A stretch of DNA of 64,000 nucleotides from Pseudomonadota bacterium (lineage in GTDB: Bacteria > Pseudomonadota > Gammaproteobacteria > Pseudomonadales > Pseudohongiellaceae): positions 51,082-115,081 of the forward strand of contig JAQBSZ010000003.1 of NCBI GenBank assembly GCA_027623555.1, given 5' to 3'. A model generated the notes under the pieces. The model saw nothing but the letters and a program-made list of their open reading frames with translations. It was not told the DNA's origin and ran no database searches. The translations under genes were made by a program, and so were the position numbers. Positions 1 through 64,000 of this stretch are shown here, piece by piece (the stretch's first letter is position 1; each line of letters begins with the position of its first letter).

Positions 1-1
1 C

Positions 2-496
2 ATCGGGCCAGCTATGCGCAGGGTAGCGCAGCAGATGGAAGAAGAGGGGCTCATTGTATCTGTATCCATTGCCAGTGAGGACTACTACTGCGAACCAGCC
101 CTGCTTGAGCTGTTAGATGATTCGCCGCCGCGTAGCAGCCTGCGAATTCTATCCCCTTTTGACAATGCCGTTATTCAGCGCAAACGCATCAACACCCTGT
201 TCGACTTTTACTACCAGGTCGAATGTTATGTACAAAAGGATAATCGGCAGTACGGATATTTCTGCCTGCCTCTGCTGCACCAGAATCGATTAGTTGGTCG
301 TCTCGATGCCAGGGCTGACAGAAAGACTGCTGTATTACATCTCAATCATTTGCATATAGAAGAGTCGGTTGCGAATCCTGCCCAGCTGTTCGCGGCATTA
401 CGGGGGGAACTGGAAAAGTTCGCAGCATTCAATGGCTGCTCTGAATTACACTTACATCGGTTAAGTGGCAGCGATTCCAGGCCCGGCTGGTTATAA
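2..496 (+). CDS. YcaQ-like winged-helix protein, 3' part
   Basis: This is the C-terminal part of a winged-helix protein of the YcaQ family (HTH_42). Members include a DNA glycosylase that opens interstrand crosslinks. The frame is open to the window edge, so the ATG at 14 is only an internal methionine. The recognisable family tail is SPFDNAVIQRKR, then LFDFYYQVECY, then a GYFCLPLL / VGRLDARADR block. The frame ends at a TAA at 494-496. The N-terminal two thirds lie outside the window, so catalytic residues cannot be checked. The family assignment rests on the C-terminal signature only; crosslink repair is inferred from the family. Confidence 0.82.
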   Translation: MGPAMRRVAQQMEEEGLIVSVSIASEDYYCEPALLELLDDSPPRSSLRILSPFDNAVIQRKRINTLFDFYYQVECYVQKDNRQYGYFCLPLLHQNRLVGRLDARADRKTAVLHLNHLHIEESVANPAQLFAALRGELEKFAAFNGCSELHLHRLSGSDSRPGWL

Positions 497-540
497 GTCC
501 TGTCCATTGCCCTGCCAGCGTGTACTGCACTACTACGGAT

Positions 541-912
541 TCACGTTACGGCATACATAAGGAACCAGGCGGCCAGCAATGTCCCGAGCCCGGATAATCG
601 AGCAAGCATCGAATTTATATTTGCCAGCCTGGAAATCATCTCAATGAAAGTCTTGCGGGGCAGCGCGGCAATAACAAATCCAGCCACCAGTGCCAGCACG
701 CCAATTATCAGAAATACCATAGGGAAGCGTGATTCTTCAGCAGCCAGAATGAATACGACGCCGCCAATTATACGTATGGCAACGGCAGTCATGCGAAATC
801 CAGGCACTTCCACCTGTTCCTTAATGTAATCAAGCAAAGTATCAGGTGTAATTATTAAAATCAGGCTGAGAATAAACAGCGCTGCTGAGAAGAAGGCGAT
901 TATTGTTGTCAT
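541..912 (-). CDS. Small integral membrane protein, unknown function
   Basis: I do not recognise this gene. It encodes 123 residues that are almost entirely hydrophobic, with about four membrane segments (near residues 4-24, 41-58, 63-84 and 103-121) and short charged loops such as LPRKTF. There is no cleavable signal peptide and no cysteine or histidine cluster. It starts at an ATG and stands convergent to the YcaQ-like gene, about 45 bases away. A small ORF on the other strand (644-829) is a shadow. It is probably a real gene because the hydrophobic pattern is continuous and the frame is clean, but no role can be given. Confidence 0.6.
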   Translation of the reverse strand: MTTIIAFFSAALFILSLILIITPDTLLDYIKEQVEVPGFRMTAVAIRIIGGVVFILAAEESRFPMVFLIIGVLALVAGFVIAALPRKTFIEMISRLANINSMLARLSGLGTLLAAWFLMYAVT

Positions 913-971
913 GAGTAGTAAACCCTCGAGTAAGTTGTTGGTAGTTTATGCCCTTAACCGGAAGCTCTGAC

Positions 972-1931
972 TCACTGCTCTGCCTCCAACTGCAGACGAC
1001 GAATACCCGCTAATACGCCGTGCAGGCCGTGGTTACCTTCGTGGCAGGCATACTCATAGATTGGCTGATTCATGCGGCGCATGGGGACTACTGCCGTCCA
1101 GGGCTGCGTCCAGGTAGTGGGATCTTCAACCGTAAACTCATACATCAAGGTGTCGGGTCCAACGCGGATAAATTTTTCCACCAGGTGCATATTTGGTGTC
1201 GAATCCGCAAACGCCGTGCCTCTCCAGAAATTCAGCGTGTCTACTACTAGCGTGTCGCCTTCCCAGTGACCGACCGAATCGCCTTCCCACACCAACGCCG
1301 GTCCGTTGCGATGTTGCACATTCATCTTGACGACGCGCACGTTATGAATCATCTCGTTCATGATCATGAAATGCTCCGGCGTCTGTACGAATTGAACATT
1401 GAGATTGTAGGAACCGGGTTGCATTGGGGGGCCAGAAGTTCGAGTTACGATACAGCGTTCGGCATAGGGGCGAGCCTCCGGGCCGAGACTCGCCTCGCTC
1501 ATCGCTGCCCCATCACGGCGACGCTGCAGTGCTGCTTCGGTCAATGGAGGAATACGTCCGTCAGGTGGATCGATGATTAGCGAAGTACGCCGATCCATGA
1601 CAGTTTCATTGCCACGTTCGTACCAGAACTCGTTATAAGAGATCACACCCGGTGGATACTGGGCACCACCGACTGAGTCGATAATCAGATCGCGGTTCTG
1701 ACGACGGTTCTCAAATGCCTGCCATTCCAAAGCTTCTTCTTCGGACAATACCGCGCGCTCTCCCAACTCAACGGGTCGCTGCATGGGAGTGAGAGTTCGG
1801 AAAGTGAAGGTGCCCTGCAAATCAGGGTGTCCTTCCGGGGTGCGGGGTACAACATAGTCTGTAGATTGTGCCGTGACGAGTGGAGAACTTATTAAGAATA
1901 AAACTGCAACCAGAGTTTTACGTGTAGGCAT
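972..1931 (-). CDS. Secreted protein of the PDLQGT type, unknown function
   Basis: A secreted protein of about 319 residues. The ORF track extends it to 1991, but the likely start is the ATG at 1931: an AGGTG ribosome site lies just upstream, and a signal peptide (MPTRKTLVAVLFLI, cleaved after VTAQS) begins there. The mature protein opens with TPEGHPDLQGTF, a motif I know from a large family of uncharacterised secreted proteins in environmental bacteria. It has two cysteines (ERCIV, YACHEG) and no heme motif. It begins 22 bases after the selenoprotein gene on the same strand, so the two are probably one operon. Function unknown; the redox neighbour suggests an envelope role, which is inference. 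Confidence 0.72.
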   Translation of the reverse strand: MPTRKTLVAVLFLISSPLVTAQSTDYVVPRTPEGHPDLQGTFTFRTLTPMQRPVELGERAVLSEEEALEWQAFENRRQNRDLIIDSVGGAQYPPGVISYNEFWYERGNETVMDRRTSLIIDPPDGRIPPLTEAALQRRRDGAAMSEASLGPEARPYAERCIVTRTSGPPMQPGSYNLNVQFVQTPEHFMIMNEMIHNVRVVKMNVQHRNGPALVWEGDSVGHWEGDTLVVDTLNFWRGTAFADSTPNMHLVEKFIRVGPDTLMYEFTVEDPTTWTQPWTAVVPMRRMNQPIYEYACHEGNHGLHGVLAGIRRLQLEAEQ

Positions 1932-1953
1932 CTGACACCTCCCATTCAAATTA

Positions 1954-2448
1954 TCAGGCTTTGTCCTGCTTCGCCCGGGCGCGCTGCTCATTCAGGTACT
2001 TAACCAGCACAAGCGTTTCAGAGGGATCCATTCTGCCTACCGGCGAATTACTATAACAGGACGTCATTACTTTACCCGATCGAGACAGCAGGAACTCGCT
2101 GGGCTGAATATGGTTCCGGCGCGGCTCCCACCAGGCACCTATCGCATCGCCTTGCCCTCGGCTGATTCCCCAGGCCACAGGAAACTCTACGCTGTCGGCT
2201 ATGGGCCGCAAATTCTCTTCGCTATCCACTGCAGCAGCAATTAAAGAAACCCCTTCCTCTTGCAACGCGGCACGGCGTTCTTCAAAACCAGCCAATAGCC
2301 GGCGGCAATAGGGTCACCAATGCCCGCGGAAAAACAGCACAATGGTCATGGGTGAATCCAGATCACCTGGCAAAGCGATCTCACCTCCACCCACTACCTG
2401 TAGTGTCAATTCGGGAAAAACTTCGCCTGGGTTGAGTTTCTCAGCCAC
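1954..2448 (-). CDS. Selenoprotein redoxin (AhpC/TSA-like) with UPYC active site
   Basis: The ORF track shows only the C-terminal 113 residues, because the frame contains a TGA at 2314-2316. Reading through it gives a continuous 164-residue redoxin that starts at a GTG (2446-2448) behind an AGGTGA ribosome site. The text around the TGA is LFFRGHW-(TGA)-PYCRRL. The thioredoxin-fold peroxiredoxin-like family normally has RGxWCPYC, so the TGA replaces the first, catalytic cysteine (residue 45), while C48 is retained. Before the TGA the sequence is well-formed family sequence (NPGEVFPELTL), which argues against decay. Role: thiol/selenol peroxidase or oxidoreductase, apparently cytoplasmic as no signal peptide is seen. 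A hairpin follows at SECIS distance. A point mutation from TGC/TGT is the alternative. Confidence 0.8.
2287..2303 (-). promoter_or_regulatory. Candidate bacterial SECIS hairpin of the UPYC redoxin
   Basis: Sixteen bases after the in-frame TGA the coding strand can form GCCGGC-(TATTG)-GCTGGT, a six-pair stem with two G.U pairs and a five-base loop. Bacterial SECIS elements lie inside the coding region with the apical loop roughly 16-37 bases after the UGA, so the spacing fits. The loop lacks a guanine in its first two positions, so this is the weaker of the two candidates in the window. Confidence 0.4.
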
Positions 2449-2839
2449 AGCTCACCTGCACTATGTTCAGCAAGCAAATAGCTTACACCGAAATTCCGGG
2501 ACATGTGAGAATTTTGCTTGCCTTGCCGGCGAATGTGCCTGAACTGACCAGTTTTTATGCAGTTTTTCCTTCCCTGCCAGCAGGCGGGAATAGACTGGTC
2601 TTTCCATGAATCAGGCCGATAAGTTAGAGGCACCGTCCAAAGGCTTACAAACTGGGGAAAATGCCCGGAATATGGGGATTTTGGGTGGACTTTTAGAGGC
2701 ATGAATCATATGCTTCGACTCACGATCGAGTGTTCGGGGGGACTCGCTATTTCTGCTTTAAACCTCTGATACATGCGGCTTCGTTTTAATGAGCTCCCTA
2801 ACAGGGCTCAAACTCTTTAAATACTCAAAGGGGAAGTTA
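2449..2839. other. Intergenic region between selenoprotein operon and TonB receptor
   Basis: About 390 bases between divergent genes, so it should hold promoters for both. I see no convincing gene. The 98-residue minus-strand ORF in the track (2406-2702) overlaps the selenoprotein in another frame and is a shadow. No operator or riboswitch could be supported by eye. Confidence 0.5.
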
Positions 2840-5620
2840 ATGAAAATACGACCTAATTTGGCAAAAAAGGTTCTGCCCGCTGCCATTGCTCTCGGTCTGC
2901 TCGCTCCGGCTGGATTCGCACCCGCAGTCTACGGACAACAGGCAGACGAACTGGTTGAAGAAATAATTACTATTGGCTCTCGGCGTCCACAGCGGAGTGC
3001 TTCAGATTCTTCAGTACCAGTAGATGTCATCAGTGGCGAAGAATTCCAGAATATGGGATTTGCCGATCTTAACGAGATGTTGAAGACAGCAGTACCTTCT
3101 TACAACGTCAGTCGCCATTCCATTTCAGATGCTGCAACGCTGGTACGACCCGCAACCCTGCGTGGCCTGCCACCAGACAGCGTGCTGATCCTGGTGAATG
3201 GCAAGCGTCGCCACCGTTCCGGGGTAATCGCGGAACTGGGTGGTTCACTGGCGGCTGGTTCACAGGGTGCTGATATCTCGGCGATCCCTGCGCTGGCCTT
3301 CAAGCAGACTGAAATATTGCGTGACGGTGCGGCAGCCCAGTATGGTTCTGACGCGATCGCCGGCGTAATCAACTTCGTACTCAAAGACGATGCCGACGGC
3401 ATGAGCTTCGAGGCCCGTACTGGTGAATTCGGCGAAGGTGACGGAGAACTGATTCAGTATATGGGTAATATCGGCCTGCCTCTGGGCGACGATGGCTTCA
3501 TGAATATTACCGCTTCCTGGAGTGAACAGGATCCAACCAGTCGTTCATTGCAACGCACTGATGCGGCAACCCTGATCGCCAGCGGCAATGCTGACCAACG
3601 CGCCAGCATTCGCCAGCCCTATGCACAAGTCTGGGGTGGCCCGGAATATAAAGAAAACTGGAACGTGTTCTTCAACTCCGGCATTGAGCTTTCCTCTACC
3701 CAGGAAATCTACGCATTCGGCAACTACGGACAGCGTGAAACCGAAGGTGGCTTCTTCTACCGTAACCCCAACAGCCGAAGTGGTGTGTATACCGATGGCA
3801 GCACTCGCGCCGTCGTGGATACCACTATCGCTCCGGGACAGACTGGTGTGACCTCCAACTGTCCGGCTTTAACCAGCCCGGGCTCCGGTGGCAGCGGTAC
3901 TCTGCTTAATGCAGCAGCAGTTGCAGCCGACGCGGCAGCACTGTCAGCTCTGCCTGGCAATTGCTGGGTGCTGAACCAGATTCTGCCCGGTGGATACACA
4001 CCACAGTTCGGCGGTCAGCTTAAAGATGCCAGCATGGTAACTGGTATCCGCGGCGATCTGAGTCCAAACCTGACCTATGACCTCAGCGCCAGCTATGGCC
4101 GCAACAAGGCGGGTTTCTTCCTGAACAACACCTGGAACCCATCGAATGGTCCTAACGGCATCATCAACGGTGCCCTGCAGCGTGACTTCGATATCGGCTC
4201 CTATACTCAGACTGAAACCAACTTCAATGCAGACTTCGTCTACACCATGCCTGTCGAAGGCTTCGCCTCCGACCTCAGCATCGCCTTCGGTGCAGAATGG
4301 CGTGACGAGCGTTTTGAAACCATTATTGGTGAAGAAGCCGCCTGGAATGCCGGTGATTACGCGTTCCAGAATGTAAACGGTACTAACACCTATAGTGACG
4401 GTGTCACTCCGCTGCCTAACCTGTCCATCGGTGCTCACGGTTTCGCCGGTTTCAGCCCCCAACAGGCTGGCCTGTGGAGTCGCAAGAACGTGGCATTTTA
4501 CGGTGAGGCCGAGGCGGACATTACTGATGCCTTCACCGCTGCGTTGGCAGTTCGCTACGAAGACTTCGACAGCTTCGGTGACACGACCAACTACAAGGTG
4601 TCGGGTCGTTATCGCTTAACCGATGATCTGACTGTGCGTGCGTCCTTCAATACCGGTTTCCGCGCGCCGACTCCTGGCCAGGAAAACGTGACCAAGGTGT
4701 CCACCATTACTATCAATGGTGAACTGCAGCAACGTGGTCAGATTCCACCAACTAACCCCATTGCCACGTTCCTTGGAGCAGAAGCACTGGATGCAGAGGA
4801 TTCCCAGAACTTCTCCGCCGGTTTCGTGTGGGACGTTACGCCTGACATCAACTTAACCTTGGACTACTACCAGATTGAGTTGGAAGACCGTATCTCCCAG
4901 ACTGGCTCCATCGTGATCAGCAACCTGGGAGTTCCTGCTGGCGTTGCCTGTCCGAATGCCCGCGCCAATCCAATTGGCAACATGGCCCTGTGTCTGCAGG
5001 AACTGGGTGTTCCCGGTGCTGCTGACCTGAACTCTGTGTCCTTCTATACCAACGACTTCGAGACCACCACTACTGGTGTTGACCTGGTTGGTACCTGGGA
5101 CCTGGATTGGGGTGACATGGGTACTGGTTCATTCGTCGCGGCCTGGAACTGGACGGAGACTGAAGTCGACAACGCCGGTTCTGAAGTAAGCCGTGACCGT
5201 GTAGTTAACCTGGAAGGCTTCAATCCGGAAAACCGTGGTGTATTCACTTACAACCATTTCTACAATGACTTCCGCTTCCTGGCCCGTCTGCGTACTTACG
5301 ACGACTGGACAGAAGCCGACTGGAGTGGTGATCCGACCGCACGTGGTCCTAACGGAACCAACTACTCTCGTGATTGTACTTTTGGTCTGTTCCGCGATAA
5401 CTGCTACGACGGCGAGAACGTCTTCGACGTTGAAGCAGCGTACACGTGGAACGACAACTACACCTTCATCGTCGGTGCGAACAACGTATTCGATGAAGAT
5501 GGTGCAACGGATATCGACAACCTGGACGGCACCATTGGCTCAGGCAATGCCTACACCGGTGGTACTCCCTGGGGTATCGAGGGCGCGTTCTACTACGCTC
5601 GAGTCCGCGTCGACTTCTAA
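2840..5620 (+). CDS. TonB-dependent receptor, large (926 residues)
   Basis: An outer-membrane TonB-dependent receptor for active uptake of an unknown substrate. The track starts at 2789, but the ATG at 2840 has a good ribosome site (AAGGGGAAG) and begins a signal peptide (MKIRPNLAKKVLPAAIALGL, ending near YGQQ). Next come a TonB-box-like stretch (EEIITIGSR), a plug domain with VPVDVISGEEF, LRGLPPDSVLILVNGKRRH and DGAAAQYGSDAIAGVINFVL, and a long beta-barrel. It ends in RVRVDF, the terminal aromatic typical of barrel assembly. It is at the long end for the family and has several extracellular-loop cysteines. A strong terminator follows, so it is probably transcribed alone. Substrate cannot be told from sequence. 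Confidence 0.93.
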   Translation: MKIRPNLAKKVLPAAIALGLLAPAGFAPAVYGQQADELVEEIITIGSRRPQRSASDSSVPVDVISGEEFQNMGFADLNEMLKTAVPSYNVSRHSISDAATLVRPATLRGLPPDSVLILVNGKRRHRSGVIAELGGSLAAGSQGADISAIPALAFKQTEILRDGAAAQYGSDAIAGVINFVLKDDADGMSFEARTGEFGEGDGELIQYMGNIGLPLGDDGFMNITASWSEQDPTSRSLQRTDAATLIASGNADQRASIRQPYAQVWGGPEYKENWNVFFNSGIELSSTQEIYAFGNYGQRETEGGFFYRNPNSRSGVYTDGSTRAVVDTTIAPGQTGVTSNCPALTSPGSGGSGTLLNAAAVAADAAALSALPGNCWVLNQILPGGYTPQFGGQLKDASMVTGIRGDLSPNLTYDLSASYGRNKAGFFLNNTWNPSNGPNGIINGALQRDFDIGSYTQTETNFNADFVYTMPVEGFASDLSIAFGAEWRDERFETIIGEEAAWNAGDYAFQNVNGTNTYSDGVTPLPNLSIGAHGFAGFSPQQAGLWSRKNVAFYGEAEADITDAFTAALAVRYEDFDSFGDTTNYKVSGRYRLTDDLTVRASFNTGFRAPTPGQENVTKVSTITINGELQQRGQIPPTNPIATFLGAEALDAEDSQNFSAGFVWDVTPDINLTLDYYQIELEDRISQTGSIVISNLGVPAGVACPNARANPIGNMALCLQELGVPGAADLNSVSFYTNDFETTTTGVDLVGTWDLDWGDMGTGSFVAAWNWTETEVDNAGSEVSRDRVVNLEGFNPENRGVFTYNHFYNDFRFLARLRTYDDWTEADWSGDPTARGPNGTNYSRDCTFGLFRDNCYDGENVFDVEAAYTWNDNYTFIVGANNVFDEDGATDIDNLDGTIGSGNAYTGGTPWGIEGAFYYARVRVDF

Positions 5621-5666
5621 GTCGTAGCGATTGATCCAGTCGCAATACGGACTGGAATTCATACAG

Positions 5667-5696
5667 AAAAGGGACACTTCGGTGTCCCTTTTTTTA
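5667..5696 (+). terminator. Rho-independent terminator of the TonB receptor
   Basis: AAAAGGGACAC-(TTCG)-GTGTCCCTTTT is a perfect 11-pair stem with a UUCG tetraloop, followed by a run of T. It lies about 45 bases after the receptor stop codon. Confidence 0.93.
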
Positions 5697-5848
5697 TCCA
5701 CAAGTTTATTGCGCTATTCTGAAGTCAGTTCATCTGATTGCGCTCTTTTACCGAGCTGCTGGAAAGCGCAGACATAAAAAGTTAACAACACCGGGAGCAT
5801 TGCCTATAGCTGTTGCATATACTGCAGTTTTTCGTCGGCTGAATATTC

Positions 5849-6312
5849 ATGCCTCCCCAAATAGCATGCGCTGGTTCCTGTCTCTGGAGCAGTCAGCTTT
5901 ACAAGCAGCAGCATGAGCAACGTCGTGGGAGCATGCCATTGTTCGGTGTGTCAGAAATGGTGTGATGGTCCATTCATGGAAGTGGAGTGCGGACCTGAGG
6001 TAGCCTTCACGGGCGAGGAACACATCGCAATCTTTCAATCTTCGGCGTGGTCTGAACGGGCTTTCTGCAACAAATGCGGTACTCATTGCTACCTGCGGGA
6101 TAATAAGCGGCAACAATCTCGGTCTGCAGGAAGGATATGGCATTCCTGCAGGCTTGATCGACAGTCCTCAGGCTTTGAGTTTCGAGCTGCAGGTATTTAT
6201 CGATCAAAAGCCTGCTTACTATTGCTTCTCCAACGAAACCAGAGAAATTAAGAGCGCTGAGAGCCATGAAAAAAATCCCCAGACCAGGGATTCGGACAGA
6301 CAACCGCCATAA
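5849..6312 (+). pseudogene. GFA-family (CENP-V/GFA) gene broken by two frameshifts
   Basis: Three frames together spell a glutathione-dependent formaldehyde-activating (GFA) family zinc protein. Frame one from the ATG at 5849 gives CAGSCLW. Two bases appear to be missing near 5884, and the expected CGAVSF continues one frame over as AVSFTSSSMSN, GACHCSVCQKW and FCNKCGTHCYLRD. An extra A near 6104-6106 shifts it again to NNLGLQEGYG, then VFIDQKPAYYCFSNET, ending at TAA 6310-6312. All zinc cysteines remain readable, so the damage is recent, or is assembly error. The track entry 5913-6251 is the middle frame only. An intact paralogue lies at 56051-56455. Confidence 0.82.
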
Positions 6313-6370
6313 CACTCAAATGCGCTAAAGCGTTTTTCATTTAAAAAGGCATCATGAGCATTGCGGCACT

Positions 6371-6706
6371 ATGAAGAAAGTATACTCACATGAAAACCTG
6401 GCAATCCTGAACTCGGCGAAGAATTTGCTGGAGATTGATGGCATCGAATGTTTTATCAAGAATGAGTACCATGCATCGGGTGGTCATGTTGGCTGGGAAA
6501 GTATTCCGATAGAACTATGGGTGCATGACGATCAGCAGGCAGCTAGCGCCGCGGCTATTCTGGCGAAAGGATTTACCGCTACCAGTGAGTCGCCGGAATG
6601 GGCATGTCTGCATTGTGGCGAGAAGAATGATGGCTCATTCGAGACTTGCTGGAAATGTCAAAAGGCTCCTGCCGGCACCGATCCTTCGAACAATAAATCA
6701 CTATAA
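6371..6706 (+). CDS. DUF2007 protein with C-terminal zinc ribbon
   Basis: A 111-residue cytoplasmic protein. The N-terminal half matches the DUF2007 'putative signal transducing' fold: KKVYSHENLAILNSAKNLLE, then the IECFIKNEY strand and PIELWVHDDQQAA. The C-terminal part carries a small zinc ribbon, WACLHCGEKNDGSFETCWKC, with two CxxC pairs of the RanBP2-like kind. The start is the ATG at 6371; no strong ribosome site is visible. It stands alone between the dead GFA gene and the cyclase. The family has no proven enzymatic activity; the ribbon suggests binding to RNA or protein, which is inference. Confidence 0.78.
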   Translation: MKKVYSHENLAILNSAKNLLEIDGIECFIKNEYHASGGHVGWESIPIELWVHDDQQAASAAAILAKGFTATSESPEWACLHCGEKNDGSFETCWKCQKAPAGTDPSNNKSL

Positions 6707-6826
6707 ACACGGCGCGGAACCCATGGCAATCCCTTTACATTCCTCCCTGGCTTGATTAACACTGGGCTGGTTCTTAACAGAATTAACCCGAGAAAATAAC
6801 CCGCGAAAACAACAAGGCAGACAACC

Positions 6827-7849
6827 ATGATTTCTATCCGAACCATCTACACGAAGACATTCAGAGATTTTCAAAATCTCACCATTCTACTGACCGGCTT
6901 GTTTTACTTATTGGCCGCGCCTCTGGCTTCGGCCCAAACTGCCGAGCCCGTGTCGCGCGCCGAATTCGATCGCTGGATGCAGGAAATTTCCAACTGGGGG
7001 CGCTGGGGTTCAGAGGATGAACTGGGAACCCTGAACCTGATCACCGAGCAGAAGCGGGTCGAGGCAGCGGCACTGGTACGGGATGGAACCACCGTCTCCT
7101 TATCACTGTTCGCCAACAAGCAACAGGACATGGTGAATGCGAATCCTTTCCAACATAGCCTGACAGTGTCCCGCTTCGGTGAACACGAAGTCGCCGGCGA
7201 TAGCTACAGTGTGCAGTATCATGGCTTCGCCCATTCGCACATGGATGGTTTGCCCCACTTCGCCCACAAGGGCCAGATGTACAACGGCTTTTCAGTAGAC
7301 ACATTAGCAGCCGATGGTGCCGGGCGGCTTGGCATACACAATGCGTTCCGGGGTATTTTCACCCGGGGCATTCTCGTTGACATCCCCTGGCTCAGAGGCG
7401 TTGACTATCTTGAGCCGGGTACTGCGATTACCGCGGCTGACCTTGAGGCCTGGGAGGCCAGGACTGGCTTACGCATCGGCAGCGGTGACGTCTTGCTCAT
7501 TCGTACTGGCCGCTGGGAGCGCGTTCGCCAGGTGGGACAGTGGAATTTCGTCGGGCAGGCCGCCGGCTCACATGCTTCGCTGGCAAGCTGGTTGAAGGCA
7601 CGCGATGTGGCGGTGATTGGCTCCGATGGTGTCAGCGACGTCATGCCATCCGGCGTCGAAGGACTGATGAATCCGCTGCATGAACTGGTCATTGTTGGAC
7701 TGGGCATGCCGATTCTCGACAACCTCGATCTCGATACGCTGGCAGCGACCGTGATCGAGAAGAACCGCTTCGAGTTTCTGCTGGTAGGCTCTCCGCTTCG
7801 CGTCGAAGGTGGTACCGGCTCACCGATGAATCCGCTGGCCTTGTTCTAA
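6827..7849 (+). CDS. Cyclase-family metal hydrolase, exported
   Basis: A member of the cyclase / kynurenine-formamidase-like family (PF04199), metal-dependent hydrolases acting on amide or ester bonds. The signature HSHMDGLPHF lies at about residues 136-145 and supplies the metal ligands (HxxxDxxxH type). Further family blocks are WGRWGSEDELGTLN near residue 57, GDVLLIRTGRW, and IGSDGVSDVMPSG. A hydrophobic stretch at residues 19-37 ending in ASAQ looks like a signal peptide, so it probably acts in the periplasm. The 340-residue length suits the longer secreted subgroup. The next gene, a VOC protein, starts 14 bases downstream, so co-transcription is likely. Substrate unknown. Confidence 0.85.
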   Translation: MISIRTIYTKTFRDFQNLTILLTGLFYLLAAPLASAQTAEPVSRAEFDRWMQEISNWGRWGSEDELGTLNLITEQKRVEAAALVRDGTTVSLSLFANKQQDMVNANPFQHSLTVSRFGEHEVAGDSYSVQYHGFAHSHMDGLPHFAHKGQMYNGFSVDTLAADGAGRLGIHNAFRGIFTRGILVDIPWLRGVDYLEPGTAITAADLEAWEARTGLRIGSGDVLLIRTGRWERVRQVGQWNFVGQAAGSHASLASWLKARDVAVIGSDGVSDVMPSGVEGLMNPLHELVIVGLGMPILDNLDLDTLAATVIEKNRFEFLLVGSPLRVEGGTGSPMNPLALF

Positions 7850-7863
7850 ATCGACCACGCTAT

Positions 7864-8247
7864 ATGCAAGCAAAAAAAAACTTGAACATCTCGGTACCTG
7901 AAGGCTGGCCAGTCATAACACCCAGGATCTTTACCGAAGATCCTCAGGGGCTTGTTGGGTTTATTCTCAACACGTTCGAAGCCGAGGGGGAATATCTGTC
8001 ATCGAGGCCTTCCGCAATCAGCATTGGCGGCTCCCTCGTCATGATTAGTGGTATTGAGTTCAGAGGAAGCTTCCCGGCCTGTCTCTATGTCTATGTTGCT
8101 GATGTGGATGCCACCTACAAGCGGGCTATCGATGGCGGCGCGGAATCACTGGAAGAACCACAAGACACCGCCTATGGAGACAGGCGCGGAATCGTGGGGG
8201 ATAGCTGGGGCAATATCTGGCAAATTGCCTCTTTCAAGGGGCGATAG
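7864..8247 (+). CDS. VOC-family (glyoxalase/PhnB-like) protein
   Basis: A 127-residue single-domain protein of the vicinal oxygen chelate superfamily. It shows the PhnB-like layout: ITPRIFTEDPQGLVGFI at the start, a central LYVYVADVDATYKRAIDGGA, and GDRRGIVGDSWGNIWQIA at the end, where the family has its last metal-ligand region. Such proteins bind small molecules or catalyse isomerisation or ring cleavage; the substrate is unknown. It begins 14 bases after the cyclase, and a second VOC gene follows 127 bases later, so the three may act on one metabolite. The start follows an A-rich stretch and is not strongly supported by a ribosome site. Confidence 0.78.
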   Translation: MQAKKNLNISVPEGWPVITPRIFTEDPQGLVGFILNTFEAEGEYLSSRPSAISIGGSLVMISGIEFRGSFPACLYVYVADVDATYKRAIDGGAESLEEPQDTAYGDRRGIVGDSWGNIWQIASFKGR

Positions 8248-8374
8248 TCTTGCGCATCAGTGGAATAGCTATTACTTCACACAGTTTAATCATGTTGCGG
8301 GTCGTAGTATTCTTCGGGAATAAGCACCAGTAATCAATTAGTTAATAAATGGACACTTCTAGTGAGCACGGCAC

Positions 8375-8776
8375 GTGATTAGCGCCTTCGACCACATCGC
8401 CGTCCCCATGGAGCGGGTTGATGAGATGGTTGAGTTCTATACCCGGCTCGGCTGTCGGGTAGTAGAGCAGAACAATGGCATGATCTACGCCGTAATCTTT
8501 GGCGATAACAAGATTAACTTTCATGCGCCACAGCTTTGGCAGCCCGGCCAGTTCATGTTGCGCGGTCACACTGCCCTGCCCGGTTCGGGGGACATGTGCT
8601 TCGTCTGGCAGGGTAGCCAGGAATCCCTGTTATCCACCCTGCAGGAAGCTGGCGCCGAGATCGAGGAAGGTCCGGTTGCCCGCACGGGAGGCATGAACGG
8701 TGGCAGCACCCAGGGAACCAGCATCTATACCCGTGACCCGGATACCAACTTGCTGGAATTTATTATCTATGGCTGA
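8375..8776 (+). CDS. VOC-family (glyoxalase-like) protein
   Basis: A 133-residue VOC-superfamily protein with a GTG start. Family features are AFDHIAVPMERVDEMVEFYTRLG at the N terminus (first metal histidine in DHIA), GDNKINFHAP in the middle (second histidine), and TSIYTRDPDTNLLEFIIYG at the end, with the metal glutamate in LLEF. All three positions of the usual metal site are therefore present. It resembles dioxygenase- and FosX-like members, but substrate identity cannot be read from sequence. It follows another VOC gene and precedes a short tandem repeat. Confidence 0.82.
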   Translation: MISAFDHIAVPMERVDEMVEFYTRLGCRVVEQNNGMIYAVIFGDNKINFHAPQLWQPGQFMLRGHTALPGSGDMCFVWQGSQESLLSTLQEAGAEIEEGPVARTGGMNGGSTQGTSIYTRDPDTNLLEFIIYG

Positions 8777-8799
8777 ACTATCTGTGGCTGAACTATCTG
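8770..8799 (+). repeat. Two perfect 15-bp tandem repeats at a gene end
   Basis: TGGCTGAACTATCTG occurs twice head to tail, followed by degenerate copies (TGGCAAAGCAATCAG, then GGCGAAACAACTAATGGCG). The first copy overlaps the stop codon of the VOC gene. It looks like replication slippage; no function is suggested. Confidence 0.85.
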
Positions 8800-8866
8800 T
8801 GGCAAAGCAATCAGGGGCGAAACAACTAATGGCGAAACTACAGATATTTAACAAAGAGAGACTATT

Positions 8867-9388
8867 ATGAAATTAGTTATAAGAGTCGTAATCGTGATTG
8901 CGTGCTTACTGTTGATTCCCTTCACCGCTGTTAGTACTGGCGCTATGAAACAACGCTTCGCCGATGGCCCTAACCGGGTTTTCTCCGGAGGCCCGCTGAT
9001 TGCAGGCGAGATTCATACCGGAGAGGACCCGGACTGGAGTTTTGTTAACACCATACCCACAATTGAGATGCAGTTGCTGGAACCGTCGACATCACGCCGC
9101 ATCTGGACTGTTGAGCACGAAGACAAACTCTATGTCTGGTCAGGCTATATGAACTCAATGGTCGGCCGCCTCTGGAAGCGCTGGCCAGTGCAGGCGGAAC
9201 GCAATGGTCGGGCAATACTGCGCATCAATGGTACACGCTATGAACGGGAACTGATTCGCATTCAGGCAGGTGATGAGCTAGATGGTATTACTGCCGCCAT
9301 CACCAACAAGTATCCATCCCAGACGACGCGGGCAACGGTGGAACAGGGCGGCGTCTGGTTATTCGAAGCTGCACCACGCCGCAATTAA
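8867..9388 (+). CDS. Secreted or membrane-anchored protein, unknown function
   Basis: I do not recognise this 173-residue protein. It has an N-terminal hydrophobic segment (residues 4-24) that serves as a signal peptide or anchor, then a soluble domain with GEIHTGEDPDWSFV, RRIWTVEHEDKLYVWSG and GRLWKRWPVQAERNG, and a tryptophan-rich tail. The pattern of paired strands around IRINGTRYERELIRI suggests a small beta-barrel such as the FMN-binding split barrel, which is only a guess. Ribosome site: AAAGAGAG before the ATG. A 42-residue membrane peptide gene follows 15 bases downstream with a strong ribosome site, so the two form a likely operon. Confidence 0.65.
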   Translation: MKLVIRVVIVIACLLLIPFTAVSTGAMKQRFADGPNRVFSGGPLIAGEIHTGEDPDWSFVNTIPTIEMQLLEPSTSRRIWTVEHEDKLYVWSGYMNSMVGRLWKRWPVQAERNGRAILRINGTRYERELIRIQAGDELDGITAAITNKYPSQTTRATVEQGGVWLFEAAPRRN

Positions 9389-9403
9389 TCCAGGGAGAAG
9401 GAG

Positions 9404-9532
9404 ATGAAATATTTTTTCTGGTTTATAGCCGCCGCGTTAGTGATTACCGTACTGGCGGTGTTGTTTGTTCCCGGTGTTGACGATTTCGTTGAACAGACTT
9501 TTCAACGCTACCTGGGCAGAGCTGCAAGCTAG
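9404..9532 (+). CDS. Small single-span membrane protein (42 residues)
   Basis: Too short for the ORF track. The ATG at 9404 has an excellent ribosome site (AGGGAGAAGGAG), and the product is a peptide starting MKYFFWFIAAALVITVLAVL: one membrane span, then a short amphipathic tail ending YLGRAAS. It lies 15 bases after the secreted protein gene on the same strand, and its stop overlaps the 3' end of the convergent gene by four bases. The strong ribosome site and clean span make it a credible small membrane protein, perhaps a partner of the upstream product. Function unknown. Confidence 0.65.
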   Translation: MKYFFWFIAAALVITVLAVLFVPGVDDFVEQTFQRYLGRAAS

Positions 9533-9915
9533 CGGTGCGCTTCCCTCGCCTGCAGTAACCACTTGTTGGCATCAATCAGATTCCTGAAAATATCGAGATT
9601 GGATTGGGTTTGCTCAATCTGACAATATTTTTCGAGTAGTGGCTTCAGATCCATTTTAATCGGAGCGGGGAAGACAAACGCCTTGCGATCGCCGCTACGA
9701 GACCAACGATTTCTCTTTCTCTCTGCCCGCTTGGGTAACTCTGCCTCAATGCCGAGAAAATTGGCAACAGAGAAATCCCACAGCACCAGGTTGCTACGAT
9801 TACCCTTGTAGTAATGATCGATGCACTTGAGTAATTCTTTCGGCGTTACGTCGCCTGAGACTGAGATGACAGTGAGACCGCTGGAACTATCCAGGAAGGA
9901 TTCAATCGTGGGCAT
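9529..9915 (-). CDS. Hypothetical 128-residue protein, possibly STAS/SpoIIAA-like
   Basis: I do not recognise it firmly. The N-terminal part (TVISVSGDVTPKELLKCIDHYY, then NLVLWDFSVAN) has the alternating strand/helix pattern of SpoIIAA-like STAS domains, which act in anti-sigma regulation or lipid binding. The middle is basic (KRAERKRNRWSR) and the tail helical. It has no signal peptide, so is presumably cytoplasmic. It is convergent with the small membrane-protein gene, overlapping it by four bases. Assignment to STAS is tentative. Confidence 0.6.
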   Translation of the reverse strand: MPTIESFLDSSSGLTVISVSGDVTPKELLKCIDHYYKGNRSNLVLWDFSVANFLGIEAELPKRAERKRNRWSRSGDRKAFVFPAPIKMDLKPLLEKYCQIEQTQSNLDIFRNLIDANKWLLQAREAHR

Positions 9916-10007
9916 AACATACTGCTAAATGTTAGTAAGACAGCCCCTATTACAAAGCCTTTCCGCCTGATTGTCACCTTGAGGAATTACCACAGTAAGC
10001 AGTTTCC

Positions 10008-10033
10008 GGTGCCAGGCACCAGTGCCTGGCGCC
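10008..10033. repeat. Palindromic GGTGCCAGGCACC element
   Basis: GGTGCCAGGCACC followed by AGTGCCTGGCGCC forms an inverted repeat in the gap before the DUF1501 gene. The 13-base core is nearly its own reverse complement and recurs at 42845 and 44790, also outside genes, and once inside a coding region at 20001. It looks like a short dispersed palindromic repeat. Confidence 0.6.
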
Positions 10034-10053
10034 CTTTGTTGCTTGTGTTGGGC

Positions 10054-11334
10054 TCAGGTCTGAATCGAGGGGTTGAAGAAGTCGATATCTTCAGCATTCA
10101 GCGGGAACAACTGGGCGACACTGGATTGCTCCAGGCCACTCAAGACACGCATCGCCTGGTGCAGGTGCTTCGGCTCCAGGCGGACACCGTTGAGGCTATT
10201 ATCGACCTGCAAGGTGACGGGGTTGATGTTCAGTGCATTGTGAACCTCATCGGTGGCGCCAACCACACGGTTACCCCAGGTGGCGCCCTGCTCAATAATG
10301 ATGGCACTGCCGAATGGCCAGTGGTCTTTGCCTCCGCCGGCGTTGTAATACGGCGTGCGGCCGAAGTCAGAGGCCATGGTCAGCACGATCTTGTCGGCAT
10401 ATCCTCCGGCCTCGGCCGTGTCGAAGATATACGCCACCAGGTCGGTGAGCTTGGCAAGAAATTCGAAATGATCCGCATCATGGGTCTGGTGAGTATCGAA
10501 ACCATTGAAACCGAGTTGTGCCGAAACGCAGAGCCCGGACTGGTACGCCAACAGCGCTAATTGGGCAGCCCGAAAATCGTTATCTGGCTCAAACGTATCC
10601 GGCAACAAATCGGCAAAGGCATCCAGGTCGTCGCGAGTCGCGTTGGCGAGAAACAGGTTGTTCATGCCGGATTGCTGACGCGGCAACAAGCTCTCACTGC
10701 CCATTAATCGATCCAGGCGAGCATTCTGAAACTGGGTGATCAAGTCCAGTTCGCCAGCCTCAAACAGGTCATAGGTGATATCACCTCCCTGAACCTGCGA
10801 ATCGTTGACGAGGTTGCGGATCAGATCAGGATTCTGCAGTCGGCTGAAGCGGGTAATGCCCGCGGTCTCACTGTAACCATTAGCATGTACCAACGAGAGC
10901 GGCAGTTCTGGTCCGATGGCACTGGAGGCGATCGCGCCGAAACTCGGATAGCCGAAACCAAGGCGGCCGCTCCAGGTGTGACGGCGGCCGTCGTCGTGGG
11001 AGTTCGTCTGGGTATCGATGCCGTTGATCACCAGCATATCCTGGTAAAAACGTTCGAAGAACTGCTGGTTGTTCGCCACCGGCGCATAGGCGATGTTGCC
11101 GACCTGTTGAATACTGGCCGAACTTGCCCAGTTGTTAATGTTGCGCTCCCCTCCCTGGTTGACCTTGGGATCACAGAAACTGGTGACATCCCAGCCACCG
11201 ATGGCCGCCAGCGAAATGTAGAACTTACCGGTGTAAGGTTCCAGGGCTGACGCGCTATGCATTGGCCAGGGCGCGGTTACACCGAGTCCCGCCATGCCGA
11301 GTAGTTTAGTAAATTCGCGTCGTTTCATCTTCAT
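10054..11334 (-). CDS. DUF1501 protein with Tat-like signal
   Basis: A 426-residue exported protein of the DUF1501 family, a sulfatase/alkaline-phosphatase-fold group found beside cytochrome-type DUF proteins in marine bacteria. The N terminus, MKMKRREFTKLLGMAGLGV, is Tat-like though it has only one twin arginine. Family blocks are AAIGGWDVTSFCDPK, INGIDTQTNSHDDGRR near residue 110, and the late GFDTHQTHD, then TMASDFGRTPYYN and GGGKDHWPFGS, which carry the putative metal-binding residues. It starts 19 bases after the large heme-binding protein gene and is the last of a three-gene minus-strand operon. Biochemical role unproven in the family. Confidence 0.85.
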   Translation of the reverse strand: MKMKRREFTKLLGMAGLGVTAPWPMHSASALEPYTGKFYISLAAIGGWDVTSFCDPKVNQGGERNINNWASSASIQQVGNIAYAPVANNQQFFERFYQDMLVINGIDTQTNSHDDGRRHTWSGRLGFGYPSFGAIASSAIGPELPLSLVHANGYSETAGITRFSRLQNPDLIRNLVNDSQVQGGDITYDLFEAGELDLITQFQNARLDRLMGSESLLPRQQSGMNNLFLANATRDDLDAFADLLPDTFEPDNDFRAAQLALLAYQSGLCVSAQLGFNGFDTHQTHDADHFEFLAKLTDLVAYIFDTAEAGGYADKIVLTMASDFGRTPYYNAGGGKDHWPFGSAIIIEQGATWGNRVVGATDEVHNALNINPVTLQVDNSLNGVRLEPKHLHQAMRVLSGLEQSSVAQLFPLNAEDIDFFNPSIQT

Positions 11335-11353
11335 GTCTCGCTATAGTCGTACT

Positions 11354-14146
11354 TTATTCGTAGATAAACTTGTAGTCGCGCAGCATGTAATTCACTACCG
11401 CCGTCCAACTACGCAGTGTCTGATTCGGGTCTGACTGTATCGGATTGGGCACATTCTCTAACAGGCACAGTTCAGTAGTGCTACTCACGGCGGCTCCCTT
11501 CCCGGCTGCCACCCTGGCCTGCCAGATCGCTACGAACAAATCATAGGTCGCGTCGATCTCAGGATCATTAATCGAAAGATCTTCTCCCCATAAATTCATA
11601 TGCAGTTTCTGTATGTTGTTGCGAATTGCAGTGGGATTAGTTGTCGGCAGGGTGCTCATTTCAACTTCGGTGAACAACTTGCGATCAATCTGGTCCTTGG
11701 AAAAATCCAGCGACGCTATGGCGCAGGAGGTCTCGTTAGCCATAGCCGTAACTACCGTGCTCATCAGGGTGGTGAGTTCAGTAGCCCGCTCGGTGATTCC
11801 AAATGAATCAATGCCGCCATAGATCAAGCTATAGGCGAAGTCCAGTGCGCTGACAGTCCCGTAATCCCAGCTATAGCCGGTCGCATCGATCAGCTTGCGA
11901 TTCAATTGCTCAGGCGTCAGCAACTTGCCATTGCCGATACCCTGCAACTCGACTTCCTGCACCGGATCCATCTCGGTAACCGAGCCAGCGCGGAAGTGAT
12001 CGCTCATGGCGAGGTCCACCAGCATGTCCTTGAGGTTATGAGCCCCATTGCCTGCAGTTCCCGCCACGAAGTCGGCAGCCAGTTGTTGCATCAACTGCTG
12101 TTCTGCCGTGTAAGCAGCCAGGCTGGACAGGTAGTCCAAATCTTCAGGATTCTCTGGTTGAGCATAGGGATCCCGTCCGATCACGGCGGGGTACCAGAAG
12201 TGGACGGTGCCGAAACCAAAGCGGCTGTCCTGAACGAATTCCTGCGCCAGCCATTGCAGGGAATTGTCTGGATCCGGAGCCAAAAGCTCGCCAAAACCCG
12301 GTGCCAGCATGTCGGAGTACCAGGTATCCCCAAGTTGAAAGCCACTGAATGGATCGTTGCGGTAGGACCCTGGCAGTGAATTCAGTCCGCCGGGTTGATC
12401 GCGATAGTAACCGTCGTCGCCGTAATTCTGGAAGGAGCCTGCAACCGGATCCATGATGGTGTGGCAAACCACGCAGTTTTCATTGTTCAGCGTGGGATTA
12501 TTCTCATCGGCCAGCGCATCCGGGTCAGTGGTTCGTTCGGCCAGCGCTTCAATATCGACACCGAGGAAGAAGTAGTAAGCCCAGCGTGCCCGCGCACGAT
12601 TACGATTGGTCTCGGTCGATTCAAAGCGCGAGAGGAATGCCGGTGAGTTGAGAATGCCAGCATGAGGATACACTGTAGGAATGTTAAAACTCTTGTTCGG
12701 ATTATTCGGTCCGCAAATCGTGCAGCGATAGTACTCGGTGATTCTTCCCTCGCGCCATTCGTCGAAATCGTTGTAGTCATCGAAGACAACGTTGCCACCA
12801 TAAATCTCGGCTGAATAAGGATTCACCATAATGTAGTCGGCGGTCAGGATTTCTGTGTAGGGCCGCTCATTCGTTACCACGTGGGCAATGAGTTGTTCCG
12901 GCTCCTGAGCCAGAGCCGCACTGGCCAGCAATCGAGTCGTGCGCGTGTCCGGGTTCTGGTAGTACTGCATGGAATTCGGGTACCGGTAACGATCCACGAT
13001 ACCGAACAGGTTAAAAGAGAACGCCTCGGTAAGCAGTCGATCGTTGGCGCTTTCGATCAGGAAATCATTGAATCCGAATTCGCTCATCAGGGCGCGAATT
13101 CCGCTGCGCAACTCCTCATCACCACCGGTTACACTGGCGAGCTCGGCATCTGTAGGCAGTCGTCCGGCAAACAACAGTGCGGCCTTGCGCAGTGTCTCTT
13201 CATTGTCCATGCGGATTATCGCGGCAAAGATATTGCCGCCGCTGCCACCACCACCAGTGATGTCGGTTAACGCGGTAGCGACAAACTGCGACCACAAATC
13301 AAAGTCCGCAGTGCCCGCCGCCAGCTGTACCCCGCCTCCATGTGTCTGGCCCTGTGGTTTAGTCAGGATCAATGACGCGGCGTTCGGTACGGTCTGCAGA
13401 TAATTCATCAAGGTGTTGTAATTAATAGCCTGGTAGTCAGGCGTATTGGTATCAACATAATGCAGCGCGCTGGTACCGGCGATACCCCCGACCTTGTGAC
13501 AGACGATGCAACGGGCCTGGACAATCGGTGTGGAAATCGTGTCTTTGTACAGGGTAAAACTGGCCGCTTCGCTGTTGTCATCGGCGATGAAGAATGTCAG
13601 TGGCACGCCACTGAAATACAGCTCATTCGGAGCAGCCACCGTATCGTAAGCCAGATAGAGTGCCAGGGACGCATTGAAGACCCCGGCAGGCCCGAAGGGG
13701 ACGTCATCGACGATGGTAATCGCTTCACTGGCCTGTAAGGTCTTGTTTGGAATGGCCGCTTGCAAACCTTCCAGGGTGGAATCCCACAGCTCATAGGCGC
13801 CAGACTCCACTCGCATGAAGACCTGCTCTCCCATGGCAATAAGTACATACAGGTTACCGGTGCTATTCACATGGCCCGGCTCCACCTGGATTTCTGTCAT
13901 TACATCTATGGGCTGGTCGAAGGCAAAACTGAAGCCGTAAGAGACGCCATTGTCGGCGGAGGCACCGGCAAAGAATCTTGCCGAGGTTGGCGTACCGGTC
14001 AGACTACTTGGGGCAGTGAGTTCGGGCAGCTGCGCCACCGCCAGGGAGGCGAACAGCGGCAAGCCAATAGCAGCTAGTCGCTGCAGGCATTTAAGCCTGG
14101 TTGATCTGTTGCTGTTGCTGCTATTAGTCATCATCGCTGTTCTCAT
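11354..14146 (-). CDS. Large secreted heme-binding protein (DUF1588-like)
   Basis: A 930-residue exported protein. After a signal peptide (cleaved near LAVAQ), residues to about 300 form a module shared with the next gene, ending in a c-type heme motif CIVCH at about residue 213 and a conserved LHYVDTNTPDYQAINYNTLM block. The rest resembles the planctomycete-type cytochrome proteins with DUF1592/DUF1588-like domains: LLFAGRLPTDAELASV, NERPYTEILTADYIMVNP, a CTIC pair, then NENCVVCHTIMDPVAGSF with a second CxxCH. It should be a periplasmic electron-transfer or heme protein. The start is uncertain: the first ATG (14146) has GGAG almost touching it, so methionine 5 or 6 may be used. Same operon as its neighbours. 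Confidence 0.8.
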   Translation of the reverse strand: MRTAMMTNSSNSNRSTRLKCLQRLAAIGLPLFASLAVAQLPELTAPSSLTGTPTSARFFAGASADNGVSYGFSFAFDQPIDVMTEIQVEPGHVNSTGNLYVLIAMGEQVFMRVESGAYELWDSTLEGLQAAIPNKTLQASEAITIVDDVPFGPAGVFNASLALYLAYDTVAAPNELYFSGVPLTFFIADDNSEAASFTLYKDTISTPIVQARCIVCHKVGGIAGTSALHYVDTNTPDYQAINYNTLMNYLQTVPNAASLILTKPQGQTHGGGVQLAAGTADFDLWSQFVATALTDITGGGGSGGNIFAAIIRMDNEETLRKAALLFAGRLPTDAELASVTGGDEELRSGIRALMSEFGFNDFLIESANDRLLTEAFSFNLFGIVDRYRYPNSMQYYQNPDTRTTRLLASAALAQEPEQLIAHVVTNERPYTEILTADYIMVNPYSAEIYGGNVVFDDYNDFDEWREGRITEYYRCTICGPNNPNKSFNIPTVYPHAGILNSPAFLSRFESTETNRNRARARWAYYFFLGVDIEALAERTTDPDALADENNPTLNNENCVVCHTIMDPVAGSFQNYGDDGYYRDQPGGLNSLPGSYRNDPFSGFQLGDTWYSDMLAPGFGELLAPDPDNSLQWLAQEFVQDSRFGFGTVHFWYPAVIGRDPYAQPENPEDLDYLSSLAAYTAEQQLMQQLAADFVAGTAGNGAHNLKDMLVDLAMSDHFRAGSVTEMDPVQEVELQGIGNGKLLTPEQLNRKLIDATGYSWDYGTVSALDFAYSLIYGGIDSFGITERATELTTLMSTVVTAMANETSCAIASLDFSKDQIDRKLFTEVEMSTLPTTNPTAIRNNIQKLHMNLWGEDLSINDPEIDATYDLFVAIWQARVAAGKGAAVSSTTELCLLENVPNPIQSDPNQTLRSWTAVVNYMLRDYKFIYE

Positions 14147-14177
14147 GCTCCAAAAATTGCCTGGTTATGTCCGCCGA

Positions 14178-15020
14178 TTACTCAGCCAACACCTGATTCA
14201 CAAATGCCTGCAGGTTCAGAAAATCCTGGCTCGAAGGAGTCAGTTGCACACCACCGGTATGATTCATACCTTGCGGTCTTGAAAGAATCTCGGAAGAACC
14301 ATTCGGCACATTTTTAATGTAGTTCACCAGCGTGTTGTAATTGGTGGTCTGAAAATTGGCAACCCCGCTATTCACATAATGCAGAGCACTGTCCGTCGCT
14401 ACACCACCGACTTGATGGCAGATGATGCACTTGGCCTGAATAATGGGAGAGGAGATCGTGTCGACATACAGCTGCAGACTGGCTGCAGTGGTTTGTTCGG
14501 ATTCAATGGCTACACTTAAGGGAGCGCCACTGTAAAATATTTCGCCCGGCGCGGCCATGCTGTCATAGGCGAGAAAGATTGCCAGCGTGGTATCAGAAAC
14601 ACCCGCCGGTCCGAACGCCACATCATTGACAATATTGATCGGTTCACTGGCTTGCAGTGTCTTGGCTGGAAATGCCGCCTGCAAGTTTGGCAGTGACAAA
14701 TCCCAAATTTCGTAGTCGCCAGACTCCACACGCTGGAAGTACAGACCATCCCAAACGATAAACACATAGAGATTGCCCATGGTATTGACATGGCTGCTCT
14801 CCACCTGAATTTCCGTGTCCACATCGATAGCCTGGTCGTAGCCGAAGCTGCTTGCAAAGCTGGAGCCATTATCAGCGGAGGCGCCACCGAAAAATCTCGC
14901 TGTGGTCGGTGCACCACTTATACTGGAAGGCGACCCCAGTTCTGGCAATTGCGCCATGGCAGCAGGGCTTACCAAACCCGCTAGAACCAGAGAGAGTACT
15001 GCTGTCTGTAAATTTTTCAT
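14178..15020 (-). CDS. Secreted monoheme protein, paralogue of the next gene's N terminus
   Basis: A 280-residue exported protein with a signal peptide ending in AMAQLPEL. Over almost its whole length it parallels the first 300 residues of the 930-residue downstream product: RFFGGASADNGSSF versus RFFAGASADNGVSY, KTLQASEPINIV versus KTLQASEAITIV, and CIICHQVGG versus CIVCHKVGG. It has one CxxCH heme motif near residue 196 and ends in NLQAFVNQVLAE. It is the first gene of the DUF1501 operon, 31 bases before the large protein. This is a free-standing copy of the module, probably a periplasmic electron carrier partner. Binding of heme is inferred from the motif. Confidence 0.78.
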   Translation of the reverse strand: MKNLQTAVLSLVLAGLVSPAAMAQLPELGSPSSISGAPTTARFFGGASADNGSSFASSFGYDQAIDVDTEIQVESSHVNTMGNLYVFIVWDGLYFQRVESGDYEIWDLSLPNLQAAFPAKTLQASEPINIVNDVAFGPAGVSDTTLAIFLAYDSMAAPGEIFYSGAPLSVAIESEQTTAASLQLYVDTISSPIIQAKCIICHQVGGVATDSALHYVNSGVANFQTTNYNTLVNYIKNVPNGSSEILSRPQGMNHTGGVQLTPSSQDFLNLQAFVNQVLAE

Positions 15021-15197
15021 CGACTCGTAATCCTTAACATTTTGCTGGTTATAGACCGGGGCGAATTCGCTCGCGCCAGCCTGCGCTTCCCTCTCAGCAC
15101 ATACATGTACTGTGGAGAGTGATGACGCTTACTAACCTAAACGTTGCAGATCGAGTTTGGTTTACCGGGGAGAGAAATCCTGGGCTACTACTTAAAA

Positions 15198-16598
15198 CTA
15201 CACCAGTCCAAAACCTGCGCGATAGACCTTGTCGAGATAGGCGTTGGCGCCATCGTCGTTGGTGAATCGCATGTTGGCCTCATCATATTCCAGTACCGTG
15301 TTCTCGCTGGCTCGCACGGTGGCGATATTGCCCAGCAACATGGTCTCGGTAAGGCGGCCCGCATAGTCAAAGTCCGAAGTAGTTACCTTGCTGCGGTCCT
15401 TGATGGCATCGATCCACTCCTGGTAAATCCCAGGCGACCTCGCCATTGTCCCTGCAAGTTGTTGATACTCCAAATGTTTTCTCTCAGGAATGAGACGTGG
15501 TTCACGACCATAGACGCCGTGCATGAGGGTATTGTGATCGCCAACGATCAATACCCCGCCATCGTTGTCTCCCAGCATCCGGCCCTGCTCCAGAAATTCA
15601 GGACGTTCCGGCAGTAATCCACCGTCATACCAGGTCATTTTCACTCTTGGACGGCGGCCGCGGGCAGGAAATTCAAAGTGAATCTTGGAGGCAATCGGAA
15701 AGGTTTCCAGATTTTTGCCGAAGCGGCTGGAGCTGGCGCTCACTCTATCCGGCAGGCCGAGATCCAATGCCCAGTACGGATGGTCGATGATATGGGCGCC
15801 CATATCGCCTACCACACCAGTGCCGAAATCCAGCCAACCCCGCCAGTTAAACCAGTGATACGCGCGATTCTTGAAAGGGCGATGCCTGGCAGCACCCAGC
15901 CACAAATCCCAGTCCAGATGCGCCGGGATTGGATCGGAGCCTTCCGGGCGAGCGATGCCCTGTGGCCAGACCGGGCGATTGGTCCAGCAATGTACGTCTG
16001 TGACAGTACCCAATGCACCGTCCGCCACTAGTTCATTGATGATTCTGGCCCCTTCTTCGGCATGCCCCTGGTTACCCATCTGGGTTACCACATTGGTCTC
16101 GCGGGCGCGGCGTGCCAGGAAACGGGCTTCAGCCACGGTGTGACAGAGCGGCTTCTGTATGTAGAGATGCTTTCCAAGATTCATGGCATAGGACGCGATT
16201 GGTGCGTGCATATGATCCGGTGTACTAATGAGCAGTGCATCTATCTCCGGATTTTCATCCAGCATGATGCGGTAGTCCCGATAAGTCTTGGCCTTTTCTT
16301 TGAATGGCGCGGCCCAGCTCTCGTTCATGGTTTCGCTAAGACGGGCGTCATCGATATCGCATACCGCATAGATGTTCTCATGGGCGACGGCCTGGATATC
16401 CGAGCGACCCTTGCCACCGGCACCGACGGCGGCGATGTTGATCTTGTCGCTGGGGGAAACATAAGCCGGGCCACCGAGGACGTGACGGGGCACGATCATG
16501 AACGATGAGATAGCCGCGGTTTTCTTGATGAATTCTCTGCGGCTACTCTGTGCATTCGCAGCACTTATCCCGTTGTTGCTTGTTGGTTTGTTTTTCAT
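15198..16598 (-). CDS. Gfo/Idh/MocA-family oxidoreductase, Tat-exported
   Basis: An NAD(P)-dependent sugar or inositol-type oxidoreductase of the Gfo/Idh/MocA family. I set the start at the ATG at 16598, not 16652, because GGGGGA lies just upstream. A Tat signal follows: SRREFIKKTAAISSFMIVP. The Rossmann motif is IAAVGAGGKGRSDI, and the family lysine block is LYIQKPLCHTVAEARFL, followed by VTQMGNQGHAEEGARI. The C-terminal half has WLDFGTGVVGDMGAHIIDHP, typical of the large secreted subgroup found in Planctomycetes and marine bacteria. It is separated by about 180 bases from the monoheme operon. Substrate unknown. Confidence 0.9.
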   Translation of the reverse strand: MKNKPTSNNGISAANAQSSRREFIKKTAAISSFMIVPRHVLGGPAYVSPSDKINIAAVGAGGKGRSDIQAVAHENIYAVCDIDDARLSETMNESWAAPFKEKAKTYRDYRIMLDENPEIDALLISTPDHMHAPIASYAMNLGKHLYIQKPLCHTVAEARFLARRARETNVVTQMGNQGHAEEGARIINELVADGALGTVTDVHCWTNRPVWPQGIARPEGSDPIPAHLDWDLWLGAARHRPFKNRAYHWFNWRGWLDFGTGVVGDMGAHIIDHPYWALDLGLPDRVSASSSRFGKNLETFPIASKIHFEFPARGRRPRVKMTWYDGGLLPERPEFLEQGRMLGDNDGGVLIVGDHNTLMHGVYGREPRLIPERKHLEYQQLAGTMARSPGIYQEWIDAIKDRSKVTTSDFDYAGRLTETMLLGNIATVRASENTVLEYDEANMRFTNDDGANAYLDKVYRAGFGLV

Positions 16599-16753
16599 AA
16601 GGTCCCCCACAAGAGCATTCAATTCAATTAGAGATTCTGTACCACTTACCAAATACTATTGCCCAGCAATTTAGCACATGGGCATCCCATTCATGAACAT
16701 TGGTAATAATAAATTCAGCGTAAAGTGCCCAATTTTTCTATTGTTTACTGTTC

Positions 16754-17158
16754 TCACTTGTTGAGCGGCTCCACGAGCATAAACGTGGCAGTGGTCTTCG
16801 CCACCAGTTTGTCTTCGCAGTAGATAGCTATTTCGCATCGAAAAAGTTGCCGCCCGGCATGGATGACTTCGGCTACCGCTAAGAGCGAATTTCCCCTCGG
16901 TGGCCTGATAAAAGAAATGCTCAGGTCCGTGGTCGCCGACAGCTTGCCTTCCGGCCTGACCGAACGTACCGCAACGCCGGCGGCGGTATCCGCGAGCGAG
17001 GTCAACACACCACCATGTACCCTGCCACCGTTGTTCAGGTGGTGGTCTTTCAGTTCAATCGAGCACGTTGCCTTGCCAGCGGAGAATTCGACGATCTCGA
17101 TGCCGAGGAACTCACCGTAGGGACTCATGGGGGGTTTTTCGATTTCCGTTTTTGTCAT
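16754..17158 (-). CDS. PaaI-like hotdog-fold thioesterase
   Basis: A 134-residue hotdog-fold acyl-CoA thioesterase of the PaaI type. The catalytic helix region reads LNNGGRVHGGVLTSLADTAA, where the asparagine, HGG and the aspartate are the expected family residues. The second half, TTDLSISFIRPPRGN and AEVIHAGRQLFRCEIAIY, completes the fold. Such enzymes hydrolyse CoA thioesters, often of aromatic or medium-chain acids, in the cytoplasm. It is downstream of the M42-like peptidase with a 40-base gap. Substrate cannot be told. Confidence 0.87.
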   Translation of the reverse strand: MTKTEIEKPPMSPYGEFLGIEIVEFSAGKATCSIELKDHHLNNGGRVHGGVLTSLADTAAGVAVRSVRPEGKLSATTDLSISFIRPPRGNSLLAVAEVIHAGRQLFRCEIAIYCEDKLVAKTTATFMLVEPLNK

Positions 17159-17199
17159 TGCTTTCTGTAAGGTGCTTCTTTCTATAACACTACTTTGAT

Positions 17200-19329
17200 C
17201 TAGGGTTCCAGCGGCGCTTCTGCCATCGCCTGGATCAGGTCGATCAACCCTTCGATGTCCCTGAGATCGGCAATCTCTGCCGGCGAGTGACTGTAACGAC
17301 CGGGCCAGGACAGGCCGGCATTGGGTACTCCGTAAATCGTAAACGTAGTGCCGTCGGTGCCACCCTGGGTCAATCCATACTGGGCATCGATAACGGCCTC
17401 GGCAGCGATACGGCGATTACGATCCAGTTCATAGGGAGTCGCCATGCTGGCATTTTCAATCGAGCGCAGCACAGGGCCGTCGCCCAGCGGTGCATAGGCG
17501 AAGTGCGGAGACTCCAGAGGAGTATCGGAGGTAACGAAGGTATCGATACTGTAGACACGGCGCGTACGCATATGGAGTTTACTGGCAAGTTCGGCTGCGC
17601 CATTCAGCCCGCCCTCTTCGCGTACCGACCAGGCGAAGATGACCCGGTTGGGCAAACCAGCAGGGTCGATCCGCTGTAACGCCAGCAACAGAGAAGTACT
17701 ACCTACCCGGTCATCGAGTGACCGGGAGGCGTAACGATAAGGACCGAGCCGATGCCCTTCTTTATAACCGGTGATGCCCATGCCGATGCGCACGCCCAGC
17801 GCGGCCAATTGCTCCGAATTCATGCCAAACCAGGCTTGCACCGAGTCCGGCTGTTTCTGTTGCGGGTCAGCGCGATTCAGAAACACGCCACGAAGTTCAG
17901 GTGCTTCCGGTTGGGACTCGATGTTGATAAACGGATCGAGTTGCATTAAGGCGGGCTGGCCTTCCCAGGCAGTGGCAACCGCACCACCGAGTCTGCGAAG
18001 ATTCACCAGGCCGCTCGCCTCGATGGTTTCAATCTCGTAGCCCACCTCGTCCATGTGTGCCACAAACACGGTTGCCTGGCTTACCGGACCGAACTCGACC
18101 CAGAGGTTGCCGATGTCATCTACCTGGGCGATCTCCCTGGCCCAATCCGGCATGGCGTCATAGACGAGGTTGCGAATCGGCCCTTCGTGACCCGGAACGG
18201 CGGATCGCTCGGCCAGGTCATCGAGTTGCCGTTCGATATCGATCAGGCGGTTCACGTTCTGCGCCGACCCCCATCGACTAAGCACGCCATTGAGAACCTC
18301 AGTTTGTGCGGGCGCCTCAATCCAGTCCGGCATGGCGGCTGAGGAGTCTATTGCGCTGACCAGCGCCTGCAGTAGTTGATTGGCAGCGGCGAGCTCGACT
18401 CGCTCCATTAGCGCATCGGCATTGCTGACCCGAGGTGTGAGTAAGCGCACGCCGTTGGGACTACGGCTGGAAATGCCGGTGGGATTCTGATCGCGAAGGA
18501 TCGTGTCGATGCGTGCGCCGAGTTCAGTTACCACTGCGTTGCGAAATTCCGCCGCGCCGGGCGCGAGTACGATCAAGTCATCGACCCGTGCGTCTCCGAC
18601 CAGGGAGGCGGCGAGCCCGACCCACCCGAACACCTGCTGCACACTGAGCACATACTTCGTGCTGTAGTCCGGCCCGCTGATACCGGCCTCGGCCGCCGCC
18701 ATCAATGCCGCGCAACCGGTACGCGCGCCGGCTCTGGGTCCCGCCACTTCATCAGCATAAAACCAGGCAGGCAAGTTTCTAATAACCGGGTCGAGTAATC
18801 CGATACCCATCGCCGCGACTGCATCGCTGGATTCCGCGCCCACATCCAGCCAGAGGTCATCTTGAGTAATGATGGCCGTTTCGTTGCGGTGCTGGGCGGC
18901 GAAATGTCCATTCGCTATCGCCGAGACGCCGACCAGAGGTCCGCTTCGCGTTAGAATTCGCAGGTGCTGCCCTTCGTGGGCCTGATCCCAAAGTGGGTGA
19001 CGTGACCCGCCTCCAATACGATGCAGGCGCAGGTAGCCATCATCGGTTATCTGACTCACCGCGTAAGAAAAGGCATCGAGAGCACAGGCCACCACCCGTC
19101 GTTGCGGCCCCGACCCGACCAGCTTGGCAAGATTGCCGTAGTGGTCCCTTTCCCAGCCGCTGAAATTATCCAGTATTGCCTGGGTGGCCAGGTGCTCATG
19201 GCCAGTGGGCGCGTCAAGTGCAATCCATCCAGCGATTCGGGACACATCGGCATCCTGAGCATTAGCCTGGCAGGTAAGCGCTGCGCCACACAGACCGACT
19301 AGCAATATCCTGTTAGGAGTTATTTTCAT
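17200..19329 (-). CDS. Exported M42-like peptidase with two tandem catalytic modules
   Basis: A roughly 709-residue exported zinc aminopeptidase-like protein (M42/M20/M28 clan). The ATG at 19329 begins a signal peptide (MKITPNRILLVGLCGAALTC); the track's earlier TTG at 19347 overlaps the upstream stop and is less likely. Two halves repeat the same plan. The C-terminal half keeps catalytic motifs: VPGHEGPIRNLVYD, AHMDEVGYEI near residue 425, RSLDDRVGS, SVREEGGLNGA, YSIDTF and YSHSPAEIADL. The N-terminal half has the matching opening APTGHEHLATQAILD, but the metal histidine is lost (ACALDAFSYAV) and the LDDRVG equivalent is degenerate (GPRAGARTG). So one half is probably active and one structural or regulatory. 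It may be coupled to the PQQ dehydrogenase gene upstream. Confidence 0.83.
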   Translation of the reverse strand: MKITPNRILLVGLCGAALTCQANAQDADVSRIAGWIALDAPTGHEHLATQAILDNFSGWERDHYGNLAKLVGSGPQRRVVACALDAFSYAVSQITDDGYLRLHRIGGGSRHPLWDQAHEGQHLRILTRSGPLVGVSAIANGHFAAQHRNETAIITQDDLWLDVGAESSDAVAAMGIGLLDPVIRNLPAWFYADEVAGPRAGARTGCAALMAAAEAGISGPDYSTKYVLSVQQVFGWVGLAASLVGDARVDDLIVLAPGAAEFRNAVVTELGARIDTILRDQNPTGISSRSPNGVRLLTPRVSNADALMERVELAAANQLLQALVSAIDSSAAMPDWIEAPAQTEVLNGVLSRWGSAQNVNRLIDIERQLDDLAERSAVPGHEGPIRNLVYDAMPDWAREIAQVDDIGNLWVEFGPVSQATVFVAHMDEVGYEIETIEASGLVNLRRLGGAVATAWEGQPALMQLDPFINIESQPEAPELRGVFLNRADPQQKQPDSVQAWFGMNSEQLAALGVRIGMGITGYKEGHRLGPYRYASRSLDDRVGSTSLLLALQRIDPAGLPNRVIFAWSVREEGGLNGAAELASKLHMRTRRVYSIDTFVTSDTPLESPHFAYAPLGDGPVLRSIENASMATPYELDRNRRIAAEAVIDAQYGLTQGGTDGTTFTIYGVPNAGLSWPGRYSHSPAEIADLRDIEGLIDLIQAMAEAPLEP

Positions 19330-19343
19330 GACAGTTTCACGAA

Positions 19344-21704
19344 TCAATCCGGCAATCGGTAGGCAATGATGTATCCGCCCTCTGGATCTTCTTGATCAGG
19401 AGGCAGGGTGGCGAATCCGGCACCGGATCCCGTGGTTTGGTTGTACACGGGTATCGTAACCACGACAGTCTGTTTACCGGTCGGCGACAGATAGCTCATT
19501 GGCGTCGCACTGGCCAGGTACGGGAGTGGATTACTCCACAATTCTCTTCCGTTTAAGATGTCGGTAGCGCGAATGGTATTGTCATAGGTCGAAGCGCTGA
19601 ATATCAGACCCCCGGCTGTCGTGACCGTACCACCAATCTGGGGCGTGCCGACACTGATCGGTAGGAACGTCTTTAAACCCAGCGGCCCGATGTCTTTTGC
19701 CAGGCCGATGGGTTTCTCCCAGAGCAAAGAGCGAGTCTCCAGATCGATAGCGGCCAACACACCATAGGGCGGTTGATTGCAGGGCACGCCCAATGGTGAC
19801 ACGAAGCGAATGGTCGTGTGCGAATAAGGTGTACCGAGTTGATTTCCCGGCACGCCTTCCGGTAATTCATCGCGCGGAATCAGGGTAAGCTGATTACCGA
19901 CCAGCATGGGATTCACCACCATGATGTTGTTCACCTGGTCCACGCTGACGCTGCCCCAGTTGTGACCGCCCGCATTGCCGGGAAACTGCAGGATAGTATC
20001 GGTGCCAGGCACCGTGAAATGCCCTTCGTAGCGCATCTTCCGGAATGCGATGCGGCACATCATCTGGTCCCAGGGGGTGATGCCCCACATCTTGGCCTCG
20101 GTGAGGTCGGCGCGGAAATTCGGCAGGTCCATAGTAAAGGGCTGGGTAGCCGCCGCGTAGTCTTCCGGCACTCCGCCGTCGGTGGGTACCGGCAGTTCCT
20201 GGATATCGAAGATGGGCTCGCCCGTTTCGCGATTGAGCACGAACACCTCAGATCGCTTGGTAGGCACCAGCACTGCCTTGACCTTCTCGCCGTTGTCACC
20301 GGGCAGATCGATTAGCACGGGTTGAGCGGGCACGTCCCAGTCCCACAGGTCATGGTGCACTGTCTGATAAACCCAGCGCGGTTCACCAGTCTCGCCATCG
20401 ATGGCAACCACGGAACTGGCATACTGCTCACTGGCCTCCATGCGGTAGCCACCAAAATAATCCGGCGTCTCATTGCCGGTGGGGGCGTAGATCAATCCGA
20501 GTTCTTCATCGACACTGAAGATGCTCCATACATTCGGTGTGCCGCGCGTATAGACCTCGCCCCGCAGGGGTTGAGTATGGATGCCCGGCCGGCCCATATC
20601 CCAGGCCCAGGCAAATTCACCGGTCAGTGCATCGAAGGCACGCACTACACCGGAAGGCTCACCGACACTCTGATTATCAAGCACCCATCCCCCGACCACG
20701 GCATTGCCGCGCACGATTCCCGGCGGTGAAGTCTGAAAATTAAAGATCTGTGGGTCGTTGCCCATGTTTTCCTTCAGATCTACTTCACCGAGGTTGCCAA
20801 ATTGCACACAGCGCTCACCGGTTAATGCATCGACAGCAATCAGTCGGGTATCGACAGTGGCAGTAAGGATGCGTTGCTGACATTCACCGGCGTATTCTGC
20901 TGGCGCCTCAAAATAGGAGACGCCACGACAGGCTGTGGAGAAGTATCGGAAGCCCCCACCACCGGCATTCTCAGAATTAATCAGCGGATCGAATTGCCAG
21001 GCAAGCTCACCGCTTTCCGCATCGAGCGCGATAATGACGTTACCGCCGGCACACACATACAACAGTTCTCCGACTTGCAGTGGCGTTGCCTTGAATGCAC
21101 CACCCACACCGGTACGATAAGTCCACGCCACTTCCAGGTCTTGCACGGTGTCGCGATTTATCTGCTCCAGGGGTGAGTAGCGGGAGCCACCGAGTGTATT
21201 GCCATAAGACGGCCAGTCGGATTGGGTGTTAACGGTGTTGATGCCGCTGCGTGCGGTTAACGGATTAACGTTCCAGCCGCTGCCGGCAATGAACACGCCT
21301 ATCGTAATCAGTGCCACGAAGACGGCTACACCTTGGGACACTGTGGACTGAAACAGCGGCGGTGGCTTGCCGTTGTGAAGTGAGTTTCTCAACCACGGTG
21401 TCAGGAACCACAGTCCGATCGCGGCCAGGGGAAGAATCCGCGGAGCCAACGCCCAGAGGTTGGTGCCCGACTCAAGAAATGCCCACGCCACGGTGGCAAC
21501 CAGCAGTCCACCATAGATCACCGACCCCATCGAATCGGCAACCCACAAGCGTCTACCGGAAGCCACCAACAAGATACCGGCGAGCAGGTAATAGAAAGAC
21601 CCGCCCAGGAACACGAGCTGCACACCACCCAGGATCAATGGCGCTGCGATGACGAAAAGGAATATCGGGAAGATACGGGGTGGCCCTATGTTGTCAGTGT
21701 TCAT
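19344..21704 (-). CDS. Membrane-bound PQQ-dependent dehydrogenase (GCD-like), copy 2
   Basis: A 786-residue quinoprotein of the membrane-bound glucose/quinate/shikimate dehydrogenase family. About five N-terminal membrane helices (residues 10-150) anchor it. A periplasmic eight-bladed PQQ propeller follows, with DWPSYGNTLGGSRYSPL at its start and repeated tryptophan-docking strands such as LYVCAGGNVIIALDAESGEL. Electrons normally go to ubiquinone. It ends in GGYIIAYRLPD. The neighbouring gene at 21733 has the same length and layout and is a tandem paralogue. It ends next to the M42-like gene. The sugar or alcohol substrate cannot be predicted. Confidence 0.92.
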   Translation of the reverse strand: MNTDNIGPPRIFPIFLFVIAAPLILGGVQLVFLGGSFYYLLAGILLVASGRRLWVADSMGSVIYGGLLVATVAWAFLESGTNLWALAPRILPLAAIGLWFLTPWLRNSLHNGKPPPLFQSTVSQGVAVFVALITIGVFIAGSGWNVNPLTARSGINTVNTQSDWPSYGNTLGGSRYSPLEQINRDTVQDLEVAWTYRTGVGGAFKATPLQVGELLYVCAGGNVIIALDAESGELAWQFDPLINSENAGGGGFRYFSTACRGVSYFEAPAEYAGECQQRILTATVDTRLIAVDALTGERCVQFGNLGEVDLKENMGNDPQIFNFQTSPPGIVRGNAVVGGWVLDNQSVGEPSGVVRAFDALTGEFAWAWDMGRPGIHTQPLRGEVYTRGTPNVWSIFSVDEELGLIYAPTGNETPDYFGGYRMEASEQYASSVVAIDGETGEPRWVYQTVHHDLWDWDVPAQPVLIDLPGDNGEKVKAVLVPTKRSEVFVLNRETGEPIFDIQELPVPTDGGVPEDYAAATQPFTMDLPNFRADLTEAKMWGITPWDQMMCRIAFRKMRYEGHFTVPGTDTILQFPGNAGGHNWGSVSVDQVNNIMVVNPMLVGNQLTLIPRDELPEGVPGNQLGTPYSHTTIRFVSPLGVPCNQPPYGVLAAIDLETRSLLWEKPIGLAKDIGPLGLKTFLPISVGTPQIGGTVTTAGGLIFSASTYDNTIRATDILNGRELWSNPLPYLASATPMSYLSPTGKQTVVVTIPVYNQTTGSGAGFATLPPDQEDPEGGYIIAYRLPD

Positions 21705-21732
21705 TGTTCTGGCCTCGCTTGAGTAAATTTAT

Positions 21733-24093
21733 TCAGTCTGGCAATCGATATGCCATGATATAGCCGCCGAGTGGATCTTCATTCTCCGGCACCGTCACCC
21801 GTGCCGCGACGGCGGAATTGGTATTGTAGACTGGCACCGTTACGATCAGGGTCTGCTTGCCAGATTGCGGTGCCCGATAAACCATCGGCGTGGCATGGGC
21901 AGACCAGGGCAATGGCGCCGACCACAGTTCCTCGCCGTTCTCGACACGGATGGCACGTACCGTGTTGTCGAATGCGCCGGAATGGAAGATCAGCCCGCCG
22001 GCGGTGATGACTGTGCCACCCATCTGGGGTGTGCCGACAGTCACGGGCAACCGGGTGGGAATGGCCCAGGGTCCAGACTCCTTCGCGGTACCGATCGGTC
22101 GCTTCCACAGCACTTCCAGTGTCACCAGATCAACCAGTGCCAGCACCCCGTAGGGAGGCTCGAAACAGGGAATCTCCAACGGCGAAATGAACCGCGAGGT
22201 AGCATGGGCGTAAGGCGTCCCGAGCTGGTTACCCTGCGCACCTGCCGGCAATTCGCTGCGTGGAATCAGGCGCTGTATGTTCGCCATCAATAAAGGATTG
22301 GCTACCAGCAGATGGTTCGCTTCGTCGACACTGATGCTGCCCCAGTTAAAACCGCCGGAATTGCCAGGATGGTACAGGCTCCAGTCGGTACCCGGTGGCG
22401 TGAAGTGTCCCTCATAGCGGAGCTTCTTGTATTCGATGCGGCACCACAGCTGGTCATAGGGTGTGATGCCCCACATGTCCGCCTCGCTGAGATCGGGTCC
22501 GCGAAAGTCTGGAAACAGGGAGAATGGCTGGGTGGGTGACAGCCATTCCTCGGCTACCTTGCCCTGCTGTGGAACCGGGCGTTCCTCGACGCCGGCTATG
22601 GGCTCCCCGTTGACCCGGTTCAGCATGAAAATCTCGCCACGTTTGGTCGGCGCCAGCAGGGCGGGAATGATCTCGCCGTTGGGGCCTGGAATATCGATGA
22701 GTGTCGGCTGGGAGGGAATGTCATAGTCCCAGATGTCATGATGTACAGTTTGAAACGACCAGCGCAGTGACCCGTCACGGCCATCGAGAGCGACGATGGC
22801 TGCTGAGAATTGTTCCGACACATCCAGGCGCTGGGCGCCGAAAAAATCCGGCGTCTCGTTGCCGGTTGGAGCGAATACCATCTCCCGCTCTTCATCGACA
22901 CTGAACAGGCTCCACACGTTCGGTGTAGCGCGGGTGTATTCCTCACCTTCGGCGGGCTCGGAATTAATTCCGGGCCGACCCATGTCCCAGGCCCAGGCAA
23001 AATCGCCGCTTATGGCGTTGAAGGCGCGAATGACTCCAGAGGGTTCCCCCACTGTCATGTTGTCACGCACCCAACCGCCGATGACAGCGTTACCGCTGAC
23101 TATGGCTGGCGGCGAAGTCAGCATGTAGGAAATAGGGACACCTGTCCCCATACCAACGGAGAGATCGACCTCGCCCTCATAACCGAAGCTGATACAGGGT
23201 TGGCCATTCCTGGCATCCAGTGCGATCAGACGCGCATCGGTGGTGGCAGTCAAGGTGCGCTGCTGGCATTCACCCCGGTAGGATTCCGGCGCCTGGTAAT
23301 AGGTCACCGCCCGGCATCCCGTCCGGTAGTAACGGCCGCCGCTGGCATTGATGACCTCTTCGGGTATTTGCGGGTCGTATTGCCAGCGCCGTTCACCGGA
23401 TTCTGCATCGAGAGCAATTACCACGTTTGAGCCAGCACAGACATACAGCAGATCATCCACTTGAATCGGGGTGCCTTTCAATGATCCGCCAATGGCGGTG
23501 CGGTAAGTCCAGGCCAGTTCAAGATCGCCTACCGTGTCGGGATTGATCTGATCCATGGGGGAATAGCGGGACCCGGCACGGGTGTTGCCGTAGGCTGGCC
23601 AGTCGGTGTTCGAATTAACTCTAGTCTGGCCCGCCCTGTCGGGAACAGGATTCACGGTGTAGCTCGATCCAGCCGCCAGCACAAAGACCACACCAATGGC
23701 GACAAAAACCGCGATACCACGCACGACAACGGAAGAATGCAATGGAGAGACTTGCGGGCCATAAAGAGAACGTCTCAACCAGGGAGTAAGCAACCAGAGC
23801 CCGAGAACCGCCATTGGCAAGATGCGCGGTGCCAGCGCCCAGGGATCTACACCAGCTTCCTGGAACGACCAGACGATGGTGCCGAACAGCAACATCCCGT
23901 AGAGCCAGGACCCAACAATACTGCCTCGCCACAGCATGAAGGCGCTGAGCAGTAGCATGACGGAAGCGAGCAGATAGTAGCTCGAACCACCGAGTTGATT
24001 AAGCTGCCAACCCATCACTGTAAAAGGAAGGGCCAGCAATACCAGGAGAATCGGAAACAGACGTGGTGGTCGCACGCCCCGGTTGGCAGTCAT
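21733..24093 (-). CDS. Membrane-bound PQQ-dependent dehydrogenase (GCD-like), copy 1
   Basis: A 786-residue membrane quinoprotein, same family and architecture as the gene downstream: about five N-terminal membrane helices, then the propeller beginning DWPAYGNTRAGSRYSPM, the docking strand LYVCAGSNVVIALDAESGER, and an end block GGYIMAYRLPD. The two copies align end to end with many substitutions, so the duplication is old and the enzymes may differ in substrate. They are 28 bases apart on the minus strand, the second followed closely by the peptidase, which suggests one transcript. PQQ must come from the cell or the medium, as no pqq genes are in this window. Confidence 0.92.
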   Translation of the reverse strand: MTANRGVRPPRLFPILLVLLALPFTVMGWQLNQLGGSSYYLLASVMLLLSAFMLWRGSIVGSWLYGMLLFGTIVWSFQEAGVDPWALAPRILPMAVLGLWLLTPWLRRSLYGPQVSPLHSSVVVRGIAVFVAIGVVFVLAAGSSYTVNPVPDRAGQTRVNSNTDWPAYGNTRAGSRYSPMDQINPDTVGDLELAWTYRTAIGGSLKGTPIQVDDLLYVCAGSNVVIALDAESGERRWQYDPQIPEEVINASGGRYYRTGCRAVTYYQAPESYRGECQQRTLTATTDARLIALDARNGQPCISFGYEGEVDLSVGMGTGVPISYMLTSPPAIVSGNAVIGGWVRDNMTVGEPSGVIRAFNAISGDFAWAWDMGRPGINSEPAEGEEYTRATPNVWSLFSVDEEREMVFAPTGNETPDFFGAQRLDVSEQFSAAIVALDGRDGSLRWSFQTVHHDIWDYDIPSQPTLIDIPGPNGEIIPALLAPTKRGEIFMLNRVNGEPIAGVEERPVPQQGKVAEEWLSPTQPFSLFPDFRGPDLSEADMWGITPYDQLWCRIEYKKLRYEGHFTPPGTDWSLYHPGNSGGFNWGSISVDEANHLLVANPLLMANIQRLIPRSELPAGAQGNQLGTPYAHATSRFISPLEIPCFEPPYGVLALVDLVTLEVLWKRPIGTAKESGPWAIPTRLPVTVGTPQMGGTVITAGGLIFHSGAFDNTVRAIRVENGEELWSAPLPWSAHATPMVYRAPQSGKQTLIVTVPVYNTNSAVAARVTVPENEDPLGGYIMAYRLPD

Positions 24094-24228
24094 TCAAAGC
24101 ACGCCCTTTGTTTTCGGTGCACGGATTACTGGCTGCCTACTTCAAGCAGCAGGTGCACCTGCTTCTTTATTATGCAGTGACTATAGTACAGATTCCGGGG
24201 GGTGGCTATGGCGCCGCCGTGCCCGAAC

Positions 24229-24897
24229 TCACCAGATACCGGGGACCAGACGCCAGCGAATCCGCTGGGTGTATTCGCTATAGCCATCCAGGTCTCGGTG
24301 CAGGACCAACTCTTCATTCAATATACGAAAGATCAGGGCAAACGGTACTACCGCCACGGCCAGGTAGGCCCACCAGGAACCGAGGGCGATGGGTGTGGCG
24401 ACATACATGAGCAGAAAACCTGCGTACATGGGGTGGCGAACCAGAGCGTAGGGGCCGCAATCGATGACTCGTTGGTTCTGCTCCACTTCGATGGTGCGCG
24501 CGGCGAAGCTGTTCACCTTCATTACATAGATCATGAACAGGTAGCCCAACAGCATCATGGCGTCGCCGGCTAGTACCAACCACACCGGTATCTCGGACCA
24601 GCCGAAGCGCTTGTCAAAGCCGGGAATCATGAAGATGGCGAGCACGGAGATAATCAGGATGGCGACCACGCGTTGCTGGGTTGCTTCCCTCTCGCTGGTC
24701 TTCATCCGGCGCTCCAGAACTTCCGGGGCATTCCTGAGAAAATAGATCAGGCCAATAAACATCGGTACTAACAGTATCCCGAAATAGGCATAGACCTGCC
24801 AGAAGTCTAAAGTTCCCGCTGGCCATAGCACCAGCAGCCCAATTCCCAGTGGGAGCATGGCGAGCCTGATCAGGATGCGTGTTAGAAGTGATTTCAT
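24229..24897 (-). CDS. Isoprenylcysteine carboxyl methyltransferase-family membrane protein
   Basis: A 222-residue integral membrane protein of the ICMT/PEMT-like methyltransferase group. It has about five membrane segments. The C-terminal SAM-binding signature is clear: CGPYALVRHPMYAGFLLMY, then later RILNEELVLHRDLDGYSEY and RWRLVPGIW. Bacterial members methylate small lipophilic substrates or have unknown roles; the eukaryotic prenyl-cysteine substrate is not implied. The gene starts 17 bases after trhO on the same strand, so the two are probably co-transcribed. Confidence 0.88.
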   Translation of the reverse strand: MKSLLTRILIRLAMLPLGIGLLVLWPAGTLDFWQVYAYFGILLVPMFIGLIYFLRNAPEVLERRMKTSEREATQQRVVAILIISVLAIFMIPGFDKRFGWSEIPVWLVLAGDAMMLLGYLFMIYVMKVNSFAARTIEVEQNQRVIDCGPYALVRHPMYAGFLLMYVATPIALGSWWAYLAVAVVPFALIFRILNEELVLHRDLDGYSEYTQRIRWRLVPGIW

Positions 24898-24914
24898 AGT
24901 AGGTTCTCTAAAGT

Positions 24915-25928
24915 TCAGCCTTTGGATTTCTCCAATGAGCGCTGCGCTTCCTTGAAGCGTAATTTTTCCCGTCGCCGTTGATCTATGGTCTGTTGCATGG
25001 GGTGACCGATATGATCTTCCCCGCGCTCTTTGGCCAGTTGCATCTGTCGCTCTCGCTCGGCATAGCGCTTCACCTGCTCTTTGCTGTGCTTGTCAAAACA
25101 ATGTGGACAGCTGACGCCGTGCTGGTAGTGCTCGCTGCTTTTATCCTGTTCCGTAATGGGCATGCGACAGGCATGACATTGGTCATAGTCGCCCCGTTCC
25201 AGCTTATGGTTCACGGTAACCCGATTATCGAAGACAAAACACTCGCCCTGCCATTTAGTCTGCTCTTCAGGTACCTCTTCCAGGTATTTCAAAATACCGC
25301 CTTGCAGATGGTAGACCTGCGCAAACCCCTGCTGCTTGAGATAGGCGGTCGATTTCTCACAGCGGATACCCCCGGTACAGAACATCGCCACCTTCTTATG
25401 GCGAGCCGGATCCAGGTGCTTCTTCACGTAGCCGGGAAACTCCCGAAAGGAATCGGTCTGCGGATTGACAGCATTTTCGAACGTACCGATTTTCACCTCA
25501 TACTTGTTACGGGTATCCAGAAGCAGCACATCGGGATCACTGATCAGGTCGTTCCAGTCTTGCGCACGAACATAGGTACCAGCGATATGATTCGGGTCAA
25601 TATCCTCCACACCCATGGTGACTATCTCTTTCTTAAGTTTCACCTTGGTGCGATAGAAAGGATTCTCATCGACATAGGATTCCTTGGTGGCCAAGCCCGC
25701 GAATCGCTCATCCTCGCCCAGCCAGTTCACCACAGCGTCGATCCCGGCGCGGGAACCGGCGATAGTGCCATTGATTCCTTCTGCCGCAAGCAACAGGGTA
25801 CCACGCACGCCATGCTGCAGCATGACCTTATGCAGGGGTACTCGAAAAGCTTCGAAGTCGGGAAATCTGGCGAATCGATACAGCGCGGACACCACCACGC
25901 CGTTCGCTGGGACAGCTGTGTCATTCAT
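24915..25928 (-). CDS. trhO: tRNA uridine-5-hydroxylase TrhO (rhodanese family, YceA)
   Basis: TrhO hydroxylates U34 of certain tRNAs to 5-hydroxyuridine using molecular oxygen. I place the start at the ATG at 25928, behind GGAAGAG, not at 25985. The order of parts is the N-terminal YceA domain ([22 protein letters not shown] near residue 50), then the rhodanese domain with [13 protein letters not shown] and the active-site loop [16 protein letters not shown], then a cysteine-rich C-terminal extension ([16 protein letters not shown]) and a basic tail. The catalytic cysteine is present. It heads a two-gene unit with the ICMT-like gene. Confidence 0.93.
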
Positions 25929-25985
25929 AACTCTTCCTCGTTGCCGCCCGGAACGTAAAACCGGCGCAAAGTTCTGGAAACGCAT

Positions 25986-26557
25986 ATTAATGCAGAATTC
26001 CTCCTAATGAAAATACCAAGATTACAATGGCGTCAACCGCCTACTGAACTGCAGGGCACATTTTTCTAATTGCGGGCACGCTTGCTGCACAATGACAGCT
26101 CACTTTCTTCAATTCTGAGAATAACCAGTCAGGAAAATAAAGCAGCTATCGGCCCTGTTCTACTTACAAAGATCACTGCTCATTACACTCTTACTGTGTA
26201 AATTTGCGCTTACAAAAAGAGCAGGACAGAAAGCTGGATACTCTAAAATTCTCGCTATACAGCGAATTATCGCTCCCTTTGTCAATTGTCAATCCCGAAA
26301 ATGATTAACTATTCAAGTGGTTAAAAGAAGAAAAGCTGAAGATAGGAGAAACCTCTTAACTAGAATGCGGGTTCTCGTATCCCAAAATACAGGGACCCCT
26401 CGCGTTGCCTATTCCTCTCAGCTGATATTTTTAACAAGCTGTTCCAATTCAGTCACTTGGGGAATAAACTCAGGAACCAGTAGGTGGTAAAGGGCGCATG
26501 CGCCATATACAAATGTTATGTTCCTCAATCGACATCAAGTGCAACCGGAATAGATAA
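25986..26557. other. Gene-free, AT-rich stretch at the edge of the accessory region
   Basis: About 570 bases with no supportable ORF or recognised RNA. It marks the change from housekeeping genes to the AT-richer accessory segment. I see a weak hairpin ATTCTCGC-TATA-CAGCGAAT near 26250 and nothing else. It may hold promoters for trhO and the cupin gene. Confidence 0.5.
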
Positions 26558-27055
26558 ATGAATCTAAGAATTTCTGTTTTCCTTTTGGTTCTTCCAATTT
26601 CAAGTCACGCAGCTGAAGGATTTATTCTTAAAGCTGGCGAAGGTGAAATTTTAGGCAATGGCATTGTGATAAAAGCATCACCCGCGATCGGCACACAACG
26701 ATCTATCATGGTTGAGCAGTCATTTCCTCTTGAAGGCTCAACCGGGTTGCATCTTCACGAGCAGGGAGACGAGCTATTTTATGTGGTATCTGGGCAAGGC
26801 TCTGCGACTCTTGGCGAATCGGAGTCTCCCATAGGACCTGGAGATGTAATTTTCGTCCCAGCTGGCTCAATTCACAGAATTCGCAATCTCGACTACGAAG
26901 AGCCCCTTGTAGTCGTCTTCTTCATGGATAGCCCTGAGCTGGTAGATCAGTTCAGAGAAATGCATGAGAAGGCAATGGAAAATCCGGACCGCCGCTTAAC
27001 ACTCGATGAGTGTACCCCGTCAGCACTAGTTGGACAGTTTAAGGTGATTGTCTAA
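26558..27055 (+). CDS. Secreted cupin protein, 3' end inside an IS3 end
   Basis: A 165-residue exported cupin. The signal peptide is MNLRISVFLLVLPISSHAAE. The two cupin motifs follow: GLHLHEQGDELFYVVSG (motif 1 metal ligands H, H, E) and GDVIFVPAGSIHRIRN (motif 2 histidine). Cupins bind metals or small ligands in a beta barrel; the function here is unknown. Its last codon and TAA stop lie in the terminal repeat of the IS3-family element that begins at about 27050, so the natural C terminus may have been altered by that insertion. Base use is AT-richer than in the flanking housekeeping genes, in keeping with an acquired segment. Confidence 0.8.
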   Translation: MNLRISVFLLVLPISSHAAEGFILKAGEGEILGNGIVIKASPAIGTQRSIMVEQSFPLEGSTGLHLHEQGDELFYVVSGQGSATLGESESPIGPGDVIFVPAGSIHRIRNLDYEEPLVVVFFMDSPELVDQFREMHEKAMENPDRRLTLDECTPSALVGQFKVIV

Positions 27056-27090
27056 GAGAGACTTTTCGTTCATCGTTAACCCAAGAGGAA

Positions 27091-27468
27091 ATGATGATGA
27101 CTTATTCTAAATCAACTAAACGCAGCGCTGAAAAAACGGTACGAGATATTCGCAGAGCGACCCGGCGCAATTATTCAGCAGAAGAAAAGATCCGGATTGT
27201 TCTGGAAGGGCTGCGCGGTGAAGACAGTATTGCCGAACTGTGCCGCAAGGAAGGTATAAATCAAAACCTGTATTACCGCTGGAGTAAAGAGTTTCTTGAA
27301 GCGGGGAAGAAACGGCTAGCGGGCGATACCGTTCGAGAAGCCACCTCCGATGAGGTTAAAGGGCTGCGCAGTGAAAGCCTGGCGTTGAAGGAAGCGTTGG
27401 CCGAACTGATGCTGGAAAACCGGCTTCTTAAAAAAAGCATGCTCGGGGATGGGGAGGACGATACATGA
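27091..27468 (+). CDS. IS3-family transposase OrfA
   Basis: The 125-residue OrfA of the IS3 element. It has a helix-turn-helix of the transposase_8/IS3 type (YSAEEKIRIVLEGLRGEDSI, then AELCRKEGINQNLYYRWSKE) and a C-terminal leucine-rich helix (LALKEALAELMLENRLLKK) of the kind that mediates OrfA/OrfB pairing. The ribosome site AAGAGGAA precedes ATGATGATG. Its stop overlaps the orfB start as ATGA, so translation is probably coupled by stop/restart; I see no obvious slippery heptamer at the junction. OrfA binds the terminal repeats. Confidence 0.9.
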   Translation: MMMTYSKSTKRSAEKTVRDIRRATRRNYSAEEKIRIVLEGLRGEDSIAELCRKEGINQNLYYRWSKEFLEAGKKRLAGDTVREATSDEVKGLRSESLALKEALAELMLENRLLKKSMLGDGEDDT

Positions 27469-28454
27469 GGTACTCAGCGGCTGAAAAGGAGGAAATCATT
27501 CGCCTTGTTGAACAGTCCAGCTTGCCTGTTCGCCAAACCTTGCAACGCCTGGATATTACTAAATCCACATTCTATAACTGGTTAAAACGCTTTGAGGAAA
27601 ACAGATTAGATGGGCTTCATGACCAAAAACCCAGCCCGGAATCGGTGTGGAATAAGCTGCCCCGGAGTGAGTGCAATGCGATTATCGAGCTAGCACTGGA
27701 GAAGCCTGAGTTGTCGCCCAGAGAACTGGCGGTGAGCTATACCGATCAAGGCCGGTTCATCTCGGAATCGAGTGTCTATCGGCTTCTCAAGGCGCAGGAC
27801 CTGATAACCAGCCCCGCGTATATCCTGATGCAGGCATCGGATAAGTTCCAGCACCCCACCCGCCGGGTAAATGAGATGTGGCAGACCGATTTTACGTACT
27901 TCAAGATACTGGGCTGGGGCTGGTATTACCTCTCAACCGTACTGGATGATTATTCACGGTTTATCGTCGCCTGGCGCTTATGTACCTCGATGACGGCTAC
28001 CGATGTGTCCGACACTCTGGATGAGGCGCTTACCTTTACGCACCTGGACAGTGTGAAGGTAAAACACAAAGCTCGCTTACTCAGTGACAACGGCCCGTGT
28101 TACCTGTCTGGTGAACTCGCAGAGTACCTGAACGACAACAACATGACTCACACCCGAGGCAGACCCTATCATCCACAAACACAAGGCAAGATCGAGCGCT
28201 GGCATCGCTCCATGAAAAACCAGGTCTTGTTGGAAAACTATTACTTTCCGAATGAGCTAAAAACGAGGATTGGTGAATTCGTAACTTATTACAATCACGA
28301 GCGTTACCATGAGTCACTGGATTATCTGACACCCGCCGATGTTTACTATGGTCGGGGGCAAACCATCCTCAACAGACGCGAGCGCACCAAACTTAAAACC
28401 TTGGCGATGCGAAAGCAAAACCATTATGCTAACCGAGCAAATCAACTAAATTGA
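27465..28454 (+). CDS. IS3-family transposase OrfB (DDE integrase)
   Basis: The 329-residue catalytic transposase. It starts with a second HTH (RQTLQRLDITKSTFYNWLKR), followed by the retroviral-integrase core: WQTDFTYFKI gives the first aspartate, LLSDNGPCY the second, and HPQTQGKIERWHRSMK the glutamate. The frame is intact, so the element could be active. The AUGA overlap with orfA means the two are produced as separate proteins. The C-terminal part YNHERYHESLDYLTPADVY is typical of the family. Confidence 0.93.
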   Translation: MRYSAAEKEEIIRLVEQSSLPVRQTLQRLDITKSTFYNWLKRFEENRLDGLHDQKPSPESVWNKLPRSECNAIIELALEKPELSPRELAVSYTDQGRFISESSVYRLLKAQDLITSPAYILMQASDKFQHPTRRVNEMWQTDFTYFKILGWGWYYLSTVLDDYSRFIVAWRLCTSMTATDVSDTLDEALTFTHLDSVKVKHKARLLSDNGPCYLSGELAEYLNDNNMTHTRGRPYHPQTQGKIERWHRSMKNQVLLENYYFPNELKTRIGEFVTYYNHERYHESLDYLTPADVYYGRGQTILNRRERTKLKTLAMRKQNHYANRANQLN

Positions 28455-28476
28455 TGGACGGGAGTCTCTCTTAAAC

Positions 28477-28705
28477 TAGAGCCCGATCTGTCCAAAAGGT
28501 TCTGACGACGTACATTGTTTCCATTAGCGGACCATTAGGTCTGCGACGCATTAGGGGATTTCGAGATGAATCACTTTCCGGGAAATGGAAGGGTTTCCGA
28601 TCCTCTCGGCTGAACCTTCAATATCGCGTCATTTACAAAGTCGAGAAAGATAAAGTATTGGTTCGAGTAGAAAACGTTACGCCCCATGATTATCGGAGGA
28701 AGTAA
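28477..28705 (+). pseudogene. RelE-family toxin gene truncated at its 5' end
   Basis: Directly after the right end of the IS3 element an open frame without a start codon reads VQKVLTTYIVSISGPLG, then LRRIRGFRDESLSGKWKG, FRSSRLNLQYRVIYKVE and ENVTPHDYRRK. This is the C-terminal two thirds of a RelE/ParE-superfamily mRNA interferase, as also seen from its position one base before an antitoxin gene. The normal N-terminal segment is missing, so it is probably non-functional. A neighbouring frame offers KLEPDLSKRF just upstream, which could be a frameshifted N-terminal piece. Loss could come from the IS insertion. Confidence 0.72.
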
Positions 28706-28706
28706 C

Positions 28707-28967
28707 ATGAATGATTATCGATTAGCTAAACGTTCCATTGAGGTTTCTGTCGGTGAATCCGTTAAGATTCTTAGAGAATTACAAGAACTCAGTCAAAACG
28801 AACTGGCCGAGTTAACTGGAATTCCTCAGTCAACTATTTCTGCGATCGAAAATGATAGGGTTCAACTTGGGGTCGAGCGGGCCAAAGTTTTGGCGCGTGC
28901 ATTGCATTGTCATCCTGCGGTAATTGTGTTCCCTGGTTGGGATATCCAGCAAGAATCTGCAGCATAA
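28707..28967 (+). CDS. XRE-family antitoxin
   Basis: An 86-residue DNA-binding protein. The start is the ATG at 28707 behind CGGAGGAAG, one base after the toxin stop; the track's 28686 start lies in the toxin coding region. The HTH is LQELSQNELAELTGIPQST with the recognition helix ending ISAIEND, and a second half VERAKVLARALHCHPAVIVF. Gene order (toxin first) matches higBA/relBE-type operons with an HTH antitoxin. With the toxin truncated, this antitoxin is an orphan that could still repress its own promoter or neutralise related toxins. Confidence 0.85.
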   Translation: MNDYRLAKRSIEVSVGESVKILRELQELSQNELAELTGIPQSTISAIENDRVQLGVERAKVLARALHCHPAVIVFPGWDIQQESAA

Positions 28968-28988
28968 CAATAATCAAATCAAAAAGTA

Positions 28989-29007
28989 TAAACCGCTGTG
29001 CGGTTTA
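28989..29007 (-). terminator. Hairpin between antitoxin and IS110 transposase
   Basis: TAAACCGC-(TGT)-GCGGTTTA is a perfect eight-pair stem. On the minus strand it is followed by ATACTTTTTGA, so it may end transcription from the transposase side; on the plus strand no T run follows. Role as terminator is tentative. Confidence 0.5.
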
Positions 29008-29043
29008 CCTACTATTAAGTGACTATGGTTTGAATCAAGCTTT

Positions 29044-30173
<1,130 letters not shown>

Positions 30174-30181
30174 AATCAAGA

Positions 30182-30865
30182 ATGAAAAACTCAAACAAGG
30201 CACAAGAACAACCATACAAGGGCGTTATACGTGCAGAAGAGATTTTAGTGAGCGTCAAGGATGTACCTAGTCCAATCGATTTTAGAGATCGTACCGACGC
30301 TAAAGAGTGGGCCCAATCTGCCCTTCAGAAGCGCCCTGACCGACCTGTCTTCTTCGATAAGTTTGCACAGGAGATATCCGCGCACCGCTCAATTGAAAGA
30401 GTATTGGAACTTGGATCTGGTCCAGGATTCCTTATTGCTCATTTGCTTGAGAGAACCCATGTAAAAGAATACGTGGCATTAGATTTTTCTGCCGCTATGC
30501 ATGAGCTAGCACGCACTCATTTAAGGGGAAGCAACGGGCGAGTATCATTTATTGAGCGAAACTTTAAGGTCCGCGGGTGGACTGCCGGACTTGAAAAATT
30601 TGATTGCGTAGTGACTAACCAATCAGTACACGAGTTACGACATAAATCCTATGCATCGAAGTTGCATAGCGAAGTTCGAGATCTATTGCGTGACAAAGGC
30701 GTTTATCTGGTGAACGATCACTTTGCGGGCAGTGATGGCATGTCTAACAACGAGCTATATATGACGAAAGAAGAACACAAAGAAGCAATGTTAGCAGCGG
30801 GATTTGCCGAAGTAACCGCATTACTAACCCAATCGAAAATGTTACTTTTAAGAGCGGTGAAGTGA
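30182..30865 (+). CDS. Class I SAM-dependent methyltransferase
   Basis: A 227-residue cytoplasmic methyltransferase. Motif I is VLELGSGPGFLIAHLL at residues 74-89, motif II is YVALDFSAAMHELA, and KFDCVVTNQSVHEL is the motif IV region, followed by a beta-strand with LLRDKGVYLVNDHF. The substrate is unknown. The start ATG lies just two bases beyond the likely end of the IS110 element, with no ribosome site, so the gene may have lost its own promoter or leader, or may be driven from the element. Codons are AT-richer than in the flanking core genes. Confidence 0.83.
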   Translation: MKNSNKAQEQPYKGVIRAEEILVSVKDVPSPIDFRDRTDAKEWAQSALQKRPDRPVFFDKFAQEISAHRSIERVLELGSGPGFLIAHLLERTHVKEYVALDFSAAMHELARTHLRGSNGRVSFIERNFKVRGWTAGLEKFDCVVTNQSVHELRHKSYASKLHSEVRDLLRDKGVYLVNDHFAGSDGMSNNELYMTKEEHKEAMLAAGFAEVTALLTQSKMLLLRAVK

Positions 30866-30948
30866 CGGAGACCTAACCCACTTTTGAACACACCTCAATC
30901 TACCAAATAGGAGGTGTGAAATGGTATGTCGGAATGAGGTATTTGCCC

Positions 30949-31479
30949 ATGAAAAATCTCGCAAGACTATTGCTTGTACTCGGTAGTGCACTCTCGGCGA
31001 CTACCGCGTTGGGCGAAGTGATACTCATCGCAGAAACCGGCTTTATAGTTGAGAACAAGATTCAGCTCAGTTCCGACCGGAGAACAACCTGGCGGATCTT
31101 CACTCAGCAAGTCAATGACTGGTGGCCCGCCGATCATACCTGGTGGGGAGAATCCAGCACGCTCACGATTGATGAGTTTGCCGGAGGCTGTTTCTGTGAG
31201 AAGAACACAGGTAAATCGGCGGAACACATGCGGATCTCGTTCGTTGATCCTCCCAGTTTGATGCGCATGACCGGCGGACTGGGTCCACTACAGGGTATGG
31301 GCATGTATGGCGCTCTGGAATGGGTGTTTGAATCGACTGATCAAGGTACTAATGTGACCATGACTTATCGGGTAAATGGCATTAACCCCGATGGATTCGC
31401 TGAATTAGCTCCGATAGTGGATGCGGTACAGGCAATCCAACTCGGTGGATTAGGTAGCCTGGTTCAGAATAACCACTGA
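30949..31479 (+). CDS. Exported SRPBCC (START-like) protein
   Basis: A 176-residue protein. The start at the ATG at 30949 fits best: GAGG lies nine bases upstream and the signal peptide begins MKNLARLLLVLGSALSA. The earlier GTG at 30916 sits inside a ribosome site. The mature part has the ligand-binding SRPBCC pattern: VENKIQLSSDRRTTWRIFTQ, WWPADHTWWGESSTLTIDEF, FVDPPSLMRMTGGLGPLQGM, and GALEWVFESTDQGTNVTMTY. Such domains bind hydrophobic ligands; the ligand here is unknown. Confidence 0.75.
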   Translation: MKNLARLLLVLGSALSATTALGEVILIAETGFIVENKIQLSSDRRTTWRIFTQQVNDWWPADHTWWGESSTLTIDEFAGGCFCEKNTGKSAEHMRISFVDPPSLMRMTGGLGPLQGMGMYGALEWVFESTDQGTNVTMTYRVNGINPDGFAELAPIVDAVQAIQLGGLGSLVQNNH

Positions 31480-31578
31480 GCCGACATCGCCTCGTGCCAG
31501 TGGAGCGCCTAATTCTGGATAACTCCACTAAAAGATCGAGTCAAAATTCCAACCTACCCCTTACCTGACAAGCCTCTT

Positions 31579-32025
31579 ATGGAAATCATTTGTACCAAAA
31601 TTTCGGATTGACAGCATTCGTTTCGGGTTCGTCGTGATGACAATTCTGTGGAAGAGACCACGTTTGATAGCCGCCGCTTTCTTCGCCATGACCTGGCACT
31701 TCTGGCCGTAGAAGGGGAAATCCCGCTGCACGGCGGATACTGGGGATCCGTAGCTGCGGGGCACCTGGGGGATGGAAAGGCTATGCGGGGGCGGGATATT
31801 ATTCTGGCCGAATCGCCGGCTGGCCCGATACAAATACTCATGAGAATCGAGGCCGATGTGCGTAAGTAGTTAGCAACTATAGAGAAAATCCAGCCACAAC
31901 TGGCCTCACTGGACCTGGCAACACGCATCCGAAAAAGGGCTCAGGCGCTGCAAGGGCACTGGAAAAGCACACACTTTCGAGGCGAAATGGTGGTAGCATG
32001 GGAACCAGGGCCTGCCAGAATCTGA
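31579..32025 (+). pseudogene. Gene with two in-frame stops, hypothetical family
   Basis: One frame from the ATG at 31579 to TGA at 32023 carries a coherent protein interrupted by TGA at 31609 and TAG at 31867. Readable pieces are FRVRRDDNSVEETTFDSRRF, LRHDLALLAVEGEIPLHGGY, WGSVAAGHLGD, and after the TAG ATIEKIQPQLASLDLATRI, then GHWKSTHFRGEMVVAWEP. The HDLAxxAVExEL..GGYWGxxAxG pattern is one I associate with a family of small uncharacterised proteins. The stops are not at cysteine positions, so selenocysteine does not explain the TGA. The track's 31648-31869 entry is the middle fragment; the minus-strand ORFs here are shadows. Confidence 0.6.
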
Positions 32026-32156
32026 CAATCCATCCAAAACAGAGCTTTCTGTATGTTGAGTTGAATGCCAATGGCACCCTGGATCGACCAGGTATCTAAT
32101 AAGAAGTTGTTATTCTGAGTCAGAAAATTTTCACCCAAAAAATAGGAAAGTATGTA

Positions 32157-32363
32157 ATGAGTAAAGGTACAGTAAAGTGGTTCAATGCAGATAAAGGGTT
32201 CGGTTTTATTACGCCAGAGGACGGAGGGAAAGATCTGTTTGTCCACTTCTCTGAAATAAAAAGCGATGGTGGTTATGCAACTTTAAATGACGGACAGGCA
32301 GTAGAGTTCGTAGTTGGCGAAGGACAGAAAGGTCCTTGCGCTACAAGTGTTGTGCCGTTATAG
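32157..32363 (+). CDS. Cold-shock protein (CspA family)
   Basis: A 68-residue single cold-shock domain, close to the usual 65-70. It binds single-stranded RNA or DNA through RNP1 (KGFGFITPE) and RNP2 (DLFVHFS); both are intact, and the family opening [14 protein letters not shown] is present. It is a likely RNA chaperone. The start ATG follows a stretch with AGGAAAG. It has its own strong terminator, so is monocistronic. A long leader, as is usual for this family, could lie upstream in the 130 bases after the pseudogene; I cannot confirm its fold. Confidence 0.93.
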
Positions 32364-32418
32364 ACAGATAAAAATGTGTTAAGCGCAGAAATTGACACAG
32401 AGCAATAAATTTGAAAGT

Positions 32419-32450
32419 GGGACGTAACTCTGCGCGTTACGTCCCTTTTT
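32419..32450 (+). terminator. Rho-independent terminator of the cold-shock gene
   Basis: GGGACGTAAC-(TCTGCGC)-GTTACGTCCC followed by TTTTT: a perfect ten-pair stem with a T run, about 55 bases after the csp stop codon. Confidence 0.93.
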
Positions 32451-32652
32451 ACTATGAGTTTTGGCATCCAGCTTCAAGACAGGTAGTTTCTCGTGTCCCG
32501 CTGTTGACGATCCTTAGTAACTCCCCCTCAGTATCCCGCCTCAACTAACATCTCAAGAAAGCACTGTTTGCCCGGTGATGCTCATCGCTTGCGTAGAAGC
32601 TGCTGCTTTTCGCTGACCGGCTACACCGCCCAAAGAGAATTTGGAGTTAGTA

Positions 32653-33141
32653 GTGAGAAAAGTACTGGTATTTGGAAATTCTGGATCTGGCAAGTCAACA
32701 TTGGCGCGGCAGCTCAAATATTCAGAGGGACTTGCACATCTGGATCTGGACGCGCTTGCATGGCTCAATACCAGTCCTCCAGAGCGCGCACCGTTGAATG
32801 AATCGCTGCGGAGTATTCAGCAATTTTTCAGAGAGAATGAAGGCTGGGTTATCGAGGGTTGCTATACGGACTTGCTTGAACTGGCAGGTCGGGCGGCCAA
32901 TGCAATCATCTTTCTGAATTTGCCGATTGAGTTGTGTATCGAAAATGCCAGGAATCGCCCCTGGGAGCCACATAAATACGCCAGCAAACATGCCCAGGAT
33001 GACAATCTGGACATGTTTATGGACTGGATCGCACAATATGATCGACGTCACGATGTTTTTTCTTTAGAGTCTCATCTATCTTTTTATGAGAAATTCACTG
33101 GCGAAAAAACCATGCTCACAAGCAATGCTAGGGCTAGCTGA
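32653..33141 (+). CDS. P-loop nucleoside/shikimate kinase-like protein
   Basis: A 162-residue P-loop NTPase. I prefer the GTG start at 32653, since GGAG lies eight bases upstream, over the TTG at 32641. Walker A is VFGNSGSGKSTLARQL; a second block is HLDLDALAWLN and then GWVIEGCYTDLLEL, as in the small adenylate-kinase/topology-modulation (FlaR-like) group that acts on small substrates. The RNRPWEP and Y-rich tail finish the lid region. Substrate unknown. Its 3' end overlaps the nominal upstream extension of the next cupin gene, whose true start is further on. Confidence 0.75.
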   Translation: MRKVLVFGNSGSGKSTLARQLKYSEGLAHLDLDALAWLNTSPPERAPLNESLRSIQQFFRENEGWVIEGCYTDLLELAGRAANAIIFLNLPIELCIENARNRPWEPHKYASKHAQDDNLDMFMDWIAQYDRRHDVFSLESHLSFYEKFTGEKTMLTSNARAS

Positions 33142-33199
33142 CAATCAAATTCGCACAGAACCGGGTTCTGTTCCGATGACTATAAAACCAGAAGAGAGA

Positions 33200-33676
33200 A
33201 TGATTATGACCAATAACAAAACGCTAAAACTGCTCGTGTGCCTGCTGACATCAGGCTTGTTCGGCATCCTATCGCTATCTGCGCAAGCCGTGGAACCCGA
33301 TGAACTGGGATTCATCATCGGTCAGCCCGAGGATCTGGTGCCTGCCGATGGCGGCCGCAGCGTGCTAATTTATGGCGATCCTTCCAAGCCTGGCCTGTAT
33401 GTTATGCGCATAACGTTCCCACCAGGTGCCGGTAGCCGTCCGCACTATCACAGCACGGCGCGCTATATCACCGTTATCAAGGGAACCTGGTATACCTCCT
33501 GGGGCCCCAAGTCTGACATCTATAATCCAGACGATATGATGGCGGTAAAGGAAGGCACGTTCATCTATCAACCACCGGAAGGACATCACTACGACATGGC
33601 CAAGGATGAAGAAGTGACTGTGCAGATCATGGGCATGGGCCCGGTAGTGACCACGCAGATTCCACAGCCTCAATAG
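33200..33676 (+). CDS. Exported cupin-domain protein
   Basis: A 158-residue exported protein. The ATG at 33200 (behind AAGAGAGA) starts the signal peptide, MIMTNNKTLKLLVCLLTSGL, ending near SAQAVEP; the earlier start at 33086 overlaps the kinase gene. The cupin fold shows MRITFPPGAGSRPHYHSTAR with metal-type histidines, ITVIKGTWYTSWG, and GTFIYQPPEGHHYDMAKD. The ligand is unknown. It is convergent with the multicopper oxidase and closes the plus-strand accessory segment. Confidence 0.82.
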   Translation: MIMTNNKTLKLLVCLLTSGLFGILSLSAQAVEPDELGFIIGQPEDLVPADGGRSVLIYGDPSKPGLYVMRITFPPGAGSRPHYHSTARYITVIKGTWYTSWGPKSDIYNPDDMMAVKEGTFIYQPPEGHHYDMAKDEEVTVQIMGMGPVVTTQIPQPQ

Positions 33677-33753
33677 AACTTCGGTTTGCTCGACTGCTAG
33701 CGGTCTAATTGGCCACTATTGATTCACTATAGATCCAATCTACCGCTCTAGGT

Positions 33754-35283
33754 CTAATAGACCGTAAACTGTCCCATCATGCCATCATCCTCGTGTTCGA
33801 GGATGTGGCAGTGGTACATGTAAGCCGCCTCCGGATCAGCGAAATGTTCGAATTCCATGACGATTCGGACCCGTTCACCCGGCCCCACCTTGACCGTATC
33901 TTTATAAGCCCGCTCATGGGCATCGGGTTGTCGACCATTGCGCTGAATCACCTGGAATTGCCCGTGATGAATGTGAAACGGATGCATCATTGCGGTTTCG
34001 TTATTGATCCGCCAGATCTCTGTGCTGCCAACTGGAATGCGTTCATTGATCACGTTCATGTCCATTGCAGCGCCATTGATGGAGAAATTGCCACCCATTC
34101 GGCTTCCCATTCCTCCACTGCCTCCAGGACCACGCCCCTGGCCGCCACCCATCATGCCCATGCCCATTGACATGCCCAGCGTAAATTCCCTCACCCTGTC
34201 GACGCCGGCGGCGTCGTAGCGAGGTACTGTTGTCAGGCGGTCTGGTAATGCTTCGGAGTGAGTCAGATTGGACTGAGGCCGGACTGAGAGGATCGTGAAG
34301 GTTTCGGAATTCAGATTGTGCATGTTGGCCATCATGCCGCGGGCTCGAAACGGAGAATCTTCGGCCATTGGCAGACTCAACAAGTCTACCGGCCTGCCGT
34401 CACTGAAATCGACGACGATCTCACAGCGTTCAGCCGGCGCGAGTTCCAGCCTATTCATCTGGTGTGGGTGCTCGAGAAAGCCACCATCGCAAGTAATTTG
34501 TTGGAACGCGCGCCCGTCTCTGAAGGCGAAATTGTAGGTCCGTGCATTCGATCCATTAAGCAGCCTGAATCGCACTCTTTCTGTAGTGGGTATAAAATAG
34601 GGAGACATGGTACCGTTTACCAGGACTGAGTTACCGAACATGCCAAGCATGACATCCATATGCGTACGTATGTATTGAAATGATCCGTCTTCATTGAAGC
34701 GACGATCCTGCACAATCAGCGGTATATCATCGAGGCCGTATTGCGAAGGAATGCTCAGATCACCAGTCTCTTCATCATCGATGATGATCAGGCCGGCCAG
34801 GCCCTTGTAGACCTGCTCTCCGGTTCTTTCTACCAGATGCGAGTGATACCAGAATGTGCCAGCATTCTGCATCGCCTTGAATTCAGGTTCCCACGTGGCA
34901 CCGCTATCAATAATCTGGTGAGGACCTCCATCGGCGGCGGCAGGCACATGCAGGCCGTGCCAGTGAAGCGTGGTCTGCTCATTCAGTGCATTGTGGACAT
35001 GCATGGCAATGTCATCGCCGTTCTTGAATCGTAAAGTGGGGCCAAGGAAGGCGCCGTTGACTCCATAAGTTGGTGTATTCAGTCCAGCGATGAATCGTGA
35101 GACCCCTTCCTGCAGCCGCAAGTTAAAATGCGACTGCCCTCCAGATCGATCGCCAGTGAGCAATTCCGGAATCTTTAACTCGTTGCCACCATTAGCACCA
35201 CCCTGAGGCAGCGCCACACCTGGAATAAGCAAGCCAGAAGTTCCAATTCCCGCGGCCTGAATAAATTGCCTGCGCTTCAGCAT
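33754..35283 (-). CDS. Multicopper oxidase (CueO/bilirubin-oxidase-like), exported
   Basis: A 509-residue three-domain copper oxidase. The N terminus MLKRRQFIQAAGIGTSGLLI is Tat-like. All four copper motifs are present: HWHGLHV (107-113), WYHSHL (145-150), HPFHIHHG in the last domain and HCHILEHEDDGM at the C terminus, giving the type 1, 2 and 3 centres with a methionine axial ligand. A methionine/glycine-rich stretch (GMSMGMGMMGGGQGRG) before the last domain recalls the copper-binding insert of CueO and points to cuprous oxidase activity; laccase-like activity is also possible. It acts in the periplasm. Confidence 0.92.
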   Translation of the reverse strand: MLKRRQFIQAAGIGTSGLLIPGVALPQGGANGGNELKIPELLTGDRSGGQSHFNLRLQEGVSRFIAGLNTPTYGVNGAFLGPTLRFKNGDDIAMHVHNALNEQTTLHWHGLHVPAAADGGPHQIIDSGATWEPEFKAMQNAGTFWYHSHLVERTGEQVYKGLAGLIIIDDEETGDLSIPSQYGLDDIPLIVQDRRFNEDGSFQYIRTHMDVMLGMFGNSVLVNGTMSPYFIPTTERVRFRLLNGSNARTYNFAFRDGRAFQQITCDGGFLEHPHQMNRLELAPAERCEIVVDFSDGRPVDLLSLPMAEDSPFRARGMMANMHNLNSETFTILSVRPQSNLTHSEALPDRLTTVPRYDAAGVDRVREFTLGMSMGMGMMGGGQGRGPGGSGGMGSRMGGNFSINGAAMDMNVINERIPVGSTEIWRINNETAMMHPFHIHHGQFQVIQRNGRQPDAHERAYKDTVKVGPGERVRIVMEFEHFADPEAAYMYHCHILEHEDDGMMGQFTVY

Positions 35284-35404
35284 AAGTTTTCCGCTACCTT
35301 GTAAAGAATCTGCAACTAGTGAGCATACGCAATCGGCCTGGATTAATTTTGATCCAGGTAAAGAAAATACGGAATAGAGAAGCGAGCGGAAAAGCCGGAT
35401 CTGG

Positions 35405-36253
35405 TCAGGTGGTTACCACGGGAAGTTTGGAAGGCAGACCCCATTCTGCCCAGGAACCATCATACACGGACAGCTTCTCGTAACCCGCTACATTCGCTGC
35501 CAGGGTGAGAATACAGGCGGTGATTCCCGAGCCGCAGCAGGTGATTACTTTTTTATCAGGTGCAACTACCCTGGCAAAGATTTCTCGAAGCTCTGCGGCA
35601 GATTTCAGACTCCCGCCATTAAGTACTTCTGGAAACGGCAGGTTCAGCGCATTGGGCATATGTCCTTCCCTCACCCCTGGCCGCGGTTCTGCTTCCAGTC
35701 CCTTGAAGCGCCCGGCCGAGCGAGCGTCCAGAATTCTGCAACCCTCATCATCGAGCGCTTTCAGTACTACATTAAAATCACAAAAGAGATCCTCAATGGG
35801 ATTCGCCCTGAAATCTCCAGGCTCTGCCTCGGCATAAAGGTTAGAGATCTCATTTCCTGCCTCAATCCAGGCTGGCAGACCTCCATCCAACACCACGACC
35901 TGTTGATGTCCCATGGCGCGAAACATCCACCAGGCTCGGGGGCTGGCGTAGAGCCCAACATCATCATAGACCACAATGACACTGTCCTGACTGATGCCAA
36001 GCTTGCGCACTTCCGCTTCGAAGTGTTCAGCGGTGGGCATCATGTGGGGCAGTGAGCTGTTTGATTTGCAAACCTGTTGGTCATAGTCGAAGCGTCGCGC
36101 ACCGGGGATTGCTGCAAATTGACCTTTTTCATTAATAGACTTGTAACCCGGCACAACCCCTGGCACCGATGCATCCAGCAGCACCAGGTTGCTGTCATCC
36201 AGGTTGTGACGGAGCCATTGAATATCTACCAGCGGATGATTTGTCTTCAGCAT
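35405..36253 (-). CDS. sseA: Thiosulfate/3-mercaptopyruvate sulfurtransferase
   Basis: A 282-residue two-domain rhodanese. The N-terminal inactive domain has VDIQWLRHNLDDSNLVLLDA and VIVYDDVGLYASPRAWW. The C-terminal catalytic domain has RILDARSAGRFKG and the active loop CCGSGITACI with the catalytic cysteine at about residue 240. The CGSGxTA form favours 3-mercaptopyruvate over thiosulfate, as in SseA. It lies 15 bases after the DUF3014 gene on the same strand, so the two may be co-transcribed. No signal peptide, so it is cytoplasmic. Confidence 0.9.
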   Translation of the reverse strand: MLKTNHPLVDIQWLRHNLDDSNLVLLDASVPGVVPGYKSINEKGQFAAIPGARRFDYDQQVCKSNSSLPHMMPTAEHFEAEVRKLGISQDSVIVVYDDVGLYASPRAWWMFRAMGHQQVVVLDGGLPAWIEAGNEISNLYAEAEPGDFRANPIEDLFCDFNVVLKALDDEGCRILDARSAGRFKGLEAEPRPGVREGHMPNALNLPFPEVLNGGSLKSAAELREIFARVVAPDKKVITCCGSGITACILTLAANVAGYEKLSVYDGSWAEWGLPSKLPVVTT

Positions 36254-36268
36254 GAGAGGATTTCTGGA

Positions 36269-37156
36269 TCAGAGTTCAGTGACAAACTCACGGAGTTTGT
36301 CTTTCAATTTCGCGGTATTTTCAGGGCCGATACGAATCAACTGCTTATGCACTTGCTGCAGGTTTTCGATGCTGGCGTCGGCATACAGATACATTATCGA
36401 TGGTCTGACCAACTGGTAGGGCCCTGCTACATCCGCTGTGCGCAAGACATTATTGATGGCACTGCGCAGGGTGTCATCGAAACTGACATTGCGGAACCCG
36501 ATCTCTGCATAAGCCTGCTGAAATAACGGAGACAGTGTGCGATACAGTGCCATGGAAGCGGCGGTGTCGATGGAGACAAAGATGTCGATCACCTGGTTGA
36601 AACGTGCATGAGCGCTCCCGTCCATCACGAACAGGTTGTCGTCGATATTCCCAACGGGCATCGGTTGAGTGATTCCCTTGTAGGGAAGGCCAGTCTGAGG
36701 AAATCCGCCACGGCTGATGTTTTCAACGAACACAACAAACTTGCGAATAATTTGCTCGTCGGCCATCAAGCGAATCAGGGCAGCACCATTGAGCAGGGCG
36801 CGCAGACCCTCGAACACGAAATCATCACTGTTGTTCAGACTCGGTAGTTGAATGACTGCCGCCGTTACTGATGCTTCGATGACAGGCTCTGGACTCAATA
36901 CTTCAACAGGTGCCTCGGCAATTGTCGGCTCGGCACTGGCCACAGCCGGTGGTTCGCGTTCGGGTTGGAGACGAATCTGGGGAAGCGCCGGTGATATCGC
37001 CTCGGCAACATCGGGTTCAGCGGCTGGCAATGACGGAGACGGGATAACCACGGTAGTGGTTCCTTGCGGAGCCTCGAAGGTTGCGGCGAAATAGACCAGC
37101 GACAGCAATGTTAGTACGGCCACCAGGGCAATAACCATCAGGCCAGCTTTTGACAT
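36269..37156 (-). CDS. DUF3014 protein, membrane-anchored
   Basis: A 295-residue protein starting at the ATG at 37156 (GGGACGGAG upstream) with an N-terminal anchor, MSKAGLMVIALVAVLTLLSL. A proline/glutamate-rich linker follows to about residue 110. The DUF3014 domain begins PSLNNSDDFVFEGLRALLN and includes IRKFVVFVENISRG, RFNQVIDIFVSIDTAASMAL and YLYADASIENLQQVHKQL. The family is widespread in gammaproteobacteria with no proven function. It heads a pair with the sulfurtransferase and is divergent from the HTH/2TM regulator. Confidence 0.85.
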   Translation of the reverse strand: MSKAGLMVIALVAVLTLLSLVYFAATFEAPQGTTTVVIPSPSLPAAEPDVAEAISPALPQIRLQPEREPPAVASAEPTIAEAPVEVLSPEPVIEASVTAAVIQLPSLNNSDDFVFEGLRALLNGAALIRLMADEQIIRKFVVFVENISRGGFPQTGLPYKGITQPMPVGNIDDNLFVMDGSAHARFNQVIDIFVSIDTAASMALYRTLSPLFQQAYAEIGFRNVSFDDTLRSAINNVLRTADVAGPYQLVRPSIMYLYADASIENLQQVHKQLIRIGPENTAKLKDKLREFVTEL

Positions 37157-37475
37157 CGGCAGCTCCGTCCCCTTGCGAAGGGAAGTATTCTGGCACAGGG
37201 CCTTGCACACAACAACTGGCGCAGTGGCACGATCATAATTTAGTCATGAAGTACCCTATTTGCGTCATTTTCCGCGGGGTGGAAGAAAATTCTTACAAAA
37301 TAGCGGCGCCTGGCGCATTGCCCATGCAGCTACTCCCATACCTCTGGCTACCGGGCTTTAAGACTCTCCTCTGGATGCTTTGTCGCCGACATTTCGTGTG
37401 AATTTCGTGCTCCTGTCGTATGCTGTTCTCGAAAACCAGTGCAGGGTAGTAGTTCTTCAAATTATTGGTGGAAAT

Positions 37476-37934
37476 ATGATTGTTAGAAAACTGCGATTGA
37501 AGCGCGGCTGGTCCCAGAGCCAACTTGCGGAAATGGCTGGGGTAACAACCCGAACCATTCAACGCATTGAGCGTGGTCACAGGTCCAGCATGGAAACTTC
37601 TAAAGCACTCGCATCAGTATTTGAGGTAGATCTTTCAACTATTCAAGCTGAGGAGTCAGACATGAACAAAGATTCAGAGATCAGTTTCGATGAACAGGAA
37701 GCCCTGGCTTATGCCAAGCGCATGAAAGAATTTTACGAATTTCTCGCAACCTATCTTCTTCTGGCAGCTGTATTCCTGGTGGTTTTCTGGGGCGAATGGA
37801 TCGTATATCTAATCTTCGCCGGACTCGGGGTATGCCTGCTTATCCAGGGTCTGCTCGCCTTCGAAGTCATCGGCTTTCTAAGCCCGAACTGGGAACGGAA
37901 ATTCGCGGAAAAGAGGCTGGGCCGAAAACTTTAA
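37476..37934 (+). CDS. XRE-type HTH regulator with 2TM domain
   Basis: A 152-residue protein. Start at the ATG at 37476 (GGTGG upstream); the track's extension to 37380 has no support. The HTH is LRLKRGWSQSQLAEMAGVTTR, then TIQRIERG. A linker rich in acidic residues follows and then two membrane spans (about residues 94-110 and 112-130) ending in SPNWERKFAEKR, the 2TM domain pattern. This is a membrane-tethered transcription factor; its targets and signal are unknown. Confidence 0.86.
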   Translation: MIVRKLRLKRGWSQSQLAEMAGVTTRTIQRIERGHRSSMETSKALASVFEVDLSTIQAEESDMNKDSEISFDEQEALAYAKRMKEFYEFLATYLLLAAVFLVVFWGEWIVYLIFAGLGVCLLIQGLLAFEVIGFLSPNWERKFAEKRLGRKL

Positions 37935-38239
37935 TTAATCAAGTGCTGTGCATTTAAAAGCGATCAAAAAGAACTCTCAGTAAGCCCAGGGGTGAAGAAA
38001 GCGATTATCATGCGTGAGCATGACGCGCAGCTGAACGACAGCTATCTGAGATCGTTGGCCGGGCCATGCGCAATTTGTGATTTTTTTTGCAAGTTGCTAT
38101 GAACTCAGCATTAGCCAAGACTTTAATCCGAAGAAAGCAATTCAATCTCTATGCATCAATTCACCAGGAAAACCACGCTTTTTTGCCGGTGAATTGAATC
38201 CTACTGTGGAAAAATCCAGGGTAGGATTTTTTCAGGATC
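37935..38239. other. Gene-free stretch before the selenoprotein terminator
   Basis: About 300 bases with no supportable gene. The 78-residue plus-strand ORF (38077-38313) runs through the terminator of the opposite gene and looks like a chance frame. No regulatory element could be supported. Confidence 0.45.
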
Positions 38240-38275
38240 AAAAAGAAAAACCCGATCACTTTACAGTGATCGGGT
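38240..38275 (-). terminator. Terminator of the peroxiredoxin selenoprotein gene
   Basis: On the minus strand ACCCGATCACT-(GTAA)-AGTGATCGGGT is a perfect eleven-pair stem followed by TTTTCTTTTT. It lies about 35 bases after the selenoprotein stop codon. Confidence 0.93.
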
Positions 38276-38309
38276 TCTTATTCGGTCAGAATAGCGACTT
38301 AACGCGATT

Positions 38310-38852
38310 CTAGATCTTGGGAAAACCCAGTTCACCCATGGTGCGGGTTAAATCCCGTCCCGCCGTTGCTGGATTGGTTTCCTTGTCGATCTTCAGGATC
38401 GTACCGTCTGAATCTATGTAATAGGTCCAACGGTTGGCGAAACCAGCATCCATCAGGACTTCGTAAGCTCCTGTCATCTCCTTGGTAGGATCTGCCAGGA
38501 TTGGAAACCCGGCTTCGTGCTCAGCAGCGAAAGCCGTGTTGTCTTCCAGTGTATCTACACTGGCCATGAAGTAGGCAACGTCGAAACTTTGAATTTCTCT
38601 GGCACTGTCACGCAGCGCTTTGCATTGCATAGTTCAGCCGCCGGTAAAGGCTTTGGGAAAGAAAGCAATCACTACCGGCTTGTTGCCCAGGAATTGGGAC
38701 ATGCTGTAGGTCTTGCCGTCTGATGCCGGCAGCGAGAAATCAGGCGCTTTATCGCCCACTTCCAGAGCCGCGGCAAATTGGCTACCCAGGGCCAGCGTGG
38801 CGATAACCGCCGACATCAGGACTTGAGTTAGCCGCTTGGCAAATTGAGACAT
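38310..38852 (-). CDS. Exported selenoprotein peroxiredoxin (Sec at residue 73)
   Basis: The track lists two pieces (38634-38852 and 38310-38630) in the same frame, separated by TGA at 38634-38636. Joined, they give a complete 180-residue peroxiredoxin. It starts MSQFAKRLTQVLMSAVIATL, a signal peptide ending near AAALEVG, then GDKAPDFSLPASDGKTYSMS, FFPKAFTGG-(TGA)-TMQCKALRDSA, DTLEDNTAFAAEHEAGFPIL and YYIDSDGTI. Relatives have AFTGGCTxQC, so the TGA is at the peroxidatic cysteine, and C77 remains. A hairpin with a G in its loop follows at SECIS distance. It would be a periplasmic selenol peroxidase acting on peroxides. A frame decayed by mutation is unlikely, since both sides are well conserved and a terminator follows. 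Confidence 0.87.
38602..38618 (-). promoter_or_regulatory. Candidate bacterial SECIS hairpin of the exported peroxiredoxin
   Basis: GCGCTG-(CGTGA)-CAGTGC on the coding strand: six pairs (one G.U), five-base loop with a guanine in the second position, loop starting 21 bases after the in-frame TGA. This matches the position and the loop-guanine rule known for bacterial SECIS elements bound by SelB. Confidence 0.6.
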
Positions 38853-38982
38853 AGTCTTCTCCAGTTAGTATTCACAACCAGTAACCCGCAGGCAGGCTAC
38901 TGATCACGCCTGTTGTACCCTTTGTGGGTAAAAATTTCCACTAAAAACCGGCAAATTGCCAGATTTCGGCGACTTAAGCTGA

Positions 38983-40047
38983 TTAAAACACCGAGGTCCG
39001 CCGGCTGGCCCGTAACAGTTGCTCGGCTTCGGTCTGCAACTCGGCAATCTGCACTTCCAGCTGCTGGCGCTCAGCCAGGCTCAGCTCGGTACTGGTGTCC
39101 AGGATATAGTACAGTCTTTCGATGGATCGGTTGATCTCCCGTGTATAACGACTGAGGAACATCTGCTTGGCATCACGCTGGGATTGGCGATAGCGCGGAT
39201 TCTCCACCTGCACATTGTAGCACTGTCTGACGACCTGGCCGGCTGAATTGCGGACGCTCTGACAGCGAGTTTGGGTTACATAACGACTGGCGGTGCCTTC
39301 AAAAGCCGTATAGGGCGTCAGCGCTACAGAACGAGCCACAGTCAGGTCCGCCAGGGACTTGCCATAAATCATCTTTAACAGCCTTTCCTGCTCGATGTCA
39401 GTTTCCAGCTCGGCCGAGTCTATAACCCGCTCGTAGAAATCGCTGAGATCTTCGGCAGTGTTGAGTAGCCCTCTTCCGCTGAGATCGAGCAGATTCTCAC
39501 GAATCACCCGTAGTTTCCAGCTACCGAAACCCTCCACGGCGGCCAGGTATTCCGCATCTTTCAATTCGTAAAGTCGACTGGAGATGTGATAGTTCAGTTG
39601 CTGTAAGTCGTCGACCTCGTCCCATTCTCTGAGCTTGCCGTTGTTGTCGATCAACGCTTCGATGAGGGGGAGTTGCTGTTCGCTGTACAGTCCAGTATTA
39701 ATCCGCGCTATCTGCAGAGCCTCGCCATACAGACGCACGGAATTGGGATAGTCTTCCAGTTCCATATAGAAGGCGGCGAAATCAGCATAGGCTTCGATCA
39801 GGGCGGCATCATAAATACCCAGATCGCTCTGGATGTCTTCAAGGGCTAATTGCCGCGCCTGCAACTCGCCACTGATTTCTAACGCTCTGGCTTCACTGAC
39901 TGCTTTCTCTTCTGCCGTATCTGCTGCTTCGATGGAGGCCTGTTCCTGAGCAAGACTGGAACTCACTGATAACAGACAAAACAATACCGCTACAAAGATG
40001 CACCTTTGAATCGGATCGAATTGAGTTGTCAGGCAAGCCATTGGCAA
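38983..40047 (-). CDS. Exported helical/TPR-like protein, unknown function
   Basis: A 354-residue exported protein. The signal peptide lies at residues 14-34 (IFVAVLFCLLSVSSSLAQEQ). The body is strongly helical: LEDIQSDLGIYDAALIEAYA and FAAFYMELEDYPNSVRLYGE look like two tetratricopeptide-type repeats around residues 70-125, followed by longer helices and a C-terminal coiled coil (LSLAERQQLEVQIAELQTEA). Two cysteines occur as TRCQSVRN and RQCYNVQ. I do not recognise the family; a scaffold role is inference. It is divergent from nothing close, with 500 gene-free bases upstream. Confidence 0.65.
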   Translation of the reverse strand: MPMACLTTQFDPIQRCIFVAVLFCLLSVSSSLAQEQASIEAADTAEEKAVSEARALEISGELQARQLALEDIQSDLGIYDAALIEAYADFAAFYMELEDYPNSVRLYGEALQIARINTGLYSEQQLPLIEALIDNNGKLREWDEVDDLQQLNYHISSRLYELKDAEYLAAVEGFGSWKLRVIRENLLDLSGRGLLNTAEDLSDFYERVIDSAELETDIEQERLLKMIYGKSLADLTVARSVALTPYTAFEGTASRYVTQTRCQSVRNSAGQVVRQCYNVQVENPRYRQSQRDAKQMFLSRYTREINRSIERLYYILDTSTELSLAERQQLEVQIAELQTEAEQLLRASRRTSVF

Positions 40048-40549
40048 AGTCTAAATCTCCTGGTTACGATCTCACAGCACTTTAAACGCAGAACCCTCAA
40101 TAACCGTTATATTGACATTGCCCTGAATCAATACTGAATCGATTCGCCGGGTGCGAACTCTTTTGAACATTGCCCGCTCATCTGGTTCTAGCCATTTGAT
40201 TTATAAGATATTTCCCCAGCTTATCACAGCATTTGTGCCTGCTTCGGTGTGCCGATCGATCCGTTGAACAGCAATAACTTCTCAGATCCAATTAAACCTC
40301 ACGTGCTGTGGAAGGTATTTTTAACCTGGGTAGTGGGCGATTACTGAGTGATTTCGACAGGCGCTGAGAACTTATTCGATGCAGACTAGGTAGACCATCT
40401 TAGGGATCAATCCTTTGATTGGCAGCAACGTGCCGCGTGGTAGCCGCCTGTTTGGGCCTGGCCGCAACTTCTTCGGCCGCTTTCAGTATCAATGGTGAAG
40501 CGGCAGCAGTGGGTAGAGTGTTCGTAACTCGACAGAATTTCTACCGCCG
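40048..40549. other. Gene-free stretch of 500 bases
   Basis: No supportable gene, RNA or repeat. A minus-strand open frame close to 40550 reads alanine-rich sequence (ASPLILKAAEEVAARPKQAA) without a start, possibly a remnant, but this is too weak to call. Confidence 0.4.
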
Positions 40550-41188
40550 CTATTTTCTCAAGCCCTGTTGATCGAGCCGCCAGCGCAGTGTATCAATCCG
40601 GTCCTGCCCGAAGAAGGGCTCGCCCTGAAACACCAGGGTTGGCACGCCCCAGTGCCCCGCCTCGGCCAGTGCTGCCTGGTTGCGCTGAATTTCATCGCGA
40701 TGGTCGCCATCGATCAGGCTAGCTCTCATCTGCTGCAAATCCAGCCCTGCTGCCTTGACCGGTACGGTAAATTTTTCATCCTGGTTCCAGTCTTTGTTGC
40801 CGCCGAAAATCAAATGGGATACCTGTTTCGCAAATTCGATTCCCTTCCCCTGGCGTTGTGCCTCGACACCCAACGCGGTTAATTCGTAGATCAGGGGTTG
40901 CTCGCTGGCGATCTCCAGGGTTTCGAGATTCTGCACGATGGGATCCGGATCAGGCCATTTGCTGGGCATGCCGAGGAACTCGGCGCGGCGTATCCAGTCG
41001 AGTTGAATGTAGCGAACGCGCCGGGCATTTTCAGGACTAAAAAAGTCCGGTGATCGCACCGCGATGGGCAATACCGGCCGGAGATTCAGCGCTACATTGA
41101 AATCCTCTCGCAATCGCAGCATGCCCGGGGTTGCCAGGTAGGAGTACGGGCTTCGAAATGAAAAATACACCTCTATCGAATCCGACAT
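40550..41188 (-). CDS. DsbA-family / 2-hydroxychromene-2-carboxylate isomerase-like protein
   Basis: A 212-residue thioredoxin-fold protein of the kappa-GST/HCCA isomerase group. The opening VYFSFRSPYSYLATPGMLRL has the family serine in place of the cysteine pair (FRSPYSY), so it is not a disulfide oxidase. The C-terminal part, NQAALAEAGHWGVPTLVFQG and FFGQDRIDTLRWRL, carries the GVPT cis-proline motif. Such enzymes use glutathione in aromatic or aldehyde metabolism. It is cytoplasmic; the substrate is unknown. It lies downstream of cysK with a 55-base gap. Confidence 0.88.
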   Translation of the reverse strand: MSDSIEVYFSFRSPYSYLATPGMLRLREDFNVALNLRPVLPIAVRSPDFFSPENARRVRYIQLDWIRRAEFLGMPSKWPDPDPIVQNLETLEIASEQPLIYELTALGVEAQRQGKGIEFAKQVSHLIFGGNKDWNQDEKFTVPVKAAGLDLQQMRASLIDGDHRDEIQRNQAALAEAGHWGVPTLVFQGEPFFGQDRIDTLRWRLDQQGLRK

Positions 41189-41243
41189 TAGCTTGCCCTT
41201 TATCCTTTTAACAAGAGGATTGAATGCTGCCCGAACTCTCGGG

Positions 41244-42197
41244 CTATAAAGTCGCTAACCATTCATCATCAGATTCTTCAGTTATATCAGCGAACAACGG
41301 AGAAGACAGATAGCGTTCACCGGTGTCCGGTAACATCACCAGGAAGTTGCTGTTCGCCGGTGCTTTTTCCGCCACCTTGAAGGCACCGGCCATCGTGCCA
41401 CCTGATGAGATACCGCAGAAGATACCTTCTTCGGCGGCCAGGCGCCTGGCTGTGCTAATCGCCGCATCGTCAGAGACTTGCACGATTTCCCCCACCACTG
41501 AGCGATCGAGAACGGCAGGAATAAAATCCGGAACCCAACCCTGGATCTTGTGTGGTTGCCATTCGTTTCCCGACAACAATGCCGCTGCCTCGGGCTCCAC
41601 GGCGATAATTTGCGTATCAGGACGGGCCAGCTTGATGACCTGCCCTGCTCCGGTTAATGTGCCGCCAGTTCCCCAGCCGGTAACGAAGTAATCCAGGTCT
41701 CTCCCGGCAAAATCGCGCAGAATCTCAGGACCCGTAGTATTGCGGTGGTAGGCAGGATTGGCAGGATTCTCAAACTGGCGTGCCAGGAACCAGCCGTGCT
41801 GCTTCGCCAGTTCTTCAGCCCGCTTAACCATGCCGGTGCCACGTTCAGCCGCTGGCGTGAGAATTACCCGCGCACCCAGCGCCTTCATGATCTTGCGCCG
41901 TTCGATTGAAAACGTTTCCACCATCGTGGCCACAAAGGGATAGCCCTTGGCGGCACAGACCATGGCCAGGGCGATTCCGGTATTGCCCGAAGTGGCCTCG
42001 ACTACAGTTTGCCCGGGTTTGAGTGCACCGTTCTTTTCCGCGTCTGCAATGATGGCAATGGCCAGCCGATCCTTAACCGAGCCGAGGGGATTAAAGGCCT
42101 CCAGCTTTGCATAGAAATTCTGGTTGGCGGGCCCGATACGCTGCAACTTGACGATCGGGGTATTGCCGATAGTTTCAATGATACTGTTATGGATCAT
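41244..42197 (-). CDS. cysK: Cysteine synthase A
   Basis: O-acetylserine sulfhydrylase, the last step of cysteine synthesis. I set the start at the ATG at 42197 (AAAGGAAAG upstream), giving 317 residues, normal for the family. The PLP lysine is in FNPLGSVKDR at residue 42; the substrate loop is EATSGNTGIALAMV, the glycine-rich phosphate loop is VTGWGTGGTLTGAGQV, and the late serine motif is GISSGGTMAGAF. The C-terminal LPDTGERYLSSPLF is characteristic of CysK. PLP-dependent homodimer, cytoplasmic. It is divergent from the coiled-coil gene. Confidence 0.95.
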   Translation of the reverse strand: MIHNSIIETIGNTPIVKLQRIGPANQNFYAKLEAFNPLGSVKDRLAIAIIADAEKNGALKPGQTVVEATSGNTGIALAMVCAAKGYPFVATMVETFSIERRKIMKALGARVILTPAAERGTGMVKRAEELAKQHGWFLARQFENPANPAYHRNTTGPEILRDFAGRDLDYFVTGWGTGGTLTGAGQVIKLARPDTQIIAVEPEAAALLSGNEWQPHKIQGWVPDFIPAVLDRSVVGEIVQVSDDAAISTARRLAAEEGIFCGISSGGTMAGAFKVAEKAPANSNFLVMLPDTGERYLSSPLFADITEESDDEWLATL

Positions 42198-42443
42198 GAT
42201 GCTTTCCTTTTTGATTTTTCGGCCGCAACGGCGCCGAACCGAAATCATAGGCAATCGCTGAGGAAATCGAAACAGCTAATTCATAAGTTTTCCCGTCAGG
42301 CGCCCATAAGCCTTCTTAGTGACGATTACAGGAATTTCTTGATGCCCGTCAATCATCTGCTGAACTTCCATTGACCCTTCATTCAGCTGGGCTCTACTAT
42401 GAAATAAGCCAACTGAGTGGGTCAGCCACTGGGGAATGCAGCC

Positions 42444-42737
42444 ATGAGCCGAAGAAAAGAGTATGAAGAAAACGTCCAGGAGAAACTCAAGGAACTTGAA
42501 GCCGAGATAGTAAAACTCAAGTGCCACGTGAAAGAAGTCGAAGCGGAGTTACTGAAGAAACATCATAAGAAATTCGAGGAATTGCATATCTTGCAAGCCA
42601 AAGCCAAGGACAAATTCGCGGAGCTACTCGAAGCAGGTGACGATGCCTTCGATCATCTGCAGGAAAACATGGAAGAGTACTGGAACAGCGTAGGGCGCGA
42701 AATGAAAGCGTTCGAAGACTTCTTCAAGAAAGATTGA
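42444..42737 (+). CDS. Small coiled-coil protein
   Basis: A 97-residue charged, helical protein with no recognised family. Start at the ATG at 42444, with GGGGAA upstream; the track's GTG at 42417 is less likely. Heptad-like runs are NVQEKLKELEAEIVKLKCHV and VEAELLKKHHKKFEELHIL; the tail NMEEYWNSVGREMKAFEDFF is aromatic. No signal peptide. It may be a structural or partner protein; no function can be given. Confidence 0.65.
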   Translation: MSRRKEYEENVQEKLKELEAEIVKLKCHVKEVEAELLKKHHKKFEELHILQAKAKDKFAELLEAGDDAFDHLQENMEEYWNSVGREMKAFEDFFKKD

Positions 42738-42844
42738 ATCAGGTGCAAGAAATCGATTCGGGCCCATTGAACACGTAGCATACAGGCGGCGATGGCGGTC
42801 TTGCCTGATAAGAAAAGATGAACGCAGAATTTCCAGTACTCAAT

Positions 42845-42857
42845 GGTGCCTGGCACC
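42845..42857. repeat. Palindromic GGTGCCTGGCACC element
   Basis: GGTGCCTGGCACC, the reverse complement of the core at 10008 and 44790, lies in the gap between the coiled-coil gene and the PGPGW gene. See the finding on this dispersed element. Confidence 0.55.
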
Positions 42858-42884
42858 TTTAGAGTAGCTTAGTCTGAAAAATCG

Positions 42885-43310
42885 TCAGGTGAAGAACACC
42901 AGTGCCGGTCTACCGCGGCGCGCGCGCAGCCAATTCATGGAATTAAGCACAGGCTTGCGTTGAATTAACCAGCGTTGCAAGGCGTATTTACCAGGGAAGT
43001 CCAGCAGAATAATGCTGATCAGCATTGTAAGCAGACCCTGCCCGGGGATCACCAGCATAAGCATGCCCAACAGCAAGACCAGCACGCCGAGTAAGTTTTT
43101 CCCGATCAGAATAATCAGCTTGATTACCGGGTGCCGACGCCGGTCAATAACCGGCACTCTATAGGACTCGGCAAAATAGTCCCGTGGCAGCCCGATGACT
43201 AACCAGGGAATAAGTACTAACGTAACCACGAAGGTCACAATCGAAATTATTCCCATGGCAATCAACAGGGTTTCATGGCTCTGAAAAAAATTGGACAGTA
43301 GATCCATCAT
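42885..43310 (-). CDS. PGPGW-family membrane protein
   Basis: A 141-residue membrane protein. Two spans lie near residues 15-40 (MGIISIVTFVVTLVLIPWLV) and 65-100 (LIILIGKNLLGVLVLLLGML), and the family motif VIPGQGLLTMLISIILLDFPG with the PGxGxL core follows, then KYALQRWLIQRKP. This matches the 'putative transmembrane protein (PGPGW)' family. Its function is unknown. The next gene, on the other strand, is also a membrane protein. Confidence 0.85.
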   Translation of the reverse strand: MMDLLSNFFQSHETLLIAMGIISIVTFVVTLVLIPWLVIGLPRDYFAESYRVPVIDRRRHPVIKLIILIGKNLLGVLVLLLGMLMLVIPGQGLLTMLISIILLDFPGKYALQRWLIQRKPVLNSMNWLRARRGRPALVFFT

Positions 43311-43444
43311 GTACTTGCTCTATTCCAGGTAACGAGGCTTCAGAATCGATCATACTCCAGAGAAGCCTATGGGTGTACGCTTGCAGGTAAGCGAACTTGT
43401 TAAGGAGTGCCAGCGTTGACCACCAGCTTGTATCAGGATTTCCG

Positions 43445-44131
43445 ATGAATTCACCGTCTCTGTCCAGGTCTGTCTATCAGCTTGTTCATCGACGCATTTC
43501 AATTTGGTTGAAATTTGCGCTTGCCCTGGGTGTGGTTTTACTGCTCCTTCAGGACCGTTATCAGGCAGCGCTTGAAGTATCTATGATATTGATGATTACG
43601 TTCCTGCCGGTAATACTCGGCAATCGCTTTAATGTATACATCCCACACGAATTTGAATCCCTTGCTGTCATATTTGTCTATATGGCCCTGTTTCTCGGCG
43701 AAGTGCAGGGCTACTACGTGCGTTTTTGGTGGTGGGACGTTGTATTGCACACAGGTTCAGGTTTGTTACTCGGTATCTTGGGGTTTCTTTTGGTTTACGT
43801 ACTCAATAAGAAGAAAGAGATTCAGCTTGAGCTGCACCCGAAGTTTATTGCCCTGTTCGCCTTTATGTTTGCAATGGGCATCGGAGCATGCTGGGAGATT
43901 TATGAGTTCGCCATGGACCGTCTGTTCGGAATGAATATGCAAAAGAGCGGCCTGGTCGACACCATGTGGGATCTGATCGTCGATGGCATTGGTGCCCTGA
44001 TCATTTCGATTGCGGGCTGGGGTTTCCTCAAGAACTCAAGTAACGATTCATTCCTGGAGATATGGATCGATGCTTTTATCGATAAAAATCCCCGTTTATT
44101 CCTGGATAAAAACGGATCGAAAAAGAACTAA
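43445..44131 (+). CDS. DUF2238/YjdF-like membrane protein
   Basis: A 228-residue inner-membrane protein of the YjdF/DUF2238 group. I use the ATG at 43445 as start. About five or six membrane spans occur, with the conserved blocks EFESLAVIFVYMALFLGEVQ, YYVRFWWWDVVLHTGSGLLL, ALFAFMFAMGIGACWEIYEF and SGLVDTMWDLIVDGIGALII; the acidic and histidine residues in these blocks may bind metal or a substrate. Function unproven. The tail is soluble. Confidence 0.86.
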   Translation: MNSPSLSRSVYQLVHRRISIWLKFALALGVVLLLLQDRYQAALEVSMILMITFLPVILGNRFNVYIPHEFESLAVIFVYMALFLGEVQGYYVRFWWWDVVLHTGSGLLLGILGFLLVYVLNKKKEIQLELHPKFIALFAFMFAMGIGACWEIYEFAMDRLFGMNMQKSGLVDTMWDLIVDGIGALIISIAGWGFLKNSSNDSFLEIWIDAFIDKNPRLFLDKNGSKKN

Positions 44132-44199
44132 CTCCAGCGCTTGAAGTCCAAGAACTCTCACCAATAATAGAGTTTAACTTTTCTTTAAGAGTCACAATT

Positions 44200-44771
44200 A
44201 TGAACAAAATAGTATTCGGGCTGGTATTAGCAAGTTTTCTCATTGGCTGTACCAGTAATTCCGGAACTGGCAGAGCGCGAGAAATGAACATTCGCTACGG
44301 TGAGATAGTCCGTGTTTCTCGAGTGCCTATTCCTTCTGCTGCCCCTGCTGGGGCTATCGTTGGAGGCATTACTGGATTGGTTTTGGCGCGCAATTCCAAT
44401 CCCGGCCGTCAGGCTGCAGCAGTTATCGGCGGTGCCGCGTGGGCGGATTGGCCAGCGCCGCCCTGGAAGGCGACCGCAGAGCCTATCAATATCGCATCCG
44501 TTTCAATAATGGTTCGGAGACAGACTACATCACTCAGAACAGCAGTTTTCGAGCAGGAGATTGCATATCTGTAGAGCGACGCGATCATGCCAACCTGCGA
44601 GAAGTCTCCGATGCCCTGTGCGAATCACCACCGCGAGCGCCGGAGATCGCGCGCAAACGCAACGAAGAAGCCAATCAATGCCACGATGCCAAAGAGCAAG
44701 TACTGGCTGCTGCGACCAATGAAGAGCTTGAACAGGCGTCGCGCAAGATGCGCATCCTCTGTCAATTCTAG
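44200..44771 (+). pseudogene. Glycine-zipper lipoprotein gene with a frameshift
   Basis: Two overlapping frames make one SlyB-like outer-membrane lipoprotein. The first frame gives MNKIVFGLVLASFLIGCTSN (lipobox LIGC), PAGAIVGGITGLVLARN and AAAVIGGAA. The second continues as VGGLASAALEGDRRAYQYRI and SFRAGDCISVERRDHANLRE up to 44771. At 44436-44441 GCGTGGGC should be GCGGTGGGC: one G is missing in the glycine zipper. The C-terminal half then continues with a cysteine-containing helix (EEANQCHDAKEQ). This is either a recent mutation or an assembly error in a G-rich run. Confidence 0.78.
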
Positions 44772-44789
44772 GCTTTGCTGGTCGGGAAA

Positions 44790-44802
44790 GGTGCCAGGCA
44801 CC
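44790..44802. repeat. Palindromic GGTGCCAGGCACC element
   Basis: GGTGCCAGGCACC followed by GGTGCC, 20 bases after the lipoprotein stop. Same core as at 10008. Confidence 0.6.
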
Positions 44803-45037
44803 GGTGCCGCACTTCCTCGTGCGCAAACAGTGGCACAATTCATTCAAGTTCCTTAATTGGGTAATGTGCTTTCAATCGTGATCCGATGATTAGGGCTAAG
44901 CGGTATCTGCTGTACATTGGCTGCATGACAAAGCGCCCAAGCTGCGATACTCTCAGAGCCAATTTCAAGCGTATTCCATGCGTTGATTAAGTTGTATGTA
45001 ACCAATTACTGTGCCCTATTACTGAGAGGTGCCGAGA

Positions 45038-47041
45038 ATGATAATAACCAGTCAACCCCCGCGTTTCCCGATCCCTGTGACAAGTCTGCTCAAGACAGCC
45101 CTGCTCGGTGTTTTTCTGAGCGCTGGATTCTCAGCCTCGGCGCAGGATACTGTCGAGTGGACTACGCTAGGTAACGATTTTGCCCATACGCGATCTACCT
45201 CAGCAGACCAGATCACTCCCGCAAACTTTGCCGATCTCGAAGTCGCCTGGGAATGGGATGGCGCCAGCTTTGAAGCTCAAAGTGGCCGCTCCACGCCGAG
45301 TTATATCAACGGCCGACTCTACACTGTGGCCGGAGCCCGCCGCCACGTCGTGGCTATCGACCCCCAATCCGGCGCCACCATCTGGTCTTATCGCGAGCCA
45401 GACACACCCCGGTGGGACTATTCAATGCGGGCGGATTACGGCAAGGGTGTCGGCTACGCTAGCATCGACGGTCGGGATATTATCTACATTATCTCGCCAG
45501 GATTTTTTCTGACCGCACTTGATGCTGAAACCGGTCGACCCATCGAAGGATTTGGCGAACGGGTACCCATAGATGGATTCCCGGAAACCGGCGTGGTAGA
45601 TCTGCTGAAGGATCTGGGTCATCCCTATGATCCTTACGAGGGCCTGCCTCTGGAGCGGGGTTATATCACTTCCTCCTCTCCGCCAATCGTCGTCAATGAC
45701 GTAATCGTGATTGGAAATTCCGCCGAGCAGGGTTATCACCAATCGCGCATCGAAAACGTGCCTGGAGACATACTCGGCTACGATGCCCGCACCGGTGCGT
45801 TCCTGTGGAAGTTTAACGTAATTCCGCAACCCGGCGAATACGGCCATGAGACCTGGGAAAACGATGCCTGGCAATACACCGGGGACATCTCTTCCTGGGC
45901 GCCGATCTCGGCCGACCAGGAACTGGGTCTGGTCTACATACCAACCAATGGCGTAACAATCGACTACTATGGCGGCCACCACCCCGGTGACAATCTTTAC
46001 GGTACCAGCCTTATCGCGCTGAATGTCCGCACGGGTGAGCGCGCCTGGCATTTTCAGATGGTGCATCACGATATCTGGAATTTCGATACGCCGACTGCCC
46101 CGATCCTGCTGGATGTGAACACTGCCCAGGGCCCAACTCCAATAGTCGCCCAGGCTACCAAGCAGGGTCTCGTGTATACCTTTAATCGCAAGACAGGTGA
46201 GCCGGTCTGGCCAATCGAAGAGGTGCCCATGCCGGCATCGACAGTACCGGGAGAGCAGTTGTCAACGACCCAGCCGATTCCAACCAAGCCTGCTCCGTTC
46301 GAGTACACCGGTTCCAGTGAAGAGCTGCTGGCAGACTTCACGCCAGAAATTAGACAACAGGCATTGGCAGCAGTAGCGGAATTCAATATGGGACCGCTTT
46401 TCAACCCGCCGATTCAGGCTAATCACCCTTCCGGTAAATTAGCTTCATTGATGTGCCCATCCGGTGCGGTAAACATTACCCATCCACCGGTTGCAGATCC
46501 GGTATCGGGTGTGATGTACATCATGTCGCGCTACAGTTGTGGATCACGGCGCCTGGTCTCCGGTGAAGAGGCAGACACTTACTATGAAGCACCGACCGGG
46601 GCAACCCTGTCACAATATGCGGCTGCCAGCGGTGGCCCGTCACCGCGGCATCCCGCCGACATTCCACTGTGGAAACCACCCTACAGCCGAATTACGGCGA
46701 TCGATATGAACAGCGGCGATCATCTGTGGATGCTACCTGCCGGCTACACACCGGACCGCATCAAGGATCTGCCAGCATTAGCTGGAGTGGATATTGGCAA
46801 TACCGGATCGGGAGCCGTTGGGCAGATGGTGGTCACCGCCAACATGCTGATCTACAGCAATGTCACCAGCGACGGCACCCCCCACCTGTTCGCCGTGGAT
46901 AAGGCCACAGGAGAGGAACTCGCCAGAGTGGAAGTGCCGGCGGCAACCCGTTACGGTATGAGTTCCTGGGTCCATAAAGGCAAGCAATACCTGATCTTGC
47001 AAACCGGACCTTCACTCACTGCGATGGCATTACCGAATTAA
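45038..47041 (+). CDS. Exported PQQ-dependent dehydrogenase (soluble type)
   Basis: A 667-residue quinoprotein without the N-terminal membrane helices of the two GCD-like genes. The ATG at 45038 is 5 bases after AGGTG and starts a signal peptide ending near FSASAQ. The propeller opens VEWTTLGNDFAHTRSTSADQ and continues with docking strands such as RRHVVAIDPQSGATIWSYRE and MVHHDIWNFDTPTAPILLDV. It lacks a CxxCH heme motif, so electrons must go to a separate acceptor. It is an alcohol/aldose-type dehydrogenase by family, with unknown substrate. It is well separated on both sides, so probably monocistronic. Confidence 0.88.
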   Translation: MIITSQPPRFPIPVTSLLKTALLGVFLSAGFSASAQDTVEWTTLGNDFAHTRSTSADQITPANFADLEVAWEWDGASFEAQSGRSTPSYINGRLYTVAGARRHVVAIDPQSGATIWSYREPDTPRWDYSMRADYGKGVGYASIDGRDIIYIISPGFFLTALDAETGRPIEGFGERVPIDGFPETGVVDLLKDLGHPYDPYEGLPLERGYITSSSPPIVVNDVIVIGNSAEQGYHQSRIENVPGDILGYDARTGAFLWKFNVIPQPGEYGHETWENDAWQYTGDISSWAPISADQELGLVYIPTNGVTIDYYGGHHPGDNLYGTSLIALNVRTGERAWHFQMVHHDIWNFDTPTAPILLDVNTAQGPTPIVAQATKQGLVYTFNRKTGEPVWPIEEVPMPASTVPGEQLSTTQPIPTKPAPFEYTGSSEELLADFTPEIRQQALAAVAEFNMGPLFNPPIQANHPSGKLASLMCPSGAVNITHPPVADPVSGVMYIMSRYSCGSRRLVSGEEADTYYEAPTGATLSQYAAASGGPSPRHPADIPLWKPPYSRITAIDMNSGDHLWMLPAGYTPDRIKDLPALAGVDIGNTGSGAVGQMVVTANMLIYSNVTSDGTPHLFAVDKATGEELARVEVPAATRYGMSSWVHKGKQYLILQTGPSLTAMALPN

Positions 47042-47135
47042 AAAAACCACAGGCGGGCTTCACTCCGGTGCAGCTCGCTTTACTATTAACCAGAAAACAA
47101 ACATCAGTATTCAAAAACAATCGAGGAGTCAATCG

Positions 47136-47789
47136 ATGAAGAAATCTTTATTGTTAGCCTCTGCTGTGCTAGTTACTGCGGCAGCTTCGTTCACAACGAT
47201 TAATTCACAAGAAAATGCCATGAGCTTTTTTATCACCAGCGTAGGATCTGGAAACGGGGCTAACCTGGGTGGCCTGGCAGGTGCCGATGCGCATTGTGCC
47301 AGCCTCGCTCAAGCGGCCGGTTCACGCGGCAAGACCTGGCGTGCCTACTTAAGCGCTCACGCTGCTGGTAATTCACCGGCGGTCGATGCGCGAAACCGCA
47401 TCGGGTTTGGACCCTGGTTCAACGCCAATGGCGTGCAAGTGGCTGCAAACCTGAACAACCTGCATGGACCTGGCAATAACCTGGGCAAGCAGACTTCACT
47501 AACCGAGAAAGGCGACGTTGTTAAAGGCAGGGGCGATACTCCCAATCAGCACGATATCCTGACAGGGTCAACGCTGGATGGACGCCTGGTTGAAGATGGC
47601 AGCAACCATACCTGTAACAACTGGACCAGCAATGGCCAGGGAACTGCCAATGTTGGTCACTTCGACCGCACCGGTGGTGGCCAGAACCCGACTTCATGGA
47701 ATGCCGCCCATGGCTCGCGTGGCTGTAGCCAGGAAGATCTCGTCGGGACCGGAGGGAATGGGTATTTCTATTGCTTTGCTATCGACTAG
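47136..47789 (+). CDS. Exported protein with endostatin/lectin-like domain
   Basis: A 217-residue secreted protein. The signal peptide is MKKSLLLASAVLVTAAASFT. The domain starts SFFITSVGSGNGANLGGLAG, then ADAHCASLAQAAG and KTWRAYLSAHAAG, and ends with TCNNWTSNGQGTANVGHFDR and GCSQEDLVGTGGNGYFYCFA. This is the ADxxCxxxA.(A)G..WrAyLS pattern of the endostatin-like / DUF1554-type C-type-lectin fold found in extracellular bacterial proteins. Four cysteines probably form disulfides. Role unknown; adhesion or ligand binding is inference. A terminator lies 170 bases after it. Confidence 0.78.
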   Translation: MKKSLLLASAVLVTAAASFTTINSQENAMSFFITSVGSGNGANLGGLAGADAHCASLAQAAGSRGKTWRAYLSAHAAGNSPAVDARNRIGFGPWFNANGVQVAANLNNLHGPGNNLGKQTSLTEKGDVVKGRGDTPNQHDILTGSTLDGRLVEDGSNHTCNNWTSNGQGTANVGHFDRTGGGQNPTSWNAAHGSRGCSQEDLVGTGGNGYFYCFAID

Positions 47790-47956
47790 TATTCGGTTCA
47801 TGAGTTCGCCAATATGTCGTTGAAAGGCGGCTCGAAATGCTCACCTACTACGTGTAGGCTCCGCTTTCTTGCCTCTTTCGCCCCGTCTTGACTGCACTCA
47901 TTGCACCTCAGTTTTGTGGAAGATTGACACCGCAATATTGAGGTACAACAGCATAG

Positions 47957-47995
47957 AATGGTGTGATTGAAAATTCTCAATCGCACCATTTTTTT
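47957..47995 (+). terminator. Rho-independent terminator downstream of the endostatin-like gene
   Basis: AATGGTGTGATTGA-(AAATTC)-TCAATCGCACCATT, fourteen pairs with one G.U, followed by TTTTT. It lies about 165 bases after the stop at 47789. Confidence 0.9.
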
Positions 47996-48029
47996 GCACC
48001 TGAAAACTGCTGGCCTGGATATTCCGGGA

Positions 48030-48136
48030 GGGAGTACGGGCAGGCCACTTCCTGGCTCTCCGAGGCCTGGACGGCCGAGGCGAAGCGATACAGGGATGTA
48101 CTTGAGCGGGCCAGGAAGTGGCCTACCTGTACTCCC
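48030..48136. repeat. 107-bp intergenic inverted repeat with 27-base arms
   Basis: The left arm is GGGAGTACGGGCAGGCCACT continuing TCCTGGC (48030-48056); the right arm (48110-48136) is its complement, with one G.U and one mismatch. The 53-base interior can form a small GGCC stem. No ORF of quality covers it; the two short track ORFs here are shadows. It lies 40 bases after a terminator and about 100 bases before the GST gene. Confidence 0.9.
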
Positions 48137-48235
48137 GACTTTCTTCTGAGTAATATCGAGTAAGATATCGCTCAGATTGGAAAAAGTTGGTGTTCTCCAA
48201 ATAAACTTATTCTTTGATTTAATGGTAGATGATGT

Positions 48236-48859
48236 ATGAAACTTTACGGAATGCAGCAGTCGCGCTCATTTCGCTGCCTCTGGGCACTGGAAGAAGCGGG
48301 AATTCAGTATGAATACGTGCCTGTCAAATTACGGACGGAAGCCGAAGACCCTGACAGCGCGCAGAATCCAAACTACCTGTCCATGAATGTGCAGGGTAAG
48401 GTACCAACACTGGTGAATGGCGATCTGGTACTGACAGAATCAGTAGCCATTCTTTACTACATCTCTCGCCTGGCACCGGAGTCAGGCCTGCTTCCTAATG
48501 CCAGCATGAATGTCTATGCACACCTGGATGAACTGGTTGCATTCATATTGGCCGAGCTGGAGCAGCCTCTGTGGAGCAAGGGTAAACATCTGTTCGCGTT
48601 GCCGGAAGATCAGCGCATTCCGCAGATGTTCGAAACTGCCAAATTCGAATTTGCCAAGGCAGTCAATGCCCTGAATCACCTGTTAGGAGATAACGATTTC
48701 GCGATTGCAGACGCATTCACGATTGTGGACATATTACTGGCCCAAACGTTTAACTGGGCGATAAGATTCGAGTTTGACGTGCCTGAGAAATACGTTGAGT
48801 TGCGCAATCGGCACTACGAGCGCCCCTCAGCAAAACGGGCAATGGCTGTCATCGGATAA
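48236..48859 (+). CDS. Glutathione S-transferase family protein
   Basis: A 207-residue cytoplasmic GST. The N-terminal thioredoxin fold begins MKLYGMQQSRSFRCLWALEE with a serine in the active-site loop (QSRSFR), and carries QGKVPTLVNGDLVLTESVAI (the cis-proline VPTL and the ES glutathione contact). The helical C-terminal domain has FAIADAFTIVDILLAQTFNW with the N-capping aspartate. It conjugates or reduces electrophiles with glutathione; the substrate is unknown. It precedes the S41-like gene by only 2 bases, so they are one operon. Confidence 0.9.
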   Translation: MKLYGMQQSRSFRCLWALEEAGIQYEYVPVKLRTEAEDPDSAQNPNYLSMNVQGKVPTLVNGDLVLTESVAILYYISRLAPESGLLPNASMNVYAHLDELVAFILAELEQPLWSKGKHLFALPEDQRIPQMFETAKFEFAKAVNALNHLLGDNDFAIADAFTIVDILLAQTFNWAIRFEFDVPEKYVELRNRHYERPSAKRAMAVIG

Positions 48860-48861
48860 CC

Positions 48862-49908
48862 ATGTTTCGTCAATGCCTGGTGTCAGGTCTGATTGTAGCA
48901 AGTAGCCAGCTAACCCTGGCACAACCACCCTTCGTGATTGGATCGGATGATCTGAATTTCTACCTGTTCCAGGCGTTTCAGGCAGCCACTGCTACGAAGC
49001 GCTTGCCATTGAACCATATCGGCGTGCAGGTTGAGGAATTCAACGGTGGATTCCTGGTGACTGCCGTTCTGGAAGGCTACCCGGCTCACCTTGCCGGAAT
49101 AAATCGCGGTGACATCATCGAGTCAGTAGATGGCGAGCCCTATCACCCTATCTATTCATTTAACGATGCTGAATCTGCGGCATCTGAATTCACGGCAAGT
49201 GACAGAGAATTCACACTGCTTGTACGCCGCGACGAGTCGTCGACAAATCTGGCGCTGCGGCCGGTATTCGAGAACCTGTTTGATAGTTATCGCACAGCAA
49301 CATTAAACAGCATCCAGGAATTCAGTGCCGGCAACAAGGTGATCGGCTATGTACGATTGTGGGGACTATCCAGGAGCAGCACAGACCTTGTAAGCTATCA
49401 AAACATCATTCGGGAGCTCGATCATTGTGATGGCCTGATCTTCGATCTCAGGAGCAGTGTTGGCTATCTCGATATGCAACATCTGGACCTTGTGTTTCCC
49501 AATCGCTCGCGCTATTTCAGCATTACCGGTGCGAGTGGCCCCACGAGATCTTTATCCGACTCGACTCCGATTGCAATCACCGCATCTTATCGCAAGCCAA
49601 TCGCGATACTGATCGATGCTCATACCAAGGGTGGTCCGGAACTGTTTGCCTACCAACTGGACAAGCTGGAGCGTGTCAGAACTCTCGGCACAGGCAGTGC
49701 GGGACACGTGGGTGACTTCACTTTGACTACCAATGATGGGCTGGTTGAGCTGCGTTACCAACCTGCCGGCGAGTTGCTTATCGACGGAGCCTCGTTTGAA
49801 GGTATCGGTGTAACACCAGAGATCGAAGTAGCCTACCCCTACGATCAAACCACACGCTCAGATCCACAGTATGAAGCAGCAGTTAGTGCACTGCTTGGAA
49901 TTATCTAG
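48862..49908 (+). CDS. Exported PDZ + S41-like protein lacking the catalytic serine
   Basis: A 348-residue exported protein. Signal peptide to about residue 20 (LTLAQ). A PDZ domain follows (IGVQVEEFNGGFLVTAVLEG, YPAHLAGINRGDIIESVDGE). Then comes a tail-specific protease (S41) fold with VIGYVRLWGLSRS, DGLIFDLRSSVG and PIAILIDAHTKGGPELFAYQ. In active S41 enzymes the last block reads TxxSAxE; here it is TKGGPE (residues 255-260), with glycine where the catalytic serine should be. So it is probably an inactive relative, perhaps a peptide binder. It starts 2 bases after gst and ends overlapping the convergent YiiX-like gene by 4 bases. Confidence 0.75.
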   Translation: MFRQCLVSGLIVASSQLTLAQPPFVIGSDDLNFYLFQAFQAATATKRLPLNHIGVQVEEFNGGFLVTAVLEGYPAHLAGINRGDIIESVDGEPYHPIYSFNDAESAASEFTASDREFTLLVRRDESSTNLALRPVFENLFDSYRTATLNSIQEFSAGNKVIGYVRLWGLSRSSTDLVSYQNIIRELDHCDGLIFDLRSSVGYLDMQHLDLVFPNRSRYFSITGASGPTRSLSDSTPIAITASYRKPIAILIDAHTKGGPELFAYQLDKLERVRTLGTGSAGHVGDFTLTTNDGLVELRYQPAGELLIDGASFEGIGVTPEIEVAYPYDQTTRSDPQYEAAVSALLGII

Positions 49909-50654
49909 GGAGCCTGGTCTTCACTGATCCATTGCAGTTCTCGATAGTCGAATCCCCGCTCAATCGTCGGCTTCACTACTCTGAAATAGGGAGACAGATC
50001 AAAATCCCGGGGCGTAAAGTGTGTGAAATGGCGCTTATAAAATTGAGGAACTTCGCCGTTTTTACCAGGTCCACCTTCTCTGCGAGGCAGTATCGGATAA
50101 TTGATCGACTGAAAGGATTCGGCTATCAGGGTAGAACAGATCGCTTCGGTGGGTTCACCACTGCCCAGACTGAGCATGGCGCGGCGATAGCGATTAGGGA
50201 CCGCCGGCTTCTGAATCACGTATCGAATAAGGTCGATCACATTCTTCAGGTCATATTTGTGACCGATCTTGGAGGTGGCAAAGGCGATCAACTCTGTAAT
50301 CTCGGCATCGTTCAGACCAACCGGACGGCAGATTCGCACATTGAAATCGGCAAAATGGTTCACGCTCACCAGATGCACCCCGTTTTTAAGATCGGCTTCC
50401 AGCAGCGAGAGCTCGGCAGAATCCGCACCCGATTCTCCAATGAACAGACAGGCATGTGACCAGGATGACTGGGTAAGGTACTTAATGGCGGTGCTAATTC
50501 GCGTATTGCCTTCCACCAACAGGATATCGCCAGTCTCGAGCACCGCCGCTATGGTTTCTATCGAAACCGTATCGACCCGCTGGTAGCCAGGCAGCGCCTT
50601 GCTGAGAAACGTAGCCAACCCTGAGCCAATAGCTTGCCTGATCGTCGCTAACAT
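49905..50654 (-). CDS. YiiX-like permuted papain-fold (NlpC/P60-related) protein
   Basis: A 249-residue protein of the YiiX/YebB-like group, a circularly permuted NlpC/P60 papain fold. The catalytic histidine is probably H67 in SSWSHACLFIG, and the cysteine is C173 in EAICSTLIAESFQS; GHKYDLKNVIDLI between them is the family block. The N-terminal amphipathic helix (residues 1-22) suggests a membrane-associated location. Some relatives act on lipids or thioesters; the substrate here is unknown. It is convergent with the S41-like gene, overlapping by 4 bases. Confidence 0.82.
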   Translation of the reverse strand: MLATIRQAIGSGLATFLSKALPGYQRVDTVSIETIAAVLETGDILLVEGNTRISTAIKYLTQSSWSHACLFIGESGADSAELSLLEADLKNGVHLVSVNHFADFNVRICRPVGLNDAEITELIAFATSKIGHKYDLKNVIDLIRYVIQKPAVPNRYRRAMLSLGSGEPTEAICSTLIAESFQSINYPILPRREGGPGKNGEVPQFYKRHFTHFTPRDFDLSPYFRVVKPTIERGFDYRELQWISEDQAP

Positions 50655-50824
50655 CTTTTAATCCTGAGAAAATCCACCCGAGTAGTTATTGCAGGTTCGC
50701 GAGTAAAACCCGGTTGCAAAAGCGAAGTTTTTCTGGTGATTTCCAAGTTCGCATTTGCGCAAACGCAATTGGTAGTGCATCCTGCACTTCAGTCTTATGA
50801 GCATCTTTATTCACGTATTTCTGC

Positions 50825-50848
50825 ACATCTATATGAACATCTATATGT
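50825..50848 (+). repeat. Two 12-bp tandem repeats upstream of the aldehyde dehydrogenase
   Basis: ACATCTATATGA then ACATCTATATGT, followed by a partial third copy ACATATTTAAGT, 50 bases before the ALDH start. They lie in the promoter region; operator function is possible but unsupported. Confidence 0.6.
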
Positions 50849-50899
50849 ACATATTTAAGTACAGCAGTTTAATCGAATCCTATCGTTAGGAGTAACAAA

Positions 50900-52327
50900 A
50901 TGACCATGGCCTATAACAAGTTCTTTATCAATGGCGAATGGGTTGAGCCGACCGGCCGCGACACGCTCGAGGTAATCAATCCCGCCACTGAAGAAGCCTT
51001 CGCGACAATCAGCATGGGTACTGCTGAGGATGTGGATACCGCTGCCAAGGCTGCTCGCGCCGCGTTTCCTGCCTGGTCCCAGTCTTCTATCGATGCGCGC
51101 AAGGCGGTTATCAGCAAGATAATCGAAGGGCTCAAGGCACGTGGTGAGGAAATAGCTACAGCAATTTCAAACGAGATGGGCGCGCCCATGGGGCTATCCA
51201 GGACGGCGCAACTCGGCAGCGGTCTGGGTCATTTCATGAATATTCTCAGCGTACTGGATAACTACAAATTCGAAGAAGTCCGCGGCACCACCCGAATAGT
51301 CAAAGAGCCAGCAGGTGTCTGCGGCTTTATCACACCCTGGAACTGGCCTCTCAATCAGATCGCCTGCAAGGTAGCACCTGCGATTGCAGCGGGTTGCACA
51401 ATGCTACTCAAACCCAGCGAAGTCGCGCCCGTGAGCGCCTATATCCTCGCTGAAATCATCGCCGAGTCTGGATTGCCTGCCGGAGTTTTCAACCTGGTAA
51501 ACGGAGACGGGCCCACAGTTGGTGCGGCAATCTCCTCCCATCCTGAGATTGATGTAGTTTCCTTTACTGGCTCCACCAGAGCCGGACGCGAGGTTGCCAG
51601 GGCAGCGGCCGATGGCATCAAACGCGTGACCCAGGAACTCGGGGGCAAGTCGGCCAACATTATCCTTGACGATGCAGCCGACTTTGCAAAGGCTGTAGCT
51701 GGTGGAGTGGCGGGATGTTTCGGTAACAGCGGTCAGTCTTGTAACGCCCCTACCCGTATGCTGGTGCCAAAGTCGCGCATGGACGAGGCAATAGAAGTCG
51801 CGAAGACCGCGGCGGCGAAGGCAACCGTGGGAGACCCGGCCGCTGAAACAACCCGCCTGGGTCCGGTTGTCAATGAACTGCAATTTAACAAGATCCAGGG
51901 CCTGATTAAAAAGGGCATCGAAGAAGGTGCGCAACTGGTGGCTGGTGGTCCAGGCCGCCCTGAAGGACTGGACAAAGGTTATTACGTACAGCCTACAGTC
52001 TTCGCCAACGTTACCAACGACATGACCATCGCCCGCGAAGAAGTTTTCGGTCCGGTGCTTTCCATCATCGGCTATGAGGACGATGCCGACGCAATTCGCA
52101 TCGCCAATGACACTGACTACGGCCTGTCTGGTTATGTCTCGGGGGAAGCCAAGCACGCCCAACAGGTGGCTCGGCAGCTGCGCACTGGCAATGTGCACAT
52201 CAATGGCGCTGGGCCAGATTTCTCGGCTCCGTTCGGCGGCTACAAGCAATCTGGCAATGGTCGTGAGTGGGGCGTGGAAGGTTTCGAGGAATTCCTGGAA
52301 ACCAAGGCGATGATGGGCGCAGCCTGA
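50900..52327 (+). CDS. Aldehyde dehydrogenase family protein
   Basis: A 475-residue NAD(P)-dependent aldehyde dehydrogenase. The ATG at 50900 follows a TAGGAGT ribosome site. Catalytic residues are in place: N148 in GFITPWNWPLNQ, E246 in TQELGGKSANIIL, and C281 in FGNSGQSCNAPTR. The cofactor-binding GSTRAGREV and the C-terminal DFSAPFGGYKQSGNGREWG are typical. It oxidises an aldehyde to the acid in the cytoplasm; the substrate cannot be specified. A VOC protein follows at 54 bases and may be co-transcribed. Confidence 0.94.
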   Translation: MTMAYNKFFINGEWVEPTGRDTLEVINPATEEAFATISMGTAEDVDTAAKAARAAFPAWSQSSIDARKAVISKIIEGLKARGEEIATAISNEMGAPMGLSRTAQLGSGLGHFMNILSVLDNYKFEEVRGTTRIVKEPAGVCGFITPWNWPLNQIACKVAPAIAAGCTMLLKPSEVAPVSAYILAEIIAESGLPAGVFNLVNGDGPTVGAAISSHPEIDVVSFTGSTRAGREVARAAADGIKRVTQELGGKSANIILDDAADFAKAVAGGVAGCFGNSGQSCNAPTRMLVPKSRMDEAIEVAKTAAAKATVGDPAAETTRLGPVVNELQFNKIQGLIKKGIEEGAQLVAGGPGRPEGLDKGYYVQPTVFANVTNDMTIAREEVFGPVLSIIGYEDDADAIRIANDTDYGLSGYVSGEAKHAQQVARQLRTGNVHINGAGPDFSAPFGGYKQSGNGREWGVEGFEEFLETKAMMGAA

Positions 52328-52380
52328 TACTCTTCAACTTATTCTCCATACCTGTTACTCCATAGAAAGACCAGAATGAT

Positions 52381-52794
52381 ATGAGTACAAATATTCAGAA
52401 AAACGCCATAGACATCGGCATCATCACCAACAACCTGGAAGCGATGTTGGGTTTTTACAGTGAAACACTGGGGCTGGAGCTGGAGGCGGTGATCGACATG
52501 CCCGGTGGTGGTGTGATGAACCGCTTCAAAGTCGGTGACAGTATCGTAAAGGTAATCGAGACAGAACCCAGGCCGGAAGTGACGGCGCCATCGGGAGGCA
52601 TTCGCGGTGCAACCGGTTATCGTTACTGGACTATCCATGTGAACAACCTTGAAGAATGCGTTCAAAAAATTACTGCCGATGGGTACAAGGTAGTTGTTCC
52701 AATCAGGGAAATTCGTAAAAGCATTACCATAGCCATTGTCGAAGACCCGGACGGAAACTGGGTCGAATTACTGCAGAACTCGTCTCAGGATTAG
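52381..52794 (+). CDS. VOC-family (glyoxalase-like) protein
   Basis: A 137-residue VOC protein. The pattern is IDIGIITNNLEAMLGFYSET (first strand-helix unit), RFKVGDSIVKVIETEPRPE, YRYWTIHVNNLEECVQKITA for the second unit, and TIAIVEDPDGNWVELLQNSS, with the metal glutamate in WVELL. The first histidine of the classic metal site is replaced (DIGI), so metal binding may be altered. Substrate unknown. It lies between the ALDH and the DHFR-like gene, both on the same strand. Confidence 0.83.
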   Translation: MSTNIQKNAIDIGIITNNLEAMLGFYSETLGLELEAVIDMPGGGVMNRFKVGDSIVKVIETEPRPEVTAPSGGIRGATGYRYWTIHVNNLEECVQKITADGYKVVVPIREIRKSITIAIVEDPDGNWVELLQNSSQD

Positions 52795-52871
52795 AATTCG
52801 TTTATCGCAGTATTTTTGTTGCTTACTACAATTTCAAAGCATCTTCTGGATGCTTGGGCCGGAAGTAAATA

Positions 52872-53393
52872 ATGCGACAGGTTCGCTATTCAGTAGCCAT
52901 GAGTCTCGATGGGTATATCGCTGGCCCGAACGGTGAATACGACTGGATTATTATTGATCCCGAAATCGACTTCCAGGCATTGTATGCCCGCTATGATGCT
53001 ATCCTGGTTGGTCGAAAGTCTCTCATGCCCATGCTCGAATCCGGCGAGGAAGAGGAAATAATGCCAGGCATGAAGACTTATGTATTTTCAACTACACTGG
53101 AGCCGCAGGACTACCCTCATTTCACCGTAGTATCAGAGAATGTAAAAGTTTTCGTGGAAGCCCTCAAACGGGATCAAGGCAAGGATATCTGGTTGTTCGG
53201 TGGTGGCGAATTGTTTCGCAGTCTGAACAAACTAGGACTGGTAGACGGTGTCGATGTGGCTATCATTCCTATCTTATTAGGCGAAGGCATCCCCTTCCTT
53301 CCAAGCACTGAAAATCCTACCACTTTGGAACTAAGTGCTAATCGGGTTTATTCGTCTGGTACCGTGAGTCTGGAGTACAACACTAGAAAATAG
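52872..53393 (+). CDS. Dihydrofolate reductase-family protein (RibD C-terminal type)
   Basis: A 173-residue NADPH-binding protein of the RibD C-terminal/DHFR-like family. The opening RQVRYSVAMSLDGYIAGPNG and the central YDAILVGRKSLMPML carry the pyridine-nucleotide site, with IWLFGGGELFRSLNKLGLVD and the C-terminal IPILLGEGIPF completing the fold. Small stand-alone members reduce unknown pterin- or flavin-like substrates. It is not a riboflavin enzyme by position. The next gene starts 10 bases later. Confidence 0.88.
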   Translation: MRQVRYSVAMSLDGYIAGPNGEYDWIIIDPEIDFQALYARYDAILVGRKSLMPMLESGEEEEIMPGMKTYVFSTTLEPQDYPHFTVVSENVKVFVEALKRDQGKDIWLFGGGELFRSLNKLGLVDGVDVAIIPILLGEGIPFLPSTENPTTLELSANRVYSSGTVSLEYNTRK

Positions 53394-53403
53394 TCCTTAT
53401 CAA

Positions 53404-53712
53404 ATGTTAGAAATAAGACCCAACTGCGAACTGTGTGATCGAGATCTTCAGCCTGACTCGACCCAGGCTCGCATCTGCAGTTATGAATGCACGTTCTGCG
53501 TGGATTGCGTGGAGTCGATTCTGAAAAACGTGTGTCCCAACTGTGGTGGCGGCTTCAGTCCCAGGCCAATACGCCCGGCAACAGCACACAGAGAGGGAGT
53601 GAGCCTCAATCAGCAACCGGCCTCTGCAGTTCGCAAACACAGCAGGTTGAACAGTGAAACTATTCAAGCCTTCGTGAACCAGGTTAAGAACATTCCTCCA
53701 GAGGCACGCTGA
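53404..53712 (+). CDS. DUF1272 zinc-binding protein
   Basis: A 102-residue protein with a DUF1272 N-terminal domain: RPNCELCDRDLQPDSTQARI, CSYECTFCVDCVES and VCPNCGGGFSPRPIRP. Eight cysteines give two treble-clef zinc sites. The 40-residue C-terminal part (from about residue 62) is variable and helical. No function is proven for the family. It sits 10 bases after the DHFR-like gene and 41 before the LemA gene. Confidence 0.87.
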   Translation: MLEIRPNCELCDRDLQPDSTQARICSYECTFCVDCVESILKNVCPNCGGGFSPRPIRPATAHREGVSLNQQPASAVRKHSRLNSETIQAFVNQVKNIPPEAR

Positions 53713-53753
53713 TTGCATTGCACTGACCCGTCGAATCACCAATAATCACCTGC

Positions 53754-54302
53754 TTGTCTACTCTCCTGCTTGTCAGCATTATTGTCCTGGCAATAGTCAT
53801 ATGGGTATTTAACCTGCTGGTGAAAGACCGCAACCAGGTGCTGGCTGCCTGGAGTGATATCGACGTGCAGCTGAAACGTCGGCACGATCTGATTCCCCAA
53901 CTGGTCACCACCGTCAAGGCCTATGCCGACTTCGAGCAAGCAACCATGACCGCTGTCTTTGAACTGCGTACGCGCAGCCAGGCCGCCGCCCATCTGCCTG
54001 AGAAAGCGGCCCTGGAAGATCAGATGGTTTCGGCAATTGGCGCCCTGGTAGTGTTGGCGGAGGACTATTCCGACCTGAAAGCAGATACCAATTTTCGGCA
54101 GCTGCAATCCGATCTCACCGAGATTGAGCATCATATTCAGTATGCCCGGCGTTTCTATAACGGGGCCGTCAAAATCTTCAACATCCGCATTCAGAGTTTT
54201 CCGAATGTCCTGATCGCCAGACTGCTGCGATTTCGAGAGGCGGAATTTTTTGAAGTTTCAGACCCTGCCGAGCGCCATAACCCTGCTGTAGAGATCGACT
54301 AG
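53754..54302 (+). CDS. LemA-family protein
   Basis: A 182-residue LemA protein. One N-terminal membrane span (LLLVSIIVLAIVIWVFNLLV), then the coiled family domain with NQVLAAWSDIDVQLKRRHDL, IPQLVTTVKAYADFEQATM and ARRFYNGAVKIFNIRIQSFP, the last being a conserved LemA block. It has an unusual TTG start as given in the track; no better ATG exists, and a ribosome site is weak. Its stop is immediately followed by the TTG start of the DUF2207 gene. LemA proteins commonly accompany such membrane partners; function is uncertain. Confidence 0.88.
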   Translation: MSTLLLVSIIVLAIVIWVFNLLVKDRNQVLAAWSDIDVQLKRRHDLIPQLVTTVKAYADFEQATMTAVFELRTRSQAAAHLPEKAALEDQMVSAIGALVVLAEDYSDLKADTNFRQLQSDLTEIEHHIQYARRFYNGAVKIFNIRIQSFPNVLIARLLRFREAEFFEVSDPAERHNPAVEID

Positions 54303-56000
54303 TTGAATCAATTACTTCACAAGCTATTGCTGCTTTGCCTGCTACTGGCAGGCAGTAACAGCTTTGCACAGGAACAGATACTCTCCTACCACAGTGATAT
54401 TCAGATTGCGGCAGATGCCAGTATGCTGGTTACCGAAACGATTCGCGTGCATGCCGAGGGCCAACAGATACGTCGCGGTATCTATCGAGACTTTCCAACA
54501 AGGTACAGCGATAGACTGGGTAACAGCTACGTGGTGGATTTCGAATTTCAATTGGCTACCCGTGATGGCGTGGTTGACACATGGCGTATCGAAAACCTGA
54601 GCAATGGTGTGCGCATCTATGTGGGCCACCCGGATATCTTGCTGGCACCCGGTGAATATACCTATACCCTGCGCTACCGTACTGGCCGACAGATCGGCTA
54701 TTTTCCAGGACACGATGAGCTTTACTGGAACGTCACGGGCAACGGCTGGGCATTTCAGATTCTCCAGGCCAGCGCAACGGTAACTCTGCCTGGCAATATT
54801 TCCGCAACTGATATCACCATGGAAGGCTATACCGGTCGGTTTGGTGACGTGGGCCAGGCTTACACGGTCTCGGTTCAGGACGGCGGCGCTTCGATTCAAA
54901 CCACCGCAACCTTGCCGGATGCAGCAGCACTCACTCTGGCGATGACCTGGCCGAAAGGCATTGTCTATCAGCCCACGGAACCGGAAAACTTCACCTACCT
55001 GTTGTCGGCTAATCTGGGGCTGTTGCTCGCTCTAATCACCCTGGTCGGCTCCACGATCTATCTTTACTACGCCTGGCATCGCGTCGGCAGGGATCCAGAG
55101 AGTGGAGTTATCTTTCCTCATTACTCGCCACCGAAGGGATATTCACCAGCCTCGGCACGTTACATCGCCACTATGCGTTATGACGCCAAGGCTTTTACCG
55201 CAGCCATCGTGAACCTGGCGGTAAAAAATTACCTGTTGATAGAGAAAGAAGAGGATGACTACACGCTGACCCGCACCGAATCCTTCGCTGCCCTGGCCGC
55301 CGGAGAAAAAACTATACTGGAAAAACTCTTTGCTGAAGGCCCGGAATTACGACTGGAAACCGAGAATCGCCAGTTAGTAATGGATGCAATCAAGGCGCAC
55401 CGGCAATCACTGCGCCGCGACTATCTGGATGTGTACTTCATGCGGAACTCCCACTTCCTTATCCCTTCGAGCCTGGTGGCCGTCCTGGTAATTGCCCTGG
55501 TTGCGTATCTCAATAGCCTCAGCGTCGCCTTAATTGTAGTTTTCAGCGGTATAGCCGCCATTCACGTCTTGTTCGCTTATTTGCTGCACGCACCCTCCGT
55601 AAAGGGTCGATTACTGATGGACAAGCTGGAGCGGTTCAAACTCTATCTAAGCGTCGCCGAACAGGATGATCTGCGGGTAAAGTATCCTCCCGACAAGACA
55701 CCTGAACTGTTTGAACAGTTTCTGCCTTACGCGATCGCCCTGGGTGTGGAAGAAGCCTGGGCGGAGCAATTCACCGCGGTATTTCTCAAACTCAAAGCCG
55801 AGACAGGTGTGACCTATCAACCGGTCTGGTATCACGGCCATTTCAGCATCCTGCACATGAATGTGTTTGCCAGCAACGTGACTGGCTCGATGAGTACGGC
55901 AATTACTGCAGCGTCAACCCCACCGGGCTCGTCATCGGGTTCCGGAGGCGGGGGATTCTCCGGCGGCGGCGGTGGTGGCGGTGGTGGTGGAGGCTGGTGA
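54303..56000 (+). CDS. DUF2207 membrane protein
   Basis: A 565-residue membrane protein. A signal peptide (LLLCLLLAGSNSFAQ) leads to an extracytoplasmic DUF2207 domain from about residue 24 to 230 (EQILSYHSDIQIAADASMLV, RRGIYRDFPTRYSDRLGNSY, YWNVTGNGWAFQIL). Membrane spans lie near residues 232-256 and 385-425 (SLVAVLVIALVAYLNSLSVA). The C terminus is a glycine run ending GFSGGGGGGGGGGGW, as in many family members. It starts one base after the LemA stop (TTG start), so the two are translationally linked and probably act as a complex. Function unknown. Confidence 0.9.
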   Translation: MNQLLHKLLLLCLLLAGSNSFAQEQILSYHSDIQIAADASMLVTETIRVHAEGQQIRRGIYRDFPTRYSDRLGNSYVVDFEFQLATRDGVVDTWRIENLSNGVRIYVGHPDILLAPGEYTYTLRYRTGRQIGYFPGHDELYWNVTGNGWAFQILQASATVTLPGNISATDITMEGYTGRFGDVGQAYTVSVQDGGASIQTTATLPDAAALTLAMTWPKGIVYQPTEPENFTYLLSANLGLLLALITLVGSTIYLYYAWHRVGRDPESGVIFPHYSPPKGYSPASARYIATMRYDAKAFTAAIVNLAVKNYLLIEKEEDDYTLTRTESFAALAAGEKTILEKLFAEGPELRLETENRQLVMDAIKAHRQSLRRDYLDVYFMRNSHFLIPSSLVAVLVIALVAYLNSLSVALIVVFSGIAAIHVLFAYLLHAPSVKGRLLMDKLERFKLYLSVAEQDDLRVKYPPDKTPELFEQFLPYAIALGVEEAWAEQFTAVFLKLKAETGVTYQPVWYHGHFSILHMNVFASNVTGSMSTAITAASTPPGSSSGSGGGGFSGGGGGGGGGGGW

Positions 56001-56050
56001 GCCAGCTCGCAGTGCGGCGCAGAGTACCTGGGCGTAGCTAGATTCAGGGG

Positions 56051-56455
56051 TCAGGCGTCAATTGGCGCTGCCTCTTCGAATTGTAGTACGTTCTGAGGCA
56101 TGACTTCCCAGCCGGCTTTTGACCCTACATAAATGTGCCTGCCGATCTCCACGTCAGGATCACCATTGACACAACCCAGGGTTATCCCATGCACGATGCC
56201 TTGGAAAACTCCGCACAGAGTTGATCCACAAAGGCTACAGAATTTTAGGCCAAAACCGTGTTGGTTTTGAAACAGAGTGAGTAAATCCTCACCTGTCTCC
56301 CATCTGAAATTTTCCGGGTCGACCAGCGCGTAGGCGGATGCCTGTGAACTGAACGCCTTTCGACATCTCGAGCAATGACAGGATCTCGCATCCTGCAGTG
56401 GGCCATTTATGGAATAGCTGACCTGGCCGCAGAAACATTCACCGCTTATTTTCAC
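56051..56455 (-). CDS. GFA-family zinc protein (intact)
   Basis: A 134-residue GFA (glutathione-dependent formaldehyde-activating-like) protein. Zinc ligands are CFCGQVSYSI, SCHCSRCRKAF and FCSLCGSTLCG; the fold is otherwise complete to the C terminus. Biochemical function is unproven for most members; only a few interact with glutathione. It is convergent with DUF2207 and downstream of a terminator for DUF6265. It is an intact relative of the dead copy at 5849-6312. Confidence 0.9.
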   Translation of the reverse strand: MKISGECFCGQVSYSINGPLQDARSCHCSRCRKAFSSQASAYALVDPENFRWETGEDLLTLFQNQHGFGLKFCSLCGSTLCGVFQGIVHGITLGCVNGDPDVEIGRHIYVGSKAGWEVMPQNVLQFEEAAPIDA

Positions 56456-56483
56456 TGCGCTCTCCTGTGACAGGTACAGTAAA

Positions 56484-56512
56484 GAAAAAGGGGTTCGTTA
56501 GAACCCCCTTTT
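56484..56512 (-). terminator. Terminator between DUF6265 and GFA genes
   Basis: On the minus strand GGGGGTTC-TAAC-GAACCCC followed by TTTTTCTTT; it ends transcription of the DUF6265 gene about 15 bases after its stop. Confidence 0.88.
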
Positions 56513-56527
56513 CGCCTGCAGCCCGAT

Positions 56528-57031
56528 TTAATGTGGGCTGTTAAAGATTACTCTCGATTTCAGTTCGATATCGAACGTACCGCCGCCGTCCTGGCCGACA
56601 TGGATGATGAATGTTTCACTATCAGGATGGCTGTAACCGAGGGTTGGCATACCGAAGCCTGAGACATTGACAAATTTCACGCTATTGCCGGTGATCTCTG
56701 CCAGTTCCATTTCCTGGGCGGATTCTGTACGTGGTTTCATACCGGGATCCCATTGCTGGATATGCAATACCAGTGAGCCGTCCACTTCTTCGATGGTGAT
56801 CATCTCGAACATGCTGGTAGCGTCGTTACCGGTCATGCGCACAGCCGCCATCAGGGAACTCCCTTCGGTGGCGATCCAGTTCTCTTCCAGCTGGTTGGGT
56901 CCGAGGTTGCCAGCCCAGTTGCCTGTCATCCAGCCTAATTGCTCGATGGAAGCGGCCGGACCGGCGGCAAACGCACTGCTGGTCAAAACGGCTAGCAGGA
57001 TCGTAAGTAGTGTTGATGTGACTTTTCTCAT
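56528..57031 (-). CDS. DUF6265-family exported protein
   Basis: A 167-residue exported protein. Signal peptide to about residue 22 (LTSSAFAAG). The domain has SIEQLGWMTGNWAGNLGPNQ, LEENWIATEGSSLMAAVRMT and DGSLVLHIQQWDPGMKPRTE, the lipocalin-like pattern of DUF6265. Function unknown. It has its own terminator, and lies 40 bases after the hydrolase gene on the same strand. Confidence 0.83.
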   Translation of the reverse strand: MRKVTSTLLTILLAVLTSSAFAAGPAASIEQLGWMTGNWAGNLGPNQLEENWIATEGSSLMAAVRMTGNDATSMFEMITIEEVDGSLVLHIQQWDPGMKPRTESAQEMELAEITGNSVKFVNVSGFGMPTLGYSHPDSETFIIHVGQDGGGTFDIELKSRVIFNSPH

Positions 57032-57072
57032 TGTTGTATTTACTCCATATTAAAAAACCTGTGGATGCGAAT

Positions 57073-57747
57073 CTATCTTATCTTGGCGAGCCAGGCATCG
57101 AGAGATTCCCAGTTCATTCGAAACATGTGCGGTGCACTATCCAGGATTGCGGCATCCAGGTCGACTCCCGCCTCTGTCAAGGCGGCTACTGTTTCATCGA
57201 ATTGGTCAGCCCATCCCAGTTGGTCGGCCCCGCCGATGCGCAAGTATACCGGGAAGCCTTGCAGCGGACGATTATCCACTACCGAGGTCGCCAGCGCAGG
57301 AACGGCAGCGACACCCAAATAATTTTCCGGATGGCGACGGGCAATCTCCAGAGCCGACATGCCGCCATTGGAGATGCCGGCAAGCAACACCTTACCGTCG
57401 GCGATGTAGTCTCTTTTTTGTAATTCGTTGATAAGTTGTTCCACCTTGCCATTGTTCTCATCGCCCCTGAAGGCACGGTTGTCCGGTGAAACAGGTACCG
57501 CGACCATCCAGCCGCGTTCAGCGAAGCCACTACCGAGCCACATGGAAGTGTCTCTGGAAATGGAGGCATTGCCAGGTCCGCCGCCCATCAGGATCAGCAA
57601 TGGGGCTGGCTCATCACTGGTCTCGGCCGGGCGTACTGTGAACACTCCAAGCACCGAGCCATCAGCGAGGGTAATGCGTTCCTGGGCATTTGCCACAATG
57701 GGTAGCAAGAATAGCAACAGGCTTGGCAATATTATTGTTTTTATCAT
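57073..57747 (-). CDS. Exported alpha/beta hydrolase
   Basis: A 224-residue exported alpha/beta hydrolase. The start ATG at 57747 fits the signal peptide MIKTIILPSLLLFLLPIVAN; the track start 57771 is upstream of it. The oxyanion region is LLILMGGGPGN, and the nucleophile elbow is LLAGISNGGMSALEIARR with the serine in GISNGG. The acid is probably in RIGGADQLG, and the histidine in DSAPHMFRM. It belongs with the dienelactone-hydrolase/lipase-type small enzymes. The next gene upstream (an SDR) ends 10 bases before the track's start of this gene and 34 bases before the start preferred here. Confidence 0.85.
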   Translation of the reverse strand: MIKTIILPSLLLFLLPIVANAQERITLADGSVLGVFTVRPAETSDEPAPLLILMGGGPGNASISRDTSMWLGSGFAERGWMVAVPVSPDNRAFRGDENNGKVEQLINELQKRDYIADGKVLLAGISNGGMSALEIARRHPENYLGVAAVPALATSVVDNRPLQGFPVYLRIGGADQLGWADQFDETVAALTEAGVDLDAAILDSAPHMFRMNWESLDAWLAKIR

Positions 57748-57780
57748 GACATCCTCCAGCTCGTGAATCACTCGTCAGCG

Positions 57781-58587
57781 TTAGTCGCTGGACTGTTCGC
57801 GTTTCTTATAGGCTTCACTGAAACGCTCATGTAAGCGGCGCATGCCGCCCAGCCAGCGATCGTAATCATCAGTCTTGCGGCGCATATACGTTAGCACCTC
57901 CGGATGTGGCAATACCAGGAAGCGCTCCTCAGCCAGGGTCTGGATTACGGTGTCCGTTAACTGTGCAGGCTCCAGCATACCATCGAGTCCAGCTACGCCT
58001 CCATCGCCACCTGCCGTCATGTTAGTGCGCACGGCCTGTGGGCAGAGAACCGAGACCTTGATGCCACGGGTGCCATAAGTGATCGATAACCATTCTGCAA
58101 AGCCAATCGCCGCATGCTTGGTCACTGAATAGGGAGCAGAGCCTACCTGGCTTAACAAGCCTGCTGCGGAAGAGGTGTTTAACAGGTAGCCCTCTCCGCG
58201 TTCCAGCATTGCCGGCAACACCGCCCGGGCCGCGAAGATGTGTGACATGACGTTGATGTCCCAGATTTTTTGCCAGGCATCGGTAGGCACGGTCTCACCC
58301 CCCGGGGTGAATATACCGGCATTGGAACAGAACAGATCGATCTGCCCGAATTGCTCGAGCGTCCTGTTAACCAGGTCGGTGACTTCCTCTTCTTTACCCA
58401 CGTTACAGGGAATGCCTATAGCTGCGGTTTGCGCAGCGATATCGGCTACCGTGGCATTGATACCTGCCTGGTCGATATCAGATACCACTACCGCAGCAGC
58501 TCCTTCACTGGCAAAACGCGCGCACAGTGCCTTGCCGATTCCGCTGGCACCCCCGGTGACTACAACTATCTTGCCTTCAATTTTCAT
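57781..58587 (-). CDS. Short-chain dehydrogenase/reductase (SDR)
   Basis: A 268-residue classical SDR. Cofactor motif [12 protein letters not shown] (residues 11-22), an aspartate after the second strand (VVSDIDQAG) that favours NAD, SNAGIF at 88-93, and the catalytic S140, Y153 and K157 ([19 protein letters not shown]). The substrate is unknown; the family oxidises alcohols to ketones or the reverse. It lies between the nitronate monooxygenase and the hydrolase genes, on the same strand with 19- and 34-base gaps, so the three form an operon. Confidence 0.93.
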
Positions 58588-58606
58588 AGCTTGTCATTCC
58601 ACATCA

Positions 58607-59933
<1,327 letters not shown>

Positions 59934-62015
59934 ATGATACGTAAATTGCTCGTTACCAGCATTGCTATGGCTACGGCTATGGCGGCATTGCCAGCTGCTG
60001 CGCAGACCAACAGTGGTCAGGCGGCAATCGAGGAAATCGAAGTTACTTCCACGAACCGACGCTCAGTAGGATTGGCGGATGTAAATGCCGCCGTGTCGGT
60101 AATCGGCGAAGATGAACTGGATCTTATTAACCACACGCACTACCAGGAAGCGCTCAACCGACTTCCCGGTGTCAACATAAGTCGCAACAACGGCCAGGAA
60201 AGTCTGGCATCGATTCGATCACCGGTCCTGACTGGTGCGGGCGCCTGCGGTGCTTTCATGGTTGCTGAAAACGGCATCCCGGTTCGCTCCCATGGCTTCT
60301 GTAATGTAAACGAGATGTTCGACGCCCATACTGAGAATGCTCAGCGCATCGAAGTCATTCGCGGCCCCGGCAGCGCATTCTGGGGATCCAATGCCCTGCA
60401 TGGCCTGATCAACGTAGTACTTCCAGAACCTGGAGAGGCAGGCGAGATCGGTATCGAACAAGGTCCTAGAGGAACCTTTCGCGGAAACTTAAAAGTGGGT
60501 AGTGACCGCGGTGCATTTAAAAATATCCTGCTGGTGAACGGCATTAATGAAGAGGGCTATCGGGACAACAGTGGCTACGACCAGCAGAAAGTCTCCTGGC
60601 TCTATTCCTACGACATGGGCGAGTCACGCCTGGATGGTGGTTTCACAATCAGCAACCTGAACCAGGAAACCGCTGGCTTTGTAGTAGGAACCAAGGCCTA
60701 CAAGGACGAAGCTCTGAAGGCAACCAATCCCAATCCCGAGGCGTATCGTGACAGCATCAATACCCGGGTCTGGACCTCGCTGACAAGAGAGTTTGGAAAT
60801 TGGGAAGTGGTAGCTACCCCTTATTTTCGTGAAGTGAACATGAATTTCATTCAGCACTTCCTTCCCGGAACGCCTATCGAAGATTCTGAACACCGCAGTG
60901 TAGGAATTCAGGTTGCTGCCTATCGTGAATTGAGCAATGGTGCCAACATTGCCTGGGGTTTCGACGCCGAGGGAACCGATGGCAAGCTCAAACAAACCCA
61001 GGTCGATCCCACAGTGGGTTCATTTTTCCTGCGCAGCACAATTCCGCAGGGCAAGCATTATGACTACGATGTGGATGCTCGCCAGCTCGCCGGTTTCCTG
61101 AGTTACGAGCAGACCTTCGATAGCGGTTGGGAAGTATCCCTGGGTGTCAGGCTGGAAAGAGTCGATTACGACTACAACAACCTGATGATCGACGGACGCA
61201 CGAAAGATGATGGCGTCGCCTGTGGTCTTGGCGGCTGTCGCTATAACCGCCCGGCAGATCGCAGTGACACCTACACTGACTTGTCCCCCAAGTTCGGTCT
61301 GAGCCGTGCACTGAATGACAATCACAGTTTGCAGATTCGTGCCCAACGCGGAGTCCGTACTCCGCAGGCAACCGAGTTATACCGCTTGCAGAACGCTCAG
61401 ACCGTTGCCGAACTGGATTCGGTAGAACTGGACAGCTATGAAGTGGGTTTTATCGGCGCCGGGGACAACTGGGACTACACCGCCAGCCTCTATTATATGG
61501 ACAAGGCGAATGACATCATTACCAATAGTGCCCGAGAGAATCTGAATGACAGTCACACCAAGCATAAAGGCCTGGAAGTAGGAGTTGGCTACGACATCAA
61601 CAACCAGTGGTCGGTGCGGGGCACTGCCAACCTGGCCTTCCACACCTATGAAAACTCCCTCATTTCCGGTGGCGACGATATCGAAGGCAATGATGTCGAT
61701 TCGGCTCCCAATAATTTCGGCAACCTGCGACTGACTTATCAGCCTTCGTCGAGATTCCTGGCGGAGCTGGAATATGTGTATATGGGTGAGTACTACACAA
61801 ACCCGGAAAACACCGCCTCCTATGAAGGACATGACCTGCTGAACCTTCGAGCCCGGTGGAGCATCAGTGATAATCTGAGCATCTCGCTAACCGCGCTGAA
61901 TCTCAGGGATACCGATTATGCGGAGCGTGCTGACTGGACAACCTTCACGGGAGATCGCTATTTCACGGGAGAGCCATTACGCGCCTTTATCGGAATAAAC
62001 TGGCAATACCGGTAA
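59934..62015 (+). CDS. TonB-dependent receptor, 693 residues
   Basis: An outer-membrane TonB-dependent receptor, shorter than the one at 2840. Signal peptide to about residue 23 (ALPAAAQT), then a TonB-box-like EEIEVTSTNRR and the plug (AAVSVIGEDELDLINHTHYQ, LNRLPGVNISRNNGQESLAS, RIEVIRGPGSAFWGSNALHG). The barrel follows to the C-terminal AFIGINWQYR, where the last aromatic is not quite terminal. The ATG start follows GGAGAGA. The 350 bases upstream are gene-free and should contain the promoter. A terminator follows. Substrate unknown; the pattern is of siderophore/vitamin-type receptors. Confidence 0.93.
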   Translation: MIRKLLVTSIAMATAMAALPAAAQTNSGQAAIEEIEVTSTNRRSVGLADVNAAVSVIGEDELDLINHTHYQEALNRLPGVNISRNNGQESLASIRSPVLTGAGACGAFMVAENGIPVRSHGFCNVNEMFDAHTENAQRIEVIRGPGSAFWGSNALHGLINVVLPEPGEAGEIGIEQGPRGTFRGNLKVGSDRGAFKNILLVNGINEEGYRDNSGYDQQKVSWLYSYDMGESRLDGGFTISNLNQETAGFVVGTKAYKDEALKATNPNPEAYRDSINTRVWTSLTREFGNWEVVATPYFREVNMNFIQHFLPGTPIEDSEHRSVGIQVAAYRELSNGANIAWGFDAEGTDGKLKQTQVDPTVGSFFLRSTIPQGKHYDYDVDARQLAGFLSYEQTFDSGWEVSLGVRLERVDYDYNNLMIDGRTKDDGVACGLGGCRYNRPADRSDTYTDLSPKFGLSRALNDNHSLQIRAQRGVRTPQATELYRLQNAQTVAELDSVELDSYEVGFIGAGDNWDYTASLYYMDKANDIITNSARENLNDSHTKHKGLEVGVGYDINNQWSVRGTANLAFHTYENSLISGGDDIEGNDVDSAPNNFGNLRLTYQPSSRFLAELEYVYMGEYYTNPENTASYEGHDLLNLRARWSISDNLSISLTALNLRDTDYAERADWTTFTGDRYFTGEPLRAFIGINWQYR

Positions 62016-62037
62016 GGCAACCGCACTTCAAGTTCTC

Positions 62038-62070
62038 AAAAATGCCGACCTTGAGTCGGCATTTTTGTTT
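62038..62070 (+). terminator. Terminator of the second TonB receptor
   Basis: AAAAATGCCGAC-(CTTGA)-GTCGGCATTTTT, a perfect twelve-pair stem with a T run. It overlaps the track's extended start of the Nudix gene, which supports the later start at 62108. Confidence 0.93.
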
Positions 62071-62107
62071 TACCCTTAGAACCAGCATCTCCAGAATCGA
62101 ACAGACT

Positions 62108-62788
62108 ATGGCCGACCAACCCAACAATAAGTCGCTGATCTATCACGATCTGCTGGACTATTTCGCCAGCAGTGCGGCCCGTGCACCCGAACCCATTTCT
62201 CATCCTGATTCTGAGGTAAACAAGATAGCGCAAGAGAACGCGCGCACTTTTCGTCGGGCTGCAGTCCTGCTACCGATTACCAGGCATCATCCTGACAATG
62301 AGAGCAGCCTCGTGCTCACGGTTCGCTCGGCTAACCTGAAGAGCCATGCCGGGCAGATCAGCTTGCCTGGAGGGACCACAGAGGACATTGACCAGGATGA
62401 GATTGCTACCGCCTTGCGTGAGAGTGAAGAAGAGATCGGATTACAGCCACATCATGTAGAAGTTATCGGAAAACTGGGAGACATGGCTCTTCCTTCTGGC
62501 TTTCATATTACACCCATAGTCGGCCTTATAGAGTCCAATCTGTCATTTACGGCCTGCCCGGTGGAAGTGGCTGATATTTTCCGGGCTCCATTGGATCTTG
62601 TGCTCGACGTTAATGCCTACACCCATTCGACGATGACGTTTAACAACAAGCCGCGCAAGGTTCTCGAGCTTCACTATGAGGACTATCGGATCTGGGGAGC
62701 AACAGCTGCTATTCTCTACCACCTGGCAGATAAAATCAGCAAGCAGAAAACCTGGAGAATCATGGAAAAGAGAGGTCAGTCCAGCTAA
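62108..62788 (+). CDS. nudL: CoA pyrophosphatase-like Nudix hydrolase (NudL type)
   Basis: A 226-residue Nudix enzyme that probably splits coenzyme A to 4'-phosphopantetheine and 3',5'-ADP. The start ATG at 62108 follows the terminator; the track start at 62042 lies inside it. The Nudix box is GGTTEDIDQDEIATALRESE, followed by EEIGL, with RAAVLLPITRHH and LKSHAGQISLPGG before it, the latter being the CoAse signature LLTxRsxxLxxHxGqixfPGG. The C-terminal part (MTFNNKPRKVLELHYEDYRI, WGATAAIL) is also typical. Cytoplasmic. Confidence 0.88.
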   Translation: MADQPNNKSLIYHDLLDYFASSAARAPEPISHPDSEVNKIAQENARTFRRAAVLLPITRHHPDNESSLVLTVRSANLKSHAGQISLPGGTTEDIDQDEIATALRESEEEIGLQPHHVEVIGKLGDMALPSGFHITPIVGLIESNLSFTACPVEVADIFRAPLDLVLDVNAYTHSTMTFNNKPRKVLELHYEDYRIWGATAAILYHLADKISKQKTWRIMEKRGQSS

Positions 62789-62800
62789 ACGTAGATACTG

Positions 62801-63451
62801 TTATTCTGCACTGCTTGAGCTATTTTCCTTGTCGAAGGATTCATGGCAAACCTGGTTACGCCCTTGCTGCTTGGCGGTGTAGAGGAAGCCATCCACTTTC
62901 TCAACAAATTCCTTCTCGGTGAGTTGATCGCCACGGCTGTAGATATCGACACCGAAGCTTGCCTCGATTCCCAATAATAACTCTCCAGCCTTGATCGGTG
63001 AGTTTTCGACAATTAAACGCAGACGATTGGCAAACCTGACCCCCTGGCGAAGAGTAGTGTCCGGCAGGATCAGTGCGAATTCTTCGCCTCCATAGCGGCA
63101 GGGAATATCGAGACGGCGGATTGTCTTCTTGATCAACCTGGAAACGTGGTTGAGAACAATATTGCCGACTTCGTGACCATGCAGGTCGTTGATCTCCTTG
63201 AAATGATCCAGATCGCACATGATCAGACAGGTTGGTTGCCCGGAACGACGCGTACGCTCCATCTCCAGGCTCAGTCCCTGGGTGAAGTAGCGAAAATTAA
63301 ACAGCCCAGTCAGCTCGTCCGTGCGGACCAGCGCAGCTAACTGTTTGACCTCTTCGTGCAAGCGTTTTACTTCGGACAAATTGGTGCACTTGTCCTCGCC
63401 AGCAGGACAGGGATCCTTCTTTAATTCAACTACTGCATGGGGATCATTCAT
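62801..63451 (-). CDS. Diguanylate cyclase (GGDEF domain)
   Basis: A 216-residue c-di-GMP synthase. A short cysteine-containing N-terminal part (residues 1-30: DPCPAGEDKCTNLS) leads to the GGDEF domain: LVRTDELTGLFNFRYFTQGL, CDLDHFKEINDLHGHEVGN, and the active motif YGGEEF at 120-125. The inhibitory I-site RRLD sits five residues before it, so feedback inhibition is likely. There is no membrane span or recognised sensor domain; the N-terminal cysteines could bind a metal. Convergent with the Nudix gene. Confidence 0.93.
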   Translation of the reverse strand: MNDPHAVVELKKDPCPAGEDKCTNLSEVKRLHEEVKQLAALVRTDELTGLFNFRYFTQGLSLEMERTRRSGQPTCLIMCDLDHFKEINDLHGHEVGNIVLNHVSRLIKKTIRRLDIPCRYGGEEFALILPDTTLRQGVRFANRLRLIVENSPIKAGELLLGIEASFGVDIYSRGDQLTEKEFVEKVDGFLYTAKQQGRNQVCHESFDKENSSSSAE

Positions 63452-63622
63452 TGGAATTCACGCTACATTCCTGTTCTTATCTCTTTGAAAAATAACCAAT
63501 TTTCAATTATTCAGCGACCGATATTCAAATTCGGTATGGAACATTAGCACAAAGGCGAAGGCGTCAGAACAGTTTCCCCTGCTTTTTGAGAACCAGGCCC
63601 GTTTTGGAGTATCGAGAAGCGG

Positions 63623-64000
63623 CTAGGGAACGGGAACCGCCCAGGCCGGAAAACCACCGAGTACATCAAACGTGAGATGGCCCAGCGTATACACGAATCC
63701 CGTCAATAAAATGATCGAGAGTAAGTCCAGCCAGATTCCCGCAATCACCATCTTCATTATCGGCACTCTCCCCGATCCATACACGATGGCGTTGGGCGGT
63801 GTTGAGACTGGCAGCATGAAGGCACAGGAAGCCGCCAATGTCGTGGGGATCATAAGCAAGAGCGGGTGAGCTTCGATTGCCTGCGACAGACTCGCCATGA
63901 TGGGTAGTGACAAAGATATGGTTGCCGTATTGGAAGCTACTTCGGTCAAACCGGTGATAAATGTTACTGTGCTTATCACGATTACCAGGGGATTGGCATC
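63623..64000 (-). CDS. SLC13/DASS-family anion transporter, C-terminal part
   Basis: The 3' end of a sodium:dicarboxylate/sulfate symporter, cut by the window edge; the frame stays open through the last base. The visible 125 residues have TEVASNTATISLSLPIMASL (the second SNT-type motif of the family), then TTLAASCAFMLPVSTPPNAI with the second hairpin and its APPNA-like sequence, and a final membrane span before FPAWAVPVP. It imports di- or tricarboxylates or sulfate with sodium; substrate unknown. The ATG of the track (63979) is internal. Confidence 0.88.
   Translation of the reverse strand, partial: DANPLVIVISTVTFITGLTEVASNTATISLSLPIMASLSQAIEAHPLLLMIPTTLAASCAFMLPVSTPPNAIVYGSGRVPIMKMVIAGIWLDLLSIILLTGFVYTLGHLTFDVLGGFPAWAVPVP

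Follow-up and report, generated by a model that had tools for sequence, protein, structure and literature searches.

Proteins with PSCyt and PSD domains have been described in planctomycetes and Verrucomicrobia, and their function is unknown (PMC5615132; PMC2754498). The corresponding genes are abundant in some aquatic bacteria; some of them carry carbohydrate-binding modules, and they usually lie beside a member of one of two unknown gene families (PMC5615132). In the literature searched, DUF1501, DUF1588 and DUF1592 had no function that had been tested. The FAD dehydrogenases of the BcGDH type consist of a GMC alpha subunit, a gamma "hitchhiker" subunit and a multiheme cytochrome c beta subunit. 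In BcGDH, electrons pass from FAD to a 3Fe-4S centre, which uses three of four clustered cysteines, and from there to the cytochrome c subunit (PMC6719666). The locus described here is a variant of the PSCyt/PSD type of system, which is known but poorly understood; what is new in it is an uncatalogued two-part module.

The window is the whole stretch of DNA that was analysed, 64,000 nucleotides from a marine bacterium. At positions 10054-15020 the ORF list gave three consecutive open reading frames on the minus strand, in the order gene 1, gene 2, gene 3, with intergenic gaps of 31 bp (gene 1/gene 2) and 19 bp (gene 2/gene 3), which bears out the three-gene operon of the original prediction. 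No signal exceeding the shuffled expectation was found in a promoter scan. The two parts of the module are referred to as domains A and B, and the PSD4/PSCyt3 part of gene 2 as C. The features of the locus are as follows.

15198-16652, minus strand: Gfo/Idh/MocA oxidoreductase of TAT type (Pfam), directly upstream of gene 1 with a 177-bp gap
14178-15020, minus strand: gene 1, an open reading frame of 280 aa, the free A-B module
14499-14954, minus strand: domain A of gene 1, an uncatalogued beta-sandwich that is also found on unrelated secreted proteins
14187-14489, minus strand: domain B of gene 1, a monoheme cytochrome-like helical domain (CxxCH ... HxGG)
14415-14429, minus strand: CIICH heme-attachment motif, residues 198-202 of gene 1
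14259-14261, minus strand: H254 of gene 1, in HxGG, the predicted second (distal) heme ligand
11354-14146, minus strand: gene 2, 930 aa, A-B module plus C, with two CxxCH motifs
13259-14032, minus strand: A-B module of gene 2, residues 39-296, with CIVCH at 13496-13510 and His269 at 13340-13342
12797-12925, minus strand: PSD4 (DUF1592, PF07631) match of gene 2, residues 408-450
12395-12661, minus strand: PSCyt3 (DUF1588, PF07627) match of gene 2, residues 496-584, with CVVCH at 12461-12475
10054-11334, minus strand: gene 3, 426 aa, DUF1501 protein of a divergent branch with a twin-arginine signal (KRREFTKLL)

Inspection by eye assigned Sec-type signals to gene 1, with cleavage likely after AMA, and to gene 2, and a twin-arginine signal to gene 3; the products of all three genes are probably exported. 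The Gfo/Idh/MocA-type gene is a possible fourth member of the operon, and a gene of this type adjoins the module in about a dozen relatives. At 19344-24093 of the window, also on the minus strand, two adjacent 786-aa PQQ-dependent dehydrogenases (Pfam PQQ, with an N-terminal hydrophobic part; 59% mutual identity) lie beside an M42 peptidase, and parts of this PQQ dehydrogenase/M42 peptidase block are again present near the module in many relatives.

Gene 1 (residues 1-280) and gene 2 (residues 18-295) aligned with an identity of 56% (E=1e-104), and the match is therefore not a matter of chance. A heme-binding module nearly the same in free and fused form had been claimed. The sharing does extend over all of gene 1, but "nearly the same" overstates an identity of 56%. 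The AlphaFold model of gene 1, which was confident (mean pLDDT 92.9), consisted of a beta-sandwich followed by four helices. The description as a heme-binding module also needed amending, as the shared stretch holds two domains with the heme motif in the second only, and the first recurs in the same genome without heme. The idea of a single heme-binding module was rejected, since many proteins carry A but lack B, and B also occurs separately from A.

A known, widely annotated domain that would account for the module was searched for, and none was found. Pfam and NCBIfam held no family for domain A or domain B; among 73 relatives of the module, 72 had no Pfam match and one had a borderline match to Cytochrome_CBB3. 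A sequence search of the PDB gave no convincing match for the module, and Foldseek with the gene 1 model returned no PDB fold match at E<=0.001. These results identify the module as an uncatalogued family, in agreement with the original prediction. Of the 137 genomes of the bacterial family, 129 contained a match to gene 1, in A, in B or in both.

Domain A covers approximately residues 23-174 of gene 1. Its best fold matches were generic Ig-like or ML-like sandwiches, with no strong match in the PDB. In the window's genome it was found without a heme motif on an alpha/beta hydrolase, one M10 and two M12B metalloproteases and one more exported protein. In a sample of 370 genomes from the class it was detected in 6, where its carriers were GH5-like, BNR/sortilin, beta-propeller, Lcl_C and Ig-like proteins. 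As an uncatalogued accessory domain that has expanded in this bacterial family and sits on many kinds of exported protein, domain A is a candidate for addition to Pfam.

Domain B covers approximately residues 178-278 of gene 1. As in c-type cytochromes, CxxCH was combined with an invariant distal-ligand candidate in all B domains compared: C198, C201 and H202 of the CIICH motif and H254 of HxGG were each invariant (57/57), and no conserved Met was found when it was sought across the 57 domains. With an invariant second His in HxGG and no conserved Met, bis-His ligation is predicted, i.e. the heme of domain B would be held between two histidines. In contrast to HxGG in domain B, an MPP motif comes after CxxCH in the genome's eight canonical PSCyt3 proteins, in agreement with the common His/Met pattern. 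Domain B was also considered as the canonical PSCyt N-terminal domain, which was not supported, HxGG standing in place of MPP. Heme is probably attached to the module, and the invariance of CxxCH and of the second His supports the earlier proposal of an exported heme module with a likely electron-transfer role. Some other large proteins contain domain B but not A, and one of these also has a PSD1 domain. Both L170 and L171 have domain B inside large proteins lacking domain A, that of L170 with HYR repeats.

The two heme motifs of gene 2 are CIVCH (residues 213-217) and CVVCH (residues 558-562). The second CxxCH and the DUF1588-like domains that had been noted in gene 2 were confirmed. In Pfam, both domain matches exceeded the curated cut-offs: PSCyt3 (E=1e-6; 29.3 vs 27 bits) was found in 29/29 relatives and PSD4 (E=5e-5; 24.2 vs 23.3 bits) in 21/29. 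The structure model of gene 2 was of moderate confidence (mean pLDDT 76.7), and a fold search with it thus says little. Gene 3 proved to be a DUF1501 protein as stated before (PF07394; E=6e-19; 68.8 bits vs a cut-off of 27 bits), and D49, D280, H282, D323 and H338 were among the residues invariant in 11 relatives. DUF1501 is assigned to the alkaline-phosphatase superfamily, whose metal site these residues may form. Gene 3 could encode a hydrolase and not an oxidoreductase component.

In this genome, eight canonical PSCyt3 genes each adjoin a DUF1552/HXXSHH gene and three PSCyt2 genes each adjoin a canonical DUF1501 gene, whereas three weak PSCyt3-like genes (in the window, C26 and C35) adjoin divergent DUF1501 genes. 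The PSCyt3 gene of the window has DUF1501 as its partner, and not DUF1552/HXXSHH as the eight canonical genes have. With a weak PSCyt3-like protein and a divergent DUF1501, the gene 2/gene 3 pair thus belongs to a third, hybrid class. When co-occurrence of the module with DUF1501 was checked, the fused gene was consistently paired: a DUF1501 gene followed it wherever the contig continued (17 relatives and the window). A second A-B-C subfamily (L060-L069) of about 1000-1200 aa, with 35-43% identity to gene 2, was found in several genera, mostly with a DUF1501-like gene after it. At L174 (377-9754), in the same genome as the window, a further PSCyt3-like/DUF1501 pair is preceded by Pectinacetylesterase-like and PhoPQ_related genes, a hint of a carbohydrate context. 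The seventh DUF1501 gene of this genome adjoins a DUF1800 gene (L219, 1268-4386).

We consider it reasonably probable that the module is an interchangeable periplasmic electron-transfer part, that genes 2 and 3 oxidise a substrate, and that gene 1 carries electrons for them or for a neighbouring dehydrogenase. The domain make-up, the conserved ligand residues, the gene pairing, the paralogue history and the selection on the module after loss of the fused part were computed; electron transfer and the direction of electron flow we infer. Domain B would be a one-heme c-type cytochrome domain on the beta-sandwich accessory domain A, and gene 2 a divergent two-heme Planctomycete-type PSCyt3/PSD4 protein with A-B as its N-terminal cytochrome and gene 3 as its DUF1501 partner. 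This pair would oxidise a periplasmic substrate, perhaps carbohydrate-derived, and electrons would pass from the PSCyt3 heme to the B heme. Gene 1, an old paralogue, would act as electron carrier for the pair or for a neighbouring periplasmic dehydrogenase.

A possible dehydrogenase partner was seen in relatives. Six loci (L101, L103, L104, L108, L109 and L110, the contig of the last ending within the third gene) had the order A-B-C, DUF1501, Gluconate_2-dh3, GMC oxidoreductase. In three more (L124, L130 and L132) C and DUF1501 were missing, the Gluconate_2-dh3/GMC pair came immediately after A-B, and no other CxxCH protein was found in the locus; these modules belonged to the fused lineage and occupied three nested tree positions. 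L124 has a deletion scar at 5969-6476, where the GMC coding tail overlaps and runs past the module stop codon, and a second Gluconate_2-dh3/GMC pair downstream of the scar; of the three truncated modules, this one may be in decay. Pairwise dN/dS of the truncated modules against their fused sisters was 0.17 (L132), 0.065 (L130, resting on a saturated dS of 3.2) and 0.10 (L124). These values are like those between intact fused controls (0.05-0.13), so the module is still under purifying selection.

The GMC proteins beside A-B carry a CIHCGxCNGYGC cluster (CxxCxxCxxxxC), and by analogy the adjacency would put A-B in the slot of the BcGDH cytochrome c subunit. Of the 137 genomes of the family, 114 had a Gluconate_2-dh3 gene, and related GMC pairs, where inspected, usually lacked an adjoining heme gene, so the adjacency of module and pair is suggestive and serves as a lead. 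Since the pair is found almost throughout the family, its co-occurrence with the module carries no information and was set aside. The GMC pair nearest to the window operon lies about 60 kb away on the same contig. Retention of a selected heme module beside a flavodehydrogenase after loss of PSCyt3 and DUF1501 gives a concrete hint to the role of PSCyt/PSD proteins. We suggest only tentatively, and with considerable doubt, that PSCyt3-like proteins with DUF1501 form a third class of Planctomycete-type cytochromes with a separable bis-His module as electron arm, which would also serve GMC flavodehydrogenases. If this were true, the PSCyt/DUF family as a whole would be dehydrogenase-like and open to ordinary enzyme assays.

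Free modules were found beside a flavin amine oxidase (L120), a cytochrome b561 (L121) and a multicopper oxidase (L112), and in genus g3 (L176, L178, L179, L181 and L183) the free module was followed in conserved order by a redoxin-like and a DUF3570-like gene (families checked with Pfam in L176). At L175, in G082, a B-type gene precedes DUF3570 and ApbE. The redox neighbours of the module vary between genomes, and some are single cases. A Gfo/Idh gene lay directly upstream of the free module in L123, L125, L126, L131 and L186, from genomes where no 930-aa gene was found, and also in some genomes that have one. This is in line with an explanation in which the tandem reflects neighbourhood history only, gene 1 serving an unrelated redox enzyme such as the upstream TAT Gfo/Idh and genes 2 and 3 being independent of it. 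We think this unlikely, as the short gap suggests co-transcription of gene 1 with gene 2, whereas the Gfo/Idh gene is 177 bp away, and Gfo/Idh enzymes usually work with NAD(P) rather than with cytochromes.

The free and fused modules had originally been predicted to form a self-assembling periplasmic complex; a model in which they pack together and so build one such complex with DUF1501 now appears distinctly improbable. The two forms are adjacent in the window, separated by 31 bp; the tandem also occurs in L105, L112 and L113, and L011, a frameshifted case at a contig end, resembles it. However, a free module directly upstream of the fused gene was found in only 4 of 18 comparable loci, namely the window, L105, L112 and L113 (comparable loci being those with upstream sequence available, window included). 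Of the genomes at least 90% complete that have the 930-aa gene (n=14), six had a free module and eight had none, and many genomes, several of good completeness, had a free module without the 930-aa gene. Since each form is present without the other, neither is required by its counterpart, and this argues against an obligate complex. In a tree of 46 modules, the free copy of the window fell among other free ones (99/94), and the window's fused copy grouped with a second fused one (100/98). On this tree 5 changes of the free/fused label are required; shuffled labels needed 14.9 on average, and all 500 shuffles gave more than 5. The free and fused modules of the window are separate old lineages, i.e. 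old paralogues; recent tandem duplication of the module was rejected by the tree. A self-assembling complex of free and fused forms is not supported by these data; for the module, the role of an interchangeable electron-transfer part is more probable than that of one half in an obligate complex.

A role of the B heme in sensing or binding a ligand (oxygen, NO or peroxide) in place of electron transfer, with A targeting a surface or polymer, is very improbable: A does occur, like accessory binding domains, on metalloproteases, GH5-like, BNR/sortilin and beta-propeller proteins and an alpha/beta hydrolase, but a bis-His heme would be six-coordinate, which is typical of electron carriers, and the neighbours of the module are redox enzymes. 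For the preferred reading, an interchangeable electron-transfer module, the gene 1-type product offers a small one-heme protein that is expressible and testable.

Domain B is like Class I cytochrome c and Cytochrome_CBB3 in being small and helical with CxxCH close to its beginning, but it falls below the Pfam cut-off and its second conserved residue is the His of HxGG, not Met. The likeness to BcGDH lies in the relatives where A-B adjoins a Gluconate_2-dh3 gene, which resembles gamma, and a GMC gene whose Cys cluster is similar. In contrast to BcGDH, each module has one heme and not three, the adjacency was seen in nine relatives, a minority of the genomes, and not in the window operon, and the multiheme cytochrome encoded with gamma and GMC alpha that distinguishes a BcGDH-type beta subunit was absent. 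Compared with canonical PSCyt3/PSD4 proteins, the match of gene 2 is weak, its N-terminal heme domain has HxGG instead of MPP, and its partner is a divergent DUF1501 instead of DUF1552. With the Planctomycete-type combinations, PSCyt3/PSD4 with DUF1552/HXXSHH and PSCyt2 with DUF1501, the locus shares a large protein, an N-terminal cytochrome domain, the PSCyt3 heme motif and an adjoining DUF-type partner. Planctomycete-type genes can carry an extra binding domain (PMC5615132).
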